Virus record (IMG/VR): IMGVR_UViG_3300024231_000017
Location: 1-53,055 of that record
Direction: 5' to 3' (one strand)
Origin: a virus
Length of the DNA stretch: 53,055 bases
Shown: positions 1 through 53,055 of the stretch, piece after piece
Layout: every line of letters starts with the position of its first letter
How positions within the stretch are numbered: position 1 is the first letter of the stretch
Translations under genes and position numbers: made by a program
Notes under the pieces: model-generated
What the model saw: only the letters and a program-made list of their open reading frames with translations
What the model was told of the DNA's origin: nothing
Databases searched by the model: none

Positions 1-161
1 CAGCTGTTCCTGCTGCCGCGCCCGCGGCTCCTGCGGCTCCTGCTGCCGCGCCCGTGGCGCCAGTAGTTCCTGCCAAGCCTATTCCTGTGTTTGCTGCTTG
101 AGCGGCGGTGGCTGCGGTAGCATCTACCACTCCAGCACTTATCGAAGCTGCGTTAGCGTTT
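1..161. repeat. terminal overlap, copy 1 (contig circularisation)
   Basis: Bases 1-161 are repeated at 52895-53055 with a single difference (G at 35, T at 52929), which is synonymous (Ala codon) in the gene spanning the junction. The reading frame runs through the overlap without a break. This fits a circularly permuted or circular phage genome of 52,894 bp assembled as a linear contig. It is less likely to be a true short terminal repeat, because it lies inside a gene and inside a low-complexity tract. Confidence 0.9.
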
Positions 162-424
162 GCTGCTGCGGTTCCAGCTGCCGTACCAGTAGCTCCAGTT
201 GCCGCTGTGCCAGCTTTTGCCGCTCTTGCCGCTGCCGCCAGTTTGTTTGCACCAACCATTCCGCCAATGCCTGCACCAGTGCCCATAGTCTGAGCCTCTG
301 CCGCAGCCTTCTGGGCTTCGATTGCCATGCGTTGCTGCTCTTCAACAGACTCCGCCTTGGCTACTGCTGCCATGCCTCTATTGGCAATGCCTCGTAAGCC
401 TTGCCCTACCGCAATCATTGTCAT
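1..424 (-). CDS. Ala/Gly-rich putative internal virion protein, N-terminal part (continues at contig end)
   Basis: The ATG is at 424-422 and overlaps the TGA of the upstream gene (ATGA). The first 141 codons lie here; after removing the 161-bp overlap the gene continues from 52894 down to 52683, giving about 211 aa. The N-terminus starts MTMIAVGQGLRGIANRG and contains a short Glu/Gln/Ala-rich helix. From about residue 55 the protein becomes almost pure Ala/Gly/Thr. It lies between two small virion-like proteins and the 490-aa and 3045-aa proteins, the place T7-like phages use for ejection proteins such as gp14. Role in DNA ejection is an inference from position and composition; no family is recognised. 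Confidence 0.75.
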   Translation of the reverse strand, partial: MTMIAVGQGLRGIANRGMAAVAKAESVEEQQRMAIEAQKAAAEAQTMGTGAGIGGMVGANKLAAAARAAKAGTAATGATGTAAGTAAANANAASISAGVVDATAATAAQAANTGIGLAGTTGATGAAAGAAGAAGAAAGTA

Positions 425-936
425 TGACCTGTACTCCTTGCCTTCTGCGAGATGCCTGACAGAGAACCTGAAAGGATTGACTGGCGACGATCTGCGTCAC
501 GCAATCTAGTATCGTTAAGACCACCCACCAGACCGCCGACAGCAGTCGTTGAGTTGGCTACATTGCCTGTGTTTCGTAGACCCATTCGAGCCATGTCTCT
601 GTTCTGCTGCCCCTGAACATTGGTAACTGCGCTAGCCATGTTTGATCGTGTGTTGGCTATATCGCCAGCAAGGGATCGGGTTCCGGTAGCGGTGATTTGT
701 CCCGCCATAAAGTTTTCTATCGGAGCAAAGCGCTGGTTGTAGTCTCGGGTCTGCGCCCTGATTAGGTCTGCATATAGCTGATCCCCCGGCTGATCTTCGG
801 GCTTCATGCCGCTATACCTGTAAGGGTTGATCTGCGCGTAAGGGTTGCTGTTGTTGTAGGCGGGCATTTGATAGAAGTTGCCAACCGCGCCAGCCACTTC
901 GGGATTCAGCATTGAAAGGTACTGATTAAAATCCAT
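421..936 (-). CDS. small virion-associated protein, paralogue of the upstream gene
   Basis: A 171-aa soluble protein. Around residue 70 it has the stretch RFAPIENFMAGQ, followed by an Ala/Asn/Met-rich helical part with NTRSNMASAV and Gly-rich turns. The 188-aa product of the next gene upstream has the equivalent stretch VFVPLENMYIND and the same type of C-terminal half, so the two look like paralogues. The start overlaps the upstream stop by one base and the stop overlaps the next start (ATGA), showing tight translational coupling in the late operon. Probably a minor internal or neck virion protein; no named family is assigned. Confidence 0.7.
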   Translation of the reverse strand: MDFNQYLSMLNPEVAGAVGNFYQMPAYNNSNPYAQINPYRYSGMKPEDQPGDQLYADLIRAQTRDYNQRFAPIENFMAGQITATGTRSLAGDIANTRSNMASAVTNVQGQQNRDMARMGLRNTGNVANSTTAVGGLVGGLNDTRLRDADRRQSILSGSLSGISQKARSTGQ

Positions 937-1502
937 TAGCCTTTACCTCCTAAGCCGTATGCCGCAGTCATACCGGCACCTGTGCCTGCAATAGAAGCGA
1001 TACTTTGTGAGTTGGCGAAATCTCTTTTCGCCGCTGCTCCAGCTCTATCCAAGCTGTTCTGCATGCGGTCAATGTTTCCTGAGACAGCCTGAGTCTGTAA
1101 GCCCTGACCCATAGCTATGACGTTGCCTAAGTTCTGATAGGCTGCGTCGGTATACCCAAGCCCAGCGTCAGAACCTGCCAAGCCCATACCTCTAGCCTGT
1201 GCGGCTCTTAATGCGCTGGATTCACCCATGGCTCTGCCTGAGTTAGGGTCTAAGCCCTGTGCAAACTGAGCCCCTCGCATATCGTTGAAGCCCTGTTCAT
1301 AGATGGCAGATGTCTGGTTCTGAGCAGCAGCCATAGCATCATCGGCTGCGCCCTGCTCGAACATCGACTTGGTGTCGTTGATGTACATATTCTCGAGCGG
1401 GACAAACACGTCGCCATAACGTCGCAAAGCATTGGCTGCTTGTTCCGCCAAAGCCTGCTTGCTCTCTAATTCTTTTGGATCGCTTCCGCCACCACCACCC
1501 AT
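936..1502 (-). CDS. small virion-associated protein with PLEN motif
   Basis: A 188-aa protein that opens with a Gly-rich tag (MGGGGGSDPKE), then an Ala-rich helix, the motif VFVPLENMYIND near residue 35, and a long Ala/Gly/Gln helical region ending in Gly-rich sequence (MTAAYGLGGKG). Proteins with this F-x-P-[IL]-E-N stretch are familiar from podoviruses, where they lie close to tail and ejection genes (recalled, not searched). It sits between the gp13-like gene and its own paralogue, so an internal virion role is likely. The start is ATG, seven bases after the upstream stop. Confidence 0.7.
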   Translation of the reverse strand: MGGGGGSDPKELESKQALAEQAANALRRYGDVFVPLENMYINDTKSMFEQGAADDAMAAAQNQTSAIYEQGFNDMRGAQFAQGLDPNSGRAMGESSALRAAQARGMGLAGSDAGLGYTDAAYQNLGNVIAMGQGLQTQAVSGNIDRMQNSLDRAGAAAKRDFANSQSIASIAGTGAGMTAAYGLGGKG

Positions 1503-1509
1503 AAATCAC

Positions 1510-1914
1510 CTATAGTTCTTTGTTTAAGACTGCCCATTGAAGTTGATAGCCACTGGCTTGAGCCAATGACCATAGCCCCTTGTGAGGGGACAAAAATTCT
1601 ATTTGTTTATGCCCCGTGTTTCGGGCAAGGGTTTCTAGCTCATCACAGTAGGTAGCCAGACTATGTTCAACTGGGTCATACGCTATCCAGATGAGTAGTT
1701 TTGCGGCTGATTGGAATGGAATCCTAACCGACTGAAGAATGACAAAACCCGTAGTCGTCCGTGAAGGGTCCATAAGGATGTGAGCCTCTCCGCGTACACA
1801 CTCGGCGTACACATCTTCAAGCCTCCAGTCGGGAGAGGTATCTTTAGATACGTGTTCTAGTCCGACCTTGACGGTGTCCCAGACTTCTCTTATATCGACA
1901 AAATCTAACGACAT
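1510..1914 (-). CDS. GNAT-like protein, candidate T7 gp13-type virion protein
   Basis: A 134-aa protein with the layout of a small GNAT fold: an N-terminal helix (VKVGLEHVSKDT), WRLEDVYAECVRGEAHI, then strands such as GFVILQSVR and LLIWIAYD, a helix, and KQIEFLSPHKGLWSLAQASGY. T7 gp13 is also GNAT-like and helps assemble the internal core. The gene starts the ejection cluster here, which agrees with that role. Acetyl-CoA binding residues are not clear. The ATG at 1914 has a GGAG Shine-Dalgarno (SD). The family call comes from pattern recognition only. Confidence 0.55.
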   Translation of the reverse strand: MSLDFVDIREVWDTVKVGLEHVSKDTSPDWRLEDVYAECVRGEAHILMDPSRTTTGFVILQSVRIPFQSAAKLLIWIAYDPVEHSLATYCDELETLARNTGHKQIEFLSPHKGLWSLAQASGYQLQWAVLNKEL

Positions 1915-1970
1915 TCGTTACTCCTATCATACTTGAAAATCAAGTAAATTACTAAAAAAACACACTCTCA
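1915..1970 (-). promoter_or_regulatory. short spacer with a 6-bp hairpin
   Basis: The spacer contains ACTTGA-AAA-TCAAGT, a perfect 6-bp inverted repeat with a three-base loop. It lies between the tail-associated gene and the gp13-like gene, just upstream of the GGAG ribosome-binding site. There is no U-run after it on the minus strand, so it is not a standard terminator. It could be a processing site or a stabilising 5' hairpin. Confidence 0.35.
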
Positions 1971-2303
1971 TTACGACTTAGGGTATTCGTCTTTAACCGC
2001 TTTAATTGCAGTGTAAAACTCGCCCGTCTTATCTAGCGTGCCGCTATCAATGTCGTGCCAAAGTTTGTCTAACTGTTCAGTAATTTTTCCGTAAGCAACA
2101 GACCGTAGCTCACTTGTTGGAGCTTCGTACTCCGCACCTGCCACCTGAACTACAACGCCCACCTCTCCGTCCCAGACTAAAGTTGAGTCTTGCAAAGGCG
2201 CTAGACCCTGTGCAGGAAAAAACGGCACCCATGTGTCGTCGCCAGCTTCAGCCTGTGGACCAGCAGTTAACGTGTTGGTTTCTGTGTCAAATTTACAAAA
2301 CAT
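1971..2303 (-). CDS. tail-fibre-associated small protein
   Basis: A 110-aa protein directly downstream of the large tail fibre. The N-terminal half is beta-rich and Gly/Glu/Ala-rich. The C-terminal half contains ITEQLDKLWHDIDSG and ends in TAIKAVKDEYPKS, a pattern common at the C-termini of small phage proteins next to tail fibres (recalled, not searched). A tail fibre chaperone or accessory virion role is inferred. The ATG at 2303 has a GAGG SD and starts three bases after the fibre stop. Confidence 0.5.
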   Translation of the reverse strand: MFCKFDTETNTLTAGPQAEAGDDTWVPFFPAQGLAPLQDSTLVWDGEVGVVVQVAGAEYEAPTSELRSVAYGKITEQLDKLWHDIDSGTLDKTGEFYTAIKAVKDEYPKS

Positions 2304-2305
2304 AC

Positions 2306-5300
2306 TTACCTCAAACTCATCATTGTTCCGTACAAGCCATAAACTCTGTCATTGGTCTTATCATTTGTACGCAAGGTATATGGAACGCCTTGATAATTAG
2401 GTGCGTAACGCATCATTCGAATCTCAACATCAACGCTGTGAGTAGTAGCACTACCTAAACCACCTGTTATATTAAACGCATGACCATGATAATCTTGCGG
2501 GGAACGGAAATAGTTAAACGCTACCTCTATAAAAGTTGGCGAGTAAGCAGAGTTCGTAGCCGTACCTACAGAAAACGTCTGCCCGCTTGCGGGGGTATAT
2601 TGTACTACCGTGCGATTAGTTGAGGAGTTGTAAGTGTTATTAATTGCATAGCCCTTTGTAGTGCTGCTCTGCTGTAACTCAGCCCCATCAGGGATGGACG
2701 ATCTTTTATCCCCAGAAAATTCAGCGAAATAGTTATAAATAACAACCCCGTTACCTATATGCTGACCCTGCGTGGATTTTGCCATCAGGTTGCCTAAACT
2801 CACAGTGCTGCTACCAGAGTTGACCCTCATTTTCAGCATTACCCTATAGGCATCATCGTTTTCAAAATTTCCCCAACCTGTTGCATTAACAAAAGGTCGC
2901 TTCGGGCTTGTTATCCCATTCACAGTTGAGGGGGCGGGAATAGTCCCCGACCAAATAATGTTGTTGTACCCAATATCTACATACGACTGACCTAAAGTAA
3001 ACGGGACCACCTTGGAAATATCGCCAGAAATGTTTTCAGCCCAAAGGTTGCTTATCGTTACATTTGTAGCGTCGATGGTGCCCGCCTCAATCTTACTAGC
3101 CGATACAGCTTTTACGCTTAACGCCTTAGTTCCGTCCGACAAGGTAGTTTCTTCTAGCGATGTACTATCTAAAAGTAGCTTGCTCGCTTCGATAGCGTTG
3201 GCTTCGATAAGATCCGTGACATTTAAGGTGCCAGTATCAATTGTGTCAGCATCGACAGATCCAATCTGTGCAGAAGTAATAGAAGCGTGCTTGATCATTG
3301 CGTTGTTAATGTACACGCCTGCTGGCACATAAACTCCGTCAGCAGTAGTGGACCCAGAAGAGGTAACCGAGAAAGGGCTGCGACTCAGGTCATCCCAGTA
3401 CGTATCGTTTGGAGGCTGCTGGTTAGAGTGCGCTACTCTTGCCTGATACAACTTGTTTTCACGGGTGACCCTGTTTCCCTCTGCATATGAACTGCTTGAA
3501 GACCACGCTGGATCAGCAGAGGTAACCGCATTAGGTAGAATTGCAAACTTATCAGCGTTTACGTAGAACTCACTTGTGTTAGTACCCGAGGCAGTAGTCG
3601 TGTTCGCTAATCCAAAGCCAGCTACGTGCCCGTTACTATCTATCTTGACGGTGTACTGTGATTCTAGGTCACCAATGTCAGTTGCTTGGGCAGTAAACTT
3701 CTGCTCCATTGTTACGTCACCAACGTTATCGATACGCAGTTCGATTGCGTCTGTTTTATCGACTAACCCTGTGCCGTCAGCATTTACAGTTGCATCCAGC
3801 GTGCTTAACGCACCAGCAAACGCCAGAGTATCAACCTCCCATTTTGCGGAGTTGTTATGCGGAGTAAAGCCGGAGTTATCTTCGAGCGCCTTGTAAACCT
3901 TGCGAGGCGATGTGGCATCTGCTCTATGCACGACTCTATCGCCAACGTCATAAGAGGTGCCAGTCGCCCAATCGTCCAAGCCTGTCGTCTCAGTAAAGAT
4001 CGCGGCGTATGCAGCGTCTACTTCCTCAGTCGTAGCTGTGTCCTGATCGGATGCTGTTCTGTAGTTATTGAACTTTCCAGCAACGGTCAAGTTGCCAAGG
4101 TCACCCAACTTTTCTGTGAACTGCCCACCCACATAACTTGTAGTTGCTGCCTCGGTGTTCACAAACGTGGTTAGCGAATCAACTGCAAGCGCACTAGCCA
4201 GAGTGTCTAATGCCCACTTCGGGTTAGGCTCGCTTATATAGTTGGGCGGCAGAGATCCCGAATTGGCAATCAGAGCCTTGTATAGCTTTTTCACGCCAGT
4301 AGAGGTTGTGTGAACAACCCTGTCTCCCACAGAATAGCTAGCGCTATTGCTCCACTCGTCCACGTCTACCATGTTATCGAACAGGTTGCTCTGTAACACC
4401 GTAACGTCACTGCTTTTTGCGTATGCGGCTTCTACCTGATCAGCCGTGGTTAAAGTGTCTTGTACCCAGTACGTAGTATTCGTAGGTAGAGCATATTCGG
4501 TAGGCTCTCCAGAAACTACTATAGCAGTGCTTTGCAGCGCTCTATAAATCTTCTGGTTATAAGTGACAGTAGCACCAGCAGAGTAAGTGGTTCCATTAGC
4601 CCAGTCGGGAGCGCCGATGACGTTGTTGAAAATTGACGACTCAAGATCCGTCAAGTTAGTTGCCGATGCATAATTCTGATCTGCATAAACTTCCAGTGCC
4701 GACAACGCCGAGGCAGTGGACATCGTATCAACAACCCATTTAGACGAGTCTGTATCTGGTTCTACGTTCGTTGATGAGGCAACAGCACGATAAAGCCCCT
4801 GCTCAAAGATTACTCTATTGCCTTCTACATAGCTCGAGCCTGCATCCCAATTATCTACGCCTGTCAGGTCATTAAAAAGGGCTGCCTCTAAGGTAGTAAC
4901 ATCAGTTGCGGTTGCATAGGTGCTTGCAATCTGCCCAGTCAACACGTTAATTGCGGCTGCTGTTGTACCACTATCTTCTTTGTTTACGACCCCTGTAAAT
5001 ATACCGCTAAGTGTCCAGTCCGAATTGGTGCTGCTTGTGCCTGAATATGTTGGCTCAGAATCAGTGTTCTGTGCGGCTGCGACCCAAACCCTGTCCGAAT
5101 GACGAACTTTGTCACCAACATTAAACTGATCCTCATCGTTCCAGATAGAGGCACCTGCTATCTCAGCTACGGCGTCTGCTATGTCCTGACTCTGAGTAAT
5201 TGCCGCGTTAGCAATGCGAGCATTAACGGACTCGGAAACGTTGATGCCCCCAGAGATCTTATCGATTTCTGTTTGGAGATCAGTCGCTAACTGACTCTCA

Positions 5301-5851
5301 GTTATTTCATCTGTTAACTCATCAAGCAAGAACGCTGTATCTGTTGCGGTCTGACCAAGAGTTCCTGTAGACGAGTTAAATGGTCCCGCAACACCGTTTT
5401 GGTTTACTGCTCTTACCCAGTAATAATAGGTCTGACCACCCCCTACAGGGTCTGAAAATAGACCCGCAAGACCAGACGCCTGACCAACCAATGTCGCGTC
5501 AGCAATAACATTTGATGTATGCCGATGCACCTCCACATAACTTCGCCCGACGTAGTCTGACAACTCCCACGACAAATTAATAGTTTGGAATGCGCCATTC
5601 GCCTCTAGGTTTGTTGGGGCGGGAGGGACGCCGTAAGTCTCGCCAGTCACTATCGGCGCTAGCCCTGTGGATGATCCAGAGAAGGATCGAGATCCAGCGG
5701 TCAGCTTTACTATTCCGCTGTCCAGCAAGTCTCTCGCGGTAAGAGCACGGTCAAGAGGGTCGCCGCTAAAGCCGCACAACACATCAAGATTACTCTTGAC
5801 GGTCTCGCCGAATCGCTTGTCCTGACCTGACCACTTCTGTGGTACTGGCAT
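2306..5851 (-). CDS. large tail tip/tail fibre protein with FnIII and CBM-like repeats
   Basis: About 1181 aa. The start at 5851 is chosen because AAGGA lies just upstream; a longer reading from 5905 lacks an SD. Order of parts: a conserved N-terminus (MPVPQKWSGQDKRFGETV), a fibronectin type III-like domain (about residues 75-167, with NLSWELSDYVG and YYYWVRAVNQNG), and a long helical/beta region. Embedded in that region are six copies of a module with a Trp, then Y-x-x-G-[DN]-x-V, an aromatic Y-[KR]-A and a closing W, typical of CBM5/12-type carbohydrate-binding folds. After the fifth copy comes a segment like the DUF1983 part of lambda gpJ (YTVKIDSNGHVAGFGLANTT). The C-terminal domain is beta-rich. 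It probably binds host surface glycans. Confidence 0.8.
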   Translation of the reverse strand: MPVPQKWSGQDKRFGETVKSNLDVLCGFSGDPLDRALTARDLLDSGIVKLTAGSRSFSGSSTGLAPIVTGETYGVPPAPTNLEANGAFQTINLSWELSDYVGRSYVEVHRHTSNVIADATLVGQASGLAGLFSDPVGGGQTYYYWVRAVNQNGVAGPFNSSTGTLGQTATDTAFLLDELTDEITESQLATDLQTEIDKISGGINVSESVNARIANAAITQSQDIADAVAEIAGASIWNDEDQFNVGDKVRHSDRVWVAAAQNTDSEPTYSGTSSTNSDWTLSGIFTGVVNKEDSGTTAAAINVLTGQIASTYATATDVTTLEAALFNDLTGVDNWDAGSSYVEGNRVIFEQGLYRAVASSTNVEPDTDSSKWVVDTMSTASALSALEVYADQNYASATNLTDLESSIFNNVIGAPDWANGTTYSAGATVTYNQKIYRALQSTAIVVSGEPTEYALPTNTTYWVQDTLTTADQVEAAYAKSSDVTVLQSNLFDNMVDVDEWSNSASYSVGDRVVHTTSTGVKKLYKALIANSGSLPPNYISEPNPKWALDTLASALAVDSLTTFVNTEAATTSYVGGQFTEKLGDLGNLTVAGKFNNYRTASDQDTATTEEVDAAYAAIFTETTGLDDWATGTSYDVGDRVVHRADATSPRKVYKALEDNSGFTPHNNSAKWEVDTLAFAGALSTLDATVNADGTGLVDKTDAIELRIDNVGDVTMEQKFTAQATDIGDLESQYTVKIDSNGHVAGFGLANTTTASGTNTSEFYVNADKFAILPNAVTSADPAWSSSSSYAEGNRVTRENKLYQARVAHSNQQPPNDTYWDDLSRSPFSVTSSGSTTADGVYVPAGVYINNAMIKHASITSAQIGSVDADTIDTGTLNVTDLIEANAIEASKLLLDSTSLEETTLSDGTKALSVKAVSASKIEAGTIDATNVTISNLWAENISGDISKVVPFTLGQSYVDIGYNNIIWSGTIPAPSTVNGITSPKRPFVNATGWGNFENDDAYRVMLKMRVNSGSSTVSLGNLMAKSTQGQHIGNGVVIYNYFAEFSGDKRSSIPDGAELQQSSTTKGYAINNTYNSSTNRTVVQYTPASGQTFSVGTATNSAYSPTFIEVAFNYFRSPQDYHGHAFNITGGLGSATTHSVDVEIRMMRYAPNYQGVPYTLRTNDKTNDRVYGLYGTMMSLR

Positions 5852-5861
5852 GTTTCCTTTT

Positions 5862-7499
5862 CTAGCCACCAATTTCCTCCGAGCTTTCATAGACACACAC
5901 TTCATTAATAGGCACAGAGCCGCTTAGCTCTATCTCGAACTCGTTAGCCTTGTAGCCACTAGGCAATCTGAAGGTGTTACTGCTAGTAACGGTTTGGGTA
6001 TGCTTTAAGTCACCGTCAGCGTATAGCTTCATGGTAGGGTTAGGGCTATACCCGTCACACTCTACCTTTGCTACTGCTGGGTTGATTGGTCTGGGGGAGT
6101 AGAATTTCTTTCCCCGCCAAACAAAATTTGATGCGCTGCTGCCTTCGGCAAACCTAACTAAGCTACCACTCACTACCAAGTACAGCTGGTCTGTCTCTAA
6201 ATCGTTAAAGCCTGCTGTGGCGTGAAAGTCCAATTTAACGAATGAGTTCTTTCCGCCTCTAGGATCAAATATAAAGCCTTTACTCTCAGATCCGTTATTG
6301 TAGAAAGCGACATAATGTCCCTCCCATAGGAAGGCAACTATCGAAGACGGGGAGTATTCTTGCCACTGGTCTCGAGTGAAGGTCTGGTCTGTGATTAAAT
6401 TTAAGCCGCTTTCTGTTGCCATTACCAAGCCGTCTGGCGAGGCATACATTACGAAATCACCCATATCCACAACAGAACGCTTAGACACGCAAGATAGAGA
6501 ACTGTCTACTTCCATCATGCTCATTGATGCTGGATCTAGACCTTGAATGATTGCTGGCTTCTCTTTGGTCAAAACCAAAAGACCCGTGTTCAATGGTGCC
6601 AGCGCTACAATGTCAGACTTAACCGTGAGCTTATACTCATCAGGAAATGCGTGCGGCTGGAACGCCTCACTAAAGCATACTGTCTGACCGGCGAACCCCG
6701 CAAGGATACCGTTAGGCATACTTACTAAACCAAGCATTGGTCCTTCAGGGTGGTCCGCGCTAACGTCATCAGCAGGGGCGTCAAAAGTAGATGTTGGAAT
6801 CTCTTCGCCTAGACTCGCTTCTGTGACTGAGTCCTCAAATGTATCTGTTGAAATAGCAACATCTGCGACAAACCTATAAATTCCACCTGCATCGGTTCGG
6901 TAAACACGCTTCTTTAAAAGGTTGTAGCTACCGGACGGGTTTGGTGGGAAGTCTAAGGTTACAGTTTGATCTGTATATACATCGACAACCTGTGCAGCTT
7001 CTGCGTCACAGTTAACACCTTCCTCGCCATAATAACTAACATACGTAAATATGTACGACCTTGACTGCGGCACTTCTGTCTCAACATTAGCTGAGTTAGT
7101 CGGCGACAGTGTTACGGATGTGAGGTCTTCAGGCTTTGGTATTCCCAGCCTGTAGTATGTGTTGTTGCCTACTATTTGTGCTGTAGTCATCTGGGGAAAA
7201 GTAGAGCCAGTAAGATAAAGCCTTTCATGAGGATCTTCGGCTATAGGCGACCTGACAATGTCCAGTTCTGAGTTGCTAGCGATCCACACAGAATCACTGT
7301 ATTTAAATATGCTCTTGGTGCTGGCAGATATAGTCCCTGATGCAAACGACACAGAGCTAGACGCGTTGTTTTTCCAAGGCTCTAAACGCCCAGAATCTAA
7401 GCGACAATTGGTTGCTATCTGAGCCATGTCATCTGGAAGTAAGCGGGCGTAAACCTTTGGTGCCTGACCGCTAAATGTTTGTAGCTTAAACCCTGTCAT
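5862..7499 (-). CDS. structural tail/hub-like protein
   Basis: A 545-aa beta-rich protein beginning MTGFKLQTFSGQAPKVYARL, followed by LLPDDMAQIATNCRLDSGRL. This opening is typical of a common podovirus virion protein encoded near the tail tip (recalled, not searched). Repeated blade-like segments such as GDFVMYASPDGLVMATESG and GHYVAFYNN suggest a beta-propeller. The start overlaps the holin-like stop (ATGA) and the stop lies inside the leader of the fibre gene. Precise role unknown; a tail hub or stabilising protein is most likely. Confidence 0.65.
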   Translation of the reverse strand: MTGFKLQTFSGQAPKVYARLLPDDMAQIATNCRLDSGRLEPWKNNASSSVSFASGTISASTKSIFKYSDSVWIASNSELDIVRSPIAEDPHERLYLTGSTFPQMTTAQIVGNNTYYRLGIPKPEDLTSVTLSPTNSANVETEVPQSRSYIFTYVSYYGEEGVNCDAEAAQVVDVYTDQTVTLDFPPNPSGSYNLLKKRVYRTDAGGIYRFVADVAISTDTFEDSVTEASLGEEIPTSTFDAPADDVSADHPEGPMLGLVSMPNGILAGFAGQTVCFSEAFQPHAFPDEYKLTVKSDIVALAPLNTGLLVLTKEKPAIIQGLDPASMSMMEVDSSLSCVSKRSVVDMGDFVMYASPDGLVMATESGLNLITDQTFTRDQWQEYSPSSIVAFLWEGHYVAFYNNGSESKGFIFDPRGGKNSFVKLDFHATAGFNDLETDQLYLVVSGSLVRFAEGSSASNFVWRGKKFYSPRPINPAVAKVECDGYSPNPTMKLYADGDLKHTQTVTSSNTFRLPSGYKANEFEIELSGSVPINEVCVYESSEEIGG

Positions 7500-7861
7500 T
7501 GCTTTTTACCTTTTAAGTTCATGACGCCTTCGAAAGCGCCGCCGCCAAAGTAGAATCCAACAATGGTCAGCATTATCCAGTCGATCTTGAAGGCTGATAC
7601 AAGCTCCTGAACAGGACCGATATCCTTGTCCATGAAGAACAGCGACAAAACCATCAGGTAAGAACCGACAAACGTGAACGCAAATATCAAAGCCAAGTAT
7701 CTTTGCGCCACCTTGAAAGGTGCGTAACTGCTTAGCAGCTGAGTCTTGGCTTTTGTCTTAGCCTCTATAGCCTCAGTATCAGATGTATGCATATCATCAA
7801 TAAGGTCTAAGCCTTTGCTTAGAACGTCTGTACTACCTAGTATTTTAGATAAAATTCCCAT
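7496..7861 (-). CDS. holin-like membrane protein (GTA-holin / 3TM type)
   Basis: A 121-aa protein with an amphipathic N-terminus (MGILSKILGSTDVLSKGLDL), a charged linker, then two clear membrane segments at about residues 55-76 and 95-113, with a Lys-rich tail (NLKGKKQ). This matches the GTA_holin_3TM type, a late-gene membrane protein that would permeabilise the inner membrane and let a lysin act. It sits among tail genes, as is usual for that family. No endolysin is adjacent; the nearest candidate is the DUF5675-like gene at 24190-24600. Confidence 0.7.
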   Translation of the reverse strand: MGILSKILGSTDVLSKGLDLIDDMHTSDTEAIEAKTKAKTQLLSSYAPFKVAQRYLALIFAFTFVGSYLMVLSLFFMDKDIGPVQELVSAFKIDWIMLTIVGFYFGGGAFEGVMNLKGKKQ

Positions 7862-7872
7862 AATAAAATCTC

Positions 7873-8571
7873 TTACCCCATATATCGGGCGTACCCTTTT
7901 ACGGCGCCATACTCAAGGGTTGCTTTGTTAAAAACAAAACCGTAACACCACTTGTACATCCTTGAATCGGCGTCTACGTCATCTGGAATTGGGTATGCCA
8001 AGCCTTTTCTGGTGCAAAACTCTTTGACAGCTTGTGGTGTTGCGGAAATAAAAGCGTCTACCCAGTCAGACATAGTCTCGTCTTGCCTGTGGGTGGTAGC
8101 GAAGAACCAAGCAGGAACAGGTAGCTCAGGCACCTCGAAGTTGACGCGGTTTATGACGCACTTCAGCATCACATCTGTTTGCGTAAGATCAAACTTTAGT
8201 CCGTACCAGCTCTTTAAGTTGTTACGCGGGTAGAAGCAGCCAAACTTTTTTTGCAGCTCCGGAGGTGCGAAGCTAGCAAATTTATAAAAACTGAGGCTAC
8301 TGTTCTGGTATGGCTCTCTATACCCGCCATAGCTTCCTAGTAGGTTATATCTGTTACTAAACCAGTTTTCGTAGTCTGTGTACGCCGCTTGCAACTCAAT
8401 TAAAAGACTCTGTCCTTCAGTAGAAGTCACCGGATAATCTTGCCGAACCATAACGTTATCAACATAAACATCATCGCGCTTAAAGGTCTCTCCCCGCGCA
8501 ATAGATTTATTCAGCCCCAGAATGTCAAGTTCATGGGTTGCCTTAACGTTACGCGGTCCGACTTTGATCAT
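7873..8571 (-). CDS. late protein of unknown function
   Basis: A 232-aa soluble protein. The start at 8571 is preferred over the longer 8610 start because a GGAG SD lies eight bases upstream and the preceding gene ends at 8573. Visible sequence is aromatic-rich (YTDYENWFSNRYNLL, FGCFYPRNNLKSWYGLKF) and has no recognised catalytic motif. It follows the two glycosyltransferase-like genes and a small acidic protein, and precedes the holin. It may be a tail or modification protein; I do not recognise it. Confidence 0.6.
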   Translation of the reverse strand: MIKVGPRNVKATHELDILGLNKSIARGETFKRDDVYVDNVMVRQDYPVTSTEGQSLLIELQAAYTDYENWFSNRYNLLGSYGGYREPYQNSSLSFYKFASFAPPELQKKFGCFYPRNNLKSWYGLKFDLTQTDVMLKCVINRVNFEVPELPVPAWFFATTHRQDETMSDWVDAFISATPQAVKEFCTRKGLAYPIPDDVDADSRMYKWCYGFVFNKATLEYGAVKGYARYMG

Positions 8572-8572
8572 G

Positions 8573-8929
8573 TTACTGCTCCTGAATCTCTGAAATGTCT
8601 TTGTCTTCAAGACCTACACTATTAAACTTACGCAGCAGATGGTCCTCATGATGCTTCAGCAGCTTACCTAAGAATTCGTTGCCGCCGTGATGGTCTAAAG
8701 CCCACTGCAAGATCTGTTGCTGGGTTAGGTCACTGTAGTTAGTGAAGCCCGCGCCCAACTCGTCCGTGTCTAATACCGTTTCCACGGTTCCCACGCTCCA
8801 GACGTCATCGGGGTAGGTAGTATCAAAAAAATTAATCTCCCACCGTACTTCTTTACAAATATCGGTATGACCGTCCTGCTCTGGAATAGTTTTCAGGTCT
8901 ATTAAAGTCGCTTGATAATCAATGTTCAT
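8573..8929 (-). CDS. small acidic late protein
   Basis: A 118-aa acidic protein. The N-terminal half is beta-rich with VRWEINFFDT and VWSVGTVETVL, followed by TNYSDLTQQQILQWALDH. This arrangement (a beta sandwich, then 'sdLt..qil.W') is seen in small phage proteins encoded close to tail fibres (recalled, not searched). It overlaps the upstream gene by 11 bases and its stop is one base from the next start. Function unknown. Confidence 0.55.
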   Translation of the reverse strand: MNIDYQATLIDLKTIPEQDGHTDICKEVRWEINFFDTTYPDDVWSVGTVETVLDTDELGAGFTNYSDLTQQQILQWALDHHGGNEFLGKLLKHHEDHLLRKFNSVGLEDKDISEIQEQ

Positions 8930-9638
8930 TTGGTATGTCCTGTAAGGGTATATATTTTGCCAATCCAGTCCTGAGTTTTGCTGCCCGCTTGGCGGTTCTG
9001 GCTGATAGTTTTTCTACTTCTGGCAGCCCTTTAGAAAACGGCAATGCTTTTTCCATAGCGTAAGCAAACATCTCATTACCGTTAGCCTTGCCACTTTCAA
9101 AAACATCGACGTAGTTGAATACCGACGCTTGTTCCGCCAGCATTCCGTAATTCATTGCTTCTCTTGCACTAATCGCCGTTCTTACGATGGCATCACTTTT
9201 GTGATTCATGTGGCGCGGCATCCTTAGCCTTTTTACTTTCCCTAAAACCCCTTCATCCGTTTCCGGTATTCGGACCCAGCGCTTTGGGTTTATGACAAAA
9301 ACTGACAGGTCCATATGTTTTTTATTTGTATCATTCCCAACAAGCCGATATATGTGCCTGTTCTGTGGGCTGTCAGTAAACACTCCAGACCTACTGACAC
9401 AGATGTCATAGCTCTCAAGAAGCGCTCGCTTTGGCAAATCACCATCCTGTATGTCGAGCATAACTCCACTCTTAACGACTAAGCACAACTCGCTAGCATT
9501 ACGTAGCGCAGTCGATATAAAGCCCTTGTCGTAAGGTACTACTTCATAATCCCAGTCAGGCATGTTTGCCTCGATAGACCTAACCGTTAGCGCTTCGAGC
9601 TTGTTGCACTGTACTACCAAAATTTTTAGGCGCGACAT
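8919..9638 (-). CDS. putative glycosyltransferase (GT-A-like)
   Basis: About 239 aa, starting MSRLKILVVQCNKLEALTVR. This start has AAAAGG seven bases upstream, whereas the longer reading from 9695 lacks one. The first 80 residues look like a nucleotide-sugar binding Rossmann-like half: a hydrophobic strand, a helix, then LCLVVKSGVMLDIQDGDLP, where the acidic residues could play the DxD role. The C-terminus is a basic helical segment (SARTAKRAAKLRTGLAKY). It overlaps the upstream GT-B-like gene by 59 bases. A sugar-transfer role on virion fibres or host glycans is inferred; the family is not certain. Confidence 0.45.
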   Translation of the reverse strand: MSRLKILVVQCNKLEALTVRSIEANMPDWDYEVVPYDKGFISTALRNASELCLVVKSGVMLDIQDGDLPKRALLESYDICVSRSGVFTDSPQNRHIYRLVGNDTNKKHMDLSVFVINPKRWVRIPETDEGVLGKVKRLRMPRHMNHKSDAIVRTAISAREAMNYGMLAEQASVFNYVDVFESGKANGNEMFAYAMEKALPFSKGLPEVEKLSARTAKRAAKLRTGLAKYIPLQDIPNEH

Positions 9639-10500
9639 GTTCATACCTTTTGTACTTCTTGAAAAATTGCATGACTCGGTCATACGGGTTACCAATGGTC
9701 GTGGGTATTAACCCTGAGCTGGGGTCGCTCAAAATAGCCTTAAACCTTTCTGGTCGAAGTTGTCCTTTAACCTCTAACGCCCTGTAGATAGCAGTGTACG
9801 TACACCACTGATCTTTTTTCCCAAACGAGTACACTGTCTTACCTTTCGCTAGCGCTGCCAAACCCATCTCAGAGTTATCACAGAATCCCACAATCGCTGC
9901 CTGCTCCAGAAGCTGATGACCGCTAACTTTCTTTTCTATAACGGCATCGCCATATTTATGCAGCAAATGCTGGAAAGCTGGTGGAGCCGTTAGAGGATGG
10001 CATTTTAGTTTGGCTCCTTGACGCACAGCGTTGTCTATTTTTTTCCAGTCCGTAACTTTGTTTAAGATGTTAGTTCCTGCTAAAAAAACCACAAAATCAT
10101 GCCGATCCCTAGAAGAGCGCAAACGATATTTATCTGTCGTTGAACTCTTTATCGCGTCAAACGCAGCCTCACCCTCATCCGTAATCTCGCTAGTAGCCGC
10201 CTTTGCCATTGCCTCTGATGCAAACTTTTCGCTAGCTACTCGCATATAAAGAAATTGCGTTAACAGGTCTGTATATACATAGCCGTGAATCTTGTCCTCA
10301 TCAAAACTGTACCAAAGGTCGTACTCAACTTTTGTACCCTTATCCCATGTTTTTGGAATAAAGTTTTTCAGATCAATCAAGCCATGCTGGTCAGACGTCC
10401 GTAACACATTCCCGCTTTTAAAGAAGTGGGCTACTGGGTTCCCTAGCTCGTCGTTATCCGCTAACTTCTTCAAGTGCTCTCCTAAGTCTTTCCACCTCAT
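9580..10500 (-). CDS. putative glycosyltransferase (capsule-synthesis, GT-B-like)
   Basis: A 306-aa protein. Residues about 165-240 resemble the C-terminal half of capsular polysaccharide / GT-B transferases: KLKCHPLT (a conserved His-Pro), a helix, then a Ser/Asn turn and EMGLAALAKGKTVYSFGK, which matches the 'glEAl..gkpV..fG' donor-binding pattern. The start ATG at 10500 overlaps the end of a 47-aa coiled-coil gene. It sits directly after the 803-aa Thr/Ser repeat gene, so fibre glycosylation is an attractive but untested idea. Confidence 0.5.
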   Translation of the reverse strand: MRWKDLGEHLKKLADNDELGNPVAHFFKSGNVLRTSDQHGLIDLKNFIPKTWDKGTKVEYDLWYSFDEDKIHGYVYTDLLTQFLYMRVASEKFASEAMAKAATSEITDEGEAAFDAIKSSTTDKYRLRSSRDRHDFVVFLAGTNILNKVTDWKKIDNAVRQGAKLKCHPLTAPPAFQHLLHKYGDAVIEKKVSGHQLLEQAAIVGFCDNSEMGLAALAKGKTVYSFGKKDQWCTYTAIYRALEVKGQLRPERFKAILSDPSSGLIPTTIGNPYDRVMQFFKKYKRYEHVAPKNFGSTVQQARSANG

Positions 10501-10597
10501 CCTCGAGGTTTGCGATTCGATCTTCTGTTTCGCTGAAATGCTCCATAATCACCTCAAGAGCATTCTCTAGCTTTCCGTTAATATCAGAAAAATTCAT
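10454..10597 (-). CDS. 47-aa coiled-coil protein
   Basis: A short ORF between the Thr/Ser-repeat gene and the GT-B-like gene. Its ATG (10597-10595) overlaps the upstream TAA (TAATG) and its end overlaps the next start by 47 bases. The product begins MNFSDINGKLENALEVIMEH and continues as an acidic heptad-like helix ending VERLRRALEEVSG. It could trimerise or act as a chaperone for the repeat fibre. The real-gene call rests on the TAATG coupling and the regular heptads. Confidence 0.6.
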   Translation of the reverse strand: MNFSDINGKLENALEVIMEHFSETEDRIANLEDEVERLRRALEEVSG

Positions 10598-13008
10598 TAG
10601 TCTTCCGTCCATTGTGAGCCATCCCAATAACGACCGTTATGGGCGCTGCCGCTAGTTACTTCGGTTTGGTTTCCGGTCGCTGTAAGCCGCTCGTAAACAA
10701 CTGTTGATGTATTTCTGTTCGTGGTTGTTGCTCTGCTAGTTCCCGTTAGGTGGTTAGTAGAACGATTAGTCGTTGTGTCAAACGAAGTCGTGAACGCCGT
10801 AGTCGTCGCCTTGCTAGTGCTTGTATCAAACGCAGTCACGTAGCTGGTAGTCGTCGCGTTACTGGTGTCGGTGTTAAACGCAGTGCTAGTAGATTTACTT
10901 GTTCCGTGTGACGTACCAGTCGCATAAGCCGTAGTAGTAGACTTACTTGTTCCTCGCGATGTACCAGTGGCATACGTAGTAGTCGTAGACTTACTTGTGC
11001 CGTGCGATGTGCCAGTGGCGTATGTAGTCGTAGTAGATCTACTTGTGCCGCGAGATGTTCCAGTAGCAGTCAGATACGAAGTAGTCGTTGCCTTACTTGT
11101 GCCTCGACTCGTGTTTGTATTAAACGAGGTGGTGTAGGCAGTAACAGTCGCTTTACTAGTATTTGTATTAAACGAGGTTGTATAAGCAGTAACAGTCGCT
11201 TTACTAGTATTTGTATTAAACGCTGTAGTCGTAGACTTGCTCGTGCCATGAGACGTACCAAACGTAGTTGTATACGAGGTAGTGGTGCCCCTGCTTGTAC
11301 CGTGCGAAGTAGCAAACGTTGTTGTGAACGAGGTGGTCGTAGAATGACCAGTGCCTTTGCTCGTGTTTGTATTGAAGTAAGTAACGAAACTAGTTGTAGT
11401 TGCGTGAGACGTCCCGAACGTAGTCGTTGTATTAAACGAAGTTGTCGTAGCGCGCGAAGTCCCACGCGATGTGTTGTAGCTAGTTGTATAGCTTGTGGTA
11501 GTTGCTCTGCTAGTGCCGCGAGACGTGTTGTAGCTAGTTGTATAGCTTGTGGTAGTTGCTCTGCTAGTGCCTCGACTCGTAGCTGTATTAAACGAGGTGG
11601 TGTAGCTAGTAGTCGTTGCATGTGAAGTACCGCGACTAGTAGACCACGTACTTGAAGAGCTAACAATTCTGTAAATTCGGTACTGGTTAATTATCCCGAT
11701 ATACGAGTTGCCTGTCTGACCGTAGTAATCTCCTCTGTAGTAAGTAGTATTACCAGATGTGATGCTCGTAGTGCCGTTATAGGTGCTGTTGTTGCTAACT
11801 GTCACCCCACCCCAACGCCATACCGCACCCGTAGCCGAAAACTCTTCTATGCGGTTATTGGAGTCGAAGTACCCCCCAGACGATGGTGTCCGCGTTTGAG
11901 ATGTTCCCGATGTGTTGAAGGTCGTCGTGTAGCTAGTAGTAGTTGCATGTGAAGTACCGCGACTAGTAACTGTATTAAACGAGGTGGTGTAGCTCGTAGT
12001 CGTTGCATGTGAAGTTCCGTGACTAGTCCCATAAGTAGTCGTGTAGCTAGTAGTTGTCGATTTACTAGTGCCGTGACTAGTCCCAAAAGTAGTCGTGAAA
12101 CTAGTTGTAGTCGCTCTGGACGTACCAGTTGCCCGACTAGTGTTGTAACTCGTAGTCGTAGCTCGGCTCGTACCACGCGAGGTGCCAGTAGCAAATGTCG
12201 TAGTGTAATTAGTAGTAGTTGCGCGTGAAGTTCCACGACTCGTATTGTACGAAGTTGTGAAGCTCGTAGTCGTTGCATGTGAAGTTCCACGACTCGTATT
12301 GTAAGACGTGGTGTACGCAGTCGTAGTAGCTCTAGACGTGCCCGTTGCAAACGTTGTTGTCGTGGAGTGACTAGTCCCTCTAGAGGTACCAGTAGCAAAA
12401 GTCGTGGTAGTTGAGTGGCTAGTGCCACGAGATGTACCAGTTGCAAACGTTGTCGTGTAGCTCGTAGTAGTCGAGTGCGACGTACCTTTTGTCGTGTTGT
12501 AAGCAGTGACAAAGCTGGTCGTCGTAGCGTGGCTGGTATTCGTATTGTAAGCAGTGACGTAGCTAGTCGTCGTAGCATGGGCTGTGTTCGTATTGAACGC
12601 CGTGGTGTAAGCCGTTGTAGTAGCGTGGCTAGTAGTAGTGTCGTACGCAGTGACATAACTAGTAGTGGTTGCTCTAGAAGTACCAGTCGCAAAAGTCGTA
12701 GTGGTAGAGTGGCTCGTACCACGGGATGTGCCAGTCGCAAATACTGTTGTCGTTGCGCGGCTAGTACCTCGGGAAGTACCTGTTGCAAACGAAGTGGTAT
12801 ATGTAGTCGTTGTGTTAAAAGCGGTTGTAGTAGAGAACGCTGTTGTCGTGCCACGGCTTGTACCGTAGACAGCATTCCAAACTGTGCCAAGCGTGCCGTT
12901 ATTGTTAGCCACTACATAGTTAACGCCATAAAGGGTACCTAAGTCTCCCTTTACAAAAATCTGGGTAGGCTCTTTTAGAGTGCCACTGTCGTTAACTTTT
13001 ATAGACAT
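10597..13008 (-). CDS. Thr/Ser-rich tandem-repeat fibre protein
   Basis: An 803-aa protein. Residues about 1-50 form a non-repetitive cap (MSIKVNDSGTLKEPTQIFVK). Most of the rest is an array of roughly 17-20-residue units built from TSRGTS[RH]ATTTS[YF]TT[SA][YF]NT. The array is interrupted once by a Tyr/Gly-rich island (with FDSNNRIEEFSATGAVWRWG) and closed by NGRYWDGSQWTED. About every seventh position is aromatic and most others are Thr/Ser, as expected for a fibrous beta structure. GGGGAAG lies before the ATG. Similar 'TSRSTTT' fibres occur in marine phages (recalled, not searched). Two glycosyltransferase-like genes follow at once. Confidence 0.75.
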   Translation of the reverse strand: MSIKVNDSGTLKEPTQIFVKGDLGTLYGVNYVVANNNGTLGTVWNAVYGTSRGTTTAFSTTTAFNTTTTYTTSFATGTSRGTSRATTTVFATGTSRGTSHSTTTTFATGTSRATTTSYVTAYDTTTSHATTTAYTTAFNTNTAHATTTSYVTAYNTNTSHATTTSFVTAYNTTKGTSHSTTTSYTTTFATGTSRGTSHSTTTTFATGTSRGTSHSTTTTFATGTSRATTTAYTTSYNTSRGTSHATTTSFTTSYNTSRGTSRATTTNYTTTFATGTSRGTSRATTTSYNTSRATGTSRATTTSFTTTFGTSHGTSKSTTTSYTTTYGTSHGTSHATTTSYTTSFNTVTSRGTSHATTTSYTTTFNTSGTSQTRTPSSGGYFDSNNRIEEFSATGAVWRWGGVTVSNNSTYNGTTSITSGNTTYYRGDYYGQTGNSYIGIINQYRIYRIVSSSSTWSTSRGTSHATTTSYTTSFNTATSRGTSRATTTSYTTSYNTSRGTSRATTTSYTTSYNTSRGTSRATTTSFNTTTTFGTSHATTTSFVTYFNTNTSKGTGHSTTTSFTTTFATSHGTSRGTTTSYTTTFGTSHGTSKSTTTAFNTNTSKATVTAYTTSFNTNTSKATVTAYTTSFNTNTSRGTSKATTTSYLTATGTSRGTSRSTTTTYATGTSHGTSKSTTTTYATGTSRGTSKSTTTAYATGTSHGTSKSTSTAFNTDTSNATTTSYVTAFDTSTSKATTTAFTTSFDTTTNRSTNHLTGTSRATTTNRNTSTVVYERLTATGNQTEVTSGSAHNGRYWDGSQWTED
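10700..12870 (-). repeat. long degenerate tandem repeat array
   Basis: DNA-level tandem repeats of about 51-60 bp underlie the Thr/Ser protein (units like GTAGTCGTTGCATGTGAAGT on the plus strand). The units are degenerate and codon-shuffled. The array keeps other frames open by chance (for example 11847-12890), which are shadows and not genes. It is a likely hotspot for copy-number change. Confidence 0.8.
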
Positions 13009-13017
13009 GGCTTCCCC

Positions 13018-14634
13018 TTAACCCACTACATACCAAACGTGCCCATTTGCATATCCACTAGCACTTGTAGGAGCTGTAGTGACAACCGATTGTGTGCCTG
13101 CATTATTCAGTTTAGTGTGGTCCGCATCAGTGAACACGTTGGAATCACTGGCGCTTTCTACTAAGGCTCTGATCTCTGCTGCTGTTTGATCCTGTGTCGC
13201 ACCAGACTCAATACCATTGAGTTTAGTGTGATCCGCGTTTGTAAAATTGTTTTGCGATAACTGACCGTCCTGAACTGAGTACGTAGTATCCGTGAACACG
13301 GCACCGGAAGGGACGTCGGTTAAAACTTGAGAGTCATCAACCTTTCCGTCCAGCGCAGTTTGCAGTCCTGTAATAAAACTAATTGAGTGCGCGGATGGGT
13401 GAGAGTAGTTGTTCGCGTTTTCCGCAATGCCGTCCAGCTTTGTACCATCTACGGATACGTCACGACCATCGAACTCCTGCCCTGAAGCAAAGGTAATTGC
13501 TCCGGTCATGGTGCCACCCGCTTTCGGCAGCTTGGTGCCAATGCTGGTGCTTACTGTGGTAGCAAAGTTCGGGTCATCACCCAATGCAGCGGCTAGCTCG
13601 TTAAGGGTATCCATCGTAGCTGGAGATGAATCAACTAGGTTGCTGATCTGCGTTCCGACATATGTCTCGGTAGCGTAGCCAGACAAAGATTGATGACTAG
13701 TTAAATACCCTTCAGTCGAGTGATCACCCCAGCCATAGGCTGTATTCCAGTTAGCAGAGTTATCAGTGAACGGCAGGGAATAGTTGTTCGCGCTTTCGGC
13801 TATACCATCGAGTTTAGTCTTTAGCGTGGCTGTGAAGTTTTTCTGAGTTAAGCCACCGTCACCTACTGAATAGGTGGTATTAGTGTCAGTAGAACTAATG
13901 GTTCCGTCAACAGCTATAGCCACGTTAGTACCAGCGGTCAATGCAGCAACTACATTAGCAGTGTCAGTAACATCAGCGCTAGCCTCTACACCATCCAGTT
14001 TAGTCTTCAGTGCAGCAGTGAAGTTCTTTTCGGTAAGACCACCATCACCTACAGAATAGGTGGTGTTGTTGTCAGTAAAAACTGCATTCTCTGGGACGTT
14101 CGTTAGAACTTGAGAATCGTCTACCTTACCGTCCAGTGCTGACTGCAAGCCAGTTATAAAGCTAATTGGATGAGCCGTTGGATGACTGTACGATGTGCTA
14201 GCGACAGTAAAGTTAGGGTACGTTCCTGTAACACTGGTAGAACCAGATCCAGTTATAGATACAGTTTGATCTGGCGCAGTGTTTGTAAACTCGTTGTCTG
14301 AAACGCTGAGTCCAGAGCCAGCAGTGTAAGTCTGACCAGCATTTCTCAAATCTAGCAAAGCGCCAGCATTAACCCTAAGCGCTATATCAGCTCCAGACGA
14401 ATGACTTACGGCTGTCGTGTCATCTTGACCACGGAGAACTGTAAACGTGGTGCCAGATATCGCAGTAACCTTGACGATCTCAGAACTAGAACCTACTCCT
14501 ATAGTCGCATAGAAGTAATCCCCGCTCTCCAAGGTAGGGAACGAGGCTGCGCTGTTAACACTTATAGACGTTGCCGTATCGGAAACGCCACTAGCCAGCA
14601 ATGAGCTAGCTAGGTTCGAGAACTGAATCGCCAT
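13018..14634 (-). CDS. tail fibre protein with 'GLT-KNFT-KLDGI' repeats
   Basis: A 538-aa protein. The N-terminal 100 residues form a small beta domain (ATSISVNSAASFPTLESGDY, FTVLRGQDDTTA) common at the start of phage fibres. The rest repeats a module of the type TYSVGDGGLT-x-KNFT followed by LKTKLDGI(A/E), interleaved with ISFITGLQSALDGKV. An MTGAITF segment is also present. It is preceded by a GGAG SD at 14634. It is probably one of several fibre or spike components in the host-recognition block. Confidence 0.75.
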   Translation of the reverse strand: MAIQFSNLASSLLASGVSDTATSISVNSAASFPTLESGDYFYATIGVGSSSEIVKVTAISGTTFTVLRGQDDTTAVSHSSGADIALRVNAGALLDLRNAGQTYTAGSGLSVSDNEFTNTAPDQTVSITGSGSTSVTGTYPNFTVASTSYSHPTAHPISFITGLQSALDGKVDDSQVLTNVPENAVFTDNNTTYSVGDGGLTEKNFTAALKTKLDGVEASADVTDTANVVAALTAGTNVAIAVDGTISSTDTNTTYSVGDGGLTQKNFTATLKTKLDGIAESANNYSLPFTDNSANWNTAYGWGDHSTEGYLTSHQSLSGYATETYVGTQISNLVDSSPATMDTLNELAAALGDDPNFATTVSTSIGTKLPKAGGTMTGAITFASGQEFDGRDVSVDGTKLDGIAENANNYSHPSAHSISFITGLQTALDGKVDDSQVLTDVPSGAVFTDTTYSVQDGQLSQNNFTNADHTKLNGIESGATQDQTAAEIRALVESASDSNVFTDADHTKLNNAGTQSVVTTAPTSASGYANGHVWYVVG

Positions 14635-14643
14635 TTATGGCTC

Positions 14644-15090
14644 CTAGCTAGCTGAGACTACCCATGTGATGGAAAGACTATCGGTTGGGGCTTTGTTAAT
14701 GACACTGAATACAGTTCTGCAAAGCATTGTCCCGTTAGAGCTAGCATTTAGGATAGCCGCCTCAACTACACCAGCAGAAGAGGATGGAGTGTTAGCTGGG
14801 AAAGTCGCAACGTAAGTAACGTCATTCGAGCTAGCGGTGGTGCTAGTGAGCGCTACTCGGGCTACTTCTGAACCAAGAGTAGTGTCGCCAGCTGCCGCAG
14901 CAGTGTTCGACGTACCGATTGCCATATGGCTCATTACGCTAGCTGAAGTTCCAGCCATGCGAGATGCAACAAACACCTTGCCAGTAGTAACTACTAGGTT
15001 GGGGATTGATTGTGTTTCTTTGATGGCGCCGTCTTCTGCTATTAAATTAACAGTAAGATGCCCCTTTAGTTTTAGATCATCAACGATCAT
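14644..15090 (-). CDS. tail/virion structural protein
   Basis: A 148-aa beta-rich protein with SIPNLVVTTGKVFVASRM, then MSHMAIGTSNTAAAAGDTTL and ending SITWVVSAS. The 'hMaiGtg.taa...dt.L' motif is widespread in phage structural proteins encoded among fibre genes (recalled, not searched). The GGAGAC SD precedes the ATG. Likely a fibre-associated or decoration component; its exact position in the particle is unknown. Confidence 0.6.
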   Translation of the reverse strand: MIVDDLKLKGHLTVNLIAEDGAIKETQSIPNLVVTTGKVFVASRMAGTSASVMSHMAIGTSNTAAAAGDTTLGSEVARVALTSTTASSNDVTYVATFPANTPSSSAGVVEAAILNASSNGTMLCRTVFSVINKAPTDSLSITWVVSAS

Positions 15091-15104
15091 GGTATGTCTC
15101 CAGA

Positions 15105-16229
15105 TTAATCAGCATTAAGTATTGCATTACCGATCATTGCTTGATTAAAGAGGGCGCTTGCTACTACGTGCTCAATATCAAGAGAATCGACAATAAGTGT
15201 ACTGTCAGATTTTCCGATCCGTGGGGACAGTGTCGCTGCGTCATTTAGCGCGGTTGTATCTGTAGCTGACTTCGACGCATGGTAAGTCAGCAAATCTTGT
15301 ACCATTATAGAGTCTGTGAGAGGTTTTGACAAAGCAAATAATGATTGATCGGTCAAGCTAAACAGTTGATTTTGAATAGATTTGCCGACATTTGACTCTA
15401 ACGTATCCGTGATAGGTGCGCTGTCGGCTTTTACCTTACCTAAAGACAGTGCAGCCGCGTCACTCAGAGCGGTCTGGTCCGTAGATAATCTCGACGAATG
15501 CAAGCCCAGTGCCTCTGATAATCCTATGGAATCTGTTGCAGGCTTAGAGAAAGACAGTGATGCCTGATCAGTGAGGCTAAGAGATTCATTGTCAATAACT
15601 TTCCCAAAGCTAGCCTCTAGAGATTCGGTAAAGCCGAATACATTTGATTTAACACCCTCAACATCTTTGTTTATCTGTGCGAAATCATCCAAGGTGAAGA
15701 AGTCTTGCAAAGACTTAGACACGGCAAAAGAGTCTATCTGATCCGAAACTGTAAACTCATCATCGAACTCGCCGGTTACGGTAACGGCATTTTCATCTAT
15801 CAAAAAGACCCAGTTGTTTGGCTGTCTAGTTACCGTAAGCTGATCAGTTGTGATCACCTCCGATAGTTTATTGAGATTGATGTCAAGCGTGCTCGATTCA
15901 GAGAGGGTGGTGATGTCAGTCACCGCCTTGTTTGCATGAAGTGAGCTAGAGTCTGAAAGAGAAGTTGTATCTGTAAGCTGCTTGCCCACTGTAAACACGG
16001 CTTGTGATGAGAAGCCTAAGCTATCGCTAAGTCCTTTATCTAAAACAAATACAGCCGAATCGATTACAGCATAAGAATCTTTATACAATTGGATCGTTGA
16101 TTCAGGATTGACATGCACATCGAACATGTACAGATTGCGCCAATTTACAAGCGTAGAAGATGCGTCCATGTTCCGATAAGACACATCTATCTTTAGGGAC
16201 TTGTGGCGGATCAGCGCATATATAGCCAT
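15105..16229 (-). CDS. fibre protein with D-x-x-x-L-S-D-x repeats
   Basis: A 374-aa protein. The first 80 residues are a non-repetitive cap. The remainder is built of about 25-30-residue units such as GKQLTDTTSLSDSSSLHANK and SKPATDSIGLSEALGLHS. This periodic Ser/Thr/Asp/Leu pattern is typical of fibre proteins of marine phages with alternating strands and turns (recalled, not searched). It lies between a BppU-like gene and other fibre genes, so a receptor-binding or fibre-shaft role is inferred. Confidence 0.65.
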   Translation of the reverse strand: MAIYALIRHKSLKIDVSYRNMDASSTLVNWRNLYMFDVHVNPESTIQLYKDSYAVIDSAVFVLDKGLSDSLGFSSQAVFTVGKQLTDTTSLSDSSSLHANKAVTDITTLSESSTLDINLNKLSEVITTDQLTVTRQPNNWVFLIDENAVTVTGEFDDEFTVSDQIDSFAVSKSLQDFFTLDDFAQINKDVEGVKSNVFGFTESLEASFGKVIDNESLSLTDQASLSFSKPATDSIGLSEALGLHSSRLSTDQTALSDAAALSLGKVKADSAPITDTLESNVGKSIQNQLFSLTDQSLFALSKPLTDSIMVQDLLTYHASKSATDTTALNDAATLSPRIGKSDSTLIVDSLDIEHVVASALFNQAMIGNAILNAD

Positions 16230-16235
16230 CAGTCG

Positions 16236-16610
16236 TTAACCGAACTGGCTGCGGACTTTAAACTTTATAAGGTCAACCACGGTCTGAGAGCGGTTATTGG
16301 AGTCTGTAACTTCAATCTCTCCTTCGAAAACGCCACTGGATGCCAAGGTGTCTGAATCAAATAAGAAGGTAACCTTACCCTCAGTAGCTGAGGTTATCGT
16401 ACCAATAAGCGTATCTGTAAGATCGGTCTGCCCTATTTGCCGTATGCGTAAGCGTACCGTCCCATCAGTGAGGTTTAATGACGCAAAGGTTTCAGGGTCT
16501 CCCTCATCTAGTATCTGTCCAGCTGCCGCTGTATTACTATCCTTTAGTGTAATCTCGACTTCGGGGAGTTGATCTCCCTGAACAAGATCGATAGTCGTAA
16601 GGTATGCCAT
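16236..16610 (-). CDS. BppU N-terminal-like baseplate/fibre adaptor
   Basis: A 124-aa protein. It matches the layout of the BppU N-terminal domain: DLVQGDQLPEVEITLKDSNT, then VRLRIRQIG, LIGTITSATEGKVTFLF, and VFEGEIEVTDSNNRSQTV ending in DLIKFKVRSQFG. In lactococcal phages this domain attaches receptor-binding proteins to the baseplate. Here it follows the adaptor genes and precedes fibres, so it probably connects or caps fibres. It overlaps the upstream stop by one base. Confidence 0.7.
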   Translation of the reverse strand: MAYLTTIDLVQGDQLPEVEITLKDSNTAAAGQILDEGDPETFASLNLTDGTVRLRIRQIGQTDLTDTLIGTITSATEGKVTFLFDSDTLASSGVFEGEIEVTDSNNRSQTVVDLIKFKVRSQFG

Positions 16611-17233
16611 TAGATAAATGCCCTCGGTTTACAAGTCAACGAGCCACCACTAAAGCCGTACTTAACCTGTCTTATAACTTTACCCACACCTCTTTCAAAG
16701 AGCTGCTTATTAACGCCTGCCGCATTAGGGTTGGACCAAGGCTGCCCTGACATCATCTGCAAGCGGTACAGTGCGCCGTGAGCAATGGTCTCACGATGCT
16801 CTTTGCCTACGCTGTCTGGAATGCTTGAGCTAGATGACGTTGGCTTAACCGAATACAAAACCCTGAACGAATCGTTAGCTGCCGGAATGGGGGCTAGATA
16901 GAAGTCGGCGTTGTCTCTCTGAGCGTAATAAGCGGGAGTTCCCCGAGTATTTTCATCGCCAAGCCGCAAAAGCAGCTGGCTGTAGCTGATAGGGGTCAAC
17001 GCCTTCTTGTCGTTAAATATATCAAGTATGTGATTTAACTCTGTACCAGATGGCAGTGATACTGCGTACTCGTTTACACCGGCAATGACGGTGATGAACT
17101 CAGGCTCAGGAATATAGATATCTGTCCTTGAACAAAAATCAATTGCCGAGTCACGCACTGAGCGCTCTATAAGAAAGTCTGGAGCACCTTGCGCCTCGGG
17201 GCGCACGTACAGAGAAAAATCAGAATACTTCAT
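16610..17233 (-). CDS. head-tail adaptor/connector protein
   Basis: A 207-aa protein with FLIERSVRDSAIDFCSRTDIY, a beta segment (VIAGVNEYAVSLPSG), an 'AYYAQRDNADFYLAPIPAAN' turn, and late HRETIAHGALYRLQMMSGQP. This combination (an early helix beginning 'lR.Aai.FC..t', strands ending 'y.l.P.p', then a long helix) is characteristic of phage adaptor or neck proteins that extend the portal. It directly follows another adaptor-like gene, with start and stop overlapping by one base. Confidence 0.65.
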   Translation of the reverse strand: MKYSDFSLYVRPEAQGAPDFLIERSVRDSAIDFCSRTDIYIPEPEFITVIAGVNEYAVSLPSGTELNHILDIFNDKKALTPISYSQLLLRLGDENTRGTPAYYAQRDNADFYLAPIPAANDSFRVLYSVKPTSSSSSIPDSVGKEHRETIAHGALYRLQMMSGQPWSNPNAAGVNKQLFERGVGKVIRQVKYGFSGGSLTCKPRAFI

Positions 17234-17907
17234 TAGGCAACACCAACCATGCCGGAAGAGGCAGGTACTGGGGTTGTAGCTCCATCAGCCTGAGTCTTCA
17301 CACCAAGCGCATTGGCAAAGCTCTGATAGTGCATCATTGCTCGCTGTGCGTTGCCTGCAAACTCAGAGTCTTTCTGATATGAGCGATACAGTACGTAATC
17401 CAGAATGCAGTTAGCGTAAACATCGTCTAGGCTGATTGTAGTTGTATCTGTATCGAAATTAGAAATCGTAATTTCTGACGGAGATGAACTGTAAACAATC
17501 TCTAGAGAATGAGCGCCACTTGCACCCTTGGGGTATACATAAAAATTCTTGGGGTCGGCTGGATCGTAAACAAAGTGTTCAATCTTGTTGGTGCCAGCTG
17601 TGGTCTCGTGCCAGTTAGGTAGCGTCTCATCTAAGATGCGCTTCTGTACTTGGGTAACGGCTCGACCGCCCACGTTTCGTACTACTTCAATCAATCGTAA
17701 CGCCGCACTTGGAAGTGTCTGCTTACTACCGTCAACGCAGTCGTAGGTGGTGTTTACCATCTTTGCGTCGGGTCGGTGTAGCACTACTTCTTTCTGTGCG
17801 TCATTAAAGAACTTTAAAAGTTCACTATTTGGAAACCGGACGTTCGTATTATCCTGAAGAATAATTGCAGCCCGATCTAAAATATCTACTACCTTAGTTG
17901 TCGCCAT
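17233..17907 (-). CDS. DUF6682-like phage adaptor protein
   Basis: About 224 aa, start MATTKVVDILDRAAIILQDN chosen over the longer reading because GGAG lies just upstream. Residues 8-45 contain VDILDRAAIILQD and FPNSELLKFFNDAQKEVVLH, followed by RPDAKMVN, the signature of a phage adaptor family (DUF6682). A later helix (YANCILDYVLYRSYQKD) packs in these proteins. It would sit between portal and tail. It overlaps the 91-aa gene by 14 bases. Confidence 0.75.
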   Translation of the reverse strand: MATTKVVDILDRAAIILQDNTNVRFPNSELLKFFNDAQKEVVLHRPDAKMVNTTYDCVDGSKQTLPSAALRLIEVVRNVGGRAVTQVQKRILDETLPNWHETTAGTNKIEHFVYDPADPKNFYVYPKGASGAHSLEIVYSSSPSEITISNFDTDTTTISLDDVYANCILDYVLYRSYQKDSEFAGNAQRAMMHYQSFANALGVKTQADGATTPVPASSGMVGVA

Positions 17908-18169
17908 TGTCAGTCTCCCACTCAATTATTTGTAAATCGGGGTTGTTTTTGAATATCGGGTTGTACTCGAACTCATTTCCGGTAATCACATTCTTAACCC
18001 GTTTTGGGACGAGTTCTTTCTGGGCTGGCTGTGGGTTTGCTTTATTCTTAGCTAGTTGCTGCACCTGCTCTTCGAGCTGCGCGAGCGTTAACCGTCTATC
18101 CAGCTTTACACCAAAGTCTTCTTTGGCTTGAAGGAATACTTCGTCTTTCTTCGTGTTAGCTTTTTTCAT
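17894..18169 (-). CDS. small head-tail region protein
   Basis: A 91-aa Lys-rich protein. The N-terminal part has FGVKLDRRLTLAQLEEQVQQ, similar to small HeH/SAP-like segments that begin with a 'G...d.r.tl..l...v' helix-turn. The C-terminal part (LVPKRVKNVITGNEFEYNPI, followed by WETDNGDN) recurs in proteins encoded just after capsid genes (recalled, not searched). It starts 13 bases upstream of the terminator that follows the major capsid gene. The function is not known. Confidence 0.5.
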   Translation of the reverse strand: MKKANTKKDEVFLQAKEDFGVKLDRRLTLAQLEEQVQQLAKNKANPQPAQKELVPKRVKNVITGNEFEYNPIFKNNPDLQIIEWETDNGDN

Positions 18170-18181
18170 AAGTGTCTCGCC

Positions 18182-18206
18182 AAAAAGGGGGAGGAAAACC
18201 TCCCCC
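18182..18206 (-). terminator. intrinsic terminator after the capsid gene
   Basis: On the minus strand an 8-bp perfect stem GGGGGAGG / CCTCCCCC closes a TTTT loop and is followed by five U. It begins 15 bases after the major capsid stop codon. A leaky terminator here would keep capsid mRNA abundant relative to the tail genes, as T7 does behind gene 10. Confidence 0.9.
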
Positions 18207-18221
18207 GATCATTGGTCTATC

Positions 18222-19079
18222 TTAGTTCCACTTACCAACTACAAGCGCGTCTGGAGTAACGACCTTAGAGCCGTAAACTTTCAGACCACGTACTTGATCA
18301 CCGAAAGTGCTTTCCATGCGAACAGTTTCAGTGTTAGTGAACTGTGACGCGAAGGACAACGCTTTAGGGTGACCGGCAAGAACGTGGGTGTAACCCGCGT
18401 CGGCGCCAGTAGATGGCTTGTAAATCATGTTGCTTTGGAAAACCTTGAAGCGGTCAACCATTCCAACCAAACCGTTGCGGAGAGGTGAAGTGGCATCGCC
18501 AGTCAGGTAAGCCTGACGCAGCTCTGACTGCTTAAGCATAGAGATGTACTCAGGAGAAAGAACGATAAAACGACCTTCTTCTGGGATGTTCAACTCGTCT
18601 AACTGCTTAGACATGGTCAAGATGTTTTCTAGGATGTTAGAAGTAGTTACGTCAGCTTGTGAACCGATAGTAGTAGCACCAGTTACAGCGCCAGCAAGAA
18701 CTTCAGTCTCAACAGCAATACGCATACCTTCAGAAGCATCGCTAGAAGCGCCTTCCAACATGTTGATATCAGCCTGAGCTGCCAACACATCGTCTACTTT
18801 AAAGCTGTAGTACTTAGCTTTATCGATAAGCATTTCTACTTTAGCAGTAGTCAGCTCTTGAGTAGTGATAGTGCCAGCGTAGTCGTTGATAGTTACAGCC
18901 GGAACTGTACGGATAACAACTTTGTCGCCCTGACCAGAGATTTCACCTTCATAGTCGGTGTTAGAGATTTCGGGTAAAATTGATTTGCTGTAGAACTTAG
19001 CCTGAAGGAGTTTGGAAAACACCTCTGGGATAAAGTTTACTTCAGATGTAGCACCCGTTGAAAATTGTGAAAAAGACAT
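18222..19079 (-). CDS. major capsid protein
   Basis: A 285-aa protein with the order of an HK97-fold coat: an N-terminal arm (FSQFSTGATSEVNFIPEVFS), LLQAKFYSKSILPEI, then GDKVVIRTVPAVTINDY, an E-loop-like and spine region, EGRFIVLSPEYISML and the C-terminal QVRGLKVYGSKVVTPDALVV. The start ATG at 19079 has a very good SD (GAGGTAATAAAATG). The gene lies immediately downstream of the scaffold gene and upstream of an intrinsic terminator, the usual capsid order. Confidence 0.9.
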   Translation of the reverse strand: MSFSQFSTGATSEVNFIPEVFSKLLQAKFYSKSILPEISNTDYEGEISGQGDKVVIRTVPAVTINDYAGTITTQELTTAKVEMLIDKAKYYSFKVDDVLAAQADINMLEGASSDASEGMRIAVETEVLAGAVTGATTIGSQADVTTSNILENILTMSKQLDELNIPEEGRFIVLSPEYISMLKQSELRQAYLTGDATSPLRNGLVGMVDRFKVFQSNMIYKPSTGADAGYTHVLAGHPKALSFASQFTNTETVRMESTFGDQVRGLKVYGSKVVTPDALVVGKWN

Positions 19080-19098
19080 TTTATTACCTCACAAGAGA

Positions 19099-20019
19099 TT
19101 AGCGGCGTATCGACCCACTCTCCATCGCTTTGAGTATTTCTGTTTGATGCTTTTCAAACACTTTGTTTGGCATCCTCATAATCTCATCGACGGTCCAGTG
19201 TTTCTTTTCGCCTTTAATTTGTGACTTTCGAGCCTTGGGCATCTTCGGTTCTGCAACCGTCTTAGCCCGCTCAAGAGCCTGCTCTTGCAGCGTGGGAGCT
19301 GGTTGCCCCATATCAGCCTTAAACCTACTAAGGACGGAGTTCACATCATTTGACGAACCTTCTTGTATCCAAGTCTTCGTCTGAGAATCTGCTTCCTCTA
19401 ACCAGTTCAACCAGTCTGCCGTATCAATAAGTTGATCGACATCAGGGTGTACCGCTCGGATTCGCTCAAAGTGCTCGGCTTGCGCCTGCTCCTGAATCTC
19501 TTGATACTTACTCTGTTCTTGCTCGGCTAAAGCATCCTTGGCTCTACCAACTTCATCCTGTGTTCTCTTCAACTCATCCAGCAATGGTCCAGCAAGATCG
19601 GGATAGTCCTCTCTTATCTGTGCCAGCTTGCTTTCATCTTTTGAAGATTCCACAAGTTGACTCTTCAACTCAGTAACGCTTTTGATCAGGTCGGCATTTT
19701 GCCGCTTCAAGTCAGCCGCTTCTTGAGTTGCTTTCGTCATTCTCGCCTGTGCGCCTTTCATCGCTTTCTCGGCTTTTTCTAAAGCCAACCTCAGTTCCGA
19801 GTCCTCGCTGCGTTCTGACTCTTCTACTGTGTCCTCATCCGCTTGAACTTCAGCCGTATCCGTGGGATCGGGGGCTTCTACTTGCAACGCTTCGGGTTCT
19901 TCTGGGGTATCCTCTGGAGGTTGATCTGCCTCTGGGGTCTCAGTCTTACCTTTAGTCATTTGTTCGTACAATTCTTTCGCTTCAGCTTCCAGTCGCGCTG
20001 GGTCATTTCTCTTTGACAT
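19099..20019 (-). CDS. capsid scaffold protein
   Basis: About 306 aa, start MSKRNDPARLEAEAKELYEQ with AAGGA seven bases upstream (a 24-base longer reading has none). The first third is very acidic and Pro/Glu-rich. The middle is a long coiled coil rich in Glu, Lys and Gln (LRLALEKAEKAMKGAQARMT). The C-terminus is basic (KMPKARKSQIKGEKKH), as scaffolds usually are where they contact coat protein. Its place between portal and capsid genes supports the call. It should guide procapsid assembly and be absent from mature virions. Confidence 0.85.
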   Translation of the reverse strand: MSKRNDPARLEAEAKELYEQMTKGKTETPEADQPPEDTPEEPEALQVEAPDPTDTAEVQADEDTVEESERSEDSELRLALEKAEKAMKGAQARMTKATQEAADLKRQNADLIKSVTELKSQLVESSKDESKLAQIREDYPDLAGPLLDELKRTQDEVGRAKDALAEQEQSKYQEIQEQAQAEHFERIRAVHPDVDQLIDTADWLNWLEEADSQTKTWIQEGSSNDVNSVLSRFKADMGQPAPTLQEQALERAKTVAEPKMPKARKSQIKGEKKHWTVDEIMRMPNKVFEKHQTEILKAMESGSIRR

Positions 20020-20054
20020 TGTTATTTCCTTCGAGTCCCACAATGGGATATTCG

Positions 20055-20258
20055 TTAGTCTATTGCGGATGTCCTTTTAGGGGTCCGCGCTTTGTCTAGA
20101 ACGGCTTTTGCCGCATCCTCAAGTTCAAGCATAAAACGCAGCTCTAGTAGCCTGCCTTGCTCGAACCTAAAATTTGTCTCGTCTGCTCTTTCTAATGCTG
20201 ACTGGGCGCTGTCGAATCGGGCTTTAATTAAGTCCCGCAGGAGTTCCCATTCCGGCAT
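20055..20258 (-). CDS. 67-aa helical protein overlapping the portal end
   Basis: The start MPEWELLRDLIKARFDSAQS is the only ATG in frame and its gene overlaps the portal end by 35 bases. A longer reading uses a TTG inside the portal gene and is unlikely. The product is a charged helical hairpin (FRFEQGRLLELRFMLELEDA). Small proteins of this kind between portal and scaffold genes are common in tailed phages (recalled, not searched), but their function is unknown. Confidence 0.6.
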   Translation of the reverse strand: MPEWELLRDLIKARFDSAQSALERADETNFRFEQGRLLELRFMLELEDAAKAVLDKARTPKRTSAID

Positions 20259-22212
20259 TGCCTTGAGCCGCAGGATCGCCTGCGACTGCTGCCTGTTGCA
20301 TTTGAGCTTGGAGTAACTGTTGTTGTTGCTGCTGTTCAAGAGCTAATTGCTCCTCAGTCTTAATAATTTCGTCGGGGTCAATATCCATGCTCTGGGCTAT
20401 GTCACGCAGCAACTGAGTACGCTTGACTGCACCGTTGGGGTCTTCACCAACAAGAGATAGGAATTGAAGCAACCGCTGGCTCTGTACTTCTTTCTGTACA
20501 AGTGCAGTACTGCCACGAGCTACGATCCGTAGATCACCCTTGGACTTCTCGTTAGTCCCGAACTCCATATTGAAGTGGAACAGAGCCTCGATCATTGGCT
20601 CAATCAGGAAGTCATCAATGTTTTTGATTGTGCTTTTCAGTGCAATGTTTGCTGCACCCATCAGCATCGACATACCAGTCGCTGTTTTGTTAAGACCTTG
20701 AGTCTGCTCACCATGAGTGTACGAGGGCAGTGATGTGGTCTCGTCAGCAAATCGACGGAATATCTCTACAATCTGGTTCAGTCCATTAGCGTTCGCTACC
20801 GGCTGATACCATCTGACAGCAGGCATAGAACCGTCTCCACCCTCTCGGAGAAATACTCGCCAAGGGTGGATGTCTGTCGGGTCTTCTCCTGCTGCAAGCA
20901 AGTCGGTGTTTACCTCAACCATCGGACCTGACGACAAAGCCATGTTGTCTAGCCAGATACGCGTTGCGGTATTCATAGTTCCCTGAGAGTCACGCATCAT
21001 GCGAGGCACGCCTGTACCCCAGAACTGGTGCGGGCTGCGCTCATACGGGAAGATGTGATAAGGAATCTTGTACCCGTTTATAGGGTTCAACATAACCTTC
21101 AGTACCTTGCCGTCGCAGATCCATACACATGCTGAGTAATCATCAGAAAGATCTGAGCCTTCTTCTAACTCTATGCCGTGCTCTTCAAGGTCGTATCCGT
21201 CAACGGTGCCCCAATACTCCATAACAACGAAGCGATTGGACTCAGAGTTCTCGTGGATACCCGCGATTCGTCGTCGGGTTGTCTCGTGATCTTCTTCAGT
21301 ATGGTTGCCGTTACGGTGAATCTTAAGAAGATACTTAACCATATCGGAGTCAAACTGTGGTAAATCAGCCAGATCGCGCATCTGTCGTCTTGTTAGGACG
21401 TGACGACGGAATAAACCATCGCAATCATCCAGTGTTGTACAGTATGGGTCGGGGTATAGATCGAAAATACTAACGCTTTCTACGTCAGGCGCCACAGTTT
21501 CTACAACGCTCAAGCCAAAGTTCTGCTCACCAGTCTCTGGGTTCAACATTTTAGAGTAGCTTTGCTTCTTATCTATACGCACAGTGCCCGCTTTAACGGC
21601 ACCTGAGCCAAAGATGCAGGCTTCTAGGAATGCTTCCTTCAGCTTCATCTCTGCATTTGTTTCTATTAACTGGTCTTTAATGTCTACAGTCATAGACTCA
21701 GCAGCGTTCCTGGCTATTTCTTTCTCTAGCTCTAAGAACTCTCCCTCTAGCTCCTCCATCCTTGCGGCTACCAAGTCCTGATTCATCATCGGGTCTTGTC
21801 CGCTCGCCATCATGATCTGCTCCATAGCCATCTGGCGCATTTGCATCGCCTTCAGGGGATCGATCTGTGGGATTGGGGTGGGGTCTACAGAGAAGAAAAC
21901 ATCGCCATGCTGAAATAATAGGTCGATTATTCTTGAATATGCCGCCATAACTTTGGTACGTGTTAAGCCGACGTACACTTTAGACCGAGATCCAGAGGCT
22001 GCATTTAGACGTGCGAGTACTTCAGGCTCATATATCCCCTGATATTGACGCAGGTCTTTAAGCCACTCGTTCTCTGTTTCTTTACGAGCGTCTTTATATT
22101 CTTGGAAAGTTCCGGCGAGACGAGTCCCCAGACTCTGCATACTTTGCGCTTGCAGACCATCTGGCTCTTTGTCTAACTCTACTTCCTCGCCTTCATACTC
22201 ATCTTCATGCAT
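20224..22212 (-). CDS. portal protein
   Basis: A 662-aa protein in the portal position (downstream of terminase, upstream of scaffold and capsid). The acidic N-terminus leads to the helix TRLAGTFQEYKDARKETENE, then SRSKVYVGLTRTKVMAAYSR, a wing/clip region, ERSPHQFWGTGVPRMMRDSQ and a helical core with LNKTATGMSMLMGAANIALK. The C-terminus ends in a Gln-rich barrel-like tail (LALEQQQQQQLLQAQMQQAA), as in podovirus portals. It would form the dodecameric ring for DNA passage. Confidence 0.9.
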   Translation of the reverse strand: MHEDEYEGEEVELDKEPDGLQAQSMQSLGTRLAGTFQEYKDARKETENEWLKDLRQYQGIYEPEVLARLNAASGSRSKVYVGLTRTKVMAAYSRIIDLLFQHGDVFFSVDPTPIPQIDPLKAMQMRQMAMEQIMMASGQDPMMNQDLVAARMEELEGEFLELEKEIARNAAESMTVDIKDQLIETNAEMKLKEAFLEACIFGSGAVKAGTVRIDKKQSYSKMLNPETGEQNFGLSVVETVAPDVESVSIFDLYPDPYCTTLDDCDGLFRRHVLTRRQMRDLADLPQFDSDMVKYLLKIHRNGNHTEEDHETTRRRIAGIHENSESNRFVVMEYWGTVDGYDLEEHGIELEEGSDLSDDYSACVWICDGKVLKVMLNPINGYKIPYHIFPYERSPHQFWGTGVPRMMRDSQGTMNTATRIWLDNMALSSGPMVEVNTDLLAAGEDPTDIHPWRVFLREGGDGSMPAVRWYQPVANANGLNQIVEIFRRFADETTSLPSYTHGEQTQGLNKTATGMSMLMGAANIALKSTIKNIDDFLIEPMIEALFHFNMEFGTNEKSKGDLRIVARGSTALVQKEVQSQRLLQFLSLVGEDPNGAVKRTQLLRDIAQSMDIDPDEIIKTEEQLALEQQQQQQLLQAQMQQAAVAGDPAAQGNAGMGTPAGLN

Positions 22213-22215
22213 AGA

Positions 22216-23796
22216 TTAATAGCCCGTCACAGGATCTAACGATTTAAAGCGTTTTTGTATAGTCCGGTGCCGAGGTCTCGGCATAGAGGCAAGTCCATGC
22301 AGCGCGATAGCATAAGCCATCACCCTGTCATCATAACATCCATTCTGAGAATTGTAACTCCCTTTATCATCAATGATGTACGTTCGCAACTCATTTAATA
22401 GTTCAATATCCGCTACACCAGATTCACCCTGTCGCATTAAGGTTGCGAGATTGTCAACGATTAATGGTTTTGTTTTTGACGTGGTTAAGAAGCCTCCGCG
22501 TTTTGTCAAGCGATCTCCGTAGGCGCCATCGACAGAACTCTCCACAAATAAATTTGCATATCCTAAATCTTGTATTTTTCGGAGGGTGCCCAGACCATGG
22601 TTGTTTCTCTCTACTACTATATATGCGTTGTTAAACCGCTTACCCAACATGGCAACTAGGGCGCCGTAGTCAAAAGGATCTATGTGTCCGTGCCAGCAGC
22701 CTACCTGATTACCCATAGAGTCTAGGATCTGGGCGCAGCTGTAGTCGCCGTAGGCGAGACCTTCCGCAACATCCACACCGATGACGTAGCTTTCTTCTCG
22801 GAGCGGCGGATACCACTCTTGATAGTTGCCGTGTTCTCGCGGGATCAAGTTGCCATCGATGATGTCACCCTTAAAGTCTGCGGTGTAGCAGTTACTCTCA
22901 CATTGAGATATCGCCGTCTCTTCTACGAAGCATCGACCGGACGTTAAGAAGGCTTCTAGCGGGGTGCTCGGATATTCCTGACGGAATAGATCTGTTCCTC
23001 CCAGCTCGTCTAGCTTGGCGCGTCTAAACGAAAGCTGCTCGTCGTCCAATCCATATTTCTGGGCGAGATCATATTCTTCGGGGGTGGCGACGAAGTAAGG
23101 CGATACCTTTTTTCTATACTCGGGCATCCAGTACCACGGGATAAAGCAGGTTACCCACTCTGACTCGCCGCGAAGCGACTTCATTACCTGATCATAGAAC
23201 CAGCCACCGGCACCATTAGCCGTGCTCTCTAATATCACTTCAGTGTTCTTGCCGCCGACGGTCTGTAGTAGACCTGCGACTATGTCTGATCCTTGTGGGT
23301 AGAAGGCAACCTCTGATCCGTGGACGAATCGGTTTGTTTGTCCTCGTCCAGTCTGGGTAGAGCGTGCGGTTCCCACTCGGTACCGCGAATTGATTTCGTC
23401 AAATACCAGAGTTGACGCCGACTGAGAAGCGAGCGGCGGCTTAAATGCCGGATGCGGGACATTTTCATAGAAATGGCGGACCATATTAAAAATAGCGTTA
23501 GTAGATTCTGCAAGGTGCGACAGCACAAACGCGTTAGCGTTTCGATTTTGCGTGACTTTCCAGAAGTTTCTGCCCTGTGTGTACGTAGATATTCCGGTTT
23601 GGCGGGCTTTCAGGACCAATGCGCGGATGTTTCCTTGATCTTTTAACTGCTGTTCTAACACTTTATGCACGTATAATTGGGCAGAATTCAACACAAAACT
23701 GCGGGTATCCCCCTCTTTTGTGACAATTTTCAGCATGTTCTTTGCGTACAAAGGGAAGTTGCCCTTCAATTTGCGGGCTATCTCTTCAATTTCCAT
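22216..23796 (-). CDS. terL: terminase large subunit
   Basis: A 526-aa packaging motor. The ATPase half has an adenine/Walker A segment VLKARQTGIS (residues 61-70) and HGSEVAF (159-165), the usual Walker B/catalytic Glu site. The nuclease half has GVDVAEG (Asp342), a second Asp at 351, VVERNNHG in the middle and DDRVMAYAIAL (from 489), the expected acidic triad of an RNase H-like nuclease. The start overlaps the HNH gene by 11 bases and the stop is three bases from the portal start. The small subunit lies 2.4 kb upstream, unusually far. Confidence 0.95.
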   Translation of the reverse strand: MEIEEIARKLKGNFPLYAKNMLKIVTKEGDTRSFVLNSAQLYVHKVLEQQLKDQGNIRALVLKARQTGISTYTQGRNFWKVTQNRNANAFVLSHLAESTNAIFNMVRHFYENVPHPAFKPPLASQSASTLVFDEINSRYRVGTARSTQTGRGQTNRFVHGSEVAFYPQGSDIVAGLLQTVGGKNTEVILESTANGAGGWFYDQVMKSLRGESEWVTCFIPWYWMPEYRKKVSPYFVATPEEYDLAQKYGLDDEQLSFRRAKLDELGGTDLFRQEYPSTPLEAFLTSGRCFVEETAISQCESNCYTADFKGDIIDGNLIPREHGNYQEWYPPLREESYVIGVDVAEGLAYGDYSCAQILDSMGNQVGCWHGHIDPFDYGALVAMLGKRFNNAYIVVERNNHGLGTLRKIQDLGYANLFVESSVDGAYGDRLTKRGGFLTTSKTKPLIVDNLATLMRQGESGVADIELLNELRTYIIDDKGSYNSQNGCYDDRVMAYAIALHGLASMPRPRHRTIQKRFKSLDPVTGY

Positions 23797-24241
23797 TGCT
23801 ATTCACCACTGCGCGGCACCACCAGACAAAGTCATGGTCGTCTAAAGCGCCTCTCATTAGATTTACGCGGGCACAAACCAATCTTACATTGCCCCCAATG
23901 TAGCCTTTCGTGACATCAATCCGGTCAGGACTGACAGAAAGGTCTGACTGATCCAAGGTTATGTGCATAGGTAGCTGCGAAATAGCGCAAATACCTCTCT
24001 GCTGCTCGTATAACGCCACCAAATACTCGAGTGATATGGGAGTACCCTCGTATTTCTTTTGCTTGTGACGCTGCTTAAGACCCGTTAAACGATATTGCAA
24101 AAATCCCTCTAGACTTGAGTTGCTTCTTTTTTTATTGCTAAGCGACTTACAGGCTTTACACTGATGCCGCCCGTTAGCTTGAAACTCGTCTAGACTTTTG
24201 ACAACGCCGCAAGTGGTGCATTCTTTACGATTAAGCGCCAC
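23786..24241 (-). CDS. HNH-type endonuclease with two Cys pairs
   Basis: A 151-aa protein that starts with GTG (SD GAGGG seven bases upstream). It has four cysteines in two pairs (C8-x2-C11 and C28-x2-C31), then a basic region and the block GICAISQLPMH with SVSPDRIDVTKGYIGGNV (102-119). This is typical of phage HNH/endonuclease VII-like nucleases. It sits directly before terL; in HK97-like phages such HNH proteins assist cos cleavage. Whether this one is a packaging partner or a homing-type nuclease cannot be settled from sequence. Confidence 0.7.
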   Translation of the reverse strand: MALNRKECTTCGVVKSLDEFQANGRHQCKACKSLSNKKRSNSSLEGFLQYRLTGLKQRHKQKKYEGTPISLEYLVALYEQQRGICAISQLPMHITLDQSDLSVSPDRIDVTKGYIGGNVRLVCARVNLMRGALDDHDFVWWCRAVVNSNGN

Positions 24242-24600
24242 GATATGTCCCTCGTTAGCTCCTCAAATCTCGCTACGGCTTTACGGCTGTTACTGACAGC
24301 GACTCGGTCTCCCATTAACCCAGTGCCCAGCCCTATGCATCCCTGTACATCTTTAGGGAAGTTTGCTGCGTGAATCAGAATGTAGGTTCGATCCTCTACA
24401 TCTTGGATGTGATAGGTCTCGCCAAATCGCGGGGATGTCCGCCAAGCAACGTCATAGTTGCCTTCAGGGATACACGACACGTTGGCAGCATTGTCCAGCC
24501 ATGGTCGCTCTATCGTATAAAACCGCTCACCGTAGAACTCTATGACACCTAGTGTGCCGTCAGGGTGATAAGCGAATCGTTTTAGTTCGATATCAATCAT
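24190..24600 (-). CDS. DUF5675-like protein (candidate lysis enzyme)
   Basis: About 136 aa from the ATG at 24600, which overlaps the end of the 55-aa gene (ATGATTGA). A longer reading to 24747 has no good start. The protein has RFAYHPDGTLGVIEFYGERF, ERPWLDN, IPEGNYDVAWRTSPRFG and IHAANFPKDVQGCIGLG, the DUF5675 layout. The His and Cys of the last motif recall L,D-transpeptidase-like active sites. With a holin but no other lysin visible, this is the best candidate for the cell-wall enzyme. The lysis role is an inference. Confidence 0.6.
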   Translation of the reverse strand: MIDIELKRFAYHPDGTLGVIEFYGERFYTIERPWLDNAANVSCIPEGNYDVAWRTSPRFGETYHIQDVEDRTYILIHAANFPKDVQGCIGLGTGLMGDRVAVSNSRKAVARFEELTRDISWRLIVKNAPLAALSKV

Positions 24601-24760
24601 TGGTAGCCGGACCTCTCTTTCTAGCCCGAACATCGTTTCGTTCTTTTCGGCTGGGCTTAGTATTTCCAAAGATTCGATCATAGCCGTCGCTAAACTTTTT
24701 AGTATCTTCAGGACGACGGTTGTCGCCCTTGCTATATAGTGTTTCACGAGAGTTTTTCAT
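24593..24760 (-). CDS. 55-aa basic phage protein
   Basis: The ATG (24760-24758) overlaps the upstream TGA (ATGA) and the stop overlaps the next start, so the gene completes the coupled series here. AGGA lies just before the start. The product MKNSRETLYSKGDNRRPEDT then KKFSDGYDRIFG, and ends with an Arg/Lys-rich tail. Short phage proteins with 'KGD.rRp.....F...YDrIFG' are widespread (recalled, not searched), with no known function. Confidence 0.75.
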   Translation of the reverse strand: MKNSRETLYSKGDNRRPEDTKKFSDGYDRIFGNTKPSRKERNDVRARKRGPATND

Positions 24761-25011
24761 TTCCTGTGCCTTGCTGTCTTCTTAGCTATCTTCTTGGGTT
24801 GGGCGCTGTGCTGCTTACCCGCTTTGGTGTCGGCGCGTTTTTTCTTGCTGGTCGCCGCGTATTCCTTCTTACTCAAAGCGTCACGAGCAGACTTAGGCAA
24901 ATATCTTTCGCCGGTCGCCTTCTTGCCCTGAGTAGAGTTCTTGCCGCTCTTAGTGCCCCACTTCTCGCCGGTCCACTTCTTGAGGCTCTTCTGCGATTTT
25001 TTTAGCGCCAT
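24757..25011 (-). CDS. 84-aa Lys-rich protein (DUF5872-like)
   Basis: An extremely basic protein. It contains KKWTGEKWGTKSGKNSTQGK, then ATGERYLPKSARDALSKKEY and a Lys/Arg tail. The 'W.tk.GkpStqg.katGErYlP' pattern matches the DUF5872-type phage family. It belongs to a cluster of four adjacent small basic proteins (24757-25650), each starting within a few bases of the previous stop. A nucleic-acid binding role is suggested by charge only. Confidence 0.7.
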   Translation of the reverse strand: MALKKSQKSLKKWTGEKWGTKSGKNSTQGKKATGERYLPKSARDALSKKEYAATSKKKRADTKAGKQHSAQPKKIAKKTARHRK

Positions 25012-25211
25012 CAGTCTCTATAGCCTCCGCCCGCTGCTTTGTATTCCTTGGCTAGCATCTGCGCTTTACGCGCACTCCACTGCCCCGCTGAACCACCTTT
25101 GCTGCCAGCCTTAATCTTGTTAAACAGTCGCTTACGCATCGCTGGCTTCGTGTAGTTACCGGCGCTGTTAACGGTCGATTTTTTCTTGGGCGCAGCTTTC
25201 TTGGCAGGCAT
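25011..25211 (-). CDS. 66-aa basic protein
   Basis: The product has an N-terminal Lys/Ala stretch, then NYTKPAMRKRLFNKIKAGSK and GGSAGQWSARKAQMLAKEYK ending AAGGGYRD. This 'KP.lR.rl...i.aGsKGG..GqWSARKaQ.la..Yk..GGGYr' pattern is very common in phage genomes (recalled, not searched). The ATG is coupled to the previous stop by one base. The function is unknown; it is likely to bind DNA or coat assembly intermediates (inference). Confidence 0.7.
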   Translation of the reverse strand: MPAKKAAPKKKSTVNSAGNYTKPAMRKRLFNKIKAGSKGGSAGQWSARKAQMLAKEYKAAGGGYRD

Positions 25212-25336
25212 TACTTCTTCTTAGCCTTCGGCTTAGCTTTTGGCTTGGCTTTTGGCTTGGCTTTCATTGCAGCAGCTTTGGCTTTTGCGATACCTGCTGG
25301 CGTATATGCGTACTTCTTACCGTTGACGTTTGGCAT
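25211..25336 (-). CDS. 41-aa Lys/Ala-rich protein
   Basis: The product starts MPNVNGKKYAYTPAGIAKAK and ends with repeated AKPKAKPKAK. AGGAAG lies before the ATG at 25336; the longer frame to 25393 has no SD and overlaps the next gene. The 'GkkfpYt..Gi..Ak...' start is widespread among small phage proteins encoded with the other basic proteins here (recalled, not searched). Histone-H1-like (AKPK) repeats suggest DNA contact. Confidence 0.65.
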   Translation of the reverse strand: MPNVNGKKYAYTPAGIAKAKAAAMKAKPKAKPKAKPKAKKK

Positions 25337-25338
25337 GA

Positions 25339-25650
25339 TTAGCTTCCTTTTTTCCACTTGGTTGATGATGACTTGGTTTTGGAGGGCGCCCATTTAGTTT
25401 TTGCTGCCCAGTAGGCTGCACTCATCTTGCCCTTGCTTATATTCTTAGCGTGACGGCTCTCAAACGCCTTGCGCTGACCCACCGTCTGGTTGGTCTTAAC
25501 GCCTTGCTGCCCGAATCTAATGGTTTTGACTTTGTCGCCCTCTTTGGCTACGACGACATGTGACTTGGTGGGGTGGCTAGGGGTACGCTTAGGTTTGTTA
25601 TATCCACTGACGCCCGCTTTTTTCAGTCTTGAATCTTTGCTCTCAGCCAT
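25339..25650 (-). CDS. DUF6321-like basic protein
   Basis: A 103-aa protein with the pattern SRLKKAGVSGYNKPKRTPSH, VVVAKEGDKVKTIRFGQQG, and FESRHAKNISKGKMSAAYWA followed by KW. This is a well-known small phage protein family. The start has CAGGA upstream, and its leader contains one copy of the repeated GGTACTCTCATAA element. Function is unproven. Confidence 0.75.
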   Translation of the reverse strand: MAESKDSRLKKAGVSGYNKPKRTPSHPTKSHVVVAKEGDKVKTIRFGQQGVKTNQTVGQRKAFESRHAKNISKGKMSAAYWAAKTKWAPSKTKSSSTKWKKGS

Positions 25651-25691
25651 CTCGCAATATTCCTGTGTATATTTGAATGTATATTTGGGTG

Positions 25692-25710
25692 GGTACTCTC
25701 ATAAGGACCG
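25692..25710 (-). promoter_or_regulatory. repeated GGTACTCTCATAA element, copy 1
   Basis: The 13-mer GGTACTCTCATAA (minus strand TTATGAGAGTACC) followed by GGACCG and a run of seven C. It lies 42 bases upstream of the DUF6321-like gene start. On the minus strand the ATG inside it opens a 19-codon frame (MRVPTQIYIQIY...) that stops on the next start codon, so it could be a leader peptide. A protein-binding or packaging site is an equal possibility. Confidence 0.6.
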
Positions 25711-25765
25711 CCCCCCCTTTTAATTATGTATACAGCTTTTCGCCATATTGGTGATTTTTTGTATA

Positions 25766-25784
25766 GGTACTCTCATAAAGACCC
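25766..25784 (-). promoter_or_regulatory. repeated GGTACTCTCATAA element, copy 2
   Basis: Same 13-mer followed by AGACCC and six C after one A. It lies seven bases after the stop of the 68-aa gene on the minus strand. The internal ATG begins an 18-codon frame (MRVPIQKITNMAK...). The three copies share TTATGAGAGTACC and then CAAA at a fixed distance. Confidence 0.6.
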
Positions 25785-25790
25785 ACCCCC

Positions 25791-25997
25791 CTAATCGACG
25801 AGGGTAAGGTGTACCTCTTCTCCCGCAGAAGCCTCTATAAGCGTGTATACCGCCTCTTCTACTTGGGATGATAAGTAGTACAGCTGATCTCCGAATCGCA
25901 GGGAGGTGACCATTGGGACGATATATGCCTCAAAGGTGAACTCATCCATGTCTAAGTAGTTCAGTGCCGTAACACGATGCATTAATAGTTGTGTCAT
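25791..25997 (-). CDS. 68-aa small protein between TerS and the basic cluster
   Basis: Start MTQLLMHRVTALNYLDMDEF chosen at 25997, where GAGG lies seven bases upstream. A longer reading starts inside copy 3 of the repeated element (26018). The product is acidic with VTSLRFGDQLYYLSSQVEEA and ends VHLTLVD. No family is recognised. It lies directly downstream of terS in the late operon. Confidence 0.55.
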   Translation of the reverse strand: MTQLLMHRVTALNYLDMDEFTFEAYIVPMVTSLRFGDQLYYLSSQVEEAVYTLIEASAGEEVHLTLVD

Positions 25998-26007
25998 TTT
26001 TTGCCTC

Positions 26008-26025
26008 GGTACTCTCATAAGACCC
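26008..26025 (-). promoter_or_regulatory. repeated GGTACTCTCATAA element, copy 3
   Basis: Third copy, followed by GACCCGTGGGGGGTC, which can fold as a short GACCC/GGGTC hairpin. It precedes the 68-aa gene and, unlike the other copies, its internal ATG is in frame with that gene (MRVPRQKMTQ...). The location between terS and its downstream genes would also suit a packaging-recognition site. Confidence 0.6.
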
Positions 26026-26197
26026 GTGGGGGGTCAAAATATGCCTATAGGGTCTAATATCACCCACATGGAACCACACACGCGGACGACGCCACCGCCA
26101 GACAACTACCCCCCCCCCTACCTAGCCTATACAGCCCTCAAACCCTCTATATATAGGCATTTTAAGGGGTCAATTGCTCCATGAGCAGATGGTCCAG
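26026..26197. promoter_or_regulatory. non-coding spacer with homopolymer and inverted repeats
   Basis: No gene is seen. It holds a run of ten C (26109-26118), and ATATAGGCATTTTAAGGGGTC facing GGTCAAAATATGCCTATAGG as a loose inverted repeat. It follows terS on the minus strand and precedes repeat copy 3. The C/G-rich and AT-rich blocks with inverted repeats are of the kind seen at cos/pac or regulatory sites; the actual role is not determined. Confidence 0.4.
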
Positions 26198-26638
26198 CTA
26201 GTGTAAGTCATTGATATCGCTGGGGTTTACAGCCAATAATTCTTCAATCTCTGGCTCTTCAAGGTCTAAGTCAGCCAAAAAAGCCCCGTTAAACTGCACA
26301 ATCTCCTGCTTCTCTGGGGCAACCCAGCCCTCAGCTTTAAACAATGTCTCGATGGCTCGTAAGCGGTCAGAATCTTTGTCTGCCAGCTTTCCCAATTGCT
26401 CCAGCTGCTCGATCCACTCAGCCCTTCTATCCTCTGATTCCTTGCTCATATTCGCTCTAATAGCCTCTATTTGTGCCTTTACACCAACATTCACTAACAA
26501 ACGCGGTCCCTGTACATTCGGGTGCGTATATCCTGCTAGCTCTGCTGCCCTTGTCGCGTTACCTGTTTCGGTGTAGTACTCGACGAACTTTTGCTGTCTT
26601 AGATTGAGCTTCTTTGCTGTCTCTCTCTCTATGTGCAT
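26198..26638 (-). CDS. terS: terminase small subunit
   Basis: About 146 aa, start MHIERETAKKLNLRQQKFVE (26638), with AAGG nine bases upstream; the ATG nine bases earlier has its SD too close. Residues 10-50 form the N-terminal DNA-binding helix-turn-helix of the terminase small subunit: NLRQQKFVEYYTETGNATRA then AELAGYTHPNVQGPRLL. A coiled coil (EWIEQLEQLGKLADKD) and an acidic C-terminus follow, suited to oligomerisation and TerL contact. It is separated from terL by about 2.4 kb of small genes. Confidence 0.85.
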   Translation of the reverse strand: MHIERETAKKLNLRQQKFVEYYTETGNATRAAELAGYTHPNVQGPRLLVNVGVKAQIEAIRANMSKESEDRRAEWIEQLEQLGKLADKDSDRLRAIETLFKAEGWVAPEKQEIVQFNGAFLADLDLEEPEIEELLAVNPSDINDLH

Positions 26639-26696
26639 TTGATACATCCCTTATAGGAGAAGTCGGAATTGGGGTGAGGTTTGGTTTTTCCCCGCC

Positions 26697-26999
26697 TCAT
26701 AAAAATTTGGCGATTGCCGTGATACATGCTGCAAAGATGATCCACGCTGCACGCTCTGCAACCATGCCCTTACCGGCTGTCTTGGCTATGTTGGTCTCTA
26801 CCTGCCGGATATCGCCCTCAAGCTGGTTGAGGCGCCCCTCATGCCTATCTAGTCGTTTATGACTGCTTACCAGCCGCTCATCTATTCGAGCCAGCACCGC
26901 CATGGTGTCGGTTAACTGATCCAGCTTCTGCTCGATTCGATCAAATCTCTTTTCAATATCCAATTGCATACCGCCGCGCCAGTGTCTGAGAGGATTCAT
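26697..26999 (-). CDS. coiled-coil protein with C-terminal membrane segment
   Basis: Up to 100 aa; the start could be 26999 or the internal ATG at 26969 (MQLDIEKRFDRIEQKLDQLT). A long charged coiled coil (residues 15-75, with MAVLARIDERLVSSHKRLDR) is followed by a C-terminal hydrophobic helix (WIIFAACITAIAKFL). This tail-anchored design is common in phages, often near lysis or packaging genes (recalled, not searched). As the first gene after the leftward promoter it may be a spanin- or holin-regulator-like protein; this is not proven. Confidence 0.6.
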   Translation of the reverse strand: MNPLRHWRGGMQLDIEKRFDRIEQKLDQLTDTMAVLARIDERLVSSHKRLDRHEGRLNQLEGDIRQVETNIAKTAGKGMVAERAAWIIFAACITAIAKFL

Positions 27000-27019
27000 C
27001 CTCGTTTATATGTGCTCAA

Positions 27020-27047
27020 ATTATACCTCAATATGCAAATAAATGAA
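27020..27047 (-). promoter_or_regulatory. sigma70-like promoter toward packaging genes
   Basis: Minus-strand TTCATT, 16 bases, TATAAT. The -10 box is perfect and the -35 moderate. It would start transcription about 10-15 bases before the ORF at 26999. It is back to back with the stronger rightward promoter. Confidence 0.55.
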
Positions 27048-27066
27048 TTATTTTCGTCTAAGGGTG

Positions 27067-27095
27067 TTGACAATGGATTTCCTTGAGATTACAGT
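27067..27095 (+). promoter_or_regulatory. early rightward sigma70 promoter
   Basis: TTGACA (27067-27072), 17-base spacer, TACAGT (27090-27095). The -35 is consensus. It lies at the head of the rightward early operon and would give a 5' leader of about 225 nt before the first ATG at 27326. Confidence 0.75.
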
Positions 27096-27101
27096 GCGAA
27101 C

Positions 27102-27252
27102 CAAGTCAAGGCAATTTGCCATGACGGATACGGGGTCTCCGTGATCGACCCGCCAGCCAGCAAAGGATTTCTGGTTGCCCTCCCCCAGCGGGTTCAAGGT
27201 CTGGGGTTATCGAGAGTGAAAGCCATTGGCGAGTAGCAAGACGGTAAGAGGA
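27102..27252 (+). ncRNA. structured early 5' leader upstream of ribozyme 1
   Basis: No ORF is seen. Several short hairpins can form, including ACGG-GGTCT-CCGT and CCCCAG ... CTGGGG around GGGTTCAAGG. Near the end AAAGCCATTGGCGAGTAGC resembles a degenerate form of the stem-loops at 27745 and 28308. Cleavage by ribozyme 1 at 27259 would release this about 158-nt RNA from the mRNA. It could be a free small RNA or simply a leader. Confidence 0.4.
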
Positions 27253-27306
27253 AAGTGTCTGCATCTACCTGATGCACTGATGAGGGCAAGCAAGCCCGAA
27301 ACACTT
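27253..27306 (+). ncRNA. hammerhead ribozyme 1 (type III)
   Basis: All hammerhead parts are present. Stem III is AAGUGU (27253-27258) with ACACUU (27301-27306). The cleavage base is C27259 after GU. Stem I is the hairpin UGCAUC-UACCU-GAUGCA (27260-27276). The core is CUGAUGA (27277-27283). Stem II is GGGC-AAGCAA-GCCC (27284-27297), followed by GAA and A15.1. The open ends lie in stem III, so it is type III. The SD hairpin of the first early gene follows two bases later. Cleavage would detach the upstream leader. Confidence 0.93.
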
Positions 27307-27308
27307 AA

Positions 27309-27320
27309 GCCTGAGGAGGC
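27309..27320 (+). promoter_or_regulatory. SD hairpin 1 (GCCT-GAGG-AGGC)
   Basis: A 4-bp stem presents GAGG in the loop, five bases before the ATG at 27326. The same element precedes six early genes. Confidence 0.8.
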
Positions 27321-27325
27321 ACATC

Positions 27326-27733
27326 ATGACTACATTTCACCAGCAAAACATACACCCCGTTCTGTCTTTAACGTGGGATCTGTTAGCAGAGCCAGCCATC
27401 AGCCCAAACCGCAAAGCGCGATTGCGGCAGGATGCGCGGAAGTATCAGTTTAGAGACAGACTAGCCTGTCGTGCAGAACTTAAGCAGGACATTGACTACT
27501 GCAAAACCAGTGATGGCTTTGTCTATGTCGAGAACTTCTCGAGGGACTGCGATAACTTCGAGCGCAACTGGATCAGTAAGGTACCTGCTCATATCACAGC
27601 GCTGGAGTTGCACGAGAATCGCTTGCATGACGGCGCCGAGGGTCTCACCTTCTGCAACCTGCTCGATCAGGAAGCAGTAGATTCCTTCCAGTCTATGGCT
27701 CGAGACCGCAATGCCGAGCGCTACGGATACTGA
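27326..27733 (+). CDS. early protein of unknown function, first gene of the operon
   Basis: A 135-aa protein, start ATG 27326 after the GAGGAGG ribosome-binding hairpin. The N-terminal part is basic (SPNRKARLRQDARKYQFRDR) and the C-terminal part acidic (ITALELHENRLHDGAEGLTF). No domain is recognised. First position behind the early promoter and a self-cleaving leader suggests immediate expression on infection, typical of host-takeover proteins. Function unknown. Confidence 0.65.
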   Translation: MTTFHQQNIHPVLSLTWDLLAEPAISPNRKARLRQDARKYQFRDRLACRAELKQDIDYCKTSDGFVYVENFSRDCDNFERNWISKVPAHITALELHENRLHDGAEGLTFCNLLDQEAVDSFQSMARDRNAERYGY

Positions 27734-27784
27734 GTAAGCACATCGAAGCCATTCACCGAGTGGCTTCTATTGTATTTATTCAAC
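27729..27784 (+). terminator. terminator-like repeat A
   Basis: The stop codon of the 135-aa gene lies in this block. GAAGCCATTC-ACC-GAGTGGCTTC (27745-27767) forms a 10-bp hairpin followed by the U-rich TATTGTATTTATT. The block is repeated at 28292-28347 with compensatory changes in the stem. It may be a leaky terminator, an RNA end or an RNase III site. Confidence 0.65.
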
Positions 27785-27787
27785 CCA

Positions 27788-27799
27788 GCCTGAGGAGGC
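27788..27799 (+). promoter_or_regulatory. SD hairpin 2 (GCCT-GAGG-AGGC)
   Basis: Same SD hairpin as at 27309, five bases before the ATG at 27805. Confidence 0.8.
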
Positions 27800-27804
27800 A
27801 AATC

Positions 27805-27981
27805 ATGACTATTCAAGTCCTAGTAAAAAACCAATACGGAAACCAAGTGATCTACCCAGCATGTGAGATAGGCGAGACCTTCGCCGCTATTGCCGGAACC
27901 AAGACCCTGACCGATGAGACCCGCGCCCTAATGAAGCGACTCGGCTATCAGTTCGAAGCCAAGGTGGAGGTGCAGCTATGA
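27805..27981 (+). CDS. 58-aa early protein
   Basis: Start MTIQVLVKNQYGNQVIYPAC, set by the SD hairpin. The product seems a small alpha/beta protein (AAIAGTKTLTDETRALMKRL then a final strand FEAKVEVQL). Short proteins of this shape ('vkNqyGn...yPac..a..Fa.iagtktLt') are known from plasmids and phages, often beside ardC genes (recalled, not searched). It is coupled to the next gene by ATGA. Confidence 0.65.
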   Translation: MTIQVLVKNQYGNQVIYPACEIGETFAAIAGTKTLTDETRALMKRLGYQFEAKVEVQL

Positions 27982-28091
27982 GCCGCAATGAAAAGATAGT
28001 CCTCACCATAGCTGTCTGTCTGGGTGTCCTACCCATGACCTTCGTAATGTCAATGATGATCATCTCGCTCAAAACTGGAGTGCCATTATGA
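27978..28091 (+). CDS. 37-aa single-span membrane protein
   Basis: The ATG overlaps the upstream stop (ATGA) and the TGA overlaps the next start. The product MSRNEKIVLTIAVCLGVLPM then TFVMSMMIISL is one hydrophobic helix with a basic N-terminus. Coupling on both sides supports a real gene. It is likely an inner-membrane early protein; function unknown. Confidence 0.65.
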   Translation: MSRNEKIVLTIAVCLGVLPMTFVMSMMIISLKTGVPL

Positions 28092-28300
28092 GATTAGAAA
28101 TACTGCAAGAAATCCAAGAGTACAGCCAATGGCTGTTTGATGACTGGGAAGAGGGCTGCGGTATCAGTAGTTCTGACTTCCACACCCCGATTAGAAGCGT
28201 CTTGTTAGACCACGGGATTAAGTGGGATGACATAGGCGAGACGTGGCAGGAGTTCTGCCGCACAGCAGTCAGCAACGGCATAGCAGACGCAACTGAGTAA
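28088..28300 (+). CDS. 70-aa acidic early protein
   Basis: The product starts MRLEILQEIQEYSQWLFDDW and is acidic throughout (GIKWDDIGETWQEFCRTAVS). It may be a DNA mimic or a small inhibitor of a host factor, but no motif shows this. It is coupled by ATGA to the membrane peptide and ends inside terminator-like repeat B. Confidence 0.6.
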   Translation: MRLEILQEIQEYSQWLFDDWEEGCGISSSDFHTPIRSVLLDHGIKWDDIGETWQEFCRTAVSNGIADATE

Positions 28301-28347
28301 GCACATCAAAGCCATTCACTGAGTGGCTTTTATTGTATTTATTCCAA
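28292..28347 (+). terminator. terminator-like repeat B
   Basis: Nearly identical to 27729-27784. AAAGCCATTC-ACT-GAGTGGCTTT (28308-28330) forms the same 10-bp stem, with the end pair changed from G-C to A-U, so pairing is kept. TATTGTATTTATTC follows. The upstream gene's TAA lies in the shared block. Confidence 0.65.
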
Positions 28348-28348
28348 C

Positions 28349-28360
28349 GCCTGAGGAGGC
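28349..28360 (+). promoter_or_regulatory. SD hairpin 3 (GCCT-GAGG-AGGC)
   Basis: Same SD hairpin, seven bases before the ardC-like ATG at 28368. Confidence 0.8.
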
Positions 28361-28367
28361 ACGCATT

Positions 28368-29243
28368 ATGAAGACAGATATTAAAGAAACAATTACCGCT
28401 GAAATTATCACCATGATCGAGAGCGCACAGGCATCCGGTGCAGACTGGACAATGCCCTTCAAGTCACTTGGCGGCAAGCCTACCAATGCCAACACGGGCG
28501 TAGCCTATACCAGACTAAATGCGCTATGGCTTGGGCTGCAAGGCTACCGCACTGTGGCTACTTACAGACAGTGGGAGGATATCGGCTACCAAGTCCAGAA
28601 AGGCTCAAAGGGTGTGGCTATCAGTGCCCCAATGACCGTGAAGGACAAAAAGACCGGCGACTCCAAGATGATCGGATTTCGCACCGTCAAGGTATTTCCT
28701 GCCAGTATGGTGCTCCACGCTGAGACCGGCGAGCCTTGGGTAGAGCCTGAGACCGAAGCGGTGGATCTCACTGAGCGGCTAGAACTGGCTGACCAGTACG
28801 TTAACAATCTAGGCTTTGATATTCGCCACTCTGGCGAGGGCAGGGCTTACTACTCACCCGCTGGTGACTTCATCCACATGCCAGAACGTGCGGCATTCAG
28901 CGCTACCAAGACATCCACAGCGACTGAGAATTACTACTCCACACTGCTGCACGAATCGGCTCACTGTACCGGTCACAAATCGCGCCTAGATCGCTTAGAC
29001 CTTAAGAACAAAAAGGGCTACGCCTTCGAGGAGTTGGTGGCTGAGTTGTCTGCCGCGTTCCTATGTAATCAGCTGGATGTGTCAGGCGCTCCTCGTGATG
29101 ATCACGCTCAGTACTTAGCGTCTTGGCTTGATGCTCTAGGTGGTGACAGTGACTACATCTTTAAGGCGGCTAGCGAAGCGCAGAAAGTGGTTGACTGGAT
29201 GGATGCAATGCAAGTTGCCCTTCCCTTAGAGGAGGCGGCATAG
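28368..29243 (+). CDS. ardC: ArdC-like antirestriction protein
   Basis: About 291 aa, start chosen after the SD hairpin. The N-terminal 120 residues match the ArdC ssDNA-binding domain (DWTMPFKSLGGKPTNANTGV, YTRLNALWL, GSKGVAISAP). The C-terminal half is a zincin-like metallopeptidase with HESAH (195-199) and a downstream EELVAE (221-226) likely to supply the third ligand. ArdC proteins protect incoming DNA from restriction, so early expression fits. The conserved HExxH suggests the protease-like fold is intact. Confidence 0.9.
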   Translation: MKTDIKETITAEIITMIESAQASGADWTMPFKSLGGKPTNANTGVAYTRLNALWLGLQGYRTVATYRQWEDIGYQVQKGSKGVAISAPMTVKDKKTGDSKMIGFRTVKVFPASMVLHAETGEPWVEPETEAVDLTERLELADQYVNNLGFDIRHSGEGRAYYSPAGDFIHMPERAAFSATKTSTATENYYSTLLHESAHCTGHKSRLDRLDLKNKKGYAFEELVAELSAAFLCNQLDVSGAPRDDHAQYLASWLDALGGDSDYIFKAASEAQKVVDWMDAMQVALPLEEAA

Positions 29244-29244
29244 G

Positions 29245-29278
29245 GGTGCGGGGATTTATTTCCCCCGCCCAAATTTTT
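29245..29278 (+). terminator. intrinsic terminator after ardC
   Basis: GCGGGG (29248-29253) pairs with CCCCGC (29263-29268) and is followed by CCAAATTTTT. Its last U is the first base of ribozyme 2, so readthrough would be followed at once by self-cleavage. Confidence 0.75.
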
Positions 29279-29335
29279 CTAGCTGATGAGCAGCTGAGTG
29301 GTTCTCAGTCGAAACGCCCAGCGGGGCGTCCTAGA
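29278..29335 (+). ncRNA. hammerhead ribozyme 2 (type I)
   Basis: Stem I is UCUAG (29278-29282) with CUAGA (29331-29335). The core is CUGAUGA (29283-29289). Stem II has a G-C closing pair, a CA bulge and GCUGAG/CUCAGU (29293-29298/29304-29309) with loop UGGUU. Then come GAA and stem III ACGCCC-AGCG-GGGCGU (29314-29329), with cleavage base C29330. Open ends in stem I make it type I. Cleavage would leave a 28-nt leader carrying only the SD hairpin before the ATG at 29359. Confidence 0.95.
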
Positions 29336-29343
29336 TAACCAAT

Positions 29344-29354
29344 GCCGAGGAGGC
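29344..29354 (+). promoter_or_regulatory. SD hairpin 4 (GCC-GAGGA-GGC)
   Basis: A shortened form of the SD hairpin, four bases before the ATG at 29359. Confidence 0.8.
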
Positions 29355-29358
29355 AACC

Positions 29359-29586
29359 ATGTACTACATCCAGCAAGAGGGATCACCCTTCGCTTACCAA
29401 GCAAAAACATTAACCGAATATGCATCGCGTTTGACCGGCGGGGATACCGGAGAATATAGGGTATACAAAAGCAAGAGCGCATATCACGAGGGCTTCGACT
29501 TTACCGCCTATGATCATATAGACGGCAAGCTAAAAAAATCTAAAGCCCAGCCAGTGGCTGTATTAAATCGCTGGCTTTCTAGCTGA
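29359..29586 (+). CDS. 75-aa early protein
   Basis: The product begins MYYIQQEGSPFAYQAKTLTE and contains GEYRVYKSKSAYHEGFDFTA. It is basic at the C-terminus. No family is recognised. Its TGA (29584-29586) lies inside the catalytic CUGAUGA of ribozyme 3, so a terminating ribosome would cover the ribozyme core. It stands alone between two ribozymes. Confidence 0.65.
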   Translation: MYYIQQEGSPFAYQAKTLTEYASRLTGGDTGEYRVYKSKSAYHEGFDFTAYDHIDGKLKKSKAQPVAVLNRWLSS

Positions 29587-29633
29587 TGAGCAACTGAGTG
29601 GTACTCAGTCGAAACGCCGTGAGGCGTCCTAGA
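29578..29633 (+). ncRNA. hammerhead ribozyme 3 (type I)
   Basis: Stem I is UCUAG (29578-29582) with CUAGA (29629-29633). The core is CUGAUGA (29583-29589). Stem II has ACUGAG/CUCAGU with loop UGGUA. Then come GAA and stem III ACGCC-GUGA-GGCGU (29614-29627), with cleavage base C29628. Compared with ribozyme 2, one stem II pair changes from G-U to A-U and stem III is one pair shorter with a GNRA loop. That supports conserved structure. It overlaps the end of the 75-aa gene. Confidence 0.95.
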
Positions 29634-29643
29634 TAACCAAACT

Positions 29644-29654
29644 GCCGAGGAGGC
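29644..29654 (+). promoter_or_regulatory. SD hairpin 5 (GCC-GAGGA-GGC)
   Basis: Six bases before the ATG at 29661, 15 bases downstream of the cleavage site of ribozyme 3. Confidence 0.8.
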
Positions 29655-29660
29655 AATCAA

Positions 29661-29939
29661 ATGGAAATCAAGCGAAAAATAGTAGCTCGCGCCGCACAGC
29701 GCATTATTGGTCTGCTCACTTTTGATGAGCTAACCGCAATCTACAAAGCCGAACAAAATGCAACACACGCGTGTGCTCAGCTCGGAATGAGCGCCCAGAT
29801 AGCCACCCAAGATACAGCGCGAACAGTGGCGCGAGAAATTATGGAGGGGCTTTCTGATTATCAGATCGACCAGATGGGGCACGAACTAAAACTGTCGGCG
29901 CGAGACCTGACTAAATACACGGCGGAGGTGGCAGCATGA
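29661..29939 (+). CDS. 92-aa early protein
   Basis: The product starts MEIKRKIVARAAQRIIGLLT, then FDELTAIYKAEQNATHACAQ and LSDYQIDQMGHELKLSARDL. It appears all-helical, with a basic N-terminus and an acidic middle. No motif is recognised. The next gene is coupled by ATGA, and both lie downstream of ribozyme 3 and would share one processed mRNA. Confidence 0.65.
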   Translation: MEIKRKIVARAAQRIIGLLTFDELTAIYKAEQNATHACAQLGMSAQIATQDTARTVAREIMEGLSDYQIDQMGHELKLSARDLTKYTAEVAA

Positions 29940-30196
29940 TCACCTTTAGAATGGTAGTAAAAGAATCATTTTACACCGAGTACGCAGTAGAGGCTGAATC
30001 TGAAGTAAAAGCGCGACTCCTTGTCCGGAAGGGTCACGGGAGAGTCGTTAATGACGGCTACACTGACTGGGACATCATAGCAATAGAGCAAGACAATCCG
30101 CCTCCCCCATTTTTGCCTGTAGACCCAGACGACATCGCCGAGATTCAGGCAGCAATGCAGGAAAATGCTGACGACAGAATGACGATGCCCCACTAA
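29936..30196 (+). CDS. 86-aa early protein
   Basis: Start MITFRMVVKESFYTEYAVEA, coupled to the previous stop (ATGA). The first 60 residues look like a small ferredoxin-like fold (SEVKARLLVRKGHGRVVNDG, DWDIIAIEQDN), the rest is a Pro-rich hinge and acidic helix. The stop TAA is immediately before stem I of ribozyme 4. Function unknown. Confidence 0.65.
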   Translation: MITFRMVVKESFYTEYAVEAESEVKARLLVRKGHGRVVNDGYTDWDIIAIEQDNPPPPFLPVDPDDIAEIQAAMQENADDRMTMPH

Positions 30197-30315
30197 TCCA
30201 ACTGATGATCGCAGCTAGTTACTGCGTGAAACCTAGCGTCCACCTGACGATAAAGAGTCATGCGGGAATATCACCCAGAATCTACACGGGTGCCCCATGG
30301 CTTCTAGGTATTGGA
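30197..30315 (+). ncRNA. hammerhead ribozyme 4 (type I, 67-nt insertion in stem III)
   Basis: Stem I is UCCAA (30197-30201) with UUGGA (30311-30315). The core is CUGAUGA (30202-30208). Stem II is CGCAG-CUAGUUA-CUGCG (30210-30226) flanked by a U-U pair. Then come GAA and stem III ACCUAG (30231-30236) with CUAGGU (30304-30309). The cleavage base is A30310 (GUA, an allowed NUH). Loop III is 67 nt and contains CGUC-cacct-GACG and CACCC...GGGUG hairpins. The stem pairings are perfect. The unusual features are the large loop, the U-U at 10.1/11.1 and A at the cleavage site. Confidence 0.85.
30260..30307 (+). CDS. possible 15-codon ORF inside ribozyme 4
   Basis: The frame MREYHPESTRVPHGF ends with TAG at 30305-30307, which lies within the 3' strand of stem III. 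A ribosome reaching the stop would open that stem. AAAGAG is present upstream but spaced poorly. The ORF may be accidental; it is listed because it could couple translation to ribozyme activity. Confidence 0.2.
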   Translation: MREYHPESTRVPHGF

Positions 30316-30324
30316 AAACTAAAT

Positions 30325-30335
30325 GCCGAGGAGGC
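30325..30335 (+). promoter_or_regulatory. SD hairpin 6 (GCC-GAGGA-GGC)
   Basis: Seven bases before the ATG at 30343 and 14 bases after the ribozyme 4 cleavage site. Confidence 0.8.
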
Positions 30336-30342
30336 AATTATT

Positions 30343-30516
30343 ATGGGAACTCAATACGAAGACTGCACCCCGACGTGGGAAGAAACCGCTCACCTGCTGG
30401 TTCACACCCTGCAATGCAATCCCGACAACGAAAGTGCTCGGGCAGAACTGTTACGCATGGGCAAGATCATCGACCAGCAACAGGCTTACATCAAGCAATC
30501 TAAGGAGGTGGCTTGA
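30343..30516 (+). CDS. 57-aa early protein
   Basis: Start MGTQYEDCTPTWEETAHLLV, set by the SD hairpin; the longer reading would run through ribozyme 4. The sequence THLLV...LQCNPDNESARAELLRMG reads as a small helical (TPR-like) protein, ending KIIDQQQAYIKQSKEVA. It shares an ATG overlap with the next HTH gene. Function unknown. Confidence 0.65.
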   Translation: MGTQYEDCTPTWEETAHLLVHTLQCNPDNESARAELLRMGKIIDQQQAYIKQSKEVA

Positions 30517-30716
30517 TGCAGGCAGAACTTGAGAGGGTTGCCAATCGATTGCAGCTATTCATCTTGAAACGCAATCGCAGGACTAGGATTCAAAGGCTTT
30601 CGGGCGTCCATATAAACACCATGGCACGCTTCCTAGCCGGTGAAGATATCCGACTGCACACCCTGATCAAGATCGAGAAGGCTTGCCTGCAACTTCAATC
30701 GGAGGATGAATTATGA
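30516..30716 (+). CDS. small HTH DNA-binding protein
   Basis: A 66-aa protein, start MQAELERVANRLQLFILKRN. Residues about 22-60 form a helix-turn-helix: RIQRLSGVHINTMARFLAGE, followed by HTLIKIEKACLQL. This is the usual pattern of Cro/XRE-like phage regulators. A switch regulator of the early operon is a fair inference. Confidence 0.7.
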   Translation: MQAELERVANRLQLFILKRNRRTRIQRLSGVHINTMARFLAGEDIRLHTLIKIEKACLQLQSEDEL

Positions 30717-30886
30717 GCATGTATAAATGCGGTGACTGCACATTCTGGGGTGAGTATGACGAGGTTCTGATCGTGCGTGAGATTGATCATGAGCCATACG
30801 GCGATCAGACAGTAGAGCGTGAGACCATCTACTGGCATTGCCCCTTATGTGATAGTGAAGATGTAACAGAATGGCTTGAAGCCTGA
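30713..30886 (+). CDS. 57-aa zinc-finger-like protein
   Basis: The ATG overlaps the upstream stop (ATGA). The product has CGDC near residues 6-9 and CPLC at 43-46, two CxxC pairs spaced as in a zinc ribbon, and acidic stretches in between. Small zinc proteins of this type are common at the ends of phage early operons (recalled, not searched). DNA or protein binding is inferred. Alternative ATG six bases later. Confidence 0.7.
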   Translation: MSMYKCGDCTFWGEYDEVLIVREIDHEPYGDQTVERETIYWHCPLCDSEDVTEWLEA

Positions 30887-30942
30887 AAACACAATAGGTA
30901 AAAAAATAAACCATTTGTGTACTTAGATATTTCCCCCAAATC

Positions 30943-30959
30943 GTGCTAGGAGATAGCAC
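30943..30959 (+). other. hairpin upstream of early terminator
   Basis: GTGCTA-GGAGA-TAGCAC, a perfect 6-bp stem, seven bases before the terminator stem. The GGAGA loop could pair elsewhere. It may protect the 3' end or act as an anti-terminator element. Confidence 0.4.
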
Positions 30960-30965
30960 CGTCTA

Positions 30966-30990
30966 GACGCTACGGATGGCGTCCTTTTTT
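30966..30990 (+). terminator. intrinsic terminator of the first early operon
   Basis: GACGC (30966-30970) pairs with GCGTC (30979-30983), followed by CTTTTTT. It ends the ribozyme-bearing operon. Confidence 0.8.
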
Positions 30991-31007
30991 GTAAGTTTTT
31001 TCGAGGC

Positions 31008-31050
31008 AACCTGCGGGCAATGTGGAAAACAACCTGCGGGTAATCTGGAA
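31008..31050 (+). repeat. tandem 20-bp repeats before the next early operon
   Basis: AACCTGCGGG-C-AAT-G-TGGAA (31008-31027) and AACCTGCGGG-T-AAT-C-TGGAA (31031-31050), period 23 bp. They lie between the terminator and the ATG at 31078. The spacing is near two helical turns, so a repressor or activator operator is plausible. The rest of 30887-31077 holds the hairpin and terminator and no gene. Confidence 0.6.
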
Positions 31051-31077
31051 TGAACTAACCAAAAAGAGGAAGACCCT

Positions 31078-31389
31078 ATGTTCTTATTTGAACAGAAACT
31101 AAACCAAGCAGGCATTGCTGACACCAGAACCCAGCATATTGCCAAAGCCCTGAGCGACCTTCACTCTGCAATATCGCAGTGCGATATACCCACGCGCAGA
31201 TTGTTTGCGGATATGCACCCTTACGCCGTTCGCGCAGCAGTCGAGTACGCCAAGGTCGAAGACCTCAACACCGATCTCTGGGGCGTCACTCACAACCACG
31301 AATGGCTAGCCGATTACATGGAGTACGAGACAGAGTGCCGGATCAGACCCCTGACCGACAACGTCGTTGATATGGGAGAATACCGATGA
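31078..31389 (+). CDS. 103-aa early protein
   Basis: Start MFLFEQKLNQAGIADTRTQH with GAGGA upstream. The protein is helical (IAKALSDLHSAISQCDIPTR, YAVRAAVEYAKVED). No family is recognised. It heads a second early operon after the tandem repeats and is coupled by ATGA to a membrane peptide. Confidence 0.6.
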   Translation: MFLFEQKLNQAGIADTRTQHIAKALSDLHSAISQCDIPTRRLFADMHPYAVRAAVEYAKVEDLNTDLWGVTHNHEWLADYMEYETECRIRPLTDNVVDMGEYR

Positions 31390-31541
31390 TTTATCTAGAG
31401 TGGTTTATCGCTATTGTCGCTGCGACGATCTTTGCTTTTGCCTTTGCGGGCGCCATACTACACGCCAACGATAGGCAGAGATTCTATGACGAACGACGAA
31501 AAAGAGAGGTCAGCGATGTCAACAAACGACGAGCTGATTGA
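31386..31541 (+). CDS. 51-aa membrane protein
   Basis: Start overlaps the upstream stop (ATGA). The product MIYLEWFIAIVAATIFAFAF then AGAILH is a single membrane helix followed by a strongly charged tail (DRQRFYDERRKREVSDVNKR). It overlaps the start of the next HTH gene by 26 bases. The topology resembles a small spanin- or immunity-type protein; no specific role can be given. Confidence 0.6.
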   Translation: MIYLEWFIAIVAATIFAFAFAGAILHANDRQRFYDERRKREVSDVNKRRAD

Positions 31542-31701
31542 GATAATGAAAAAGCATAACCTGAGCAAAAAGCAGGTCGCTGACCTGATTGAGGTAAGCT
31601 ACGAGGCAGTGTCAAATTGGCTCAGGCAGCATCGGTCAGCACCTATGCCTAAGGTTGCCCTGCTAGCGCTGCGTTTGAGTATCGAACTAAAACGCATTTA
31701 G
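31516..31701 (+). CDS. small HTH regulator (Cro/CI-like)
   Basis: A 61-aa protein, start MSTNDELIEIMKKHNLSKKQ chosen for its GAGAGG SD. The HTH is NLSKKQVADLIEVSYEAVSN then WLRQHRSAPMPK. It matches a short Cro/XRE-like DNA-binding domain. As the last gene of the second early operon it may control the early or lysogenic switch. Its 3' end overlaps the converging nuclease gene by 53 bases. Confidence 0.7.
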   Translation: MSTNDELIEIMKKHNLSKKQVADLIEVSYEAVSNWLRQHRSAPMPKVALLALRLSIELKRI

Positions 31702-32083
31702 GAATCAGAAACACCCACTTTGGATGCCGGTCTGTAGTACCTGTAAAGCAGACCGGCTCCAACCCTTCACTCAGGATACATTCAAGTATCCCCTGCCTGC
31801 TAAACCAATACTCCCCATTACCTGTAACTATCACCCAGTAGTCCGCAATAGAAACACTAAATGCTGACGGCTTGCGGTGGAAGTACTCGACGACGATATT
31901 GCCAGTCTTCTGGCTCATTGGATCGTACTTAACCTCAACAGTTTTACCTATCTCAGGGATCGTTATGTCCCACTCTGGATGCAATCCTTCTGCTCGCTTG
32001 GCGTTTGGGAATATCAAGCGCAACCGGCGAAGCAAGTCATCCTCGACCGCTACGCCACGCTTGAGATCTTCTTCAAACCCCAC
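31649..32083 (-). CDS. PD-(D/E)XK-like nuclease
   Basis: A protein of about 144 aa from a GTG at 32083 (a TTG at 32116 is an alternative). The core is HPEWDITIPEIGKTVEVKYD then PMSQKTGNIVVEYFHRKPSA and ADYWVIVT. The Asp before a strand followed by E-V-K fits a PD-(D/E)XK active site, and 'TGNi.vE' recurs in phage nucleases of this class (recalled, not searched). It ends the leftward replication block and overlaps the HTH gene 3' to 3'. Confidence 0.65.
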   Translation of the reverse strand: MGFEEDLKRGVAVEDDLLRRLRLIFPNAKRAEGLHPEWDITIPEIGKTVEVKYDPMSQKTGNIVVEYFHRKPSAFSVSIADYWVIVTGNGEYWFSRQGILECILSEGLEPVCFTGTTDRHPKWVFLIPKCVLVRYSNAALAGQP

Positions 32084-32357
32084 GGCGCTCTTTCTTCCAT
32101 AACATCTGAACGCCAATCTTGACTAGGTCTTTACTGTGACTGGGCACTGCATCATCTGGGATGCTATCGATTGCCGCTCGCCTCTCATCCCTACTTGGCA
32201 AGTCCAGTATGTTACTTGGCAGGTAGTAGGGCAGGGTTGCCTTAGCTAGATCATGGAAGTCTGAATCTAGGTTGTCCTCTATGTACTGGAGGCACTGGGG
32301 GTAGTATGTTTTTTTCGCGGCTAATTTTATTTCAGCATTGAACTTTGACGGCTTCAT
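32073..32357 (-). CDS. 94-aa replication-region protein
   Basis: A basic/acidic mixed helical protein starting MKPSKFNAEIKLAAKKTYYP and containing CLQYIEDNLDSDFHDLAKAT. GAGG lies before the ATG. It separates two PD-(D/E)XK-like nuclease genes and overlaps both. No family is recognised. Confidence 0.6.
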   Translation of the reverse strand: MKPSKFNAEIKLAAKKTYYPQCLQYIEDNLDSDFHDLAKATLPYYLPSNILDLPSRDERRAAIDSIPDDAVPSHSKDLVKIGVQMLWKKERRGV

Positions 32358-32748
32358 CGGGAACCTCTAGTAACTCTCTCATCAACAAGATGCCTGTCTC
32401 CCAATCAACCGTGACTGTCTCGACAGTTTTGAATGAGTATTCCTTGAATGTCCATAACGGAAATACCATACGTATTGGCTGGCGGTCATACTTATAGATC
32501 AGCACTGGTATGTACTCATCTCCCGCCGATGTCTTAGCCTGCTCCCACCACTCAGGCTTGTACCAGTGACCACTGGCGTATCGCTTGGCTTCAATCATTA
32601 GGTTGTGAAACTCAATGTCAGCCTTGCCGCAGGTCTGGTACTGGTCGAGGTTTCGCTTCAGGTGGCTAGCGCACGAACCGAACTCATCATGAAACATCTT
32701 GATAAGCTCGCGCTCGAACGCATGACCCTTAGCTCGACCGTTTATCAA
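32332..32748 (-). CDS. PD-(D/E)XK Holliday-junction-resolvase-like nuclease
   Basis: A 138-aa protein with GHAFERELIKMFHDEFG at the N-terminus, then CGKADIEFHNLMIEAKRYAS. This supplies Glu (helix 1), Asp of 'aDIE' and E-x-K, the PD-(D/E)XK set. The WWEQAKTSAGDEYIPVLIYK segment resembles the later part of archaeal-type resolvases in phages. It would resolve branched DNA before packaging. Start overlaps the upstream stop (ATGA). Confidence 0.7.
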   Translation of the reverse strand: MINGRAKGHAFERELIKMFHDEFGSCASHLKRNLDQYQTCGKADIEFHNLMIEAKRYASGHWYKPEWWEQAKTSAGDEYIPVLIYKYDRQPIRMVFPLWTFKEYSFKTVETVTVDWETGILLMRELLEVPDEAVKVQC

Positions 32749-33047
32749 CTGTCTACCTTGACGACAGTCGAGATCAGTTTGTCTAAGTACCAGCGGGCTT
32801 TACGCAGGTCGGTTATCTCGCTGCCCTTATGACGATACCTGTGAAGATATTTCTTAACATTCCCCTCAAGGTAGGCTTGAAATCCTTCACCCAGATTGTC
32901 CTCTAGATAATCGATGCACTCGATCTTGCCGTTGTTGTAGTGGGCAGGATGGTTGACGTTGTCTGCTTCAGGCTGTCGCACCTCCACACTCGCTAGCTTA
33001 TCTCTAAGTTCATTCCATTCGGCTGGTGTTGCGTTATCAATACTCAT
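32745..33047 (-). CDS. DUF3310-like protein
   Basis: About 100 aa, start MSIDNATPAEWNELRDKLAS with GGAG eight bases upstream. The signature is NHPAHYNNGKIECIDYLEDN, then EGNVKKYLHRYRHKGSEITD followed by LRKARWYLDKLI, the DUF3310 pattern common in phages. It is sometimes annotated as nucleotide-kinase-like, without good proof. Couplings on both sides (ATGA). Confidence 0.85.
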   Translation of the reverse strand: MSIDNATPAEWNELRDKLASVEVRQPEADNVNHPAHYNNGKIECIDYLEDNLGEGFQAYLEGNVKKYLHRYRHKGSEITDLRKARWYLDKLISTVVKVDS

Positions 33048-33220
33048 ATTCTTACTCTCCGTTTGCATATTGGGCAGGGCTTAGTCCAGTCGGTAGTCTC
33101 TGGGCAGCGACAGTGCTTGGTTCTGCCGTAGTAGTCTGCGTCGAGCGGTAACTTGTAACTCCCCGTTGTTTTAATTGGTTTCTTGCTAAATTGTTTCTTC
33201 TCAAATTCCGTAAACTTCAT
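33044..33220 (-). CDS. 58-aa small protein with Cys cluster
   Basis: The ORF starts MKFTEFEKKQFSKKPIKTTG, runs through YYGRTKHCRCPETTDWTKPC and ends PICKRRVRI. Four Cys in C-x-C and C-x2-C pairs suggest a zinc ribbon. The ATG is preceded by AAAGGTGA, the gene overlaps the upstream stop region and its TGA overlaps the next start (ATGA). These couplings support a real gene. Confidence 0.7.
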   Translation of the reverse strand: MKFTEFEKKQFSKKPIKTTGSYKLPLDADYYGRTKHCRCPETTDWTKPCPICKRRVRI

Positions 33221-33512
33221 TCACCTTTACCTGTGTCCATTCAAGCAGCTCGTACTGAGTGCCGTATCGTTCTTCAAACCTTTTCTTAAAGGGGTGGCGG
33301 CTCGTATAGCTAGCGTTGTCCTCACCCCCTCGATGATGCTTGTAGCAAAGGGGTATAGATTTTAGGTGCGCCCCTTCCTTGGTCTTGCCGTCGATGTGAT
33401 GCACCTCTGCTGGCGTGAACACATTGAACTGGCGGTGGCATACGCAGCAACCAAGCTGCGTAATCCGATCCATCCACTGCTTATCGGCAGCATTAGCACC
33501 GCGACCCTTCAC
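33201..33512 (-). CDS. Ref-like RecA-dependent HNH nuclease
   Basis: A 103-aa protein with MDRITQLGCCVCHRQ (Cys pair), AEVHHIDGKTKEGAHLKSIP, then LCYKHHRGGEDNASY and RYGTQYELLEW. The pattern matches the recombination-enhancement nuclease family (Ref of phage P1), an HNH-fold enzyme that acts on RecA-coated ssDNA. It sits in the replication operon. The RecA dependence is knowledge of the family and is not shown by this sequence. Confidence 0.75.
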   Translation of the reverse strand: MKGRGANAADKQWMDRITQLGCCVCHRQFNVFTPAEVHHIDGKTKEGAHLKSIPLCYKHHRGGEDNASYTSRHPFKKRFEERYGTQYELLEWTQVKVNEVYGI

Positions 33513-33841
33513 GTTCCGTAAACTCTCCGCTCGGCACGCTCACTGGCTAGCATCGACTGCCAGACTTTGAACTCAACCTCGGCAGCCAGCATCTCTGACT
33601 TGGCGGCAGCCAGCATTCCCTTAGCCCTGCCTCTTGACAGGCGAGCCTCGTACACGTTCCCATCTTCATCTGATGCTCTAAGCTGTGCAGCATTGGTCTT
33701 GGCGCCTTGCGCTTCAGCTACTACCATTGTCTGGGCGACGATCCGCTTCTCATCAGCATCAGCCTTTGATAGCTCGTACTCAGCCTTGCCGACAGCGATG
33801 CCAGCCTCCCTAATCTTCTGTGCAAAATTTTCCTGATCCAT
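33509..33841 (-). CDS. 110-aa helical protein, function unknown
   Basis: A mostly helical, Ala/Glu-rich protein: NFAQKIREAGIAVGKAEYEL then SKADADEKRIVAQTMVVAEA and SEMLAAEVEFKVWQSMLASE. It lies between the primase-helicase and the Ref-like nuclease and overlaps the latter by four bases. It may be a helicase loader or an accessory factor by position only. Confidence 0.6.
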   Translation of the reverse strand: MDQENFAQKIREAGIAVGKAEYELSKADADEKRIVAQTMVVAEAQGAKTNAAQLRASDEDGNVYEARLSRGRAKGMLAAAKSEMLAAEVEFKVWQSMLASERAERRVYGT

Positions 33842-35677
33842 TTAATTTTCCTTTGAATAGTTAATGTAATACCTAGCCTTACTGTTCTTTCTGTCACGGT
33901 ACTGACAGGTCTTGCTATCGAACTCAAAGCCCACTTTGCCTTCGTACATACCGTTCCTGTTCTTCAGGACTTCAAGGTACATATCCCATTGCCTTGTGTA
34001 CTGCTCATCAGGCTCCTCGCCTAACATCTCAGCCTGCTCGATCTGCTCTGCCTTACGCTTGTTTTTCCAGACACTTATAAATCCGTCAGCAAGGTCGGTG
34101 ATCGAGCCTGAACCCTTAACGTCATACTTGTTAGGCGCTGCATACTCTGACTCACCCTTTCGGACGTGCGTCACAATGAATATGGTCACTGGAAAAGCGA
34201 GCTTGAAGTTGACCAGCTTCTCGATGAACCTTTGTTGACCTTCATAGTCATCCTGCCTAACCATATTGGTGAGGGAATCGACCACGAATGTGTTAATGCC
34301 GTAACGTCGATATGCATATTCAAAACAGGACATAAGGTCTTCAGGCTTGGGGGTCAGCTTGTCAACGAACAGCCATAGGTTAGGGCACATCCACTCAAGC
34401 AGTTTCTTTCGGTATGGCTGGGGTGGTTGCTCTGATCCAGCAGCCTGCCTAACCATTCGCCCCATGGTTGCTTTTGGCGTCATCTCCATCGATGCAATCA
34501 ATACTTTCTGCTGTTGTTCAACAGCGTTAAGTGCTAACTGATTTAGCCACATCGACTTGCCGTGACCGTTGATCCCGCACACGCCCCACAGTTCGTTAGG
34601 TCTGAACTTGATGTCCTCTTCATCTAACTTAGCCCAGCCAGAACCGAAGCCTTGCGTGTCATCTAATTTGTTCTCAAAGAAGTCATCGATGTCCGCTTCA
34701 AAGTCCAGTACAGATCGCAAAGTTTCTGGGTCTTTCCAGCGTGCCTCTTGATAGGCGCACTCCAGCATCCAGCGTGCCTGCTCGTAGCCTTCTTTCTGGA
34801 GTAGCTCATTGATATCTTTTGTTGGCAGGTTAACTCTGTAACATCGGTCACCGAGCCTCGACATAATTTCTGCCGCAGCCAACTCTCCCTGTTCATCCAT
34901 ATCTGTGGCTATAAGGATCTCTTCAAAGCGTGCGAGGTTCTCGTACTCGTGCGCTATCCACTTGGTCTGCTTTGCGCCCTTACCACCACCCATCGGCACT
35001 GATAGAGCGGGGAACCCTAACTCACCGCAGGCAATCGCATCCCATTCACCCTCAGTTATCCAAACCTTTCTTGCATCGTCAGGCATTGCTTGCCACCCAA
35101 ACAGGATAGGCTTCAGATCTTTCTGGGTAGATGGGTTGCCGTCATGATTAATCGGCTTGGTCTTTAGGAATGTCTGCTTTCCGTCAGGCTCCATGAAAGG
35201 GAACACTACGTCCTGCCCACCCTTGGTATCAGTCTCGTAGATCTTCCATCTAAAGCAGACTTCCCCCACGTCTTTAAACCCTCTCGTCTCCATGTATCCA
35301 TGCAGATTGGAGCTGGCATTCTTTGCGGGAGGTTGTGGTTTGGTGTAGTTCTTTTTTTCCGCCGGAGCAACTTTTTTGGCAGGCGTATTGTCTCGGATGC
35401 CGTATCGCTTTTTTGCCCACTCCATTGCATCAACCAGTGTGAGTCCTTGGCTGTACATAATCAGGTCAAGCAGGTCACCTCCCTCACCAGTACTAAAGTC
35501 CATCCATTTGCCACACTGATCGCCGCTAAGATAGACGCTCATGCTTCTGCCTTTCTCACCTTGGATAGATCCGATCTTGTAACAGCCGCTCTCAACGCGA
35601 CCGTCGGGGTAAAGTTCGTGGCATATACTGGTAGCGTGCGGTGCTAGGTTCTGCGCTAGCGTTTTAATATCCATCAT
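33842..35677 (-). CDS. primase-helicase (T7 gp4-like, DnaB-type)
   Basis: A 611-aa fusion of primase and helicase. The N-terminal 100 residues are a zinc-less primase-like module (CGKWMDFSTGEGGDLLDLIM). TOPRIM acidic motifs are ITEGEWDA (207-214) and ATDMDEQG (257-264). The RecA-like helicase has Walker A GINGHGKS (368-375), SMEMT (396-400) and Walker B TFVVDSLT (463-470). It would unwind and prime DNA at the fork. It starts at the stop of the initiator gene (ATG/TGA overlap), an order like lambda O-P. Confidence 0.9.
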   Translation of the reverse strand: MMDIKTLAQNLAPHATSICHELYPDGRVESGCYKIGSIQGEKGRSMSVYLSGDQCGKWMDFSTGEGGDLLDLIMYSQGLTLVDAMEWAKKRYGIRDNTPAKKVAPAEKKNYTKPQPPAKNASSNLHGYMETRGFKDVGEVCFRWKIYETDTKGGQDVVFPFMEPDGKQTFLKTKPINHDGNPSTQKDLKPILFGWQAMPDDARKVWITEGEWDAIACGELGFPALSVPMGGGKGAKQTKWIAHEYENLARFEEILIATDMDEQGELAAAEIMSRLGDRCYRVNLPTKDINELLQKEGYEQARWMLECAYQEARWKDPETLRSVLDFEADIDDFFENKLDDTQGFGSGWAKLDEEDIKFRPNELWGVCGINGHGKSMWLNQLALNAVEQQQKVLIASMEMTPKATMGRMVRQAAGSEQPPQPYRKKLLEWMCPNLWLFVDKLTPKPEDLMSCFEYAYRRYGINTFVVDSLTNMVRQDDYEGQQRFIEKLVNFKLAFPVTIFIVTHVRKGESEYAAPNKYDVKGSGSITDLADGFISVWKNKRKAEQIEQAEMLGEEPDEQYTRQWDMYLEVLKNRNGMYEGKVGFEFDSKTCQYRDRKNSKARYYINYSKEN

Positions 35678-36411
35678 TTGACAGCCCCCAACAGATCATT
35701 GGTTCGTGTCGCATTTTTGTAGCACGAAAGCCCCTGCCAGTCTGGCTTGCCGATAGATTGCCAGCCTCTCGAGATTGCATTGTCCACAACACCTGCGATA
35801 TCAAAGCCCTGCTTTTTGAATACCAAAAAGTCCTGCGAGATCGTGGTGATCATTTTCTTGGCAGGCTTTCTACCTTTACGATCTGCCAGTTTGTATTCCC
35901 ACCATTTAGTCCAAGGCTGTTTTGAAATACCTTCTGGTGGAGTGTTAAGGAGATCAGACCGCCAGCATGTTTGTTCTTTTTGATGTTCGTTAGTAATAAT
36001 ATTTGTTCTTTGGGTCTGATTAGCTTGATCTGGGTTTACTTGATCTGGGTTAGCTTGATCTGGGTTTTGATGATCTAGTGGAAAACGACCCCTAACATCA
36101 GTAACCAGCCAGTCCCATCGGACAACATGACCACTTTCGTTTCGGATTATTTCTCTGCGAATGTATTCAGATTTCTCTAGCTCATCAGTAATGCGAGTCA
36201 TCTTCACATTGCCGACACCGAATACAGTGCAGAGTTGGTTGTTAGTTATTTGCCAGTCATCGACATGGCTAAGAAGGTAGACAAGAACACCCAGAGATTC
36301 TGGGCTTAACCCGTCATCTCTGTATTCGCTGGCGGAGAACCCGCCTCGGAGGAGTAAGTTTGGAATACGGGTGTAATGGTCTTGCTTTAAATTGGCAGGA
36401 CGAAAAATCAT
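35674..36411 (-). CDS. gpO-like replication initiator with internal iterons
   Basis: A 245-aa protein. The N-terminal 115 residues form a winged-helix domain of the phage replication O / DnaD type (SLGVLVYLLSHVDDWQITNN, CTVFGVGNVKMTRITDELEK). A linker holds NPDQANPDQVNPDQANQTQ, coded by iteron DNA. The C-terminal domain has WTKWWEYKLADRKGRKPAKK and DNAISRGWQSIGKPDWQG, as in DnaT/DnaD-like primosome proteins. It probably binds its own gene and loads the helicase-primase encoded next. The GGAG SD is 11 bases before the ATG. Confidence 0.75.
   Translation of the reverse strand: MIFRPANLKQDHYTRIPNLLLRGGFSASEYRDDGLSPESLGVLVYLLSHVDDWQITNNQLCTVFGVGNVKMTRITDELEKSEYIRREIIRNESGHVVRWDWLVTDVRGRFPLDHQNPDQANPDQVNPDQANQTQRTNIITNEHQKEQTCWRSDLLNTPPEGISKQPWTKWWEYKLADRKGRKPAKKMITTISQDFLVFKKQGFDIAGVVDNAISRGWQSIGKPDWQGLSCYKNATRTNDLLGAVK
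35985..36085 (-). other. candidate replication origin (iterons inside initiator gene)
   Basis: Three consecutive 15-bp units, each beginning GATCTGGGTT (36027-36041, 36042-36056, 36057-36071), with a partial fourth (GATCTAGTGG). The AT-rich tract GTTAGTAATAATATTTG (35985-36005) is adjacent. This is the layout of lambda ori: iterons plus an AT-rich element inside gene O. The iterons translate to the NPDQ repeats. No experimental support is available here. Confidence 0.65.
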
Positions 36412-36449
36412 TCGTGAGACGGCTCCATGTAATATTCATTTGAGCAGGG

Positions 36450-36478
36450 ATAATAATCTGCAAGTATTGTTTTGGCAA
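36450..36478 (-). promoter_or_regulatory. leftward sigma70 promoter for the replication operon
   Basis: Minus-strand TTGCCA, 17-base spacer, TATTAT. It would start at about 36442, some 30 bases before the initiator ATG. It faces the divergent regulator gene. Confidence 0.7.
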
Positions 36479-36546
36479 ATTTATTTACTCTTGCGTCTTG
36501 TTTAATGATTTAAAATATGGAAGATCGGCTGCGAGGAGAAAAAAAC

Positions 36547-36981
36547 ATGGACGAAAAAACTAAAAAAGAAAAACGTGCGGATATATTTAAAACAGCTCTA
36601 GACAAGGCAGGGGTGCCGGACTGGGGCAGAGGGGCGGCGATAGTTAAACAGACGGGTTGCAGTCCTGCATCCGCGCAAGCGTGGATAAGGGGCAGTCTGC
36701 CATCGGATGGGGAGCGTATAGTTGAACTGTGCGACCTTTACCATATTGACTTATACCTATGGATAACCTTGCAGTCGCGGGGCGAATCAAAGGTATCAGA
36801 ATCTATGACTGAAGCCATCATTTACGTAAAACAATTTGAAGAAAAAACAGCTTTCACCCTTACACCAGACCAGTTTGCTCATATGTGCTTGATGTATTTA
36901 GACACTGAAAAGCGCGAAGGGCTGGCAAGTATGGTGGAAGTGTTAAGTAAAAAAACAGATGCGTCTGCCGCTACAAAATGA
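36547..36981 (+). CDS. phage regulator with HTH-like domain
   Basis: About 144 aa, start MDEKTKKEKRADIFKTALDK chosen because GAGGAG lies ten bases upstream. Residues about 15-60 hold a helix-turn-helix (GVPDWGRGAAIVKQTGCSPA followed by SAQAWIRGSLPSDGERIVEL). The C-terminal 70 residues are helical. It is transcribed away from the leftward replication promoter, the position of a CI-like regulator. Whether it represses or activates is unknown. Confidence 0.65.
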   Translation: MDEKTKKEKRADIFKTALDKAGVPDWGRGAAIVKQTGCSPASAQAWIRGSLPSDGERIVELCDLYHIDLYLWITLQSRGESKVSESMTEAIIYVKQFEEKTAFTLTPDQFAHMCLMYLDTEKREGLASMVEVLSKKTDASAATK

Positions 36982-37021
36982 TAATTTGTAATTAAGGATT
37001 TACATATACAAGGAAAGTCAC

Positions 37022-37210
37022 ATGGATAGAGTTGTACCTGACAGCGAGCGAATTAGCTGCGAGGACTTAAAAATATTTTTAGAAAACTTTCCAGAAGTAG
37101 ATTGCTGCTTCAAGGCTGGCGAAGCAAGGTTCATTTATTCAGTAAGAACAATTACAGCTGCTAAAAAGAAACTTAGACTAGCAAATAATAATCTACAGGT
37201 GTTGAAATAA
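37022..37210 (+). CDS. 62-aa protein before the recombination operon
   Basis: Start MDRVVPDSERISCEDLKIFL with AAGGAAAG upstream. The product has CFKAGEARFIYSVRTITAAK and a basic tail. No motif is seen. Its 3' end overlaps the -35 box of the next promoter, so its transcription and the following operon are probably linked. Confidence 0.5.
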   Translation: MDRVVPDSERISCEDLKIFLENFPEVDCCFKAGEARFIYSVRTITAAKKKLRLANNNLQVLK

Positions 37211-37229
37211 ATCTACACGGTGCTATGAT
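37202..37229 (+). promoter_or_regulatory. sigma70-like promoter for recombination operon
   Basis: TTGAAA (37202-37207), 16-base spacer, TATGAT (37224-37229). GGAGAC then serves as SD for the ATG at 37256. Confidence 0.65.
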
Positions 37230-37255
37230 GTCTCTGGAACTAACGGAGACATTAC

Positions 37256-37909
37256 ATGGATACGCTTACACGCGCCCACATCTGGGCGACCTTATCTGAT
37301 ATAGACGTAGCACCTTTTTGCACCGAGACAGAAGTCGTTGGGGATCAAGTCCTCACCTATCTGCCTTGGATGAAAGCGCATTCGATTATGATGGATGTGT
37401 TCCCTGAGTATCATTGGGAATTCACCGAAGACCCTACAGGTCGCGAATGCCACTACTTTGATGATGGCTCTGCCGAAGTACGTTGCCGAATGACTATCGG
37501 CGGGCAGACCAACATCACCTACCTTCCTGTTCATAGATCAGGCAAAGCAATTGACTCCCCCTCTGCTACAGACATCAATACTGCTAAACAGCGGTGTCGT
37601 GTTAAGGCTATGGGTGAGTTTGGTCTGGGCTACACCATGTGGCTGTCATCTCAAATCAAAGAGATTGAAGACCAAAGTGTTTCTAAACCTGAACAAAGTA
37701 CACCTTCAGATACAAATGATGCAGATGCAGAACTCCAAAAGGTTATTGCGATCTGGGATCATCTTAAGTTCGGTGAAGCTAAGACCCTGAGTGAAGCCAC
37801 AAAGCTGTATGACAAGTTTAAACGTGGTCTAACTAATAGAGGCTTAACAGATACCACTGGTAACTGGGAGAAGCTCTGTAAGGACAAAGGGTGGAGGGCT
37901 AGCAAATGA
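37256..37909 (+). CDS. ssDNA annealing protein (DUF1071-like, Rad52-superfamily type)
   Basis: A 217-aa protein. The central block has LPWMKAHSIMMDVFPEYHWE, then SAEVRCRMTIGGQTNITYLP and DINTAKQRCRVKAMGEFGLG. This order (strand-helix, strand, 'LP.', then a helix with a conserved R-C-x-VKA) matches DUF1071, a phage recombinase family of the Rad52-like annealing proteins. The C-terminal 90 residues are an acidic linker and a helical tail. It pairs with the exonuclease encoded next (ATGA overlap). Confidence 0.8.
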   Translation: MDTLTRAHIWATLSDIDVAPFCTETEVVGDQVLTYLPWMKAHSIMMDVFPEYHWEFTEDPTGRECHYFDDGSAEVRCRMTIGGQTNITYLPVHRSGKAIDSPSATDINTAKQRCRVKAMGEFGLGYTMWLSSQIKEIEDQSVSKPEQSTPSDTNDADAELQKVIAIWDHLKFGEAKTLSEATKLYDKFKRGLTNRGLTDTTGNWEKLCKDKGWRASK

Positions 37910-38937
37910 GTTTAGCTGCTCAAGGATCACCCGAATGGCACGCGGCTCGCGCCGGTAAGATCAAAGCGTCTGTCTGTGCCGCACTAGAAGGCAAGCACCC
38001 GTACATGAAAGCTGCTGACTTGGTCAGGCAAGAAGTCAGGGCTTTGGCTGGTGCTGAGTCAGAATTCAAAATGGTTCCTGCTGTTGCCCACGGGCAGATG
38101 ATGGAGGACCACGCACGAATCTTCTTGGAAGATCTGCAAGGCTACACTGTAGAAGAGACGGGTCTTGTTGTTCACCCTAAGTATGACTTTATTGCAGCAT
38201 CTCCAGACGGACTTGTAGGTTTGGACGGTTGCGTTGAGATTAAGTGCCCGTTCCCTCAGTACACCAAGACTCCATACAGCATCTTCGATAAGAAGCGCAG
38301 CATGTACCTGATGCAGGTCTACATGCAGATGGAAGTTCTGGATGCAGAGTGGTGTGACTTTATTTGTTACTTGGCTAAGAACGAAACAGCCGAGCCGCAG
38401 TACACGTTAGAGAGAGTCCACCGTAAAGAGGACTTCCTAACTGAACTACTGAGCCGCAAGTATTTACCGCAGCCTTCTAAGGGGACTATCTCCCGCCTTG
38501 ACCTGTACCAATCTTGGCACAACTGGATACAAGAGCAGCACAGGGATGAAGTTACCCGTGCGGATCACGTTAAATCAATTGAAGTCGACGCCCCAGAGGT
38601 CATTAAGACCGATGAGGAACTGAACCGGCTGACTGCAATGCAAACCAGAATTGCAGACATCAAGTCACGTATCAGTGACGACTTAGAAACCTTGGATGTT
38701 CTGGGTAAGACCTCAGACTCCCTGAAAAAAGATATCGCCGAGCGTTACAAAGGTTCTGTCAGCAATGGCAAGACCACCGTGAAGGTGATTATGAAGACCC
38801 CGCCAATCGATTATAGAAAAGCGTTCGAATTTCTCGGCGGTGAAGATGAAGTGTTAAACAAAGACGAGTCTCTTGATTCTTTCCGAAGAACAACAGGCGC
38901 AATGCAAGTACAAATCCATCATGGAGAGCAACAATGA
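37906..38937 (+). CDS. YqaJ/lambda-exonuclease-like recombination nuclease
   Basis: A 343-aa protein. GSPEWHAARAGKIKAS (residues 7-22) and AHGQMMEDHAR begin the YqaJ domain. ASPDGLV (98-104, catalytic Asp101) and CVEIKCPFP (109-117, Glu111 and Lys113) complete the active site. It should digest 5' strands of duplex ends and feed the annealing protein. The C-terminal 110 residues are a helical extension (MQTRIADIKSRISDDLETLD) not present in lambda exonuclease. Confidence 0.9.
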   Translation: MSLAAQGSPEWHAARAGKIKASVCAALEGKHPYMKAADLVRQEVRALAGAESEFKMVPAVAHGQMMEDHARIFLEDLQGYTVEETGLVVHPKYDFIAASPDGLVGLDGCVEIKCPFPQYTKTPYSIFDKKRSMYLMQVYMQMEVLDAEWCDFICYLAKNETAEPQYTLERVHRKEDFLTELLSRKYLPQPSKGTISRLDLYQSWHNWIQEQHRDEVTRADHVKSIEVDAPEVIKTDEELNRLTAMQTRIADIKSRISDDLETLDVLGKTSDSLKKDIAERYKGSVSNGKTTVKVIMKTPPIDYRKAFEFLGGEDEVLNKDESLDSFRRTTGAMQVQIHHGEQQ

Positions 38938-39314
38938 ATAGTAAACCAACCGCATTTGAATCCCTTAAAGCAGGCAAAGGGCGTCTGTACCCAATGCCTA
39001 AAGAAAAGCGCATTGAAGAGTGGAACCGCCTTAAGCAATACGACTGGGCAACCAAGGCGCACGTCCCTAAGTTCGACGGCTTTATTAAAGTCAGTCGTGA
39101 GCTAGTCGCAGACCTACAAGCTGCACTTGATGTAAATAACGGCAATGACTTCCGTTACAACATCAAGGTCTGTGAGCAGATGGGTGATGACGGCAACCTC
39201 CAGCAACTGAATGTAGACTACTGGATTCCCAAACCCAATCCAAATGCTCAAGCGTCCGCTCCAGCAGCCGCATCAAACGCGGATGATTTCTTGGACGACG
39301 ACCTACCTTTCTAA
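38934..39314 (+). CDS. single-stranded DNA-binding protein with SSB-type C-tail
   Basis: A 126-aa protein that ends in DDFLDDDLPF, the acidic tip by which bacterial SSBs recruit partners. The N-terminal 85 residues are a likely small OB-type domain (HVPKFDGFIKVSRELVADLQ, DFRYNIKVCEQM). An Ala/Pro/Asn linker follows. It is coupled to the exonuclease (ATGA) and precedes a 133-aa gene. The role in recombination or replication is supported by position and C-tail. Confidence 0.8.
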   Translation: MNSKPTAFESLKAGKGRLYPMPKEKRIEEWNRLKQYDWATKAHVPKFDGFIKVSRELVADLQAALDVNNGNDFRYNIKVCEQMGDDGNLQQLNVDYWIPKPNPNAQASAPAAASNADDFLDDDLPF

Positions 39315-39326
39315 GGACATATATAT

Positions 39327-39728
39327 ATGCCATTAAGAATTTCACGATCAGCTAACTCCGTCTTTTATGGCGGAGAAAGCCTCGACCCCAGTGACCTCGA
39401 AGGTACTTTTGACCATCGGATTTGGGTGCGTGCAGTGGTTGACTTGGATGGCAGGCATGAAACCGTGCTCAATGTGCATACTAAGCGCAAGGGACATCAG
39501 GAGCATGTGCTTAAGGCTGGTGAAGATTTACAGCTAACGGAAGAAGTGTTTGTCGAGATGACAGGTATACAACCCTTTTACCACAAACCCCACTTAGCGT
39601 GCTCAGAGTGCGGTCGAACTGGCAGTCAGTCTGAGAAGTCTTTCATGCTTCCTCAAGCAAAACTGCTGGTGGGTGCTCCGCGTAACTACAAAATAGTTCG
39701 CGATGACGCCAGAAAGAAAAAGAGATGA
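39327..39728 (+). CDS. 133-aa protein in the recombination operon
   Basis: Start MPLRISRSANSVFYGGESLD with AAGGAC upstream. It has a beta-rich middle (RIWVRAVVDLDGRHETVLNV) and one Cys pair (LACSECGRTG), so it may bind one metal. The C-terminus is basic (APRNYKIVRDDARKKKR). No family is recognised. It closes the recombination operon, 137 bases before the integrase. Confidence 0.6.
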   Translation: MPLRISRSANSVFYGGESLDPSDLEGTFDHRIWVRAVVDLDGRHETVLNVHTKRKGHQEHVLKAGEDLQLTEEVFVEMTGIQPFYHKPHLACSECGRTGSQSEKSFMLPQAKLLVGAPRNYKIVRDDARKKKR

Positions 39729-39865
39729 CTCCCCTAAAGGGCTGGGTGTTCCCTCCTCACACCTTGTAGCAGGCTTGGTCTACCTGCCCCTTGCAACAGA
39801 CCTTTATTAAAGAGATCGATGCGTGGTAATCTGCCAGTGCTGTTGGTCTCTTCACGGAGACGAAT
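39729..39865 (+). promoter_or_regulatory. integrase leader with SD-sequestering hairpin
   Basis: No ORF is seen. A hairpin GTCTC-ttcacg-GAGAC (39846-39861) pairs the GGAGAC SD of the integrase with an upstream strand, so translation may be reduced unless the stem is opened. A second hairpin, GCAGG...CCTGC, lies around 39770-39800. Confidence 0.5.
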
Positions 39866-40783
39866 ATGAAGTTAACATTTAAAGAAATAGCTGATCGTTA
39901 TTTGGCACAGCCAAGCGCACATAACGATGAGAAACAGAGAACTACGGTGGTAGTGGCTAACAACCTTGTTAAGGTTTTTGGTAGTAAGCCGATTAAAGCA
40001 TTCGAGAAGATCGCTCTTTTTGATAACTTTATTGAGGAACTGCGGAAGCAACCATCAAAGAAAAGAATCGGTAAAAGAGTCAGCAATAGCTGGGTCAATA
40101 AGCACACCATTACTATGCGAGCTATTCTTAACTACGCTCACAGTAAGGAGCACATTGATCGAGTTCCTAAGTTGTCGGTTTTACCTGAGACAAAGAGCAA
40201 GATATTCCTCAAGCCTAATCAGGTTCTGGATCTGATCAACAGCTTGGATGAATTGAGAGCAGACCAAGTCCGTTTTGCAGTGGCAACGGGATTGCGAAAG
40301 ACAAACATAAGGCTTCTGAGGTGGGATCAAATATCGAAAGATTTTTCCTCACTCCTTGTCGATGGAAGTGATGCCAAGATGGGAGAGGATATCCTCATCC
40401 CGTTAAACGCAGATGCTAAAGCAGTTCTGGAGCGTCGTAAGGCTTTAAACGATGCGCTAGTACAGAAGCATATGTATTTAAGTAATGGCATTGATCATGT
40501 GTTTGTTCAGCAAGCCGGTGGCGGATCAAAGGTAGGGAAAGTTCTTAGCGAGATTACGAACAAGACCTACAGGAAGGCTTGCGACAAAGCTGGAGTACCA
40601 GCAGGAACAACCTTCCATACAATGCGTCACACTTTCGCGAGCTGGCACATTGAGAACGGCACGAGCGAGATGGTTCTTATGGAACTAGGGGGGTGGAAAG
40701 ACCGTGTGTCATTGCAGCGGTACGCGCATCTCAATCAAGCTCAGAAACAGGCAGCTTCTTCGAACATTGAAGGAATTTTATAA
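39866..40783 (+). CDS. int: tyrosine-type integrase
   Basis: A 305-aa integrase. The N-terminal 75 residues contain the SAM-like core-binding domain (LVKVFGSKPIKAFEKIALFD). Catalytic residues are visible: Arg144 (ATGLRKTN), Lys171 in the beta hairpin, HTMR with His251 and Arg254, GGW with Trp277, and the nucleophile Tyr286 in RYAHL. It shows that the phage can integrate. The tRNA-like attP lies 49 bases after its stop. It is shorter than lambda Int (no N-terminal arm-binding domain). Confidence 0.95.
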   Translation: MKLTFKEIADRYLAQPSAHNDEKQRTTVVVANNLVKVFGSKPIKAFEKIALFDNFIEELRKQPSKKRIGKRVSNSWVNKHTITMRAILNYAHSKEHIDRVPKLSVLPETKSKIFLKPNQVLDLINSLDELRADQVRFAVATGLRKTNIRLLRWDQISKDFSSLLVDGSDAKMGEDILIPLNADAKAVLERRKALNDALVQKHMYLSNGIDHVFVQQAGGGSKVGKVLSEITNKTYRKACDKAGVPAGTTFHTMRHTFASWHIENGTSEMVLMELGGWKDRVSLQRYAHLNQAQKQAASSNIEGIL

Positions 40784-40831
40784 AAATCAAAATTTAACGC
40801 GCATAAGTCGTTGATATATAAGGGAAAAAAC

Positions 40832-40856
40832 GTAGAGCAGTTGCTTCGTAAGCAAT
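40832..40856 (+). other. candidate attP: tRNA-Thr(CGU) anticodon-arm sequence
   Basis: GTAGAGCAG followed by TTGCTTCGTAAGCAAT reads as the end of a D-arm and a 5-bp anticodon stem (GTTGC/GCAAT with one G-U pair) around loop TTCGTAA, that is, anticodon CGU. The match to the general bacterial tRNA-Thr(CGU) layout is good, but no acceptor or T-arm follows. Tyrosine integrases often cross over in anticodon loops, and the site lies directly after int. Confidence 0.65.
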
Positions 40857-40937
40857 TACCATGTCTTTTTCTTCAATTAAATCAATAACTTAGAGACCAA
40901 CAGCAAAGACTTTTGCGCTAAATTGGAGGCTAAGAAT

Positions 40938-41129
40938 ATGGTAGATGTAAAGCAAGCGATTAAAGAGGCAAACGAGTACGCTGACAAAGCTATTCGTGAA
41001 TCGATAAACGATATACAAGGCGTACGGAAAACGGTACGTACTTGGCTCAGTTCAGGCAACTATCACCTAACCAATGTGCATGTTGTAACTTGGCTTGGGA
41101 TCACTGTGCTTCTGTGTATTGTCTTTTAG
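40938..41129 (+). CDS. 63-aa tail-anchored membrane protein after int
   Basis: Start MVDVKQAIKEANEYADKAIR with GGAGG nine bases upstream. The first 40 residues are a charged helix. The C-terminus is one membrane helix (VVTWLGITVLLCIVF). It could be an early superinfection or holin-like protein; no family is recognised. The spacer before it (40784-40937) holds the attP candidate. Confidence 0.55.
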   Translation: MVDVKQAIKEANEYADKAIRESINDIQGVRKTVRTWLSSGNYHLTNVHVVTWLGITVLLCIVF

Positions 41130-41311
41130 ACATATCAATTATGATATCTATGTAATTCTAAAGTTGCATTTCACAATTCTCATAAACGACCCTACAATGC
41201 CGCCTCATTTGTTAACTGTGATTAAAGGTATTCTTGATGTTTGTGATGTGTGTATGCGTAGTTCTTGGGTTGTGCTTTGTCGCCAAGGATGATTTGTTTA
41301 TCAGCTAAGGA
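41130..41311. promoter_or_regulatory. convergent non-coding spacer
   Basis: Contains ATATCA-ATTA-TGATAT (41132-41147), a perfect 6-bp inverted repeat. It also has TTCTCATAAACGACCC (near 41175), loosely similar to the CTCATAAnGACC elements near terS, and CAGCTAA-GGA-TTAGCTG near 41300, which overlaps the stop of the leftward gene. No gene and no clear U-tailed terminator are seen. Confidence 0.45.
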
Positions 41312-41602
41312 TTAGCTGTCCCCCTTTGTAGCCTCCGCCTTTACTTCTAGTTCCTTCACCTTCAGCTCAAGCTCTCTTACTCGAGCGATGGTGTCCTGAA
41401 CAGATTTAGGAGGCTCAAACTCATCGATCCAAGTATCGTTCTCCTCTATCTCCGCCATCATTACGTCAGCCCTGTACTCAATCGATGTCAGGCGCTCCTC
41501 AACCTTAAAGTACGCCGTGGTCGCAACGGTGGTAAACGCGAGAATACCCAAAAGATTTTTGACTGGGATTGTGACCTCTGTCGTTTCGCTTAGCTTGGGC
41601 AT
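41312..41602 (-). CDS. 96-aa membrane protein with coiled-coil tail
   Basis: A membrane segment at residues about 15-33 (NLLGILAFTTVATTAYF) is followed by a long coiled coil (ARVRELELKVKELEVKAEAT). It ends the leftward late operon. The topology (N-terminal anchor, periplasmic coil) resembles an i-spanin-type protein, but spanin partners are not recognised. The late position fits lysis or virion assembly. Confidence 0.6.
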   Translation of the reverse strand: MPKLSETTEVTIPVKNLLGILAFTTVATTAYFKVEERLTSIEYRADVMMAEIEENDTWIDEFEPPKSVQDTIARVRELELKVKELEVKAEATKGDS

Positions 41603-42052
41603 CTACATCCCCAGCAAGTAATACGAACCAGCAAACATAGCCAGCACCGCGATTGTTGCACCGATGTTCTTCGCCACATCGCCAATCTGACGCTGCTTCT
41701 TGAGCCTCGCCAACCTAGCCTTCTCCAGCTTGTGCTTGTGATCGAGTAAAGACTTGTTCTGGATCATGAGCATGTCACGCCAGACGTGCTTAGGGGTTAT
41801 CTTCTTCAGCTCTTTCTCGTGCTGCCTGATCGCGTCCTTAGCCCATGCCAGCTCCAGCGCTTCTTCCTGAGTGAGCACATGGTCTCCAGCCTTGGTGGCT
41901 TCTTCGATGCTCTCAACCGCCGTCTTGCTCTCGGTCAGACTGGTAAACAATCCGGTCAATCCCTGTAGGTGATCACCCGACTCCTTAACGGTTTTGATGC
42001 CCTCGTTTAAGGCTTTGAGCACCCCAACAACTGCACTGATCTCAGCTATCAT
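41603..42052 (-). CDS. 149-aa coiled-coil protein with C-terminal membrane helix
   Basis: A helical protein beginning MIAEISAVVGVLKALNEGIK, with KDAIRQHEKELKKITPKHVW and KLEKARLARLKKQRQIGDVA before a C-terminal membrane segment (ATIAVLAMFAGSYYLLGM). The start overlaps the 3045-aa gene stop (ATGA). Together with the next gene it forms a pair of small membrane proteins at the operon end. Lysis or ejection-pore roles are possible. Confidence 0.6.
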   Translation of the reverse strand: MIAEISAVVGVLKALNEGIKTVKESGDHLQGLTGLFTSLTESKTAVESIEEATKAGDHVLTQEEALELAWAKDAIRQHEKELKKITPKHVWRDMLMIQNKSLLDHKHKLEKARLARLKKQRQIGDVAKNIGATIAVLAMFAGSYYLLGM

Positions 42053-45000
42053 TTCATCTCTCTCTCGGCTTTCCTGTAAGCCTTGTTGTATATGTCGAAT
42101 ATCTTGTTCTCATTCTCCAGCAGCTTGTCCAATAGTTCTCTGCGACGCGCCTCAGGAATATCCTGACTCTCTACCAACTTACGGGTCTTGGATATGCTTC
42201 TTAACTCTCGGTTGGACGCCTTGTAGAGACTGTTGCGCCCACCTTCAATCACGGGGATAAAGGATTGGTACTGGTTTCTGAGTCGGTCCAGCTCGGCTTG
42301 ATCTCCTGCCTCGATAGCATCTTTCAGCTTCGCCTCGATCTTTCTGGTCTCATCCCAGTTGGCATAGAACTCAAACCTGTCTTCGTACTCCGAGGGGCTC
42401 TCAAAGAAGGTGCCAACAATCGGTAAGTCTTGTTTCCTGAAATCCTCGTCCGCCATCATTCTTGCCGCAACGTCTGAAGACTGGCTCACAAAGCGCCCTA
42501 CACCCCCCAAGAAGTATTCATACACATACTCCATCTTGTCTGGGTTCATAGAGATGTAACCGTCCTTGTACTTGTCTCCGCCCGTGGCATCGTTGAGGAA
42601 CTCGGCTGCTGCTGTGAAGGCTTTATCAGTAGACCGTCGAGAGTTGTATGCGTTTGATCGCTCAACAATGAACGGGTTTTGCTCAATGTATATATCGCTA
42701 CCAAAGAAGTTCTTATTAGCCAGCATGTCCAAATGAACTTCGAGCAGGTCAGGATAGAATCCTCGCGCTTTCTCTTCCCAGTTATCGCCGCTAGAGGGAG
42801 CAACCGGAACGAAATTCAGTAACGCGTTCTCCCACAGATACACTGCCGACTCTTCTGGGGTGTTGATGTCGAACGCCATTTCAGCACTCAAGCGACCAAT
42901 ATTGGTGAAGAAGTTGTACCCGTAGGGGGCGGGTAGAGCGAACCCTTCTTCGCTGCTGTAATTGATCAGTAGTGCCCGGTTCTTCGCATGCTCAGGAAGA
43001 TCGGCATAGACCTTCTCGTCATCGTCATCATCTTCTGAGTTCAGAATGTTAATCACGGCAAGTGTAGCCCCTAGACCTATAAGTCCCACTGCCGTTTTCT
43101 GTGCGGTTGTGACCTTGCCTTCGCCGCCACCCAAAGCCTGAGCTATGTTGACATTGCCCTGTACTGCGGCGTTAAAGAACAGGTATCCGGCATTGACTAC
43201 GGCTGTGTTCTCACCCTTACGGTTGAAGTTAACGGTAAGGTCTTTCGCTAATGTCGCTGCGGTCTGCCTATCAGTTCCCGCTTTACGTGCCTCGATGTAA
43301 GCAGACAGTCGTATAGCGTTTTCCATGGTGGTGTTGAAGTCTTCCACCCAGTTACCCACAGCTCGCAAAGCCTCACGGGTCATGCCTTTCTTTAGCTTGT
43401 TCTTCATTATGCGTAACTGCTCATCCTGATCGCGGACCAGCATCATGCCTGTTGACGCACCGTCCTCCATAAACTCTGCCGCATACTGATCTAGAGTGCC
43501 TTCTCTTACAGGCTTACCGCGAAGCACGCGATACATAGACCTCATTGAGGGCAGATAGCTCTGAGCCATTTTCCCGATAAGGTTCTCGCCTTGTACTCTG
43601 CTGCCTTTCTTGTCCTTCTCTGCAAGCGAATACATAAGACCCGTCTGAACATCACGCAGCGGGTTAACCAGCCCCCATGAAGGGTTGTAGTTGATCAACA
43701 TGTTTCTGCGGAATGTTTGGAATCGAGTCGCCAGAGTTAGCAGCTTGCTTACGTCGTCGTTAGCCCTGCTCAGCATGGGCACGCTCATGTTCTGTAGCGC
43801 GTGATTTAGGCTGTCACTCTTAAACTCGATAAAGAATGTCTGCCCACCCTTCTTGACCTCTACATACTTGGGGTCACCGTTGGGTCTAACATCTCTAGAC
43901 ATCTGGTCGAGGTCTTGCTGCGTCAGTTCGTCGCTTGGCTTCGGTGGTCTGAACTTATTGTTGTATATGGTATAGGAGTCGCTGTTACCTAACTCACTCA
44001 AAAGCTCTAATAGGGTTTGGGCGGTTTCATTTTTTCTCGCCCGAATAATTTTTCTCTGAACATCTTCGATAGCGGTAAACAGAGGATTCACAGGCAATGT
44101 CTTTCTACCCTTAGCCCTCATGCTCTCGCTGCCTACGATAGAGAAGCCTCTAGACTTATCGCCAGACTTGTAGGCGTCGCCATTTTCTTCAGCAGCAAAA
44201 CCTTTAAGGGGCACATAGAACTCGTAGGTATCTTCCCAGTCTGAGCGAGAGTCTTCGTCAAGCAAGCCTGCCTCTACCATGCGGTCTCGCTGATACTGAA
44301 GCATCTCGTAGACCTTGTCGGCAATACGGTCCATATCAGCCTTGGTGCCTTCCCGTTCCGCCAAAGCTAGAACGCTCTCCGCCTCGGCATACGTCATCCC
44401 TGAGCCTGTATCTTGGAACGCCAGTGGCAGTGTTTGGTATTCGTTAAGTTTTGTGCGCTGAGTCTCGAGGGCGACACTGTGATCGACACCGACATCTGCC
44501 AATAGGCGCTCTATCTCCCGCTCAGCCCTAGCAATGTTTCTCTCGCGCTGAGCCTTAACCTTTTCAGCAATAACGTCATTGCGCTCCGCCGCGTGCTTCG
44601 CAATAAGGTAGGTTCCTACAGCATCTGGATCGACCTGTAGCTCGGCGATTAAATCACCAAGCGGGTCCACATAGTTTTCGTGGAATGCGTCTAGATCGTT
44701 CTGCACTTTACCGTGCGACAGGTTTTCTTGATCTCTAGGTGACAAGCCAGCAGGAAGCCGCCCCATCTCTAGGAAGTCAGCCGCTTGATTCTCAAAATCT
44801 TCTAAGGGTGCGTAACGGTCCACCAAGGAACGGTATACCTTCTTACCCTTCAGCCTTCTGGCAAGATCAGACTGTGCGTCTATCTCATCATTGTAGCTAA
44901 AGGCATTGGTTGATGGGCTTCCGTCGTCTAGAGTTCCTGTCTCTTTGTTGATCTGCTTCTTCTTGATGTACGAATAATTATCAACATCGTCGTAGACAAC

Positions 45001-48000
45001 GTCTTTGGCTATTACTAGATTTCCTACTTGAATCACTTCACTGGCAGATAAGACTGGGGTCTGGGTAGCCAGATCATAGAAGAAAGTGTGACGCTCTGGG
45101 TTCATGGAAACCTGAGTCCAAGCCGGATCATCCATAGCGGCTATAAAGTCTAGCCTGTTCTGCTCATGATCTGCCGCAACGTAATTACCCTCGATAGTCG
45201 CGATGGTATTTTTATCTGCACCCATGGCTATATTAGTTGCACCTTTTTCTGGAGATGCAAATGAAGCGTTCGCTAGACGCAGAGTTGGGTAGTAACCAAG
45301 ACGAGTACCAGACGCGCCCTTGAAGGGAGCGCCCTCTTTACGAGGTCTCGCCGCATGAGCAGTAACAACATCAGCCCGCTCATCTTTTGATAATGTTGGG
45401 TGGCTGTGGGCGGGGATATCTAGCCTTGAGCCAGTTCTCTGCCCGTCTTCAAGCACATCCGCTAACCAGTAAGTTTCTTTACTAGGTGTGTTCGGCTTTT
45501 CTCTGCTCGTCTTTTTCAGCGCATTGATGTAATGAGAGTCCGGCTTTAACGGAGCAATCATATCGGGATGCATGGGCTTAACATAACGACCTTCTTTTCT
45601 GAAGATGTCATTAAGCTCGGCGGCAGTGATCTTGCGATCAATTCGATCCTGCACCGCTTCCTTTAACTTGGGGGATATTCTTTCTTGCTCGGGTCTACGG
45701 GTCTCACGAATAGACCGCATGCCCTCTTCGTAGGTGTCTACGTAGTAGCCTGTGTCTTTGGTGTAGGGACCAAAGTACTTCGGGTCAACAACCATGAATA
45801 CAACGTCAGGCTCGCCCTTGTTGTAAGGCATGAATGTTCTTTTGTCCCAGTCCGCAGGAGCCTGAGAATCATCCCACTTGAGTCGAGAAACAACCTTGAA
45901 CCCGACATGCTGATAGATAATCGGAAGTTGCGTATCAAAGGCGTCAGAGTACAGCCCGCCCTCCTCAACAGCCAATGATGCCAAAGAGTAGGTTACGTTC
46001 TTGTGCCCGCCGTTGTTATAAAGAGACACTATTGTGTCGCCGTTTTCGATAGCTATTCCAGCTGCGCCATCTTCGGTCATGAACATCTGCATCTTTTGAT
46101 ATTCAGATTCAGGATACACATAGACCGCTGCACCATAGAGGTTGGCGTCTTTTCCTTCTTGAATCTTGCTTGCGAACAGCTTGGCGTTGGTTTTGTTTTT
46201 GGCTAGCTCAATGACTGTGCCGTTAAAGGAATCAACGGCAGCGAGCGCGGCTTTGGCTCCAGTCTCAAGCTCCCTCTTTTTGCCTGATACTTTTTTACCC
46301 GCTACGAGTACTTGAGAATATTTGCTAGCTCCTCGTCGGAAGCGTCTGGGTATATTTCCTTCATTTCCTCCACTCCCGCTATCAGATAGTCGGGGACTAC
46401 GAAGCTCTTTGTAGACTCTGTTTCGCTCATCTCGCCGTCCGGCGCCATTGGGGGGGCTGATTTCAACAGCTCTTTCAGAAGCATATTCTCTTTGAGCTGC
46501 CTCTCTTTCTGAGTACGCATCGACGAGTTCGTCGAGCTTTTGTCTGCTAACGCCTTCTGCTTCATACCAAGGTGTCCCTTTATCAAATTCACTGACTTTA
46601 AAGTCTTTGGGCACTATACCATTCTTGGGTTTAGGTATCTCGTCCAAAAACTTTCTAAATGATTCTTTACTAAACTTGTACATCGTGCCGCTAGATTTGG
46701 GGTACACGTAGTAAGGTGTGCCCTTATCGTCTCTTGCATAAATAGCTGCGGAGCGATACATGTCGCCCTTTCCTTCAGGGGCTCCAATGAATGCGTAGGG
46801 GTTGTCCTTACCAAGGATGTCCTTCTCAAGACCCTGCATGGTTGGGTGAGCAACGATCTGCCCCGAATCCCTTACCCAGCTTTCCCAGTGATAGCGACCA
46901 ATAGACGCATCTTCTGGTCTGCCCAGCTTCGTATACAGCTGCTTAAGTTTTGTGTTGAGGGAGTTCTCTATAGCCTCGTATCGGGCTGAGCCTCGAAGAC
47001 CACTAAACTCATCAGCCAAGTCGGCATAAATATTCTTGCCGTAACGGTCAGAATCCCACATTGAGTTCAGCTGAATACGGTCAAGAATTACCACGTCGTC
47101 ACGACCAATCATCAACTGGGCAAATGAGAAGACCTTGTTGTCTATTCCTGATCCCTGAACAATCAATTGGAATTGACGCCGAACCTCCTGAGTGGACATG
47201 TCGCTGTCAGCCATGATGTCGTGGACGCGCTGTAACTTTGACTGACCGCCGCTGTGCGGCTCTGCCAGCTTCTGCATCAGCTTGCCAAAGTCATTGGCGT
47301 TGGAGATTGCACCACGACCAAAAGAGCCATCAGGTATTAGCTTTCCTACCTGCTTAACCCATGCCTTAACGTCGGCATCGGACACATCGCCATCAAGCGC
47401 TTTCTGTGCCAGATCAGATACGGCAGTGCTTCCTGTCATCAGGTCAACAAAACCAGCTTCCTGACCTGAGGCTGTCTGCCGTCGAGACATCAAGCCCCAA
47501 AGCAGCAACTTGGCAGTGGCGTTAGGAGTCGCATCGCCTGACGCATATAAAGCGCCCATTCTTTCAGCGGTAGCCAAGCCGCGATTGGCAGCCTCTAGCT
47601 GCTCCGGTGTCAGCTTGGCATGAGTCTCTACCCATGAGTCCATGTCATTGTAGAGACGGATCAATCCATATGGCGGGGCTAGGGTTTCGGACTTTCCTGT
47701 TAGGTCTCTCTCAAACGCCAGCCATGCCTCTGGGCTCGATAGGGCGTCAGGGTGCTTAGCCACCACATCGACAGCACGCTGAATCTGCACCTCTGGGTCT
47801 TTCGTGGTGGGGGTAATCTTAACCACAGGCAGGGTCTTTTTCTCTCCAACCGAACCCTTAGACTTTTGCAGTAAGTACTCTGCACCCTTCTTAATAAAGC
47901 TAGGGTCATCAAGCAGGTCTTGATAGAGCTCAAACCTGTCTTCGTAGAGCCAGTCATAAGACATGAACTTGCCATCCTGTAGGATGACGATGTCTTCTTC

Positions 48001-51000
48001 TTCTTTGTTCTCGTCTAAAAGTCTCTGCTTGAGGTTCTCAAACTGATTGTCTTCGAGGGCTTTAAATCTGTGTCGCAACTGCTTTTCAGTCACCGACCCC
48101 TTTTCGTCTATATAGCTCCATGCTTTGAACTCGATATCACCCCCTACTTGCGGGTCTAGAGGGAGGTTGTAAGAATTTTCTCCCGCATCCATCAATTTTT
48201 GGCGGTGGGCTATCAGCTCATCAATGGTTTCCTGCTTGGTCTCGCCCAGCAGCCCATCAAGCGCGTCAATCTTCCCGTCGTCCGAGGTGAAGTAAACCTC
48301 ATCGCCAGCTTCCTTAGCGTCATCATCGAAGTACAGGGTGTAGCGATCACCGTCTGGGAAGGTGACAATGTAGTTGCCAGTTTCTTCGTAGTTAGTGGCT
48401 TTCTTAAAGGTAGGTTTTTTATCGGTAGCCTTGAGGACTACCGGTGTGCGTTCTGGGTCTGCCGCCTCTATTGAAGTGGCAGGTGCGGGCTCTACTTCAG
48501 GCTCTTGTACTTCTGGTCGTTCACGTTGTCCAGCTTCTTCTTGGACCTGTCCCTCCACTGAGGTATCGGCTCTCCCATCTCCAAGGCTTGCTTCGCCATC
48601 TGATCCAGTTGGTTCAGGCTGTACGACCTCGACGCTTCCGGGCTCTGGCGGTGCCCGAACTTCTCCTGATATGCCTTCAGGTTGGGTGGTGTCGGGATTC
48701 TCTTGACTTGGACTCGGTTCATTTGCGGTCTCCTGCACTACGGCAGTTTGTAAGTTGCTGTCTCTAATGTCCTTGATGTAATTATACGCTTGCGGAGCCA
48801 GCTCTTGTAGTTGTTTAGGGTTTGAGTGAAACAGTGCGCCAAGCTGAGCGAACACTTCTTCCCTGTAGTTTGCGTTCAAGCCTGCGTTATCTTGCTCAAC
48901 ATCTAAGATGTCATCGGCAAGGTTGTTAAAGGGGTAGTCAAACCTCTCACCAACAGCTGTACCGTCCACCCAGTTGTCGTAGATTTCCTGCATGATGTCA
49001 CCCATAACAACCGTAGGTGCATCAGCAGCCTCATCTATCTCGATGCCGAATCGACTATCTTTGTCACTCAAGCCCATTGCAAAATCTGCGGCGTGATAGA
49101 CCTCGTGAGTCATGGTCCATGCCAGTTCGCTTAACTGCTCCGAATCAGTGAGTGAGCCACTGAGCAAGTCTTCATTGACAGATATACCCCTAGCGTTACG
49201 ACCCGTCAGAGCCGGAGCATCAACCTCAGACTCTTTGTGTACATACACCCCAGTGACTGAATCCATAAATGACGTTGGTACACCATTAGCCGACAGATCA
49301 GCCATCACGCCCGCTACGCTATCTGTTACTTGAGCAGCGTCATCGCCATAAACCTCATCTATCGTCGGCAGGCTCTTGCCCTTAGGCTTATCTGTGGTGG
49401 CAATCTTTAATGATTCATTGCGATCAAAGATTCTGTCTACGTCGTCCTGATCTATAGCCTCAACAATCACATCGGTATTGTTTGGGTCCATTGCCTCAGG
49501 AGTCGCAGCCTTCATAGACAGCTGCATAAGCTGCTCTTGGACTGGCTGATCGACTGGAGATAGCTCACCATCCCATCGGTGTGCTGGACCTGCGTCTCGT
49601 GTACCCTCGGATACAGCTACACCCCCAAATGCTGGGGCTGGCTTGAAGTCATCTACTATGTCTGACTGCGGGGGCTGAGGTGAAGGGGGTAATGTGTTTT
49701 CCCCGAATCCGGTATTTTGCGTATCCGCAGACACGGCAGGCTCTGGAAGATCGCCTTCGGGAAGATCGATAGGCTCTTCGGCGGCATTGAAGTCTAACAG
49801 TCTGGCTTGGTTTAGCTGCTCTTCTGTGTAAGGGCGATTGGTCTCAGGGTCTAGTGCGCCTTCAGCGTTCCATGTTGTGGCTAACTCGCCAGTGATTGGA
49901 TCAATAGGGCGCTCACTTGGGACCATATCGCCAAGGCTTGTGCGACCATTAGCTGCGTTGTCTCTAGCAACCTCGTACATTTGTCTTATTCGACCAGCAA
50001 ACTCAGGATCATTTACAGATCGAGTCCGAACCTCTTTCGCTTCGTCTCCAAGGTCAACGTCGGAATTGTAGCCTCCGGTTGCCGCCTTAGCTCCGGCGCC
50101 GACAACACCCGTAGCGCCGCCAAACAAGAATCCTGCTGCCGCTGACTCAACAAGCGCATTTCTTTTCTGCTGATTGTTGATGTAGTCGAAGTAATCTCTG
50201 GTCTCATTTTCGCTGTAGTTATTGTTAACGAAAGATATAACCTCTTCCTCAACAATGAGCTGCAATGCTTCAGTCCCGCCCTCAACGCCCATCTGAGTGG
50301 TAACGTCCTTAACAAACTCCCCGACCCAAGCAGGCTTGTCGTTTATTGCTCCCGATATAAACTCGCCAGCCTCATCTACCTTGCCTTTAGGGAGGAACTT
50401 GCTTAAAGCACTAAAGGCAGGAATAGCGTTAAGCGACCCTATCGCCAAGCCAGATAGAACTGCTGCCTTTGGAGCCTCTACCCCAGTCTCATCTAACGTC
50501 CTAGCAAACGTGCTTGACGCACCCTGCTGTGTCCCATACGCCAAGGCACCAGCTGTCGCTCCCCTAGTGCTGATCTTTTTGACTTTATCTTTCGCAAACC
50601 GATCTGCCATATTGCGGGCAATCTTTTCCGCAGCTTTATCCTCTATACCCTCTTTAATTAGTCTCTCTGTTGCCTGCTTGGACAGAGTGTCCGCCATCTC
50701 GGTGACGCCTTTCTTTACTGCGGTTTTAGCAAGCAATCCGCCAGCTCCCGCACTAACAGTCATCATGGCTAGGTCAGGCGCGACAGAACCCAGCGTATAG
50801 GCAGCCCATGCCCCAAAGTCAGTGGCACTATCTATGTCCTGAAACGTACTGTCCGGCTGGTATTGTTGGGCTTCGGCAGTTTTATCTTGGTAATACTGCA
50901 TGCCCTCAGAAACCATTTCTTCATCGTCAAGCGCAGAGCCTGCCAGAGCCTTAAGACCTCCGCCGAGAGCTTTAAAGTTAGCAAGTCCGCCCTTAAATCC

Positions 51001-51186
51001 ACGGCTAAAATTACCATCGGCTTCTGGCTCTGTTGAAAGTGCTGCCTCGGGTGCTGGCGGGGTTTCTTCTGTGGGTGCAGGTTGACCCTCAGTAGGCTGA
51101 AGGCTGTTGTTTTCTTCTTCTAATAAAGCATCTCGTGCTGCGTAGTACTCGCCTTTAGAAAACTGAGTTACAGACTTTAACGGCAT
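42049..51186 (-). CDS. 3045-aa polyvalent internal virion protein (gp16-position)
   Basis: A giant protein with several parts. A Pro/Glu-rich N-terminus precedes hydrophobic Ala/Gly segments around residues 130-170 and 345-370. A zincin-like HEVYH lies at 694-698 within MTHEVYHAADFAMG. A Glu/Pro-rich linker follows, then mixed alpha/beta modules with a GNAT-like piece (YQHVGFKVVSRLKWDDSQAP, then PDVVFMVVDP). The C-terminal region has AKNRALLINYSSEEGFALPA and DDDDDEKVYADLPEH, resembling LPD38-type domains of large polyvalent proteins. Size and location match T7 gp16-like ejection proteins, so it probably enters the cell with DNA. Confidence 0.75.
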   Translation of the reverse strand: MPLKSVTQFSKGEYYAARDALLEEENNSLQPTEGQPAPTEETPPAPEAALSTEPEADGNFSRGFKGGLANFKALGGGLKALAGSALDDEEMVSEGMQYYQDKTAEAQQYQPDSTFQDIDSATDFGAWAAYTLGSVAPDLAMMTVSAGAGGLLAKTAVKKGVTEMADTLSKQATERLIKEGIEDKAAEKIARNMADRFAKDKVKKISTRGATAGALAYGTQQGASSTFARTLDETGVEAPKAAVLSGLAIGSLNAIPAFSALSKFLPKGKVDEAGEFISGAINDKPAWVGEFVKDVTTQMGVEGGTEALQLIVEEEVISFVNNNYSENETRDYFDYINNQQKRNALVESAAAGFLFGGATGVVGAGAKAATGGYNSDVDLGDEAKEVRTRSVNDPEFAGRIRQMYEVARDNAANGRTSLGDMVPSERPIDPITGELATTWNAEGALDPETNRPYTEEQLNQARLLDFNAAEEPIDLPEGDLPEPAVSADTQNTGFGENTLPPSPQPPQSDIVDDFKPAPAFGGVAVSEGTRDAGPAHRWDGELSPVDQPVQEQLMQLSMKAATPEAMDPNNTDVIVEAIDQDDVDRIFDRNESLKIATTDKPKGKSLPTIDEVYGDDAAQVTDSVAGVMADLSANGVPTSFMDSVTGVYVHKESEVDAPALTGRNARGISVNEDLLSGSLTDSEQLSELAWTMTHEVYHAADFAMGLSDKDSRFGIEIDEAADAPTVVMGDIMQEIYDNWVDGTAVGERFDYPFNNLADDILDVEQDNAGLNANYREEVFAQLGALFHSNPKQLQELAPQAYNYIKDIRDSNLQTAVVQETANEPSPSQENPDTTQPEGISGEVRAPPEPGSVEVVQPEPTGSDGEASLGDGRADTSVEGQVQEEAGQRERPEVQEPEVEPAPATSIEAADPERTPVVLKATDKKPTFKKATNYEETGNYIVTFPDGDRYTLYFDDDAKEAGDEVYFTSDDGKIDALDGLLGETKQETIDELIAHRQKLMDAGENSYNLPLDPQVGGDIEFKAWSYIDEKGSVTEKQLRHRFKALEDNQFENLKQRLLDENKEEEDIVILQDGKFMSYDWLYEDRFELYQDLLDDPSFIKKGAEYLLQKSKGSVGEKKTLPVVKITPTTKDPEVQIQRAVDVVAKHPDALSSPEAWLAFERDLTGKSETLAPPYGLIRLYNDMDSWVETHAKLTPEQLEAANRGLATAERMGALYASGDATPNATAKLLLWGLMSRRQTASGQEAGFVDLMTGSTAVSDLAQKALDGDVSDADVKAWVKQVGKLIPDGSFGRGAISNANDFGKLMQKLAEPHSGGQSKLQRVHDIMADSDMSTQEVRRQFQLIVQGSGIDNKVFSFAQLMIGRDDVVILDRIQLNSMWDSDRYGKNIYADLADEFSGLRGSARYEAIENSLNTKLKQLYTKLGRPEDASIGRYHWESWVRDSGQIVAHPTMQGLEKDILGKDNPYAFIGAPEGKGDMYRSAAIYARDDKGTPYYVYPKSSGTMYKFSKESFRKFLDEIPKPKNGIVPKDFKVSEFDKGTPWYEAEGVSRQKLDELVDAYSEREAAQREYASERAVEISPPNGAGRRDERNRVYKELRSPRLSDSGSGGNEGNIPRRFRRGASKYSQVLVAGKKVSGKKRELETGAKAALAAVDSFNGTVIELAKNKTNAKLFASKIQEGKDANLYGAAVYVYPESEYQKMQMFMTEDGAAGIAIENGDTIVSLYNNGGHKNVTYSLASLAVEEGGLYSDAFDTQLPIIYQHVGFKVVSRLKWDDSQAPADWDKRTFMPYNKGEPDVVFMVVDPKYFGPYTKDTGYYVDTYEEGMRSIRETRRPEQERISPKLKEAVQDRIDRKITAAELNDIFRKEGRYVKPMHPDMIAPLKPDSHYINALKKTSREKPNTPSKETYWLADVLEDGQRTGSRLDIPAHSHPTLSKDERADVVTAHAARPRKEGAPFKGASGTRLGYYPTLRLANASFASPEKGATNIAMGADKNTIATIEGNYVAADHEQNRLDFIAAMDDPAWTQVSMNPERHTFFYDLATQTPVLSASEVIQVGNLVIAKDVVYDDVDNYSYIKKKQINKETGTLDDGSPSTNAFSYNDEIDAQSDLARRLKGKKVYRSLVDRYAPLEDFENQAADFLEMGRLPAGLSPRDQENLSHGKVQNDLDAFHENYVDPLGDLIAELQVDPDAVGTYLIAKHAAERNDVIAEKVKAQRERNIARAEREIERLLADVGVDHSVALETQRTKLNEYQTLPLAFQDTGSGMTYAEAESVLALAEREGTKADMDRIADKVYEMLQYQRDRMVEAGLLDEDSRSDWEDTYEFYVPLKGFAAEENGDAYKSGDKSRGFSIVGSESMRAKGRKTLPVNPLFTAIEDVQRKIIRARKNETAQTLLELLSELGNSDSYTIYNNKFRPPKPSDELTQQDLDQMSRDVRPNGDPKYVEVKKGGQTFFIEFKSDSLNHALQNMSVPMLSRANDDVSKLLTLATRFQTFRRNMLINYNPSWGLVNPLRDVQTGLMYSLAEKDKKGSRVQGENLIGKMAQSYLPSMRSMYRVLRGKPVREGTLDQYAAEFMEDGASTGMMLVRDQDEQLRIMKNKLKKGMTREALRAVGNWVEDFNTTMENAIRLSAYIEARKAGTDRQTAATLAKDLTVNFNRKGENTAVVNAGYLFFNAAVQGNVNIAQALGGGEGKVTTAQKTAVGLIGLGATLAVINILNSEDDDDDEKVYADLPEHAKNRALLINYSSEEGFALPAPYGYNFFTNIGRLSAEMAFDINTPEESAVYLWENALLNFVPVAPSSGDNWEEKARGFYPDLLEVHLDMLANKNFFGSDIYIEQNPFIVERSNAYNSRRSTDKAFTAAAEFLNDATGGDKYKDGYISMNPDKMEYVYEYFLGGVGRFVSQSSDVAARMMADEDFRKQDLPIVGTFFESPSEYEDRFEFYANWDETRKIEAKLKDAIEAGDQAELDRLRNQYQSFIPVIEGGRNSLYKASNRELRSISKTRKLVESQDIPEARRRELLDKLLENENKIFDIYNKAYRKAEREMK

Positions 51187-51200
51187 AAATTCTCACCAAA

Positions 51201-52673
51201 TTATTTCAGTAAATTTAAAAGGTTTAGCTGCTCTATCAGCCCAGCTGAATCTTCGATCTCACCGTCTTCGTTGTAATATCCTTGGAGGATTGATGCGTTC
51301 TGATAATTGAACGAAGCGTTGCTTCTATTCATTAGCTCTCCGAGGTTTGCCGCATCAACTCCCTTAGGAACTGGAGCACCTGCCAGAGCAGAGCTGGTAG
51401 CTTCAAACCATTCCTGAATCTTGAATTGCTCCGACGTGTCGTCTGTAGGTCCGAAAAGCATCTCGTGCTCAATCTCTCTGCGATACCTGTCCGTATCCAC
51501 GAAGGCTAACTTTTCAGACACCGAAGCATTCGCCATTCCAGACTGCTGGAAGAACATGCTTTCGTTGGGTGTTGCCCCGCTCTGTATGCCTTTCCTTACA
51601 GTTTCTAGCTTGGCATTTACTGCTGCATCGAAGTCTTTGGTGCTACCGTAATCTGTATATATTTTTGCTGCCCTAACGTCCCTCTCAATCTTTGGACCAA
51701 TCTCCTGAATCATGTGAGCTGTGCCTGCCATGGCGGTCATAGCATCATCCATTTGCAGGTCTAAAGGTTTGTTGTCCGCAAAATTCCTTTTCGCTGTTAA
51801 CGGTGGGAAATACGGGTACAAATTACCGTCCCCATCCTCCGCCAGAACATAGAGCGTACCGCCAAGAGTCTGTCCATCTACAGTCCCAACTTCATGAAGA
51901 CCTTGGCTTTTAATTCTCAAGCCTTTTCCTTTCATCCAGTCTGGAGCATTTGTAAATGACTCATCTATCTGCCGACCCACAGCAGCCGAGGTGTTTAGTC
52001 CAAGCGCTGCCCCAAAGGCAGATCGAAGCTGGGGCGTCATTTCAGCCGGGTTGCCCGCAGCGACATCACCCATAAAGCTGTTTACCGCCGAAAGCCCCCT
52101 GCGAGTGGCTGGTGATGTGATGTAGCCCACTCCGTGAAACTGGCTAGCCTCAGTCGTCTCGACCAGATCGGCTATGGCTGCCAGCTCGCTCGGACCGTGA
52201 CCGTTTAGGTTTCCCGCCTCAGCGAACTTGGCTAGGTCTTGCAGCGCGAACGCTCCTGCCTCTCTGCTTAACTTCTGATCTCTTTCCGCTTGCTGAGACT
52301 TAAAGTTCTCCGCCTGAGCCTTGTTCTCGGCTATCTGTGACTGACCTATCATGTAATCGATAGATTCAGGGTTGGTTGCATTATTGGCTTTAGTAGATGC
52401 TGTCTGTGCATTTAACAATGCAGCCTCACCGCTTACTCCTGCGTTAATAGCTTGCTGCTGGGCTGTCGAAGCGCGTAGCGCCGCAAGACCGGCATCGCTT
52501 TTTTGGGCGAGGTCTTTGATCCGCAGGTCTTCTTTCCGATACGCTGCAAGATCGTCTGCCTGCCGCTTCTTAAAAGCCGCATCAGCTTCAATCTGTTCGC
52601 GCTTGAGCTCACGATCCTGAACATCACTAATCAGCCCGAAGCCGCTTCTAAAACCGTCTGCAAAACCTGCCAT
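51201..52673 (-). CDS. 490-aa putative ejection protein (gp15-position)
   Basis: A helix-rich protein: an N-terminal coil (DVQDRELKREQIEADAAFKK), Ala/Gln-rich helices (LRASTAQQQAINAGVSGEAA), then a mixed domain with GTVDGQTLGGTLYVLAEDGD. The C-terminus contains NQLNLLNLL-like hydrophobic helices. It lies between the Ala/Gly protein and the 3045-aa gene, as T7 gp15 lies between gp14 and gp16. Ejectosome membership is inferred from order. Confidence 0.65.
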   Translation of the reverse strand: MAGFADGFRSGFGLISDVQDRELKREQIEADAAFKKRQADDLAAYRKEDLRIKDLAQKSDAGLAALRASTAQQQAINAGVSGEAALLNAQTASTKANNATNPESIDYMIGQSQIAENKAQAENFKSQQAERDQKLSREAGAFALQDLAKFAEAGNLNGHGPSELAAIADLVETTEASQFHGVGYITSPATRRGLSAVNSFMGDVAAGNPAEMTPQLRSAFGAALGLNTSAAVGRQIDESFTNAPDWMKGKGLRIKSQGLHEVGTVDGQTLGGTLYVLAEDGDGNLYPYFPPLTAKRNFADNKPLDLQMDDAMTAMAGTAHMIQEIGPKIERDVRAAKIYTDYGSTKDFDAAVNAKLETVRKGIQSGATPNESMFFQQSGMANASVSEKLAFVDTDRYRREIEHEMLFGPTDDTSEQFKIQEWFEATSSALAGAPVPKGVDAANLGELMNRSNASFNYQNASILQGYYNEDGEIEDSAGLIEQLNLLNLLK

Positions 52674-52682
52674 GATGAATAC

Positions 52683-53055
52683 CTAGTCGAATAATTTGTT
52701 AATGAGATAGGCGACGCCTAAGCCAATGGCTATAGGGGCTGCTAATGTGGACAGGGCTGCCATGGGTCCAGCGGCTGCTGCACCCGCTGCGCCAACTGCC
52801 GTAGTACCACCAGCAGCCGTTGCTCCTGCTGCCGTAGCCGTTGCTCCAGCTCCTGCCGCTCCTGCCGCTCCTGCCGCTCCTGCTCCGGCTGCACCAGCTG
52901 TTCCTGCTGCCGCGCCCGCGGCTCCTGCTGCTCCTGCTGCCGCGCCCGTGGCGCCAGTAGTTCCTGCCAAGCCTATTCCTGTGTTTGCTGCTTGAGCGGC
53001 GGTGGCTGCGGTAGCATCTACCACTCCAGCACTTATCGAAGCTGCGTTAGCGTTT
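52683..53055 (-). CDS. Ala/Gly-rich putative internal virion protein, C-terminal part
   Basis: Continuation of the gene that starts at 424 near the other contig end. The frame is open to the window edge; the true start is not in this end. The sequence is a long Ala/Gly/Thr stretch (AAAGAAGAAGAAAGTAGAAG) ending with a hydrophobic helix (LAAPIAIGLGVAYLINKLFD) that may insert in a membrane. That tail supports a role as a pore or ejection protein. Confidence 0.75.
   Translation of the reverse strand, partial: NANAASISAGVVDATAATAAQAANTGIGLAGTTGATGAAAGAAGAAGAAAGTAGAAGAGAAGAAGAAGAGATATAAGATAAGGTTAVGAAGAAAAGPMAALSTLAAPIAIGLGVAYLINKLFD
52895..53055. repeat. terminal overlap, copy 2
   Basis: Second copy of the 161-bp overlap described at 1-161. 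It falls inside the Ala/Gly repeat tract, where the single mismatch could be a real variant or an assembly error. Confidence 0.9.

Follow-up and report, generated by a model that had tools for sequence, protein, structure and literature searches.

Results

Organization of the operon

The window, by which we mean the whole analysed stretch of 53,055 bases, is the complete IMG/VR virus record IMGVR_UViG_3300024231_000017, a phage that is represented in metagenomes only. Since terminase, head-tail adaptor, internal virion protein and tail-fibre genes are encoded together with an O-like initiator, a primase-helicase, a RecE-like exonuclease and an integrase, the record looks like a temperate tailed phage. 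Primase relatives were not found in GTDB species genomes and one hammerhead pattern gave no match there; in cultured phage records, no relatives of the operon were found at the DNA level and two hammerhead queries gave no full match.

A small operon occupies 27.1-31.0 kb on the + strand and is flanked by genes on the - strand. A promoter-like consensus match (TTGACA-17-TACAGT, 27067..27095, + strand) lies at its head and is the sole one in the operon region, where such sites are rarer than in shuffles (1 vs 4.6), and a terminator-like hairpin with a T run, also a consensus match (30966..30983, + strand), follows the last gene. The genes on the + strand between them are g1 (27326..27733, 135 aa), g2 (27805..27981, a small protein), g4 (28088..28300, 70 aa), the gene of an ArdC-like antirestriction-type protein (28368..29243, ArdcN + MPTase-PolyVal, 291 aa), g6 (29359..29586, 75 aa), the pair g7 (29661-29939) and g8 (29936-30196), which overlap at ATGA with no element between them, and the overlapping g9 (30343-30516), g10 (30516-30716) and g11 (30713-30886). 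In addition, a 37-aa frame (27978-28091) overlaps both of its neighbours, g2 and g4. The ArdC-like protein is the sole operon product with an assignable function.

Four hammerhead ribozymes in the window

Both strands of the 53 kb were scanned with a descriptor consisting of CUGANGA, stem II, GAAA, NUH, and stems I and III. Four hammerheads were detected and none other on either strand, whereas 0.02 sites per window are expected by chance (100 dinucleotide shuffles, none of which gave a site at score 14 or more). The first-pass annotation had described four complete hammerheads on the coding strand, and the scan bore this out with the same ends: HHR1 (27253..27306) in the operon leader, HHR2 (29278..29335), HHR3 (29578..29633) and HHR4 (30197..30315), all on the + strand. 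The catalytic core, with CUGANGA, GAAA and NUH at the cleavage site, is present in all four, and the descriptor places the predicted cuts after 27259, 29330, 29628 and 30310, the same positions as in that annotation. HHR1 belongs to type III, and the other three are of type I. Stem I is identical in HHR2 and HHR3 and different in HHR4, which also has a U10.1-U11.1 mismatch and carries a 67-nt insertion (30237-30303) in stem III. This stem III domain was also found in 9 other contigs, in which its loops do not vary and its outer stem covaries, and an Rfam search of the insertion gave no match. An aptamer was considered for it and set aside, given the missing Rfam match and its occurrence in one narrow lineage only, but it is kept as a lead.

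A covariance search with the Rfam type I and III models had been proposed as a check, and its outcome was mixed. At gathering scores, Rfam listed no hammerhead in the window; HHR1 matched Hammerhead_3 (RF00008) at 40.0 bits (E 4.4e-8 on an 81-nt query), which is below the gathering score of 48.5, and this short query detected a site that a permissive Rfam search over 4.6 kb had missed. The type III three-stem assignment is based on this match and on ten unique relatives. For type I, our own covariance model, trained on 67 sites from other contigs with the window copies left out, matched HHR2, HHR3 and HHR4 at 75.9, 68.0 and 50.3 bits (E 2e-21, 7e-19 and 3e-13), and no further match was obtained elsewhere in the window.

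Conservation of structure and core

The type I structure gave a covariation score of 0.540, compared with at most 0.106 with slid partners (67 distinct sequences), although the pairing evidence for stems I-III is partly circular because these stems were demanded by the descriptor. Loop II also forms a pseudoknot with the 3' tail, which was examined in type I. The descriptor did not demand this pseudoknot, and the patterns used for collection constrained the loop in part and the tail not at all. It is paired in 87.8% of cases, each of the five pairs shows both-sided changes, and its variants include UAGUU/AACUA, UGAUU/AAUCA and UGGUU/AACCA, the last of which is the form found in HHR2. Such pseudoknots have been described as important for fast cleavage (PMC3088659). 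The core is canonical in 70 of 84 unique model matches, a count in which decayed copies are under-represented because training of the model used canonical cores. The 14 non-canonical matches comprise four with U3-A8 instead of C3-G8, one U3-G8 intermediate, six with an extra base beside N7, two with C at position 4 and one without stem II. The U3-A8 pair, the A6 insertion (with low activity) and the U10.1-U11.1 mismatch were already reported (PMC3088659), and some core variants of the relatives, those with the A6 insertion, are expected to be weak, which we counted against the cutting model.

Hammerhead arrays in related phages

Relatives were collected by means of the ArdC-like protein, hammerhead patterns and the primase, and the comparison with related phages that had been suggested earlier came out in favour of the hammerheads, since they, their stems and the pseudoknot are conserved. 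A primase relative is present in 79 loci, and in these the hammerheads occur solely 2.6-8.5 kb past the primase and on the operon strand only, with up to 7 per contig. Every locus with a primase identity of at least 71% and at least 6 kb visible past the primase has at least one hammerhead, and no hammerheads were found in loci at 52-56% primase identity, four of which have more than 7 kb visible. Six hammerheads lie within 4.7 kb in L038, which is distantly related and has three weak window homologues, and three contigs with no detectable window homologues (L069, L075 and L076) carry three each; arrays are therefore present in more than one lineage. Where a type III hammerhead is present in the relatives, it is the first of the array, and L038 has more of them further on. 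Because most of these type III hammerheads share sequence, their first position is largely one event.

Placement of the hammerheads and leader hairpins

Downstream of 69 of the 70 canonical hammerheads, a Shine-Dalgarno (SD) sequence and a start codon come next, at a median of 31 nt past the cut (interquartile range 29-36; typically 28-39). The upstream gene has its stop codon at the hammerhead's first base (median 0) or within the hammerhead; in the window, for example, g6 ends with the UGA that belongs to the HHR3 core. A hairpin of at least 4 bp with the SD in its loop or next to it was found in 54 of 55 unique leaders, compared with about 50% expected with shuffled flanks. The flanks of this SD hairpin vary yet stay complementary (GACC/GGUC, AUCC/GGAU and UGCC/GGCA).

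A second class of intergenic element

Several gaps without a hammerhead are filled by a two-part long hairpin, element B, which has an upper stem of 9-10 bp, a small internal loop and a lower stem of 9-11 positions. We found 42 copies in two sub-classes. The upper stem covaries, though its pairing was required by the search, and in the lower stem most positions are invariant and complementary, and both-sided changes are few. The two window copies, B1 (27731..27782, + strand, fold z -6.35) and B2 (28294..28345, + strand, fold z -4.57), were overlooked in the first-pass annotation.

The layout of element B is similar to that of the T7 RNAs from gaps 0.4/0.5, 0.7/1, 1/1.1 and 1.2/1.3, and it resembles the R0.5, R1, R1.1 and R1.3 sites in its 9-10 bp upper stem, small internal loop and lower stem; gaps 0.4/0.5, 0.7/1 and 1.2/1.3 are those which we take to hold R0.5, R1 and R1.3. 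R1.1, a substrate of RNase III, is 60 nt long and has a 4/5 internal loop (PMC6121014). Like T7-type sites, element B is an irregular hairpin of approximately two helical turns with an internal loop, located between cistrons, and from this likeness in layout we infer that RNase III may act on it. An unfamiliar ribozyme was also considered, but element B has no Rfam match and few conserved unpaired bases, and the RNase III reading was preferred. In several relatives without the leading type III hammerhead, the leader holds a hairpin of 10 bp, a 2x2 loop and 10 bp instead.

Exchange of elements at orthologous boundaries

Different elements were found in front of the same genes. The g1 gene is preceded by a type III hammerhead in the window and by type I hammerheads in L062, L123 and L043. 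Element B precedes g2 in the window and L070, where L068 and L103 have a type III and L116 a type I hammerhead. Similarly, the window and L010 have element B before the ArdC gene, where a type I hammerhead is found in L007, L056 and L078. We classified 276 boundaries in 23 operon regions, numbers which are approximate because some regions are near-identical and genes were called automatically. Overlapping genes or genes within 15 nt of each other (113 of the 276) were scored as coupled, and elements were not sought there. The other 163 boundaries are gaps; a hammerhead or a variant of one occupies 67 of them, a long hairpin 35 and another hairpin 40, and the 21 with no recognised element were counted against the cutting model. 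In the window, a candidate cutter is present in each non-overlapping gap, and the overlapping genes carry none. No report of hammerheads and RNase III-like hairpins swapping at the same boundaries was found in the open literature, which was the scope of our search.

Discussion

The ribozymes and RNase III-type hairpins, whose presence, conservation, covariation, placement and replacement at orthologous boundaries are described above, are probably interchangeable cistron separators that cut one operon transcript. In such a scheme, a single transcript would start near 27096, run through the ArdC-like accessory operon and end at about 30990. The four hammerheads would fold and cut during transcription at the predicted sites, and B1 and B2 would mark additional boundaries. 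The products would be single genes or translationally coupled groups (g1; g2-g4; ArdC; g6; the g7-g8 pair; and g9 onwards), each with a short uniform leader and its SD in a small hairpin. After a type I cut, the upstream mRNA would keep the ribozyme body as its structured 3' end, and after the leading type III cut, the first mRNA would keep the ribozyme as its structured 5' end. By these separators, each cassette may be insulated from its neighbours, and cleavage itself, RNase III action and effects on stability and translation are all predicted parts of the scheme. The first-pass annotation had proposed that the operon cuts its own transcript into units, a proposal that gains from the one promoter-like and one terminator-like site, the candidate cutter in each gap and the conservation in relatives. 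Its list of units seems incomplete, as the segment 27326-29243, which it gave as one unit, is probably cut twice more at the two RNase III-like hairpins.

Several other readings were weighed against this one. Element B could be an intrinsic terminator or attenuator, so that hammerheads would be the sole cutters and the operon would be graded by termination. A terminator scan flags both window copies, and some copies end with six T. However, a U run is missing from many copies, the internal loop and the extended lower stem, which a terminator does not need, have been conserved, and the layout matches that of T7 R0.5, R1, R1.1 and R1.3, so we regard termination as rather unlikely. It is also conceivable that the hammerheads are regulatory switches rather than constitutive cutters, with folding blocked by ribosomes finishing the upstream gene, or with a ligand bound by the stem III of HHR4 as in a natural aptazyme. 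Stop codons that adjoin or overlap the hammerheads would suit the former, and the invariant loops and covarying outer stem of the stem III domain in 9 other contigs the latter. Against a switch, most hammerheads have short stem III loops with no extra domain, and the domain itself is confined to one narrow lineage, has no Rfam match and persists in L005 and L084 despite deletion of the stem II of that ribozyme, which makes this reading improbable.

We give very little credence to cutting for RNA circularisation or ligation, in which 5'-OH and 2',3'-cyclic phosphate ends could be closed as in retrozymes and viroid-like RNAs. HHR2 and HHR3, identical in stem I, enclose a unit of 298 nt (29331-29628), and retrozyme RNAs are of similar size. 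The other units, however, are 682 to 2071 nt, the stem I of HHR4 is unlike that of HHR2 and HHR3, and circles would not explain why long hairpins substitute for hammerheads at the same boundaries. Circular products were sought in earlier work, and none were found (PMC3088659). Scarcely any credence is left for hammerheads as selfish or recombination-hot-spot repeats that spread between cassettes and are useless to the phage. The same hammerhead with the stem III insertion precedes several different genes, and cassettes have therefore been exchanged at hammerheads. Useless repeats, though, would not be expected to keep the core in 70 of 84 matches while the stems diverge, to show compensatory C3-G8 to U3-A8 changes and a fixed distance to the SD, to occur on one strand of one operon only, or to be replaced by unrelated hairpins.

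The cistron-separator reading has precedents. The first-pass annotation knew of no described phage operon with such an array, but this view has to be given up, because clustered prophage hammerheads, with the same processing role proposed for them, have already been described (PMC3088659). There, Perreault et al. (2011) described, among others, a triple array around ardA in Agrobacterium tumefaciens that cleaves in vitro and in E. coli, and they proposed a role in transcript processing, the purpose of the ardA array being called unknown (PMC3088659). As in such clusters, several hammerheads here flank genes or gene blocks in what is predicted to be one phage transcript. Both systems have mixed-type hammerheads between phage genes, an adjoining antirestriction gene, a loop-tail pseudoknot and the same proposed role, and the same rare core variants recur among the hammerheads reported there. 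Our operon differs from the ardA array in its phage lineage, in having up to 7 hammerheads per array conserved across many relatives, in its SD hairpins and, as far as that text goes, in that hammerheads alternate with RNase III-like hairpins when orthologous boundaries are compared. The predicted intergenic cutting of a polycistronic phage transcript is also like that at the RNase III sites of T7 early mRNA; T7 uses host RNase III alone, whereas most candidate cutters here are ribozymes.

What seems new is that most gaps free of ribozymes contain a hairpin, in many cases the conserved two-part one, and that hammerheads and RNase III-like hairpins take each other's place at a given gene boundary. 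A classical processing signal that replaces hammerheads there is evolutionary evidence that transcript cutting is what matters, and the exchange makes the question of the purpose of phage and bacterial hammerheads testable. If the proposal is true, the separators would be the natural equivalent of RiboJ insulators as employed in synthetic biology. RiboJ is an engineered insulator composed of a hammerhead and a hairpin, and it raised mRNA and protein levels (PMC6206723). The order of hammerhead, hairpin and gene is the same here, with a small hairpin near the RBS, and the trimming of the leader to a standard one, as by RiboJ, is proposed by analogy. In contrast to RiboJ, the elements here are natural, arrayed within an operon and mostly of type I, with the SD inside the hairpin. 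We tentatively suggest, as a possibility that we hold with some doubt, that separators and SD hairpins together act as natural RiboJ-like insulators with ribozymes and hairpins functionally interchangeable in one phage lineage, so that antidefence-type cassettes can be swapped without retuning of expression.

Conserved RNA elements in the operon

HHR4, a predicted type I hammerhead ribozyme on the + strand (30197-30315), carries a 67-nt insertion within its stem III (window 30237-30303), which is conserved in 9 further contigs. Within this insertion, CACCTGACGATAAA and AGAATCTACACGGG are invariant and the outer stem covaries. The insertion had no match in Rfam, and several different genes stand downstream of stem III insertions of this type. 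In two related contigs (L005 and L084), stem II of the ribozyme has been deleted, yet the insertion is retained. The insertion is possibly an aptamer or another functional RNA domain.

In the window, the Shine-Dalgarno sequence lies within a small hairpin, GCCUGAGGAGGC or UGCCGAGGAGGCA, at every gene start behind a gap (27309-27320, 27788-27799, 28349-28360, 29343-29355, 29643-29655 and 30324-30336). The stems of these hairpins show covariation among relatives, and the hairpin may act as a common element for regulation or insulation. The gap between the ArdC-like antirestriction-type gene and HHR2, another type I ribozyme, holds a GC-rich hairpin and a T run (window 29244-29277), and several relatives have similar sequences at the equivalent site; this element may be a leaky terminator.

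Natural variants of the hammerhead core

In related IMG/VR contigs, the C3-G8 pair of the core is naturally exchanged for U3-A8, with a single U3-G8 intermediate (five sites: L004 6118, L113 10708, L112 6644 and 7830, and L110 5331). The core CUGAAUGA, in which one additional base flanks N7, also recurs in relatives (six sites: L006 10914 and 11262, L007 3375 and 3646, L010 1071, and L159 6344), and most hammerheads with this core retain the stems and the pseudoknot despite the extra base. The study of clustered prophage hammerheads by Perreault et al. (2011; PMC3088659) describes low activity with a core insertion of this kind.

Six hammerheads of mixed types I and III were also observed at 282-2797 of L038 (IMGVR_UViG_3300031841_005063), a 4.7-kb contig only distantly related to the window. 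Elsewhere in the window, 42049-51186 (-) is taken up by one open reading frame that encodes 3045 aa.
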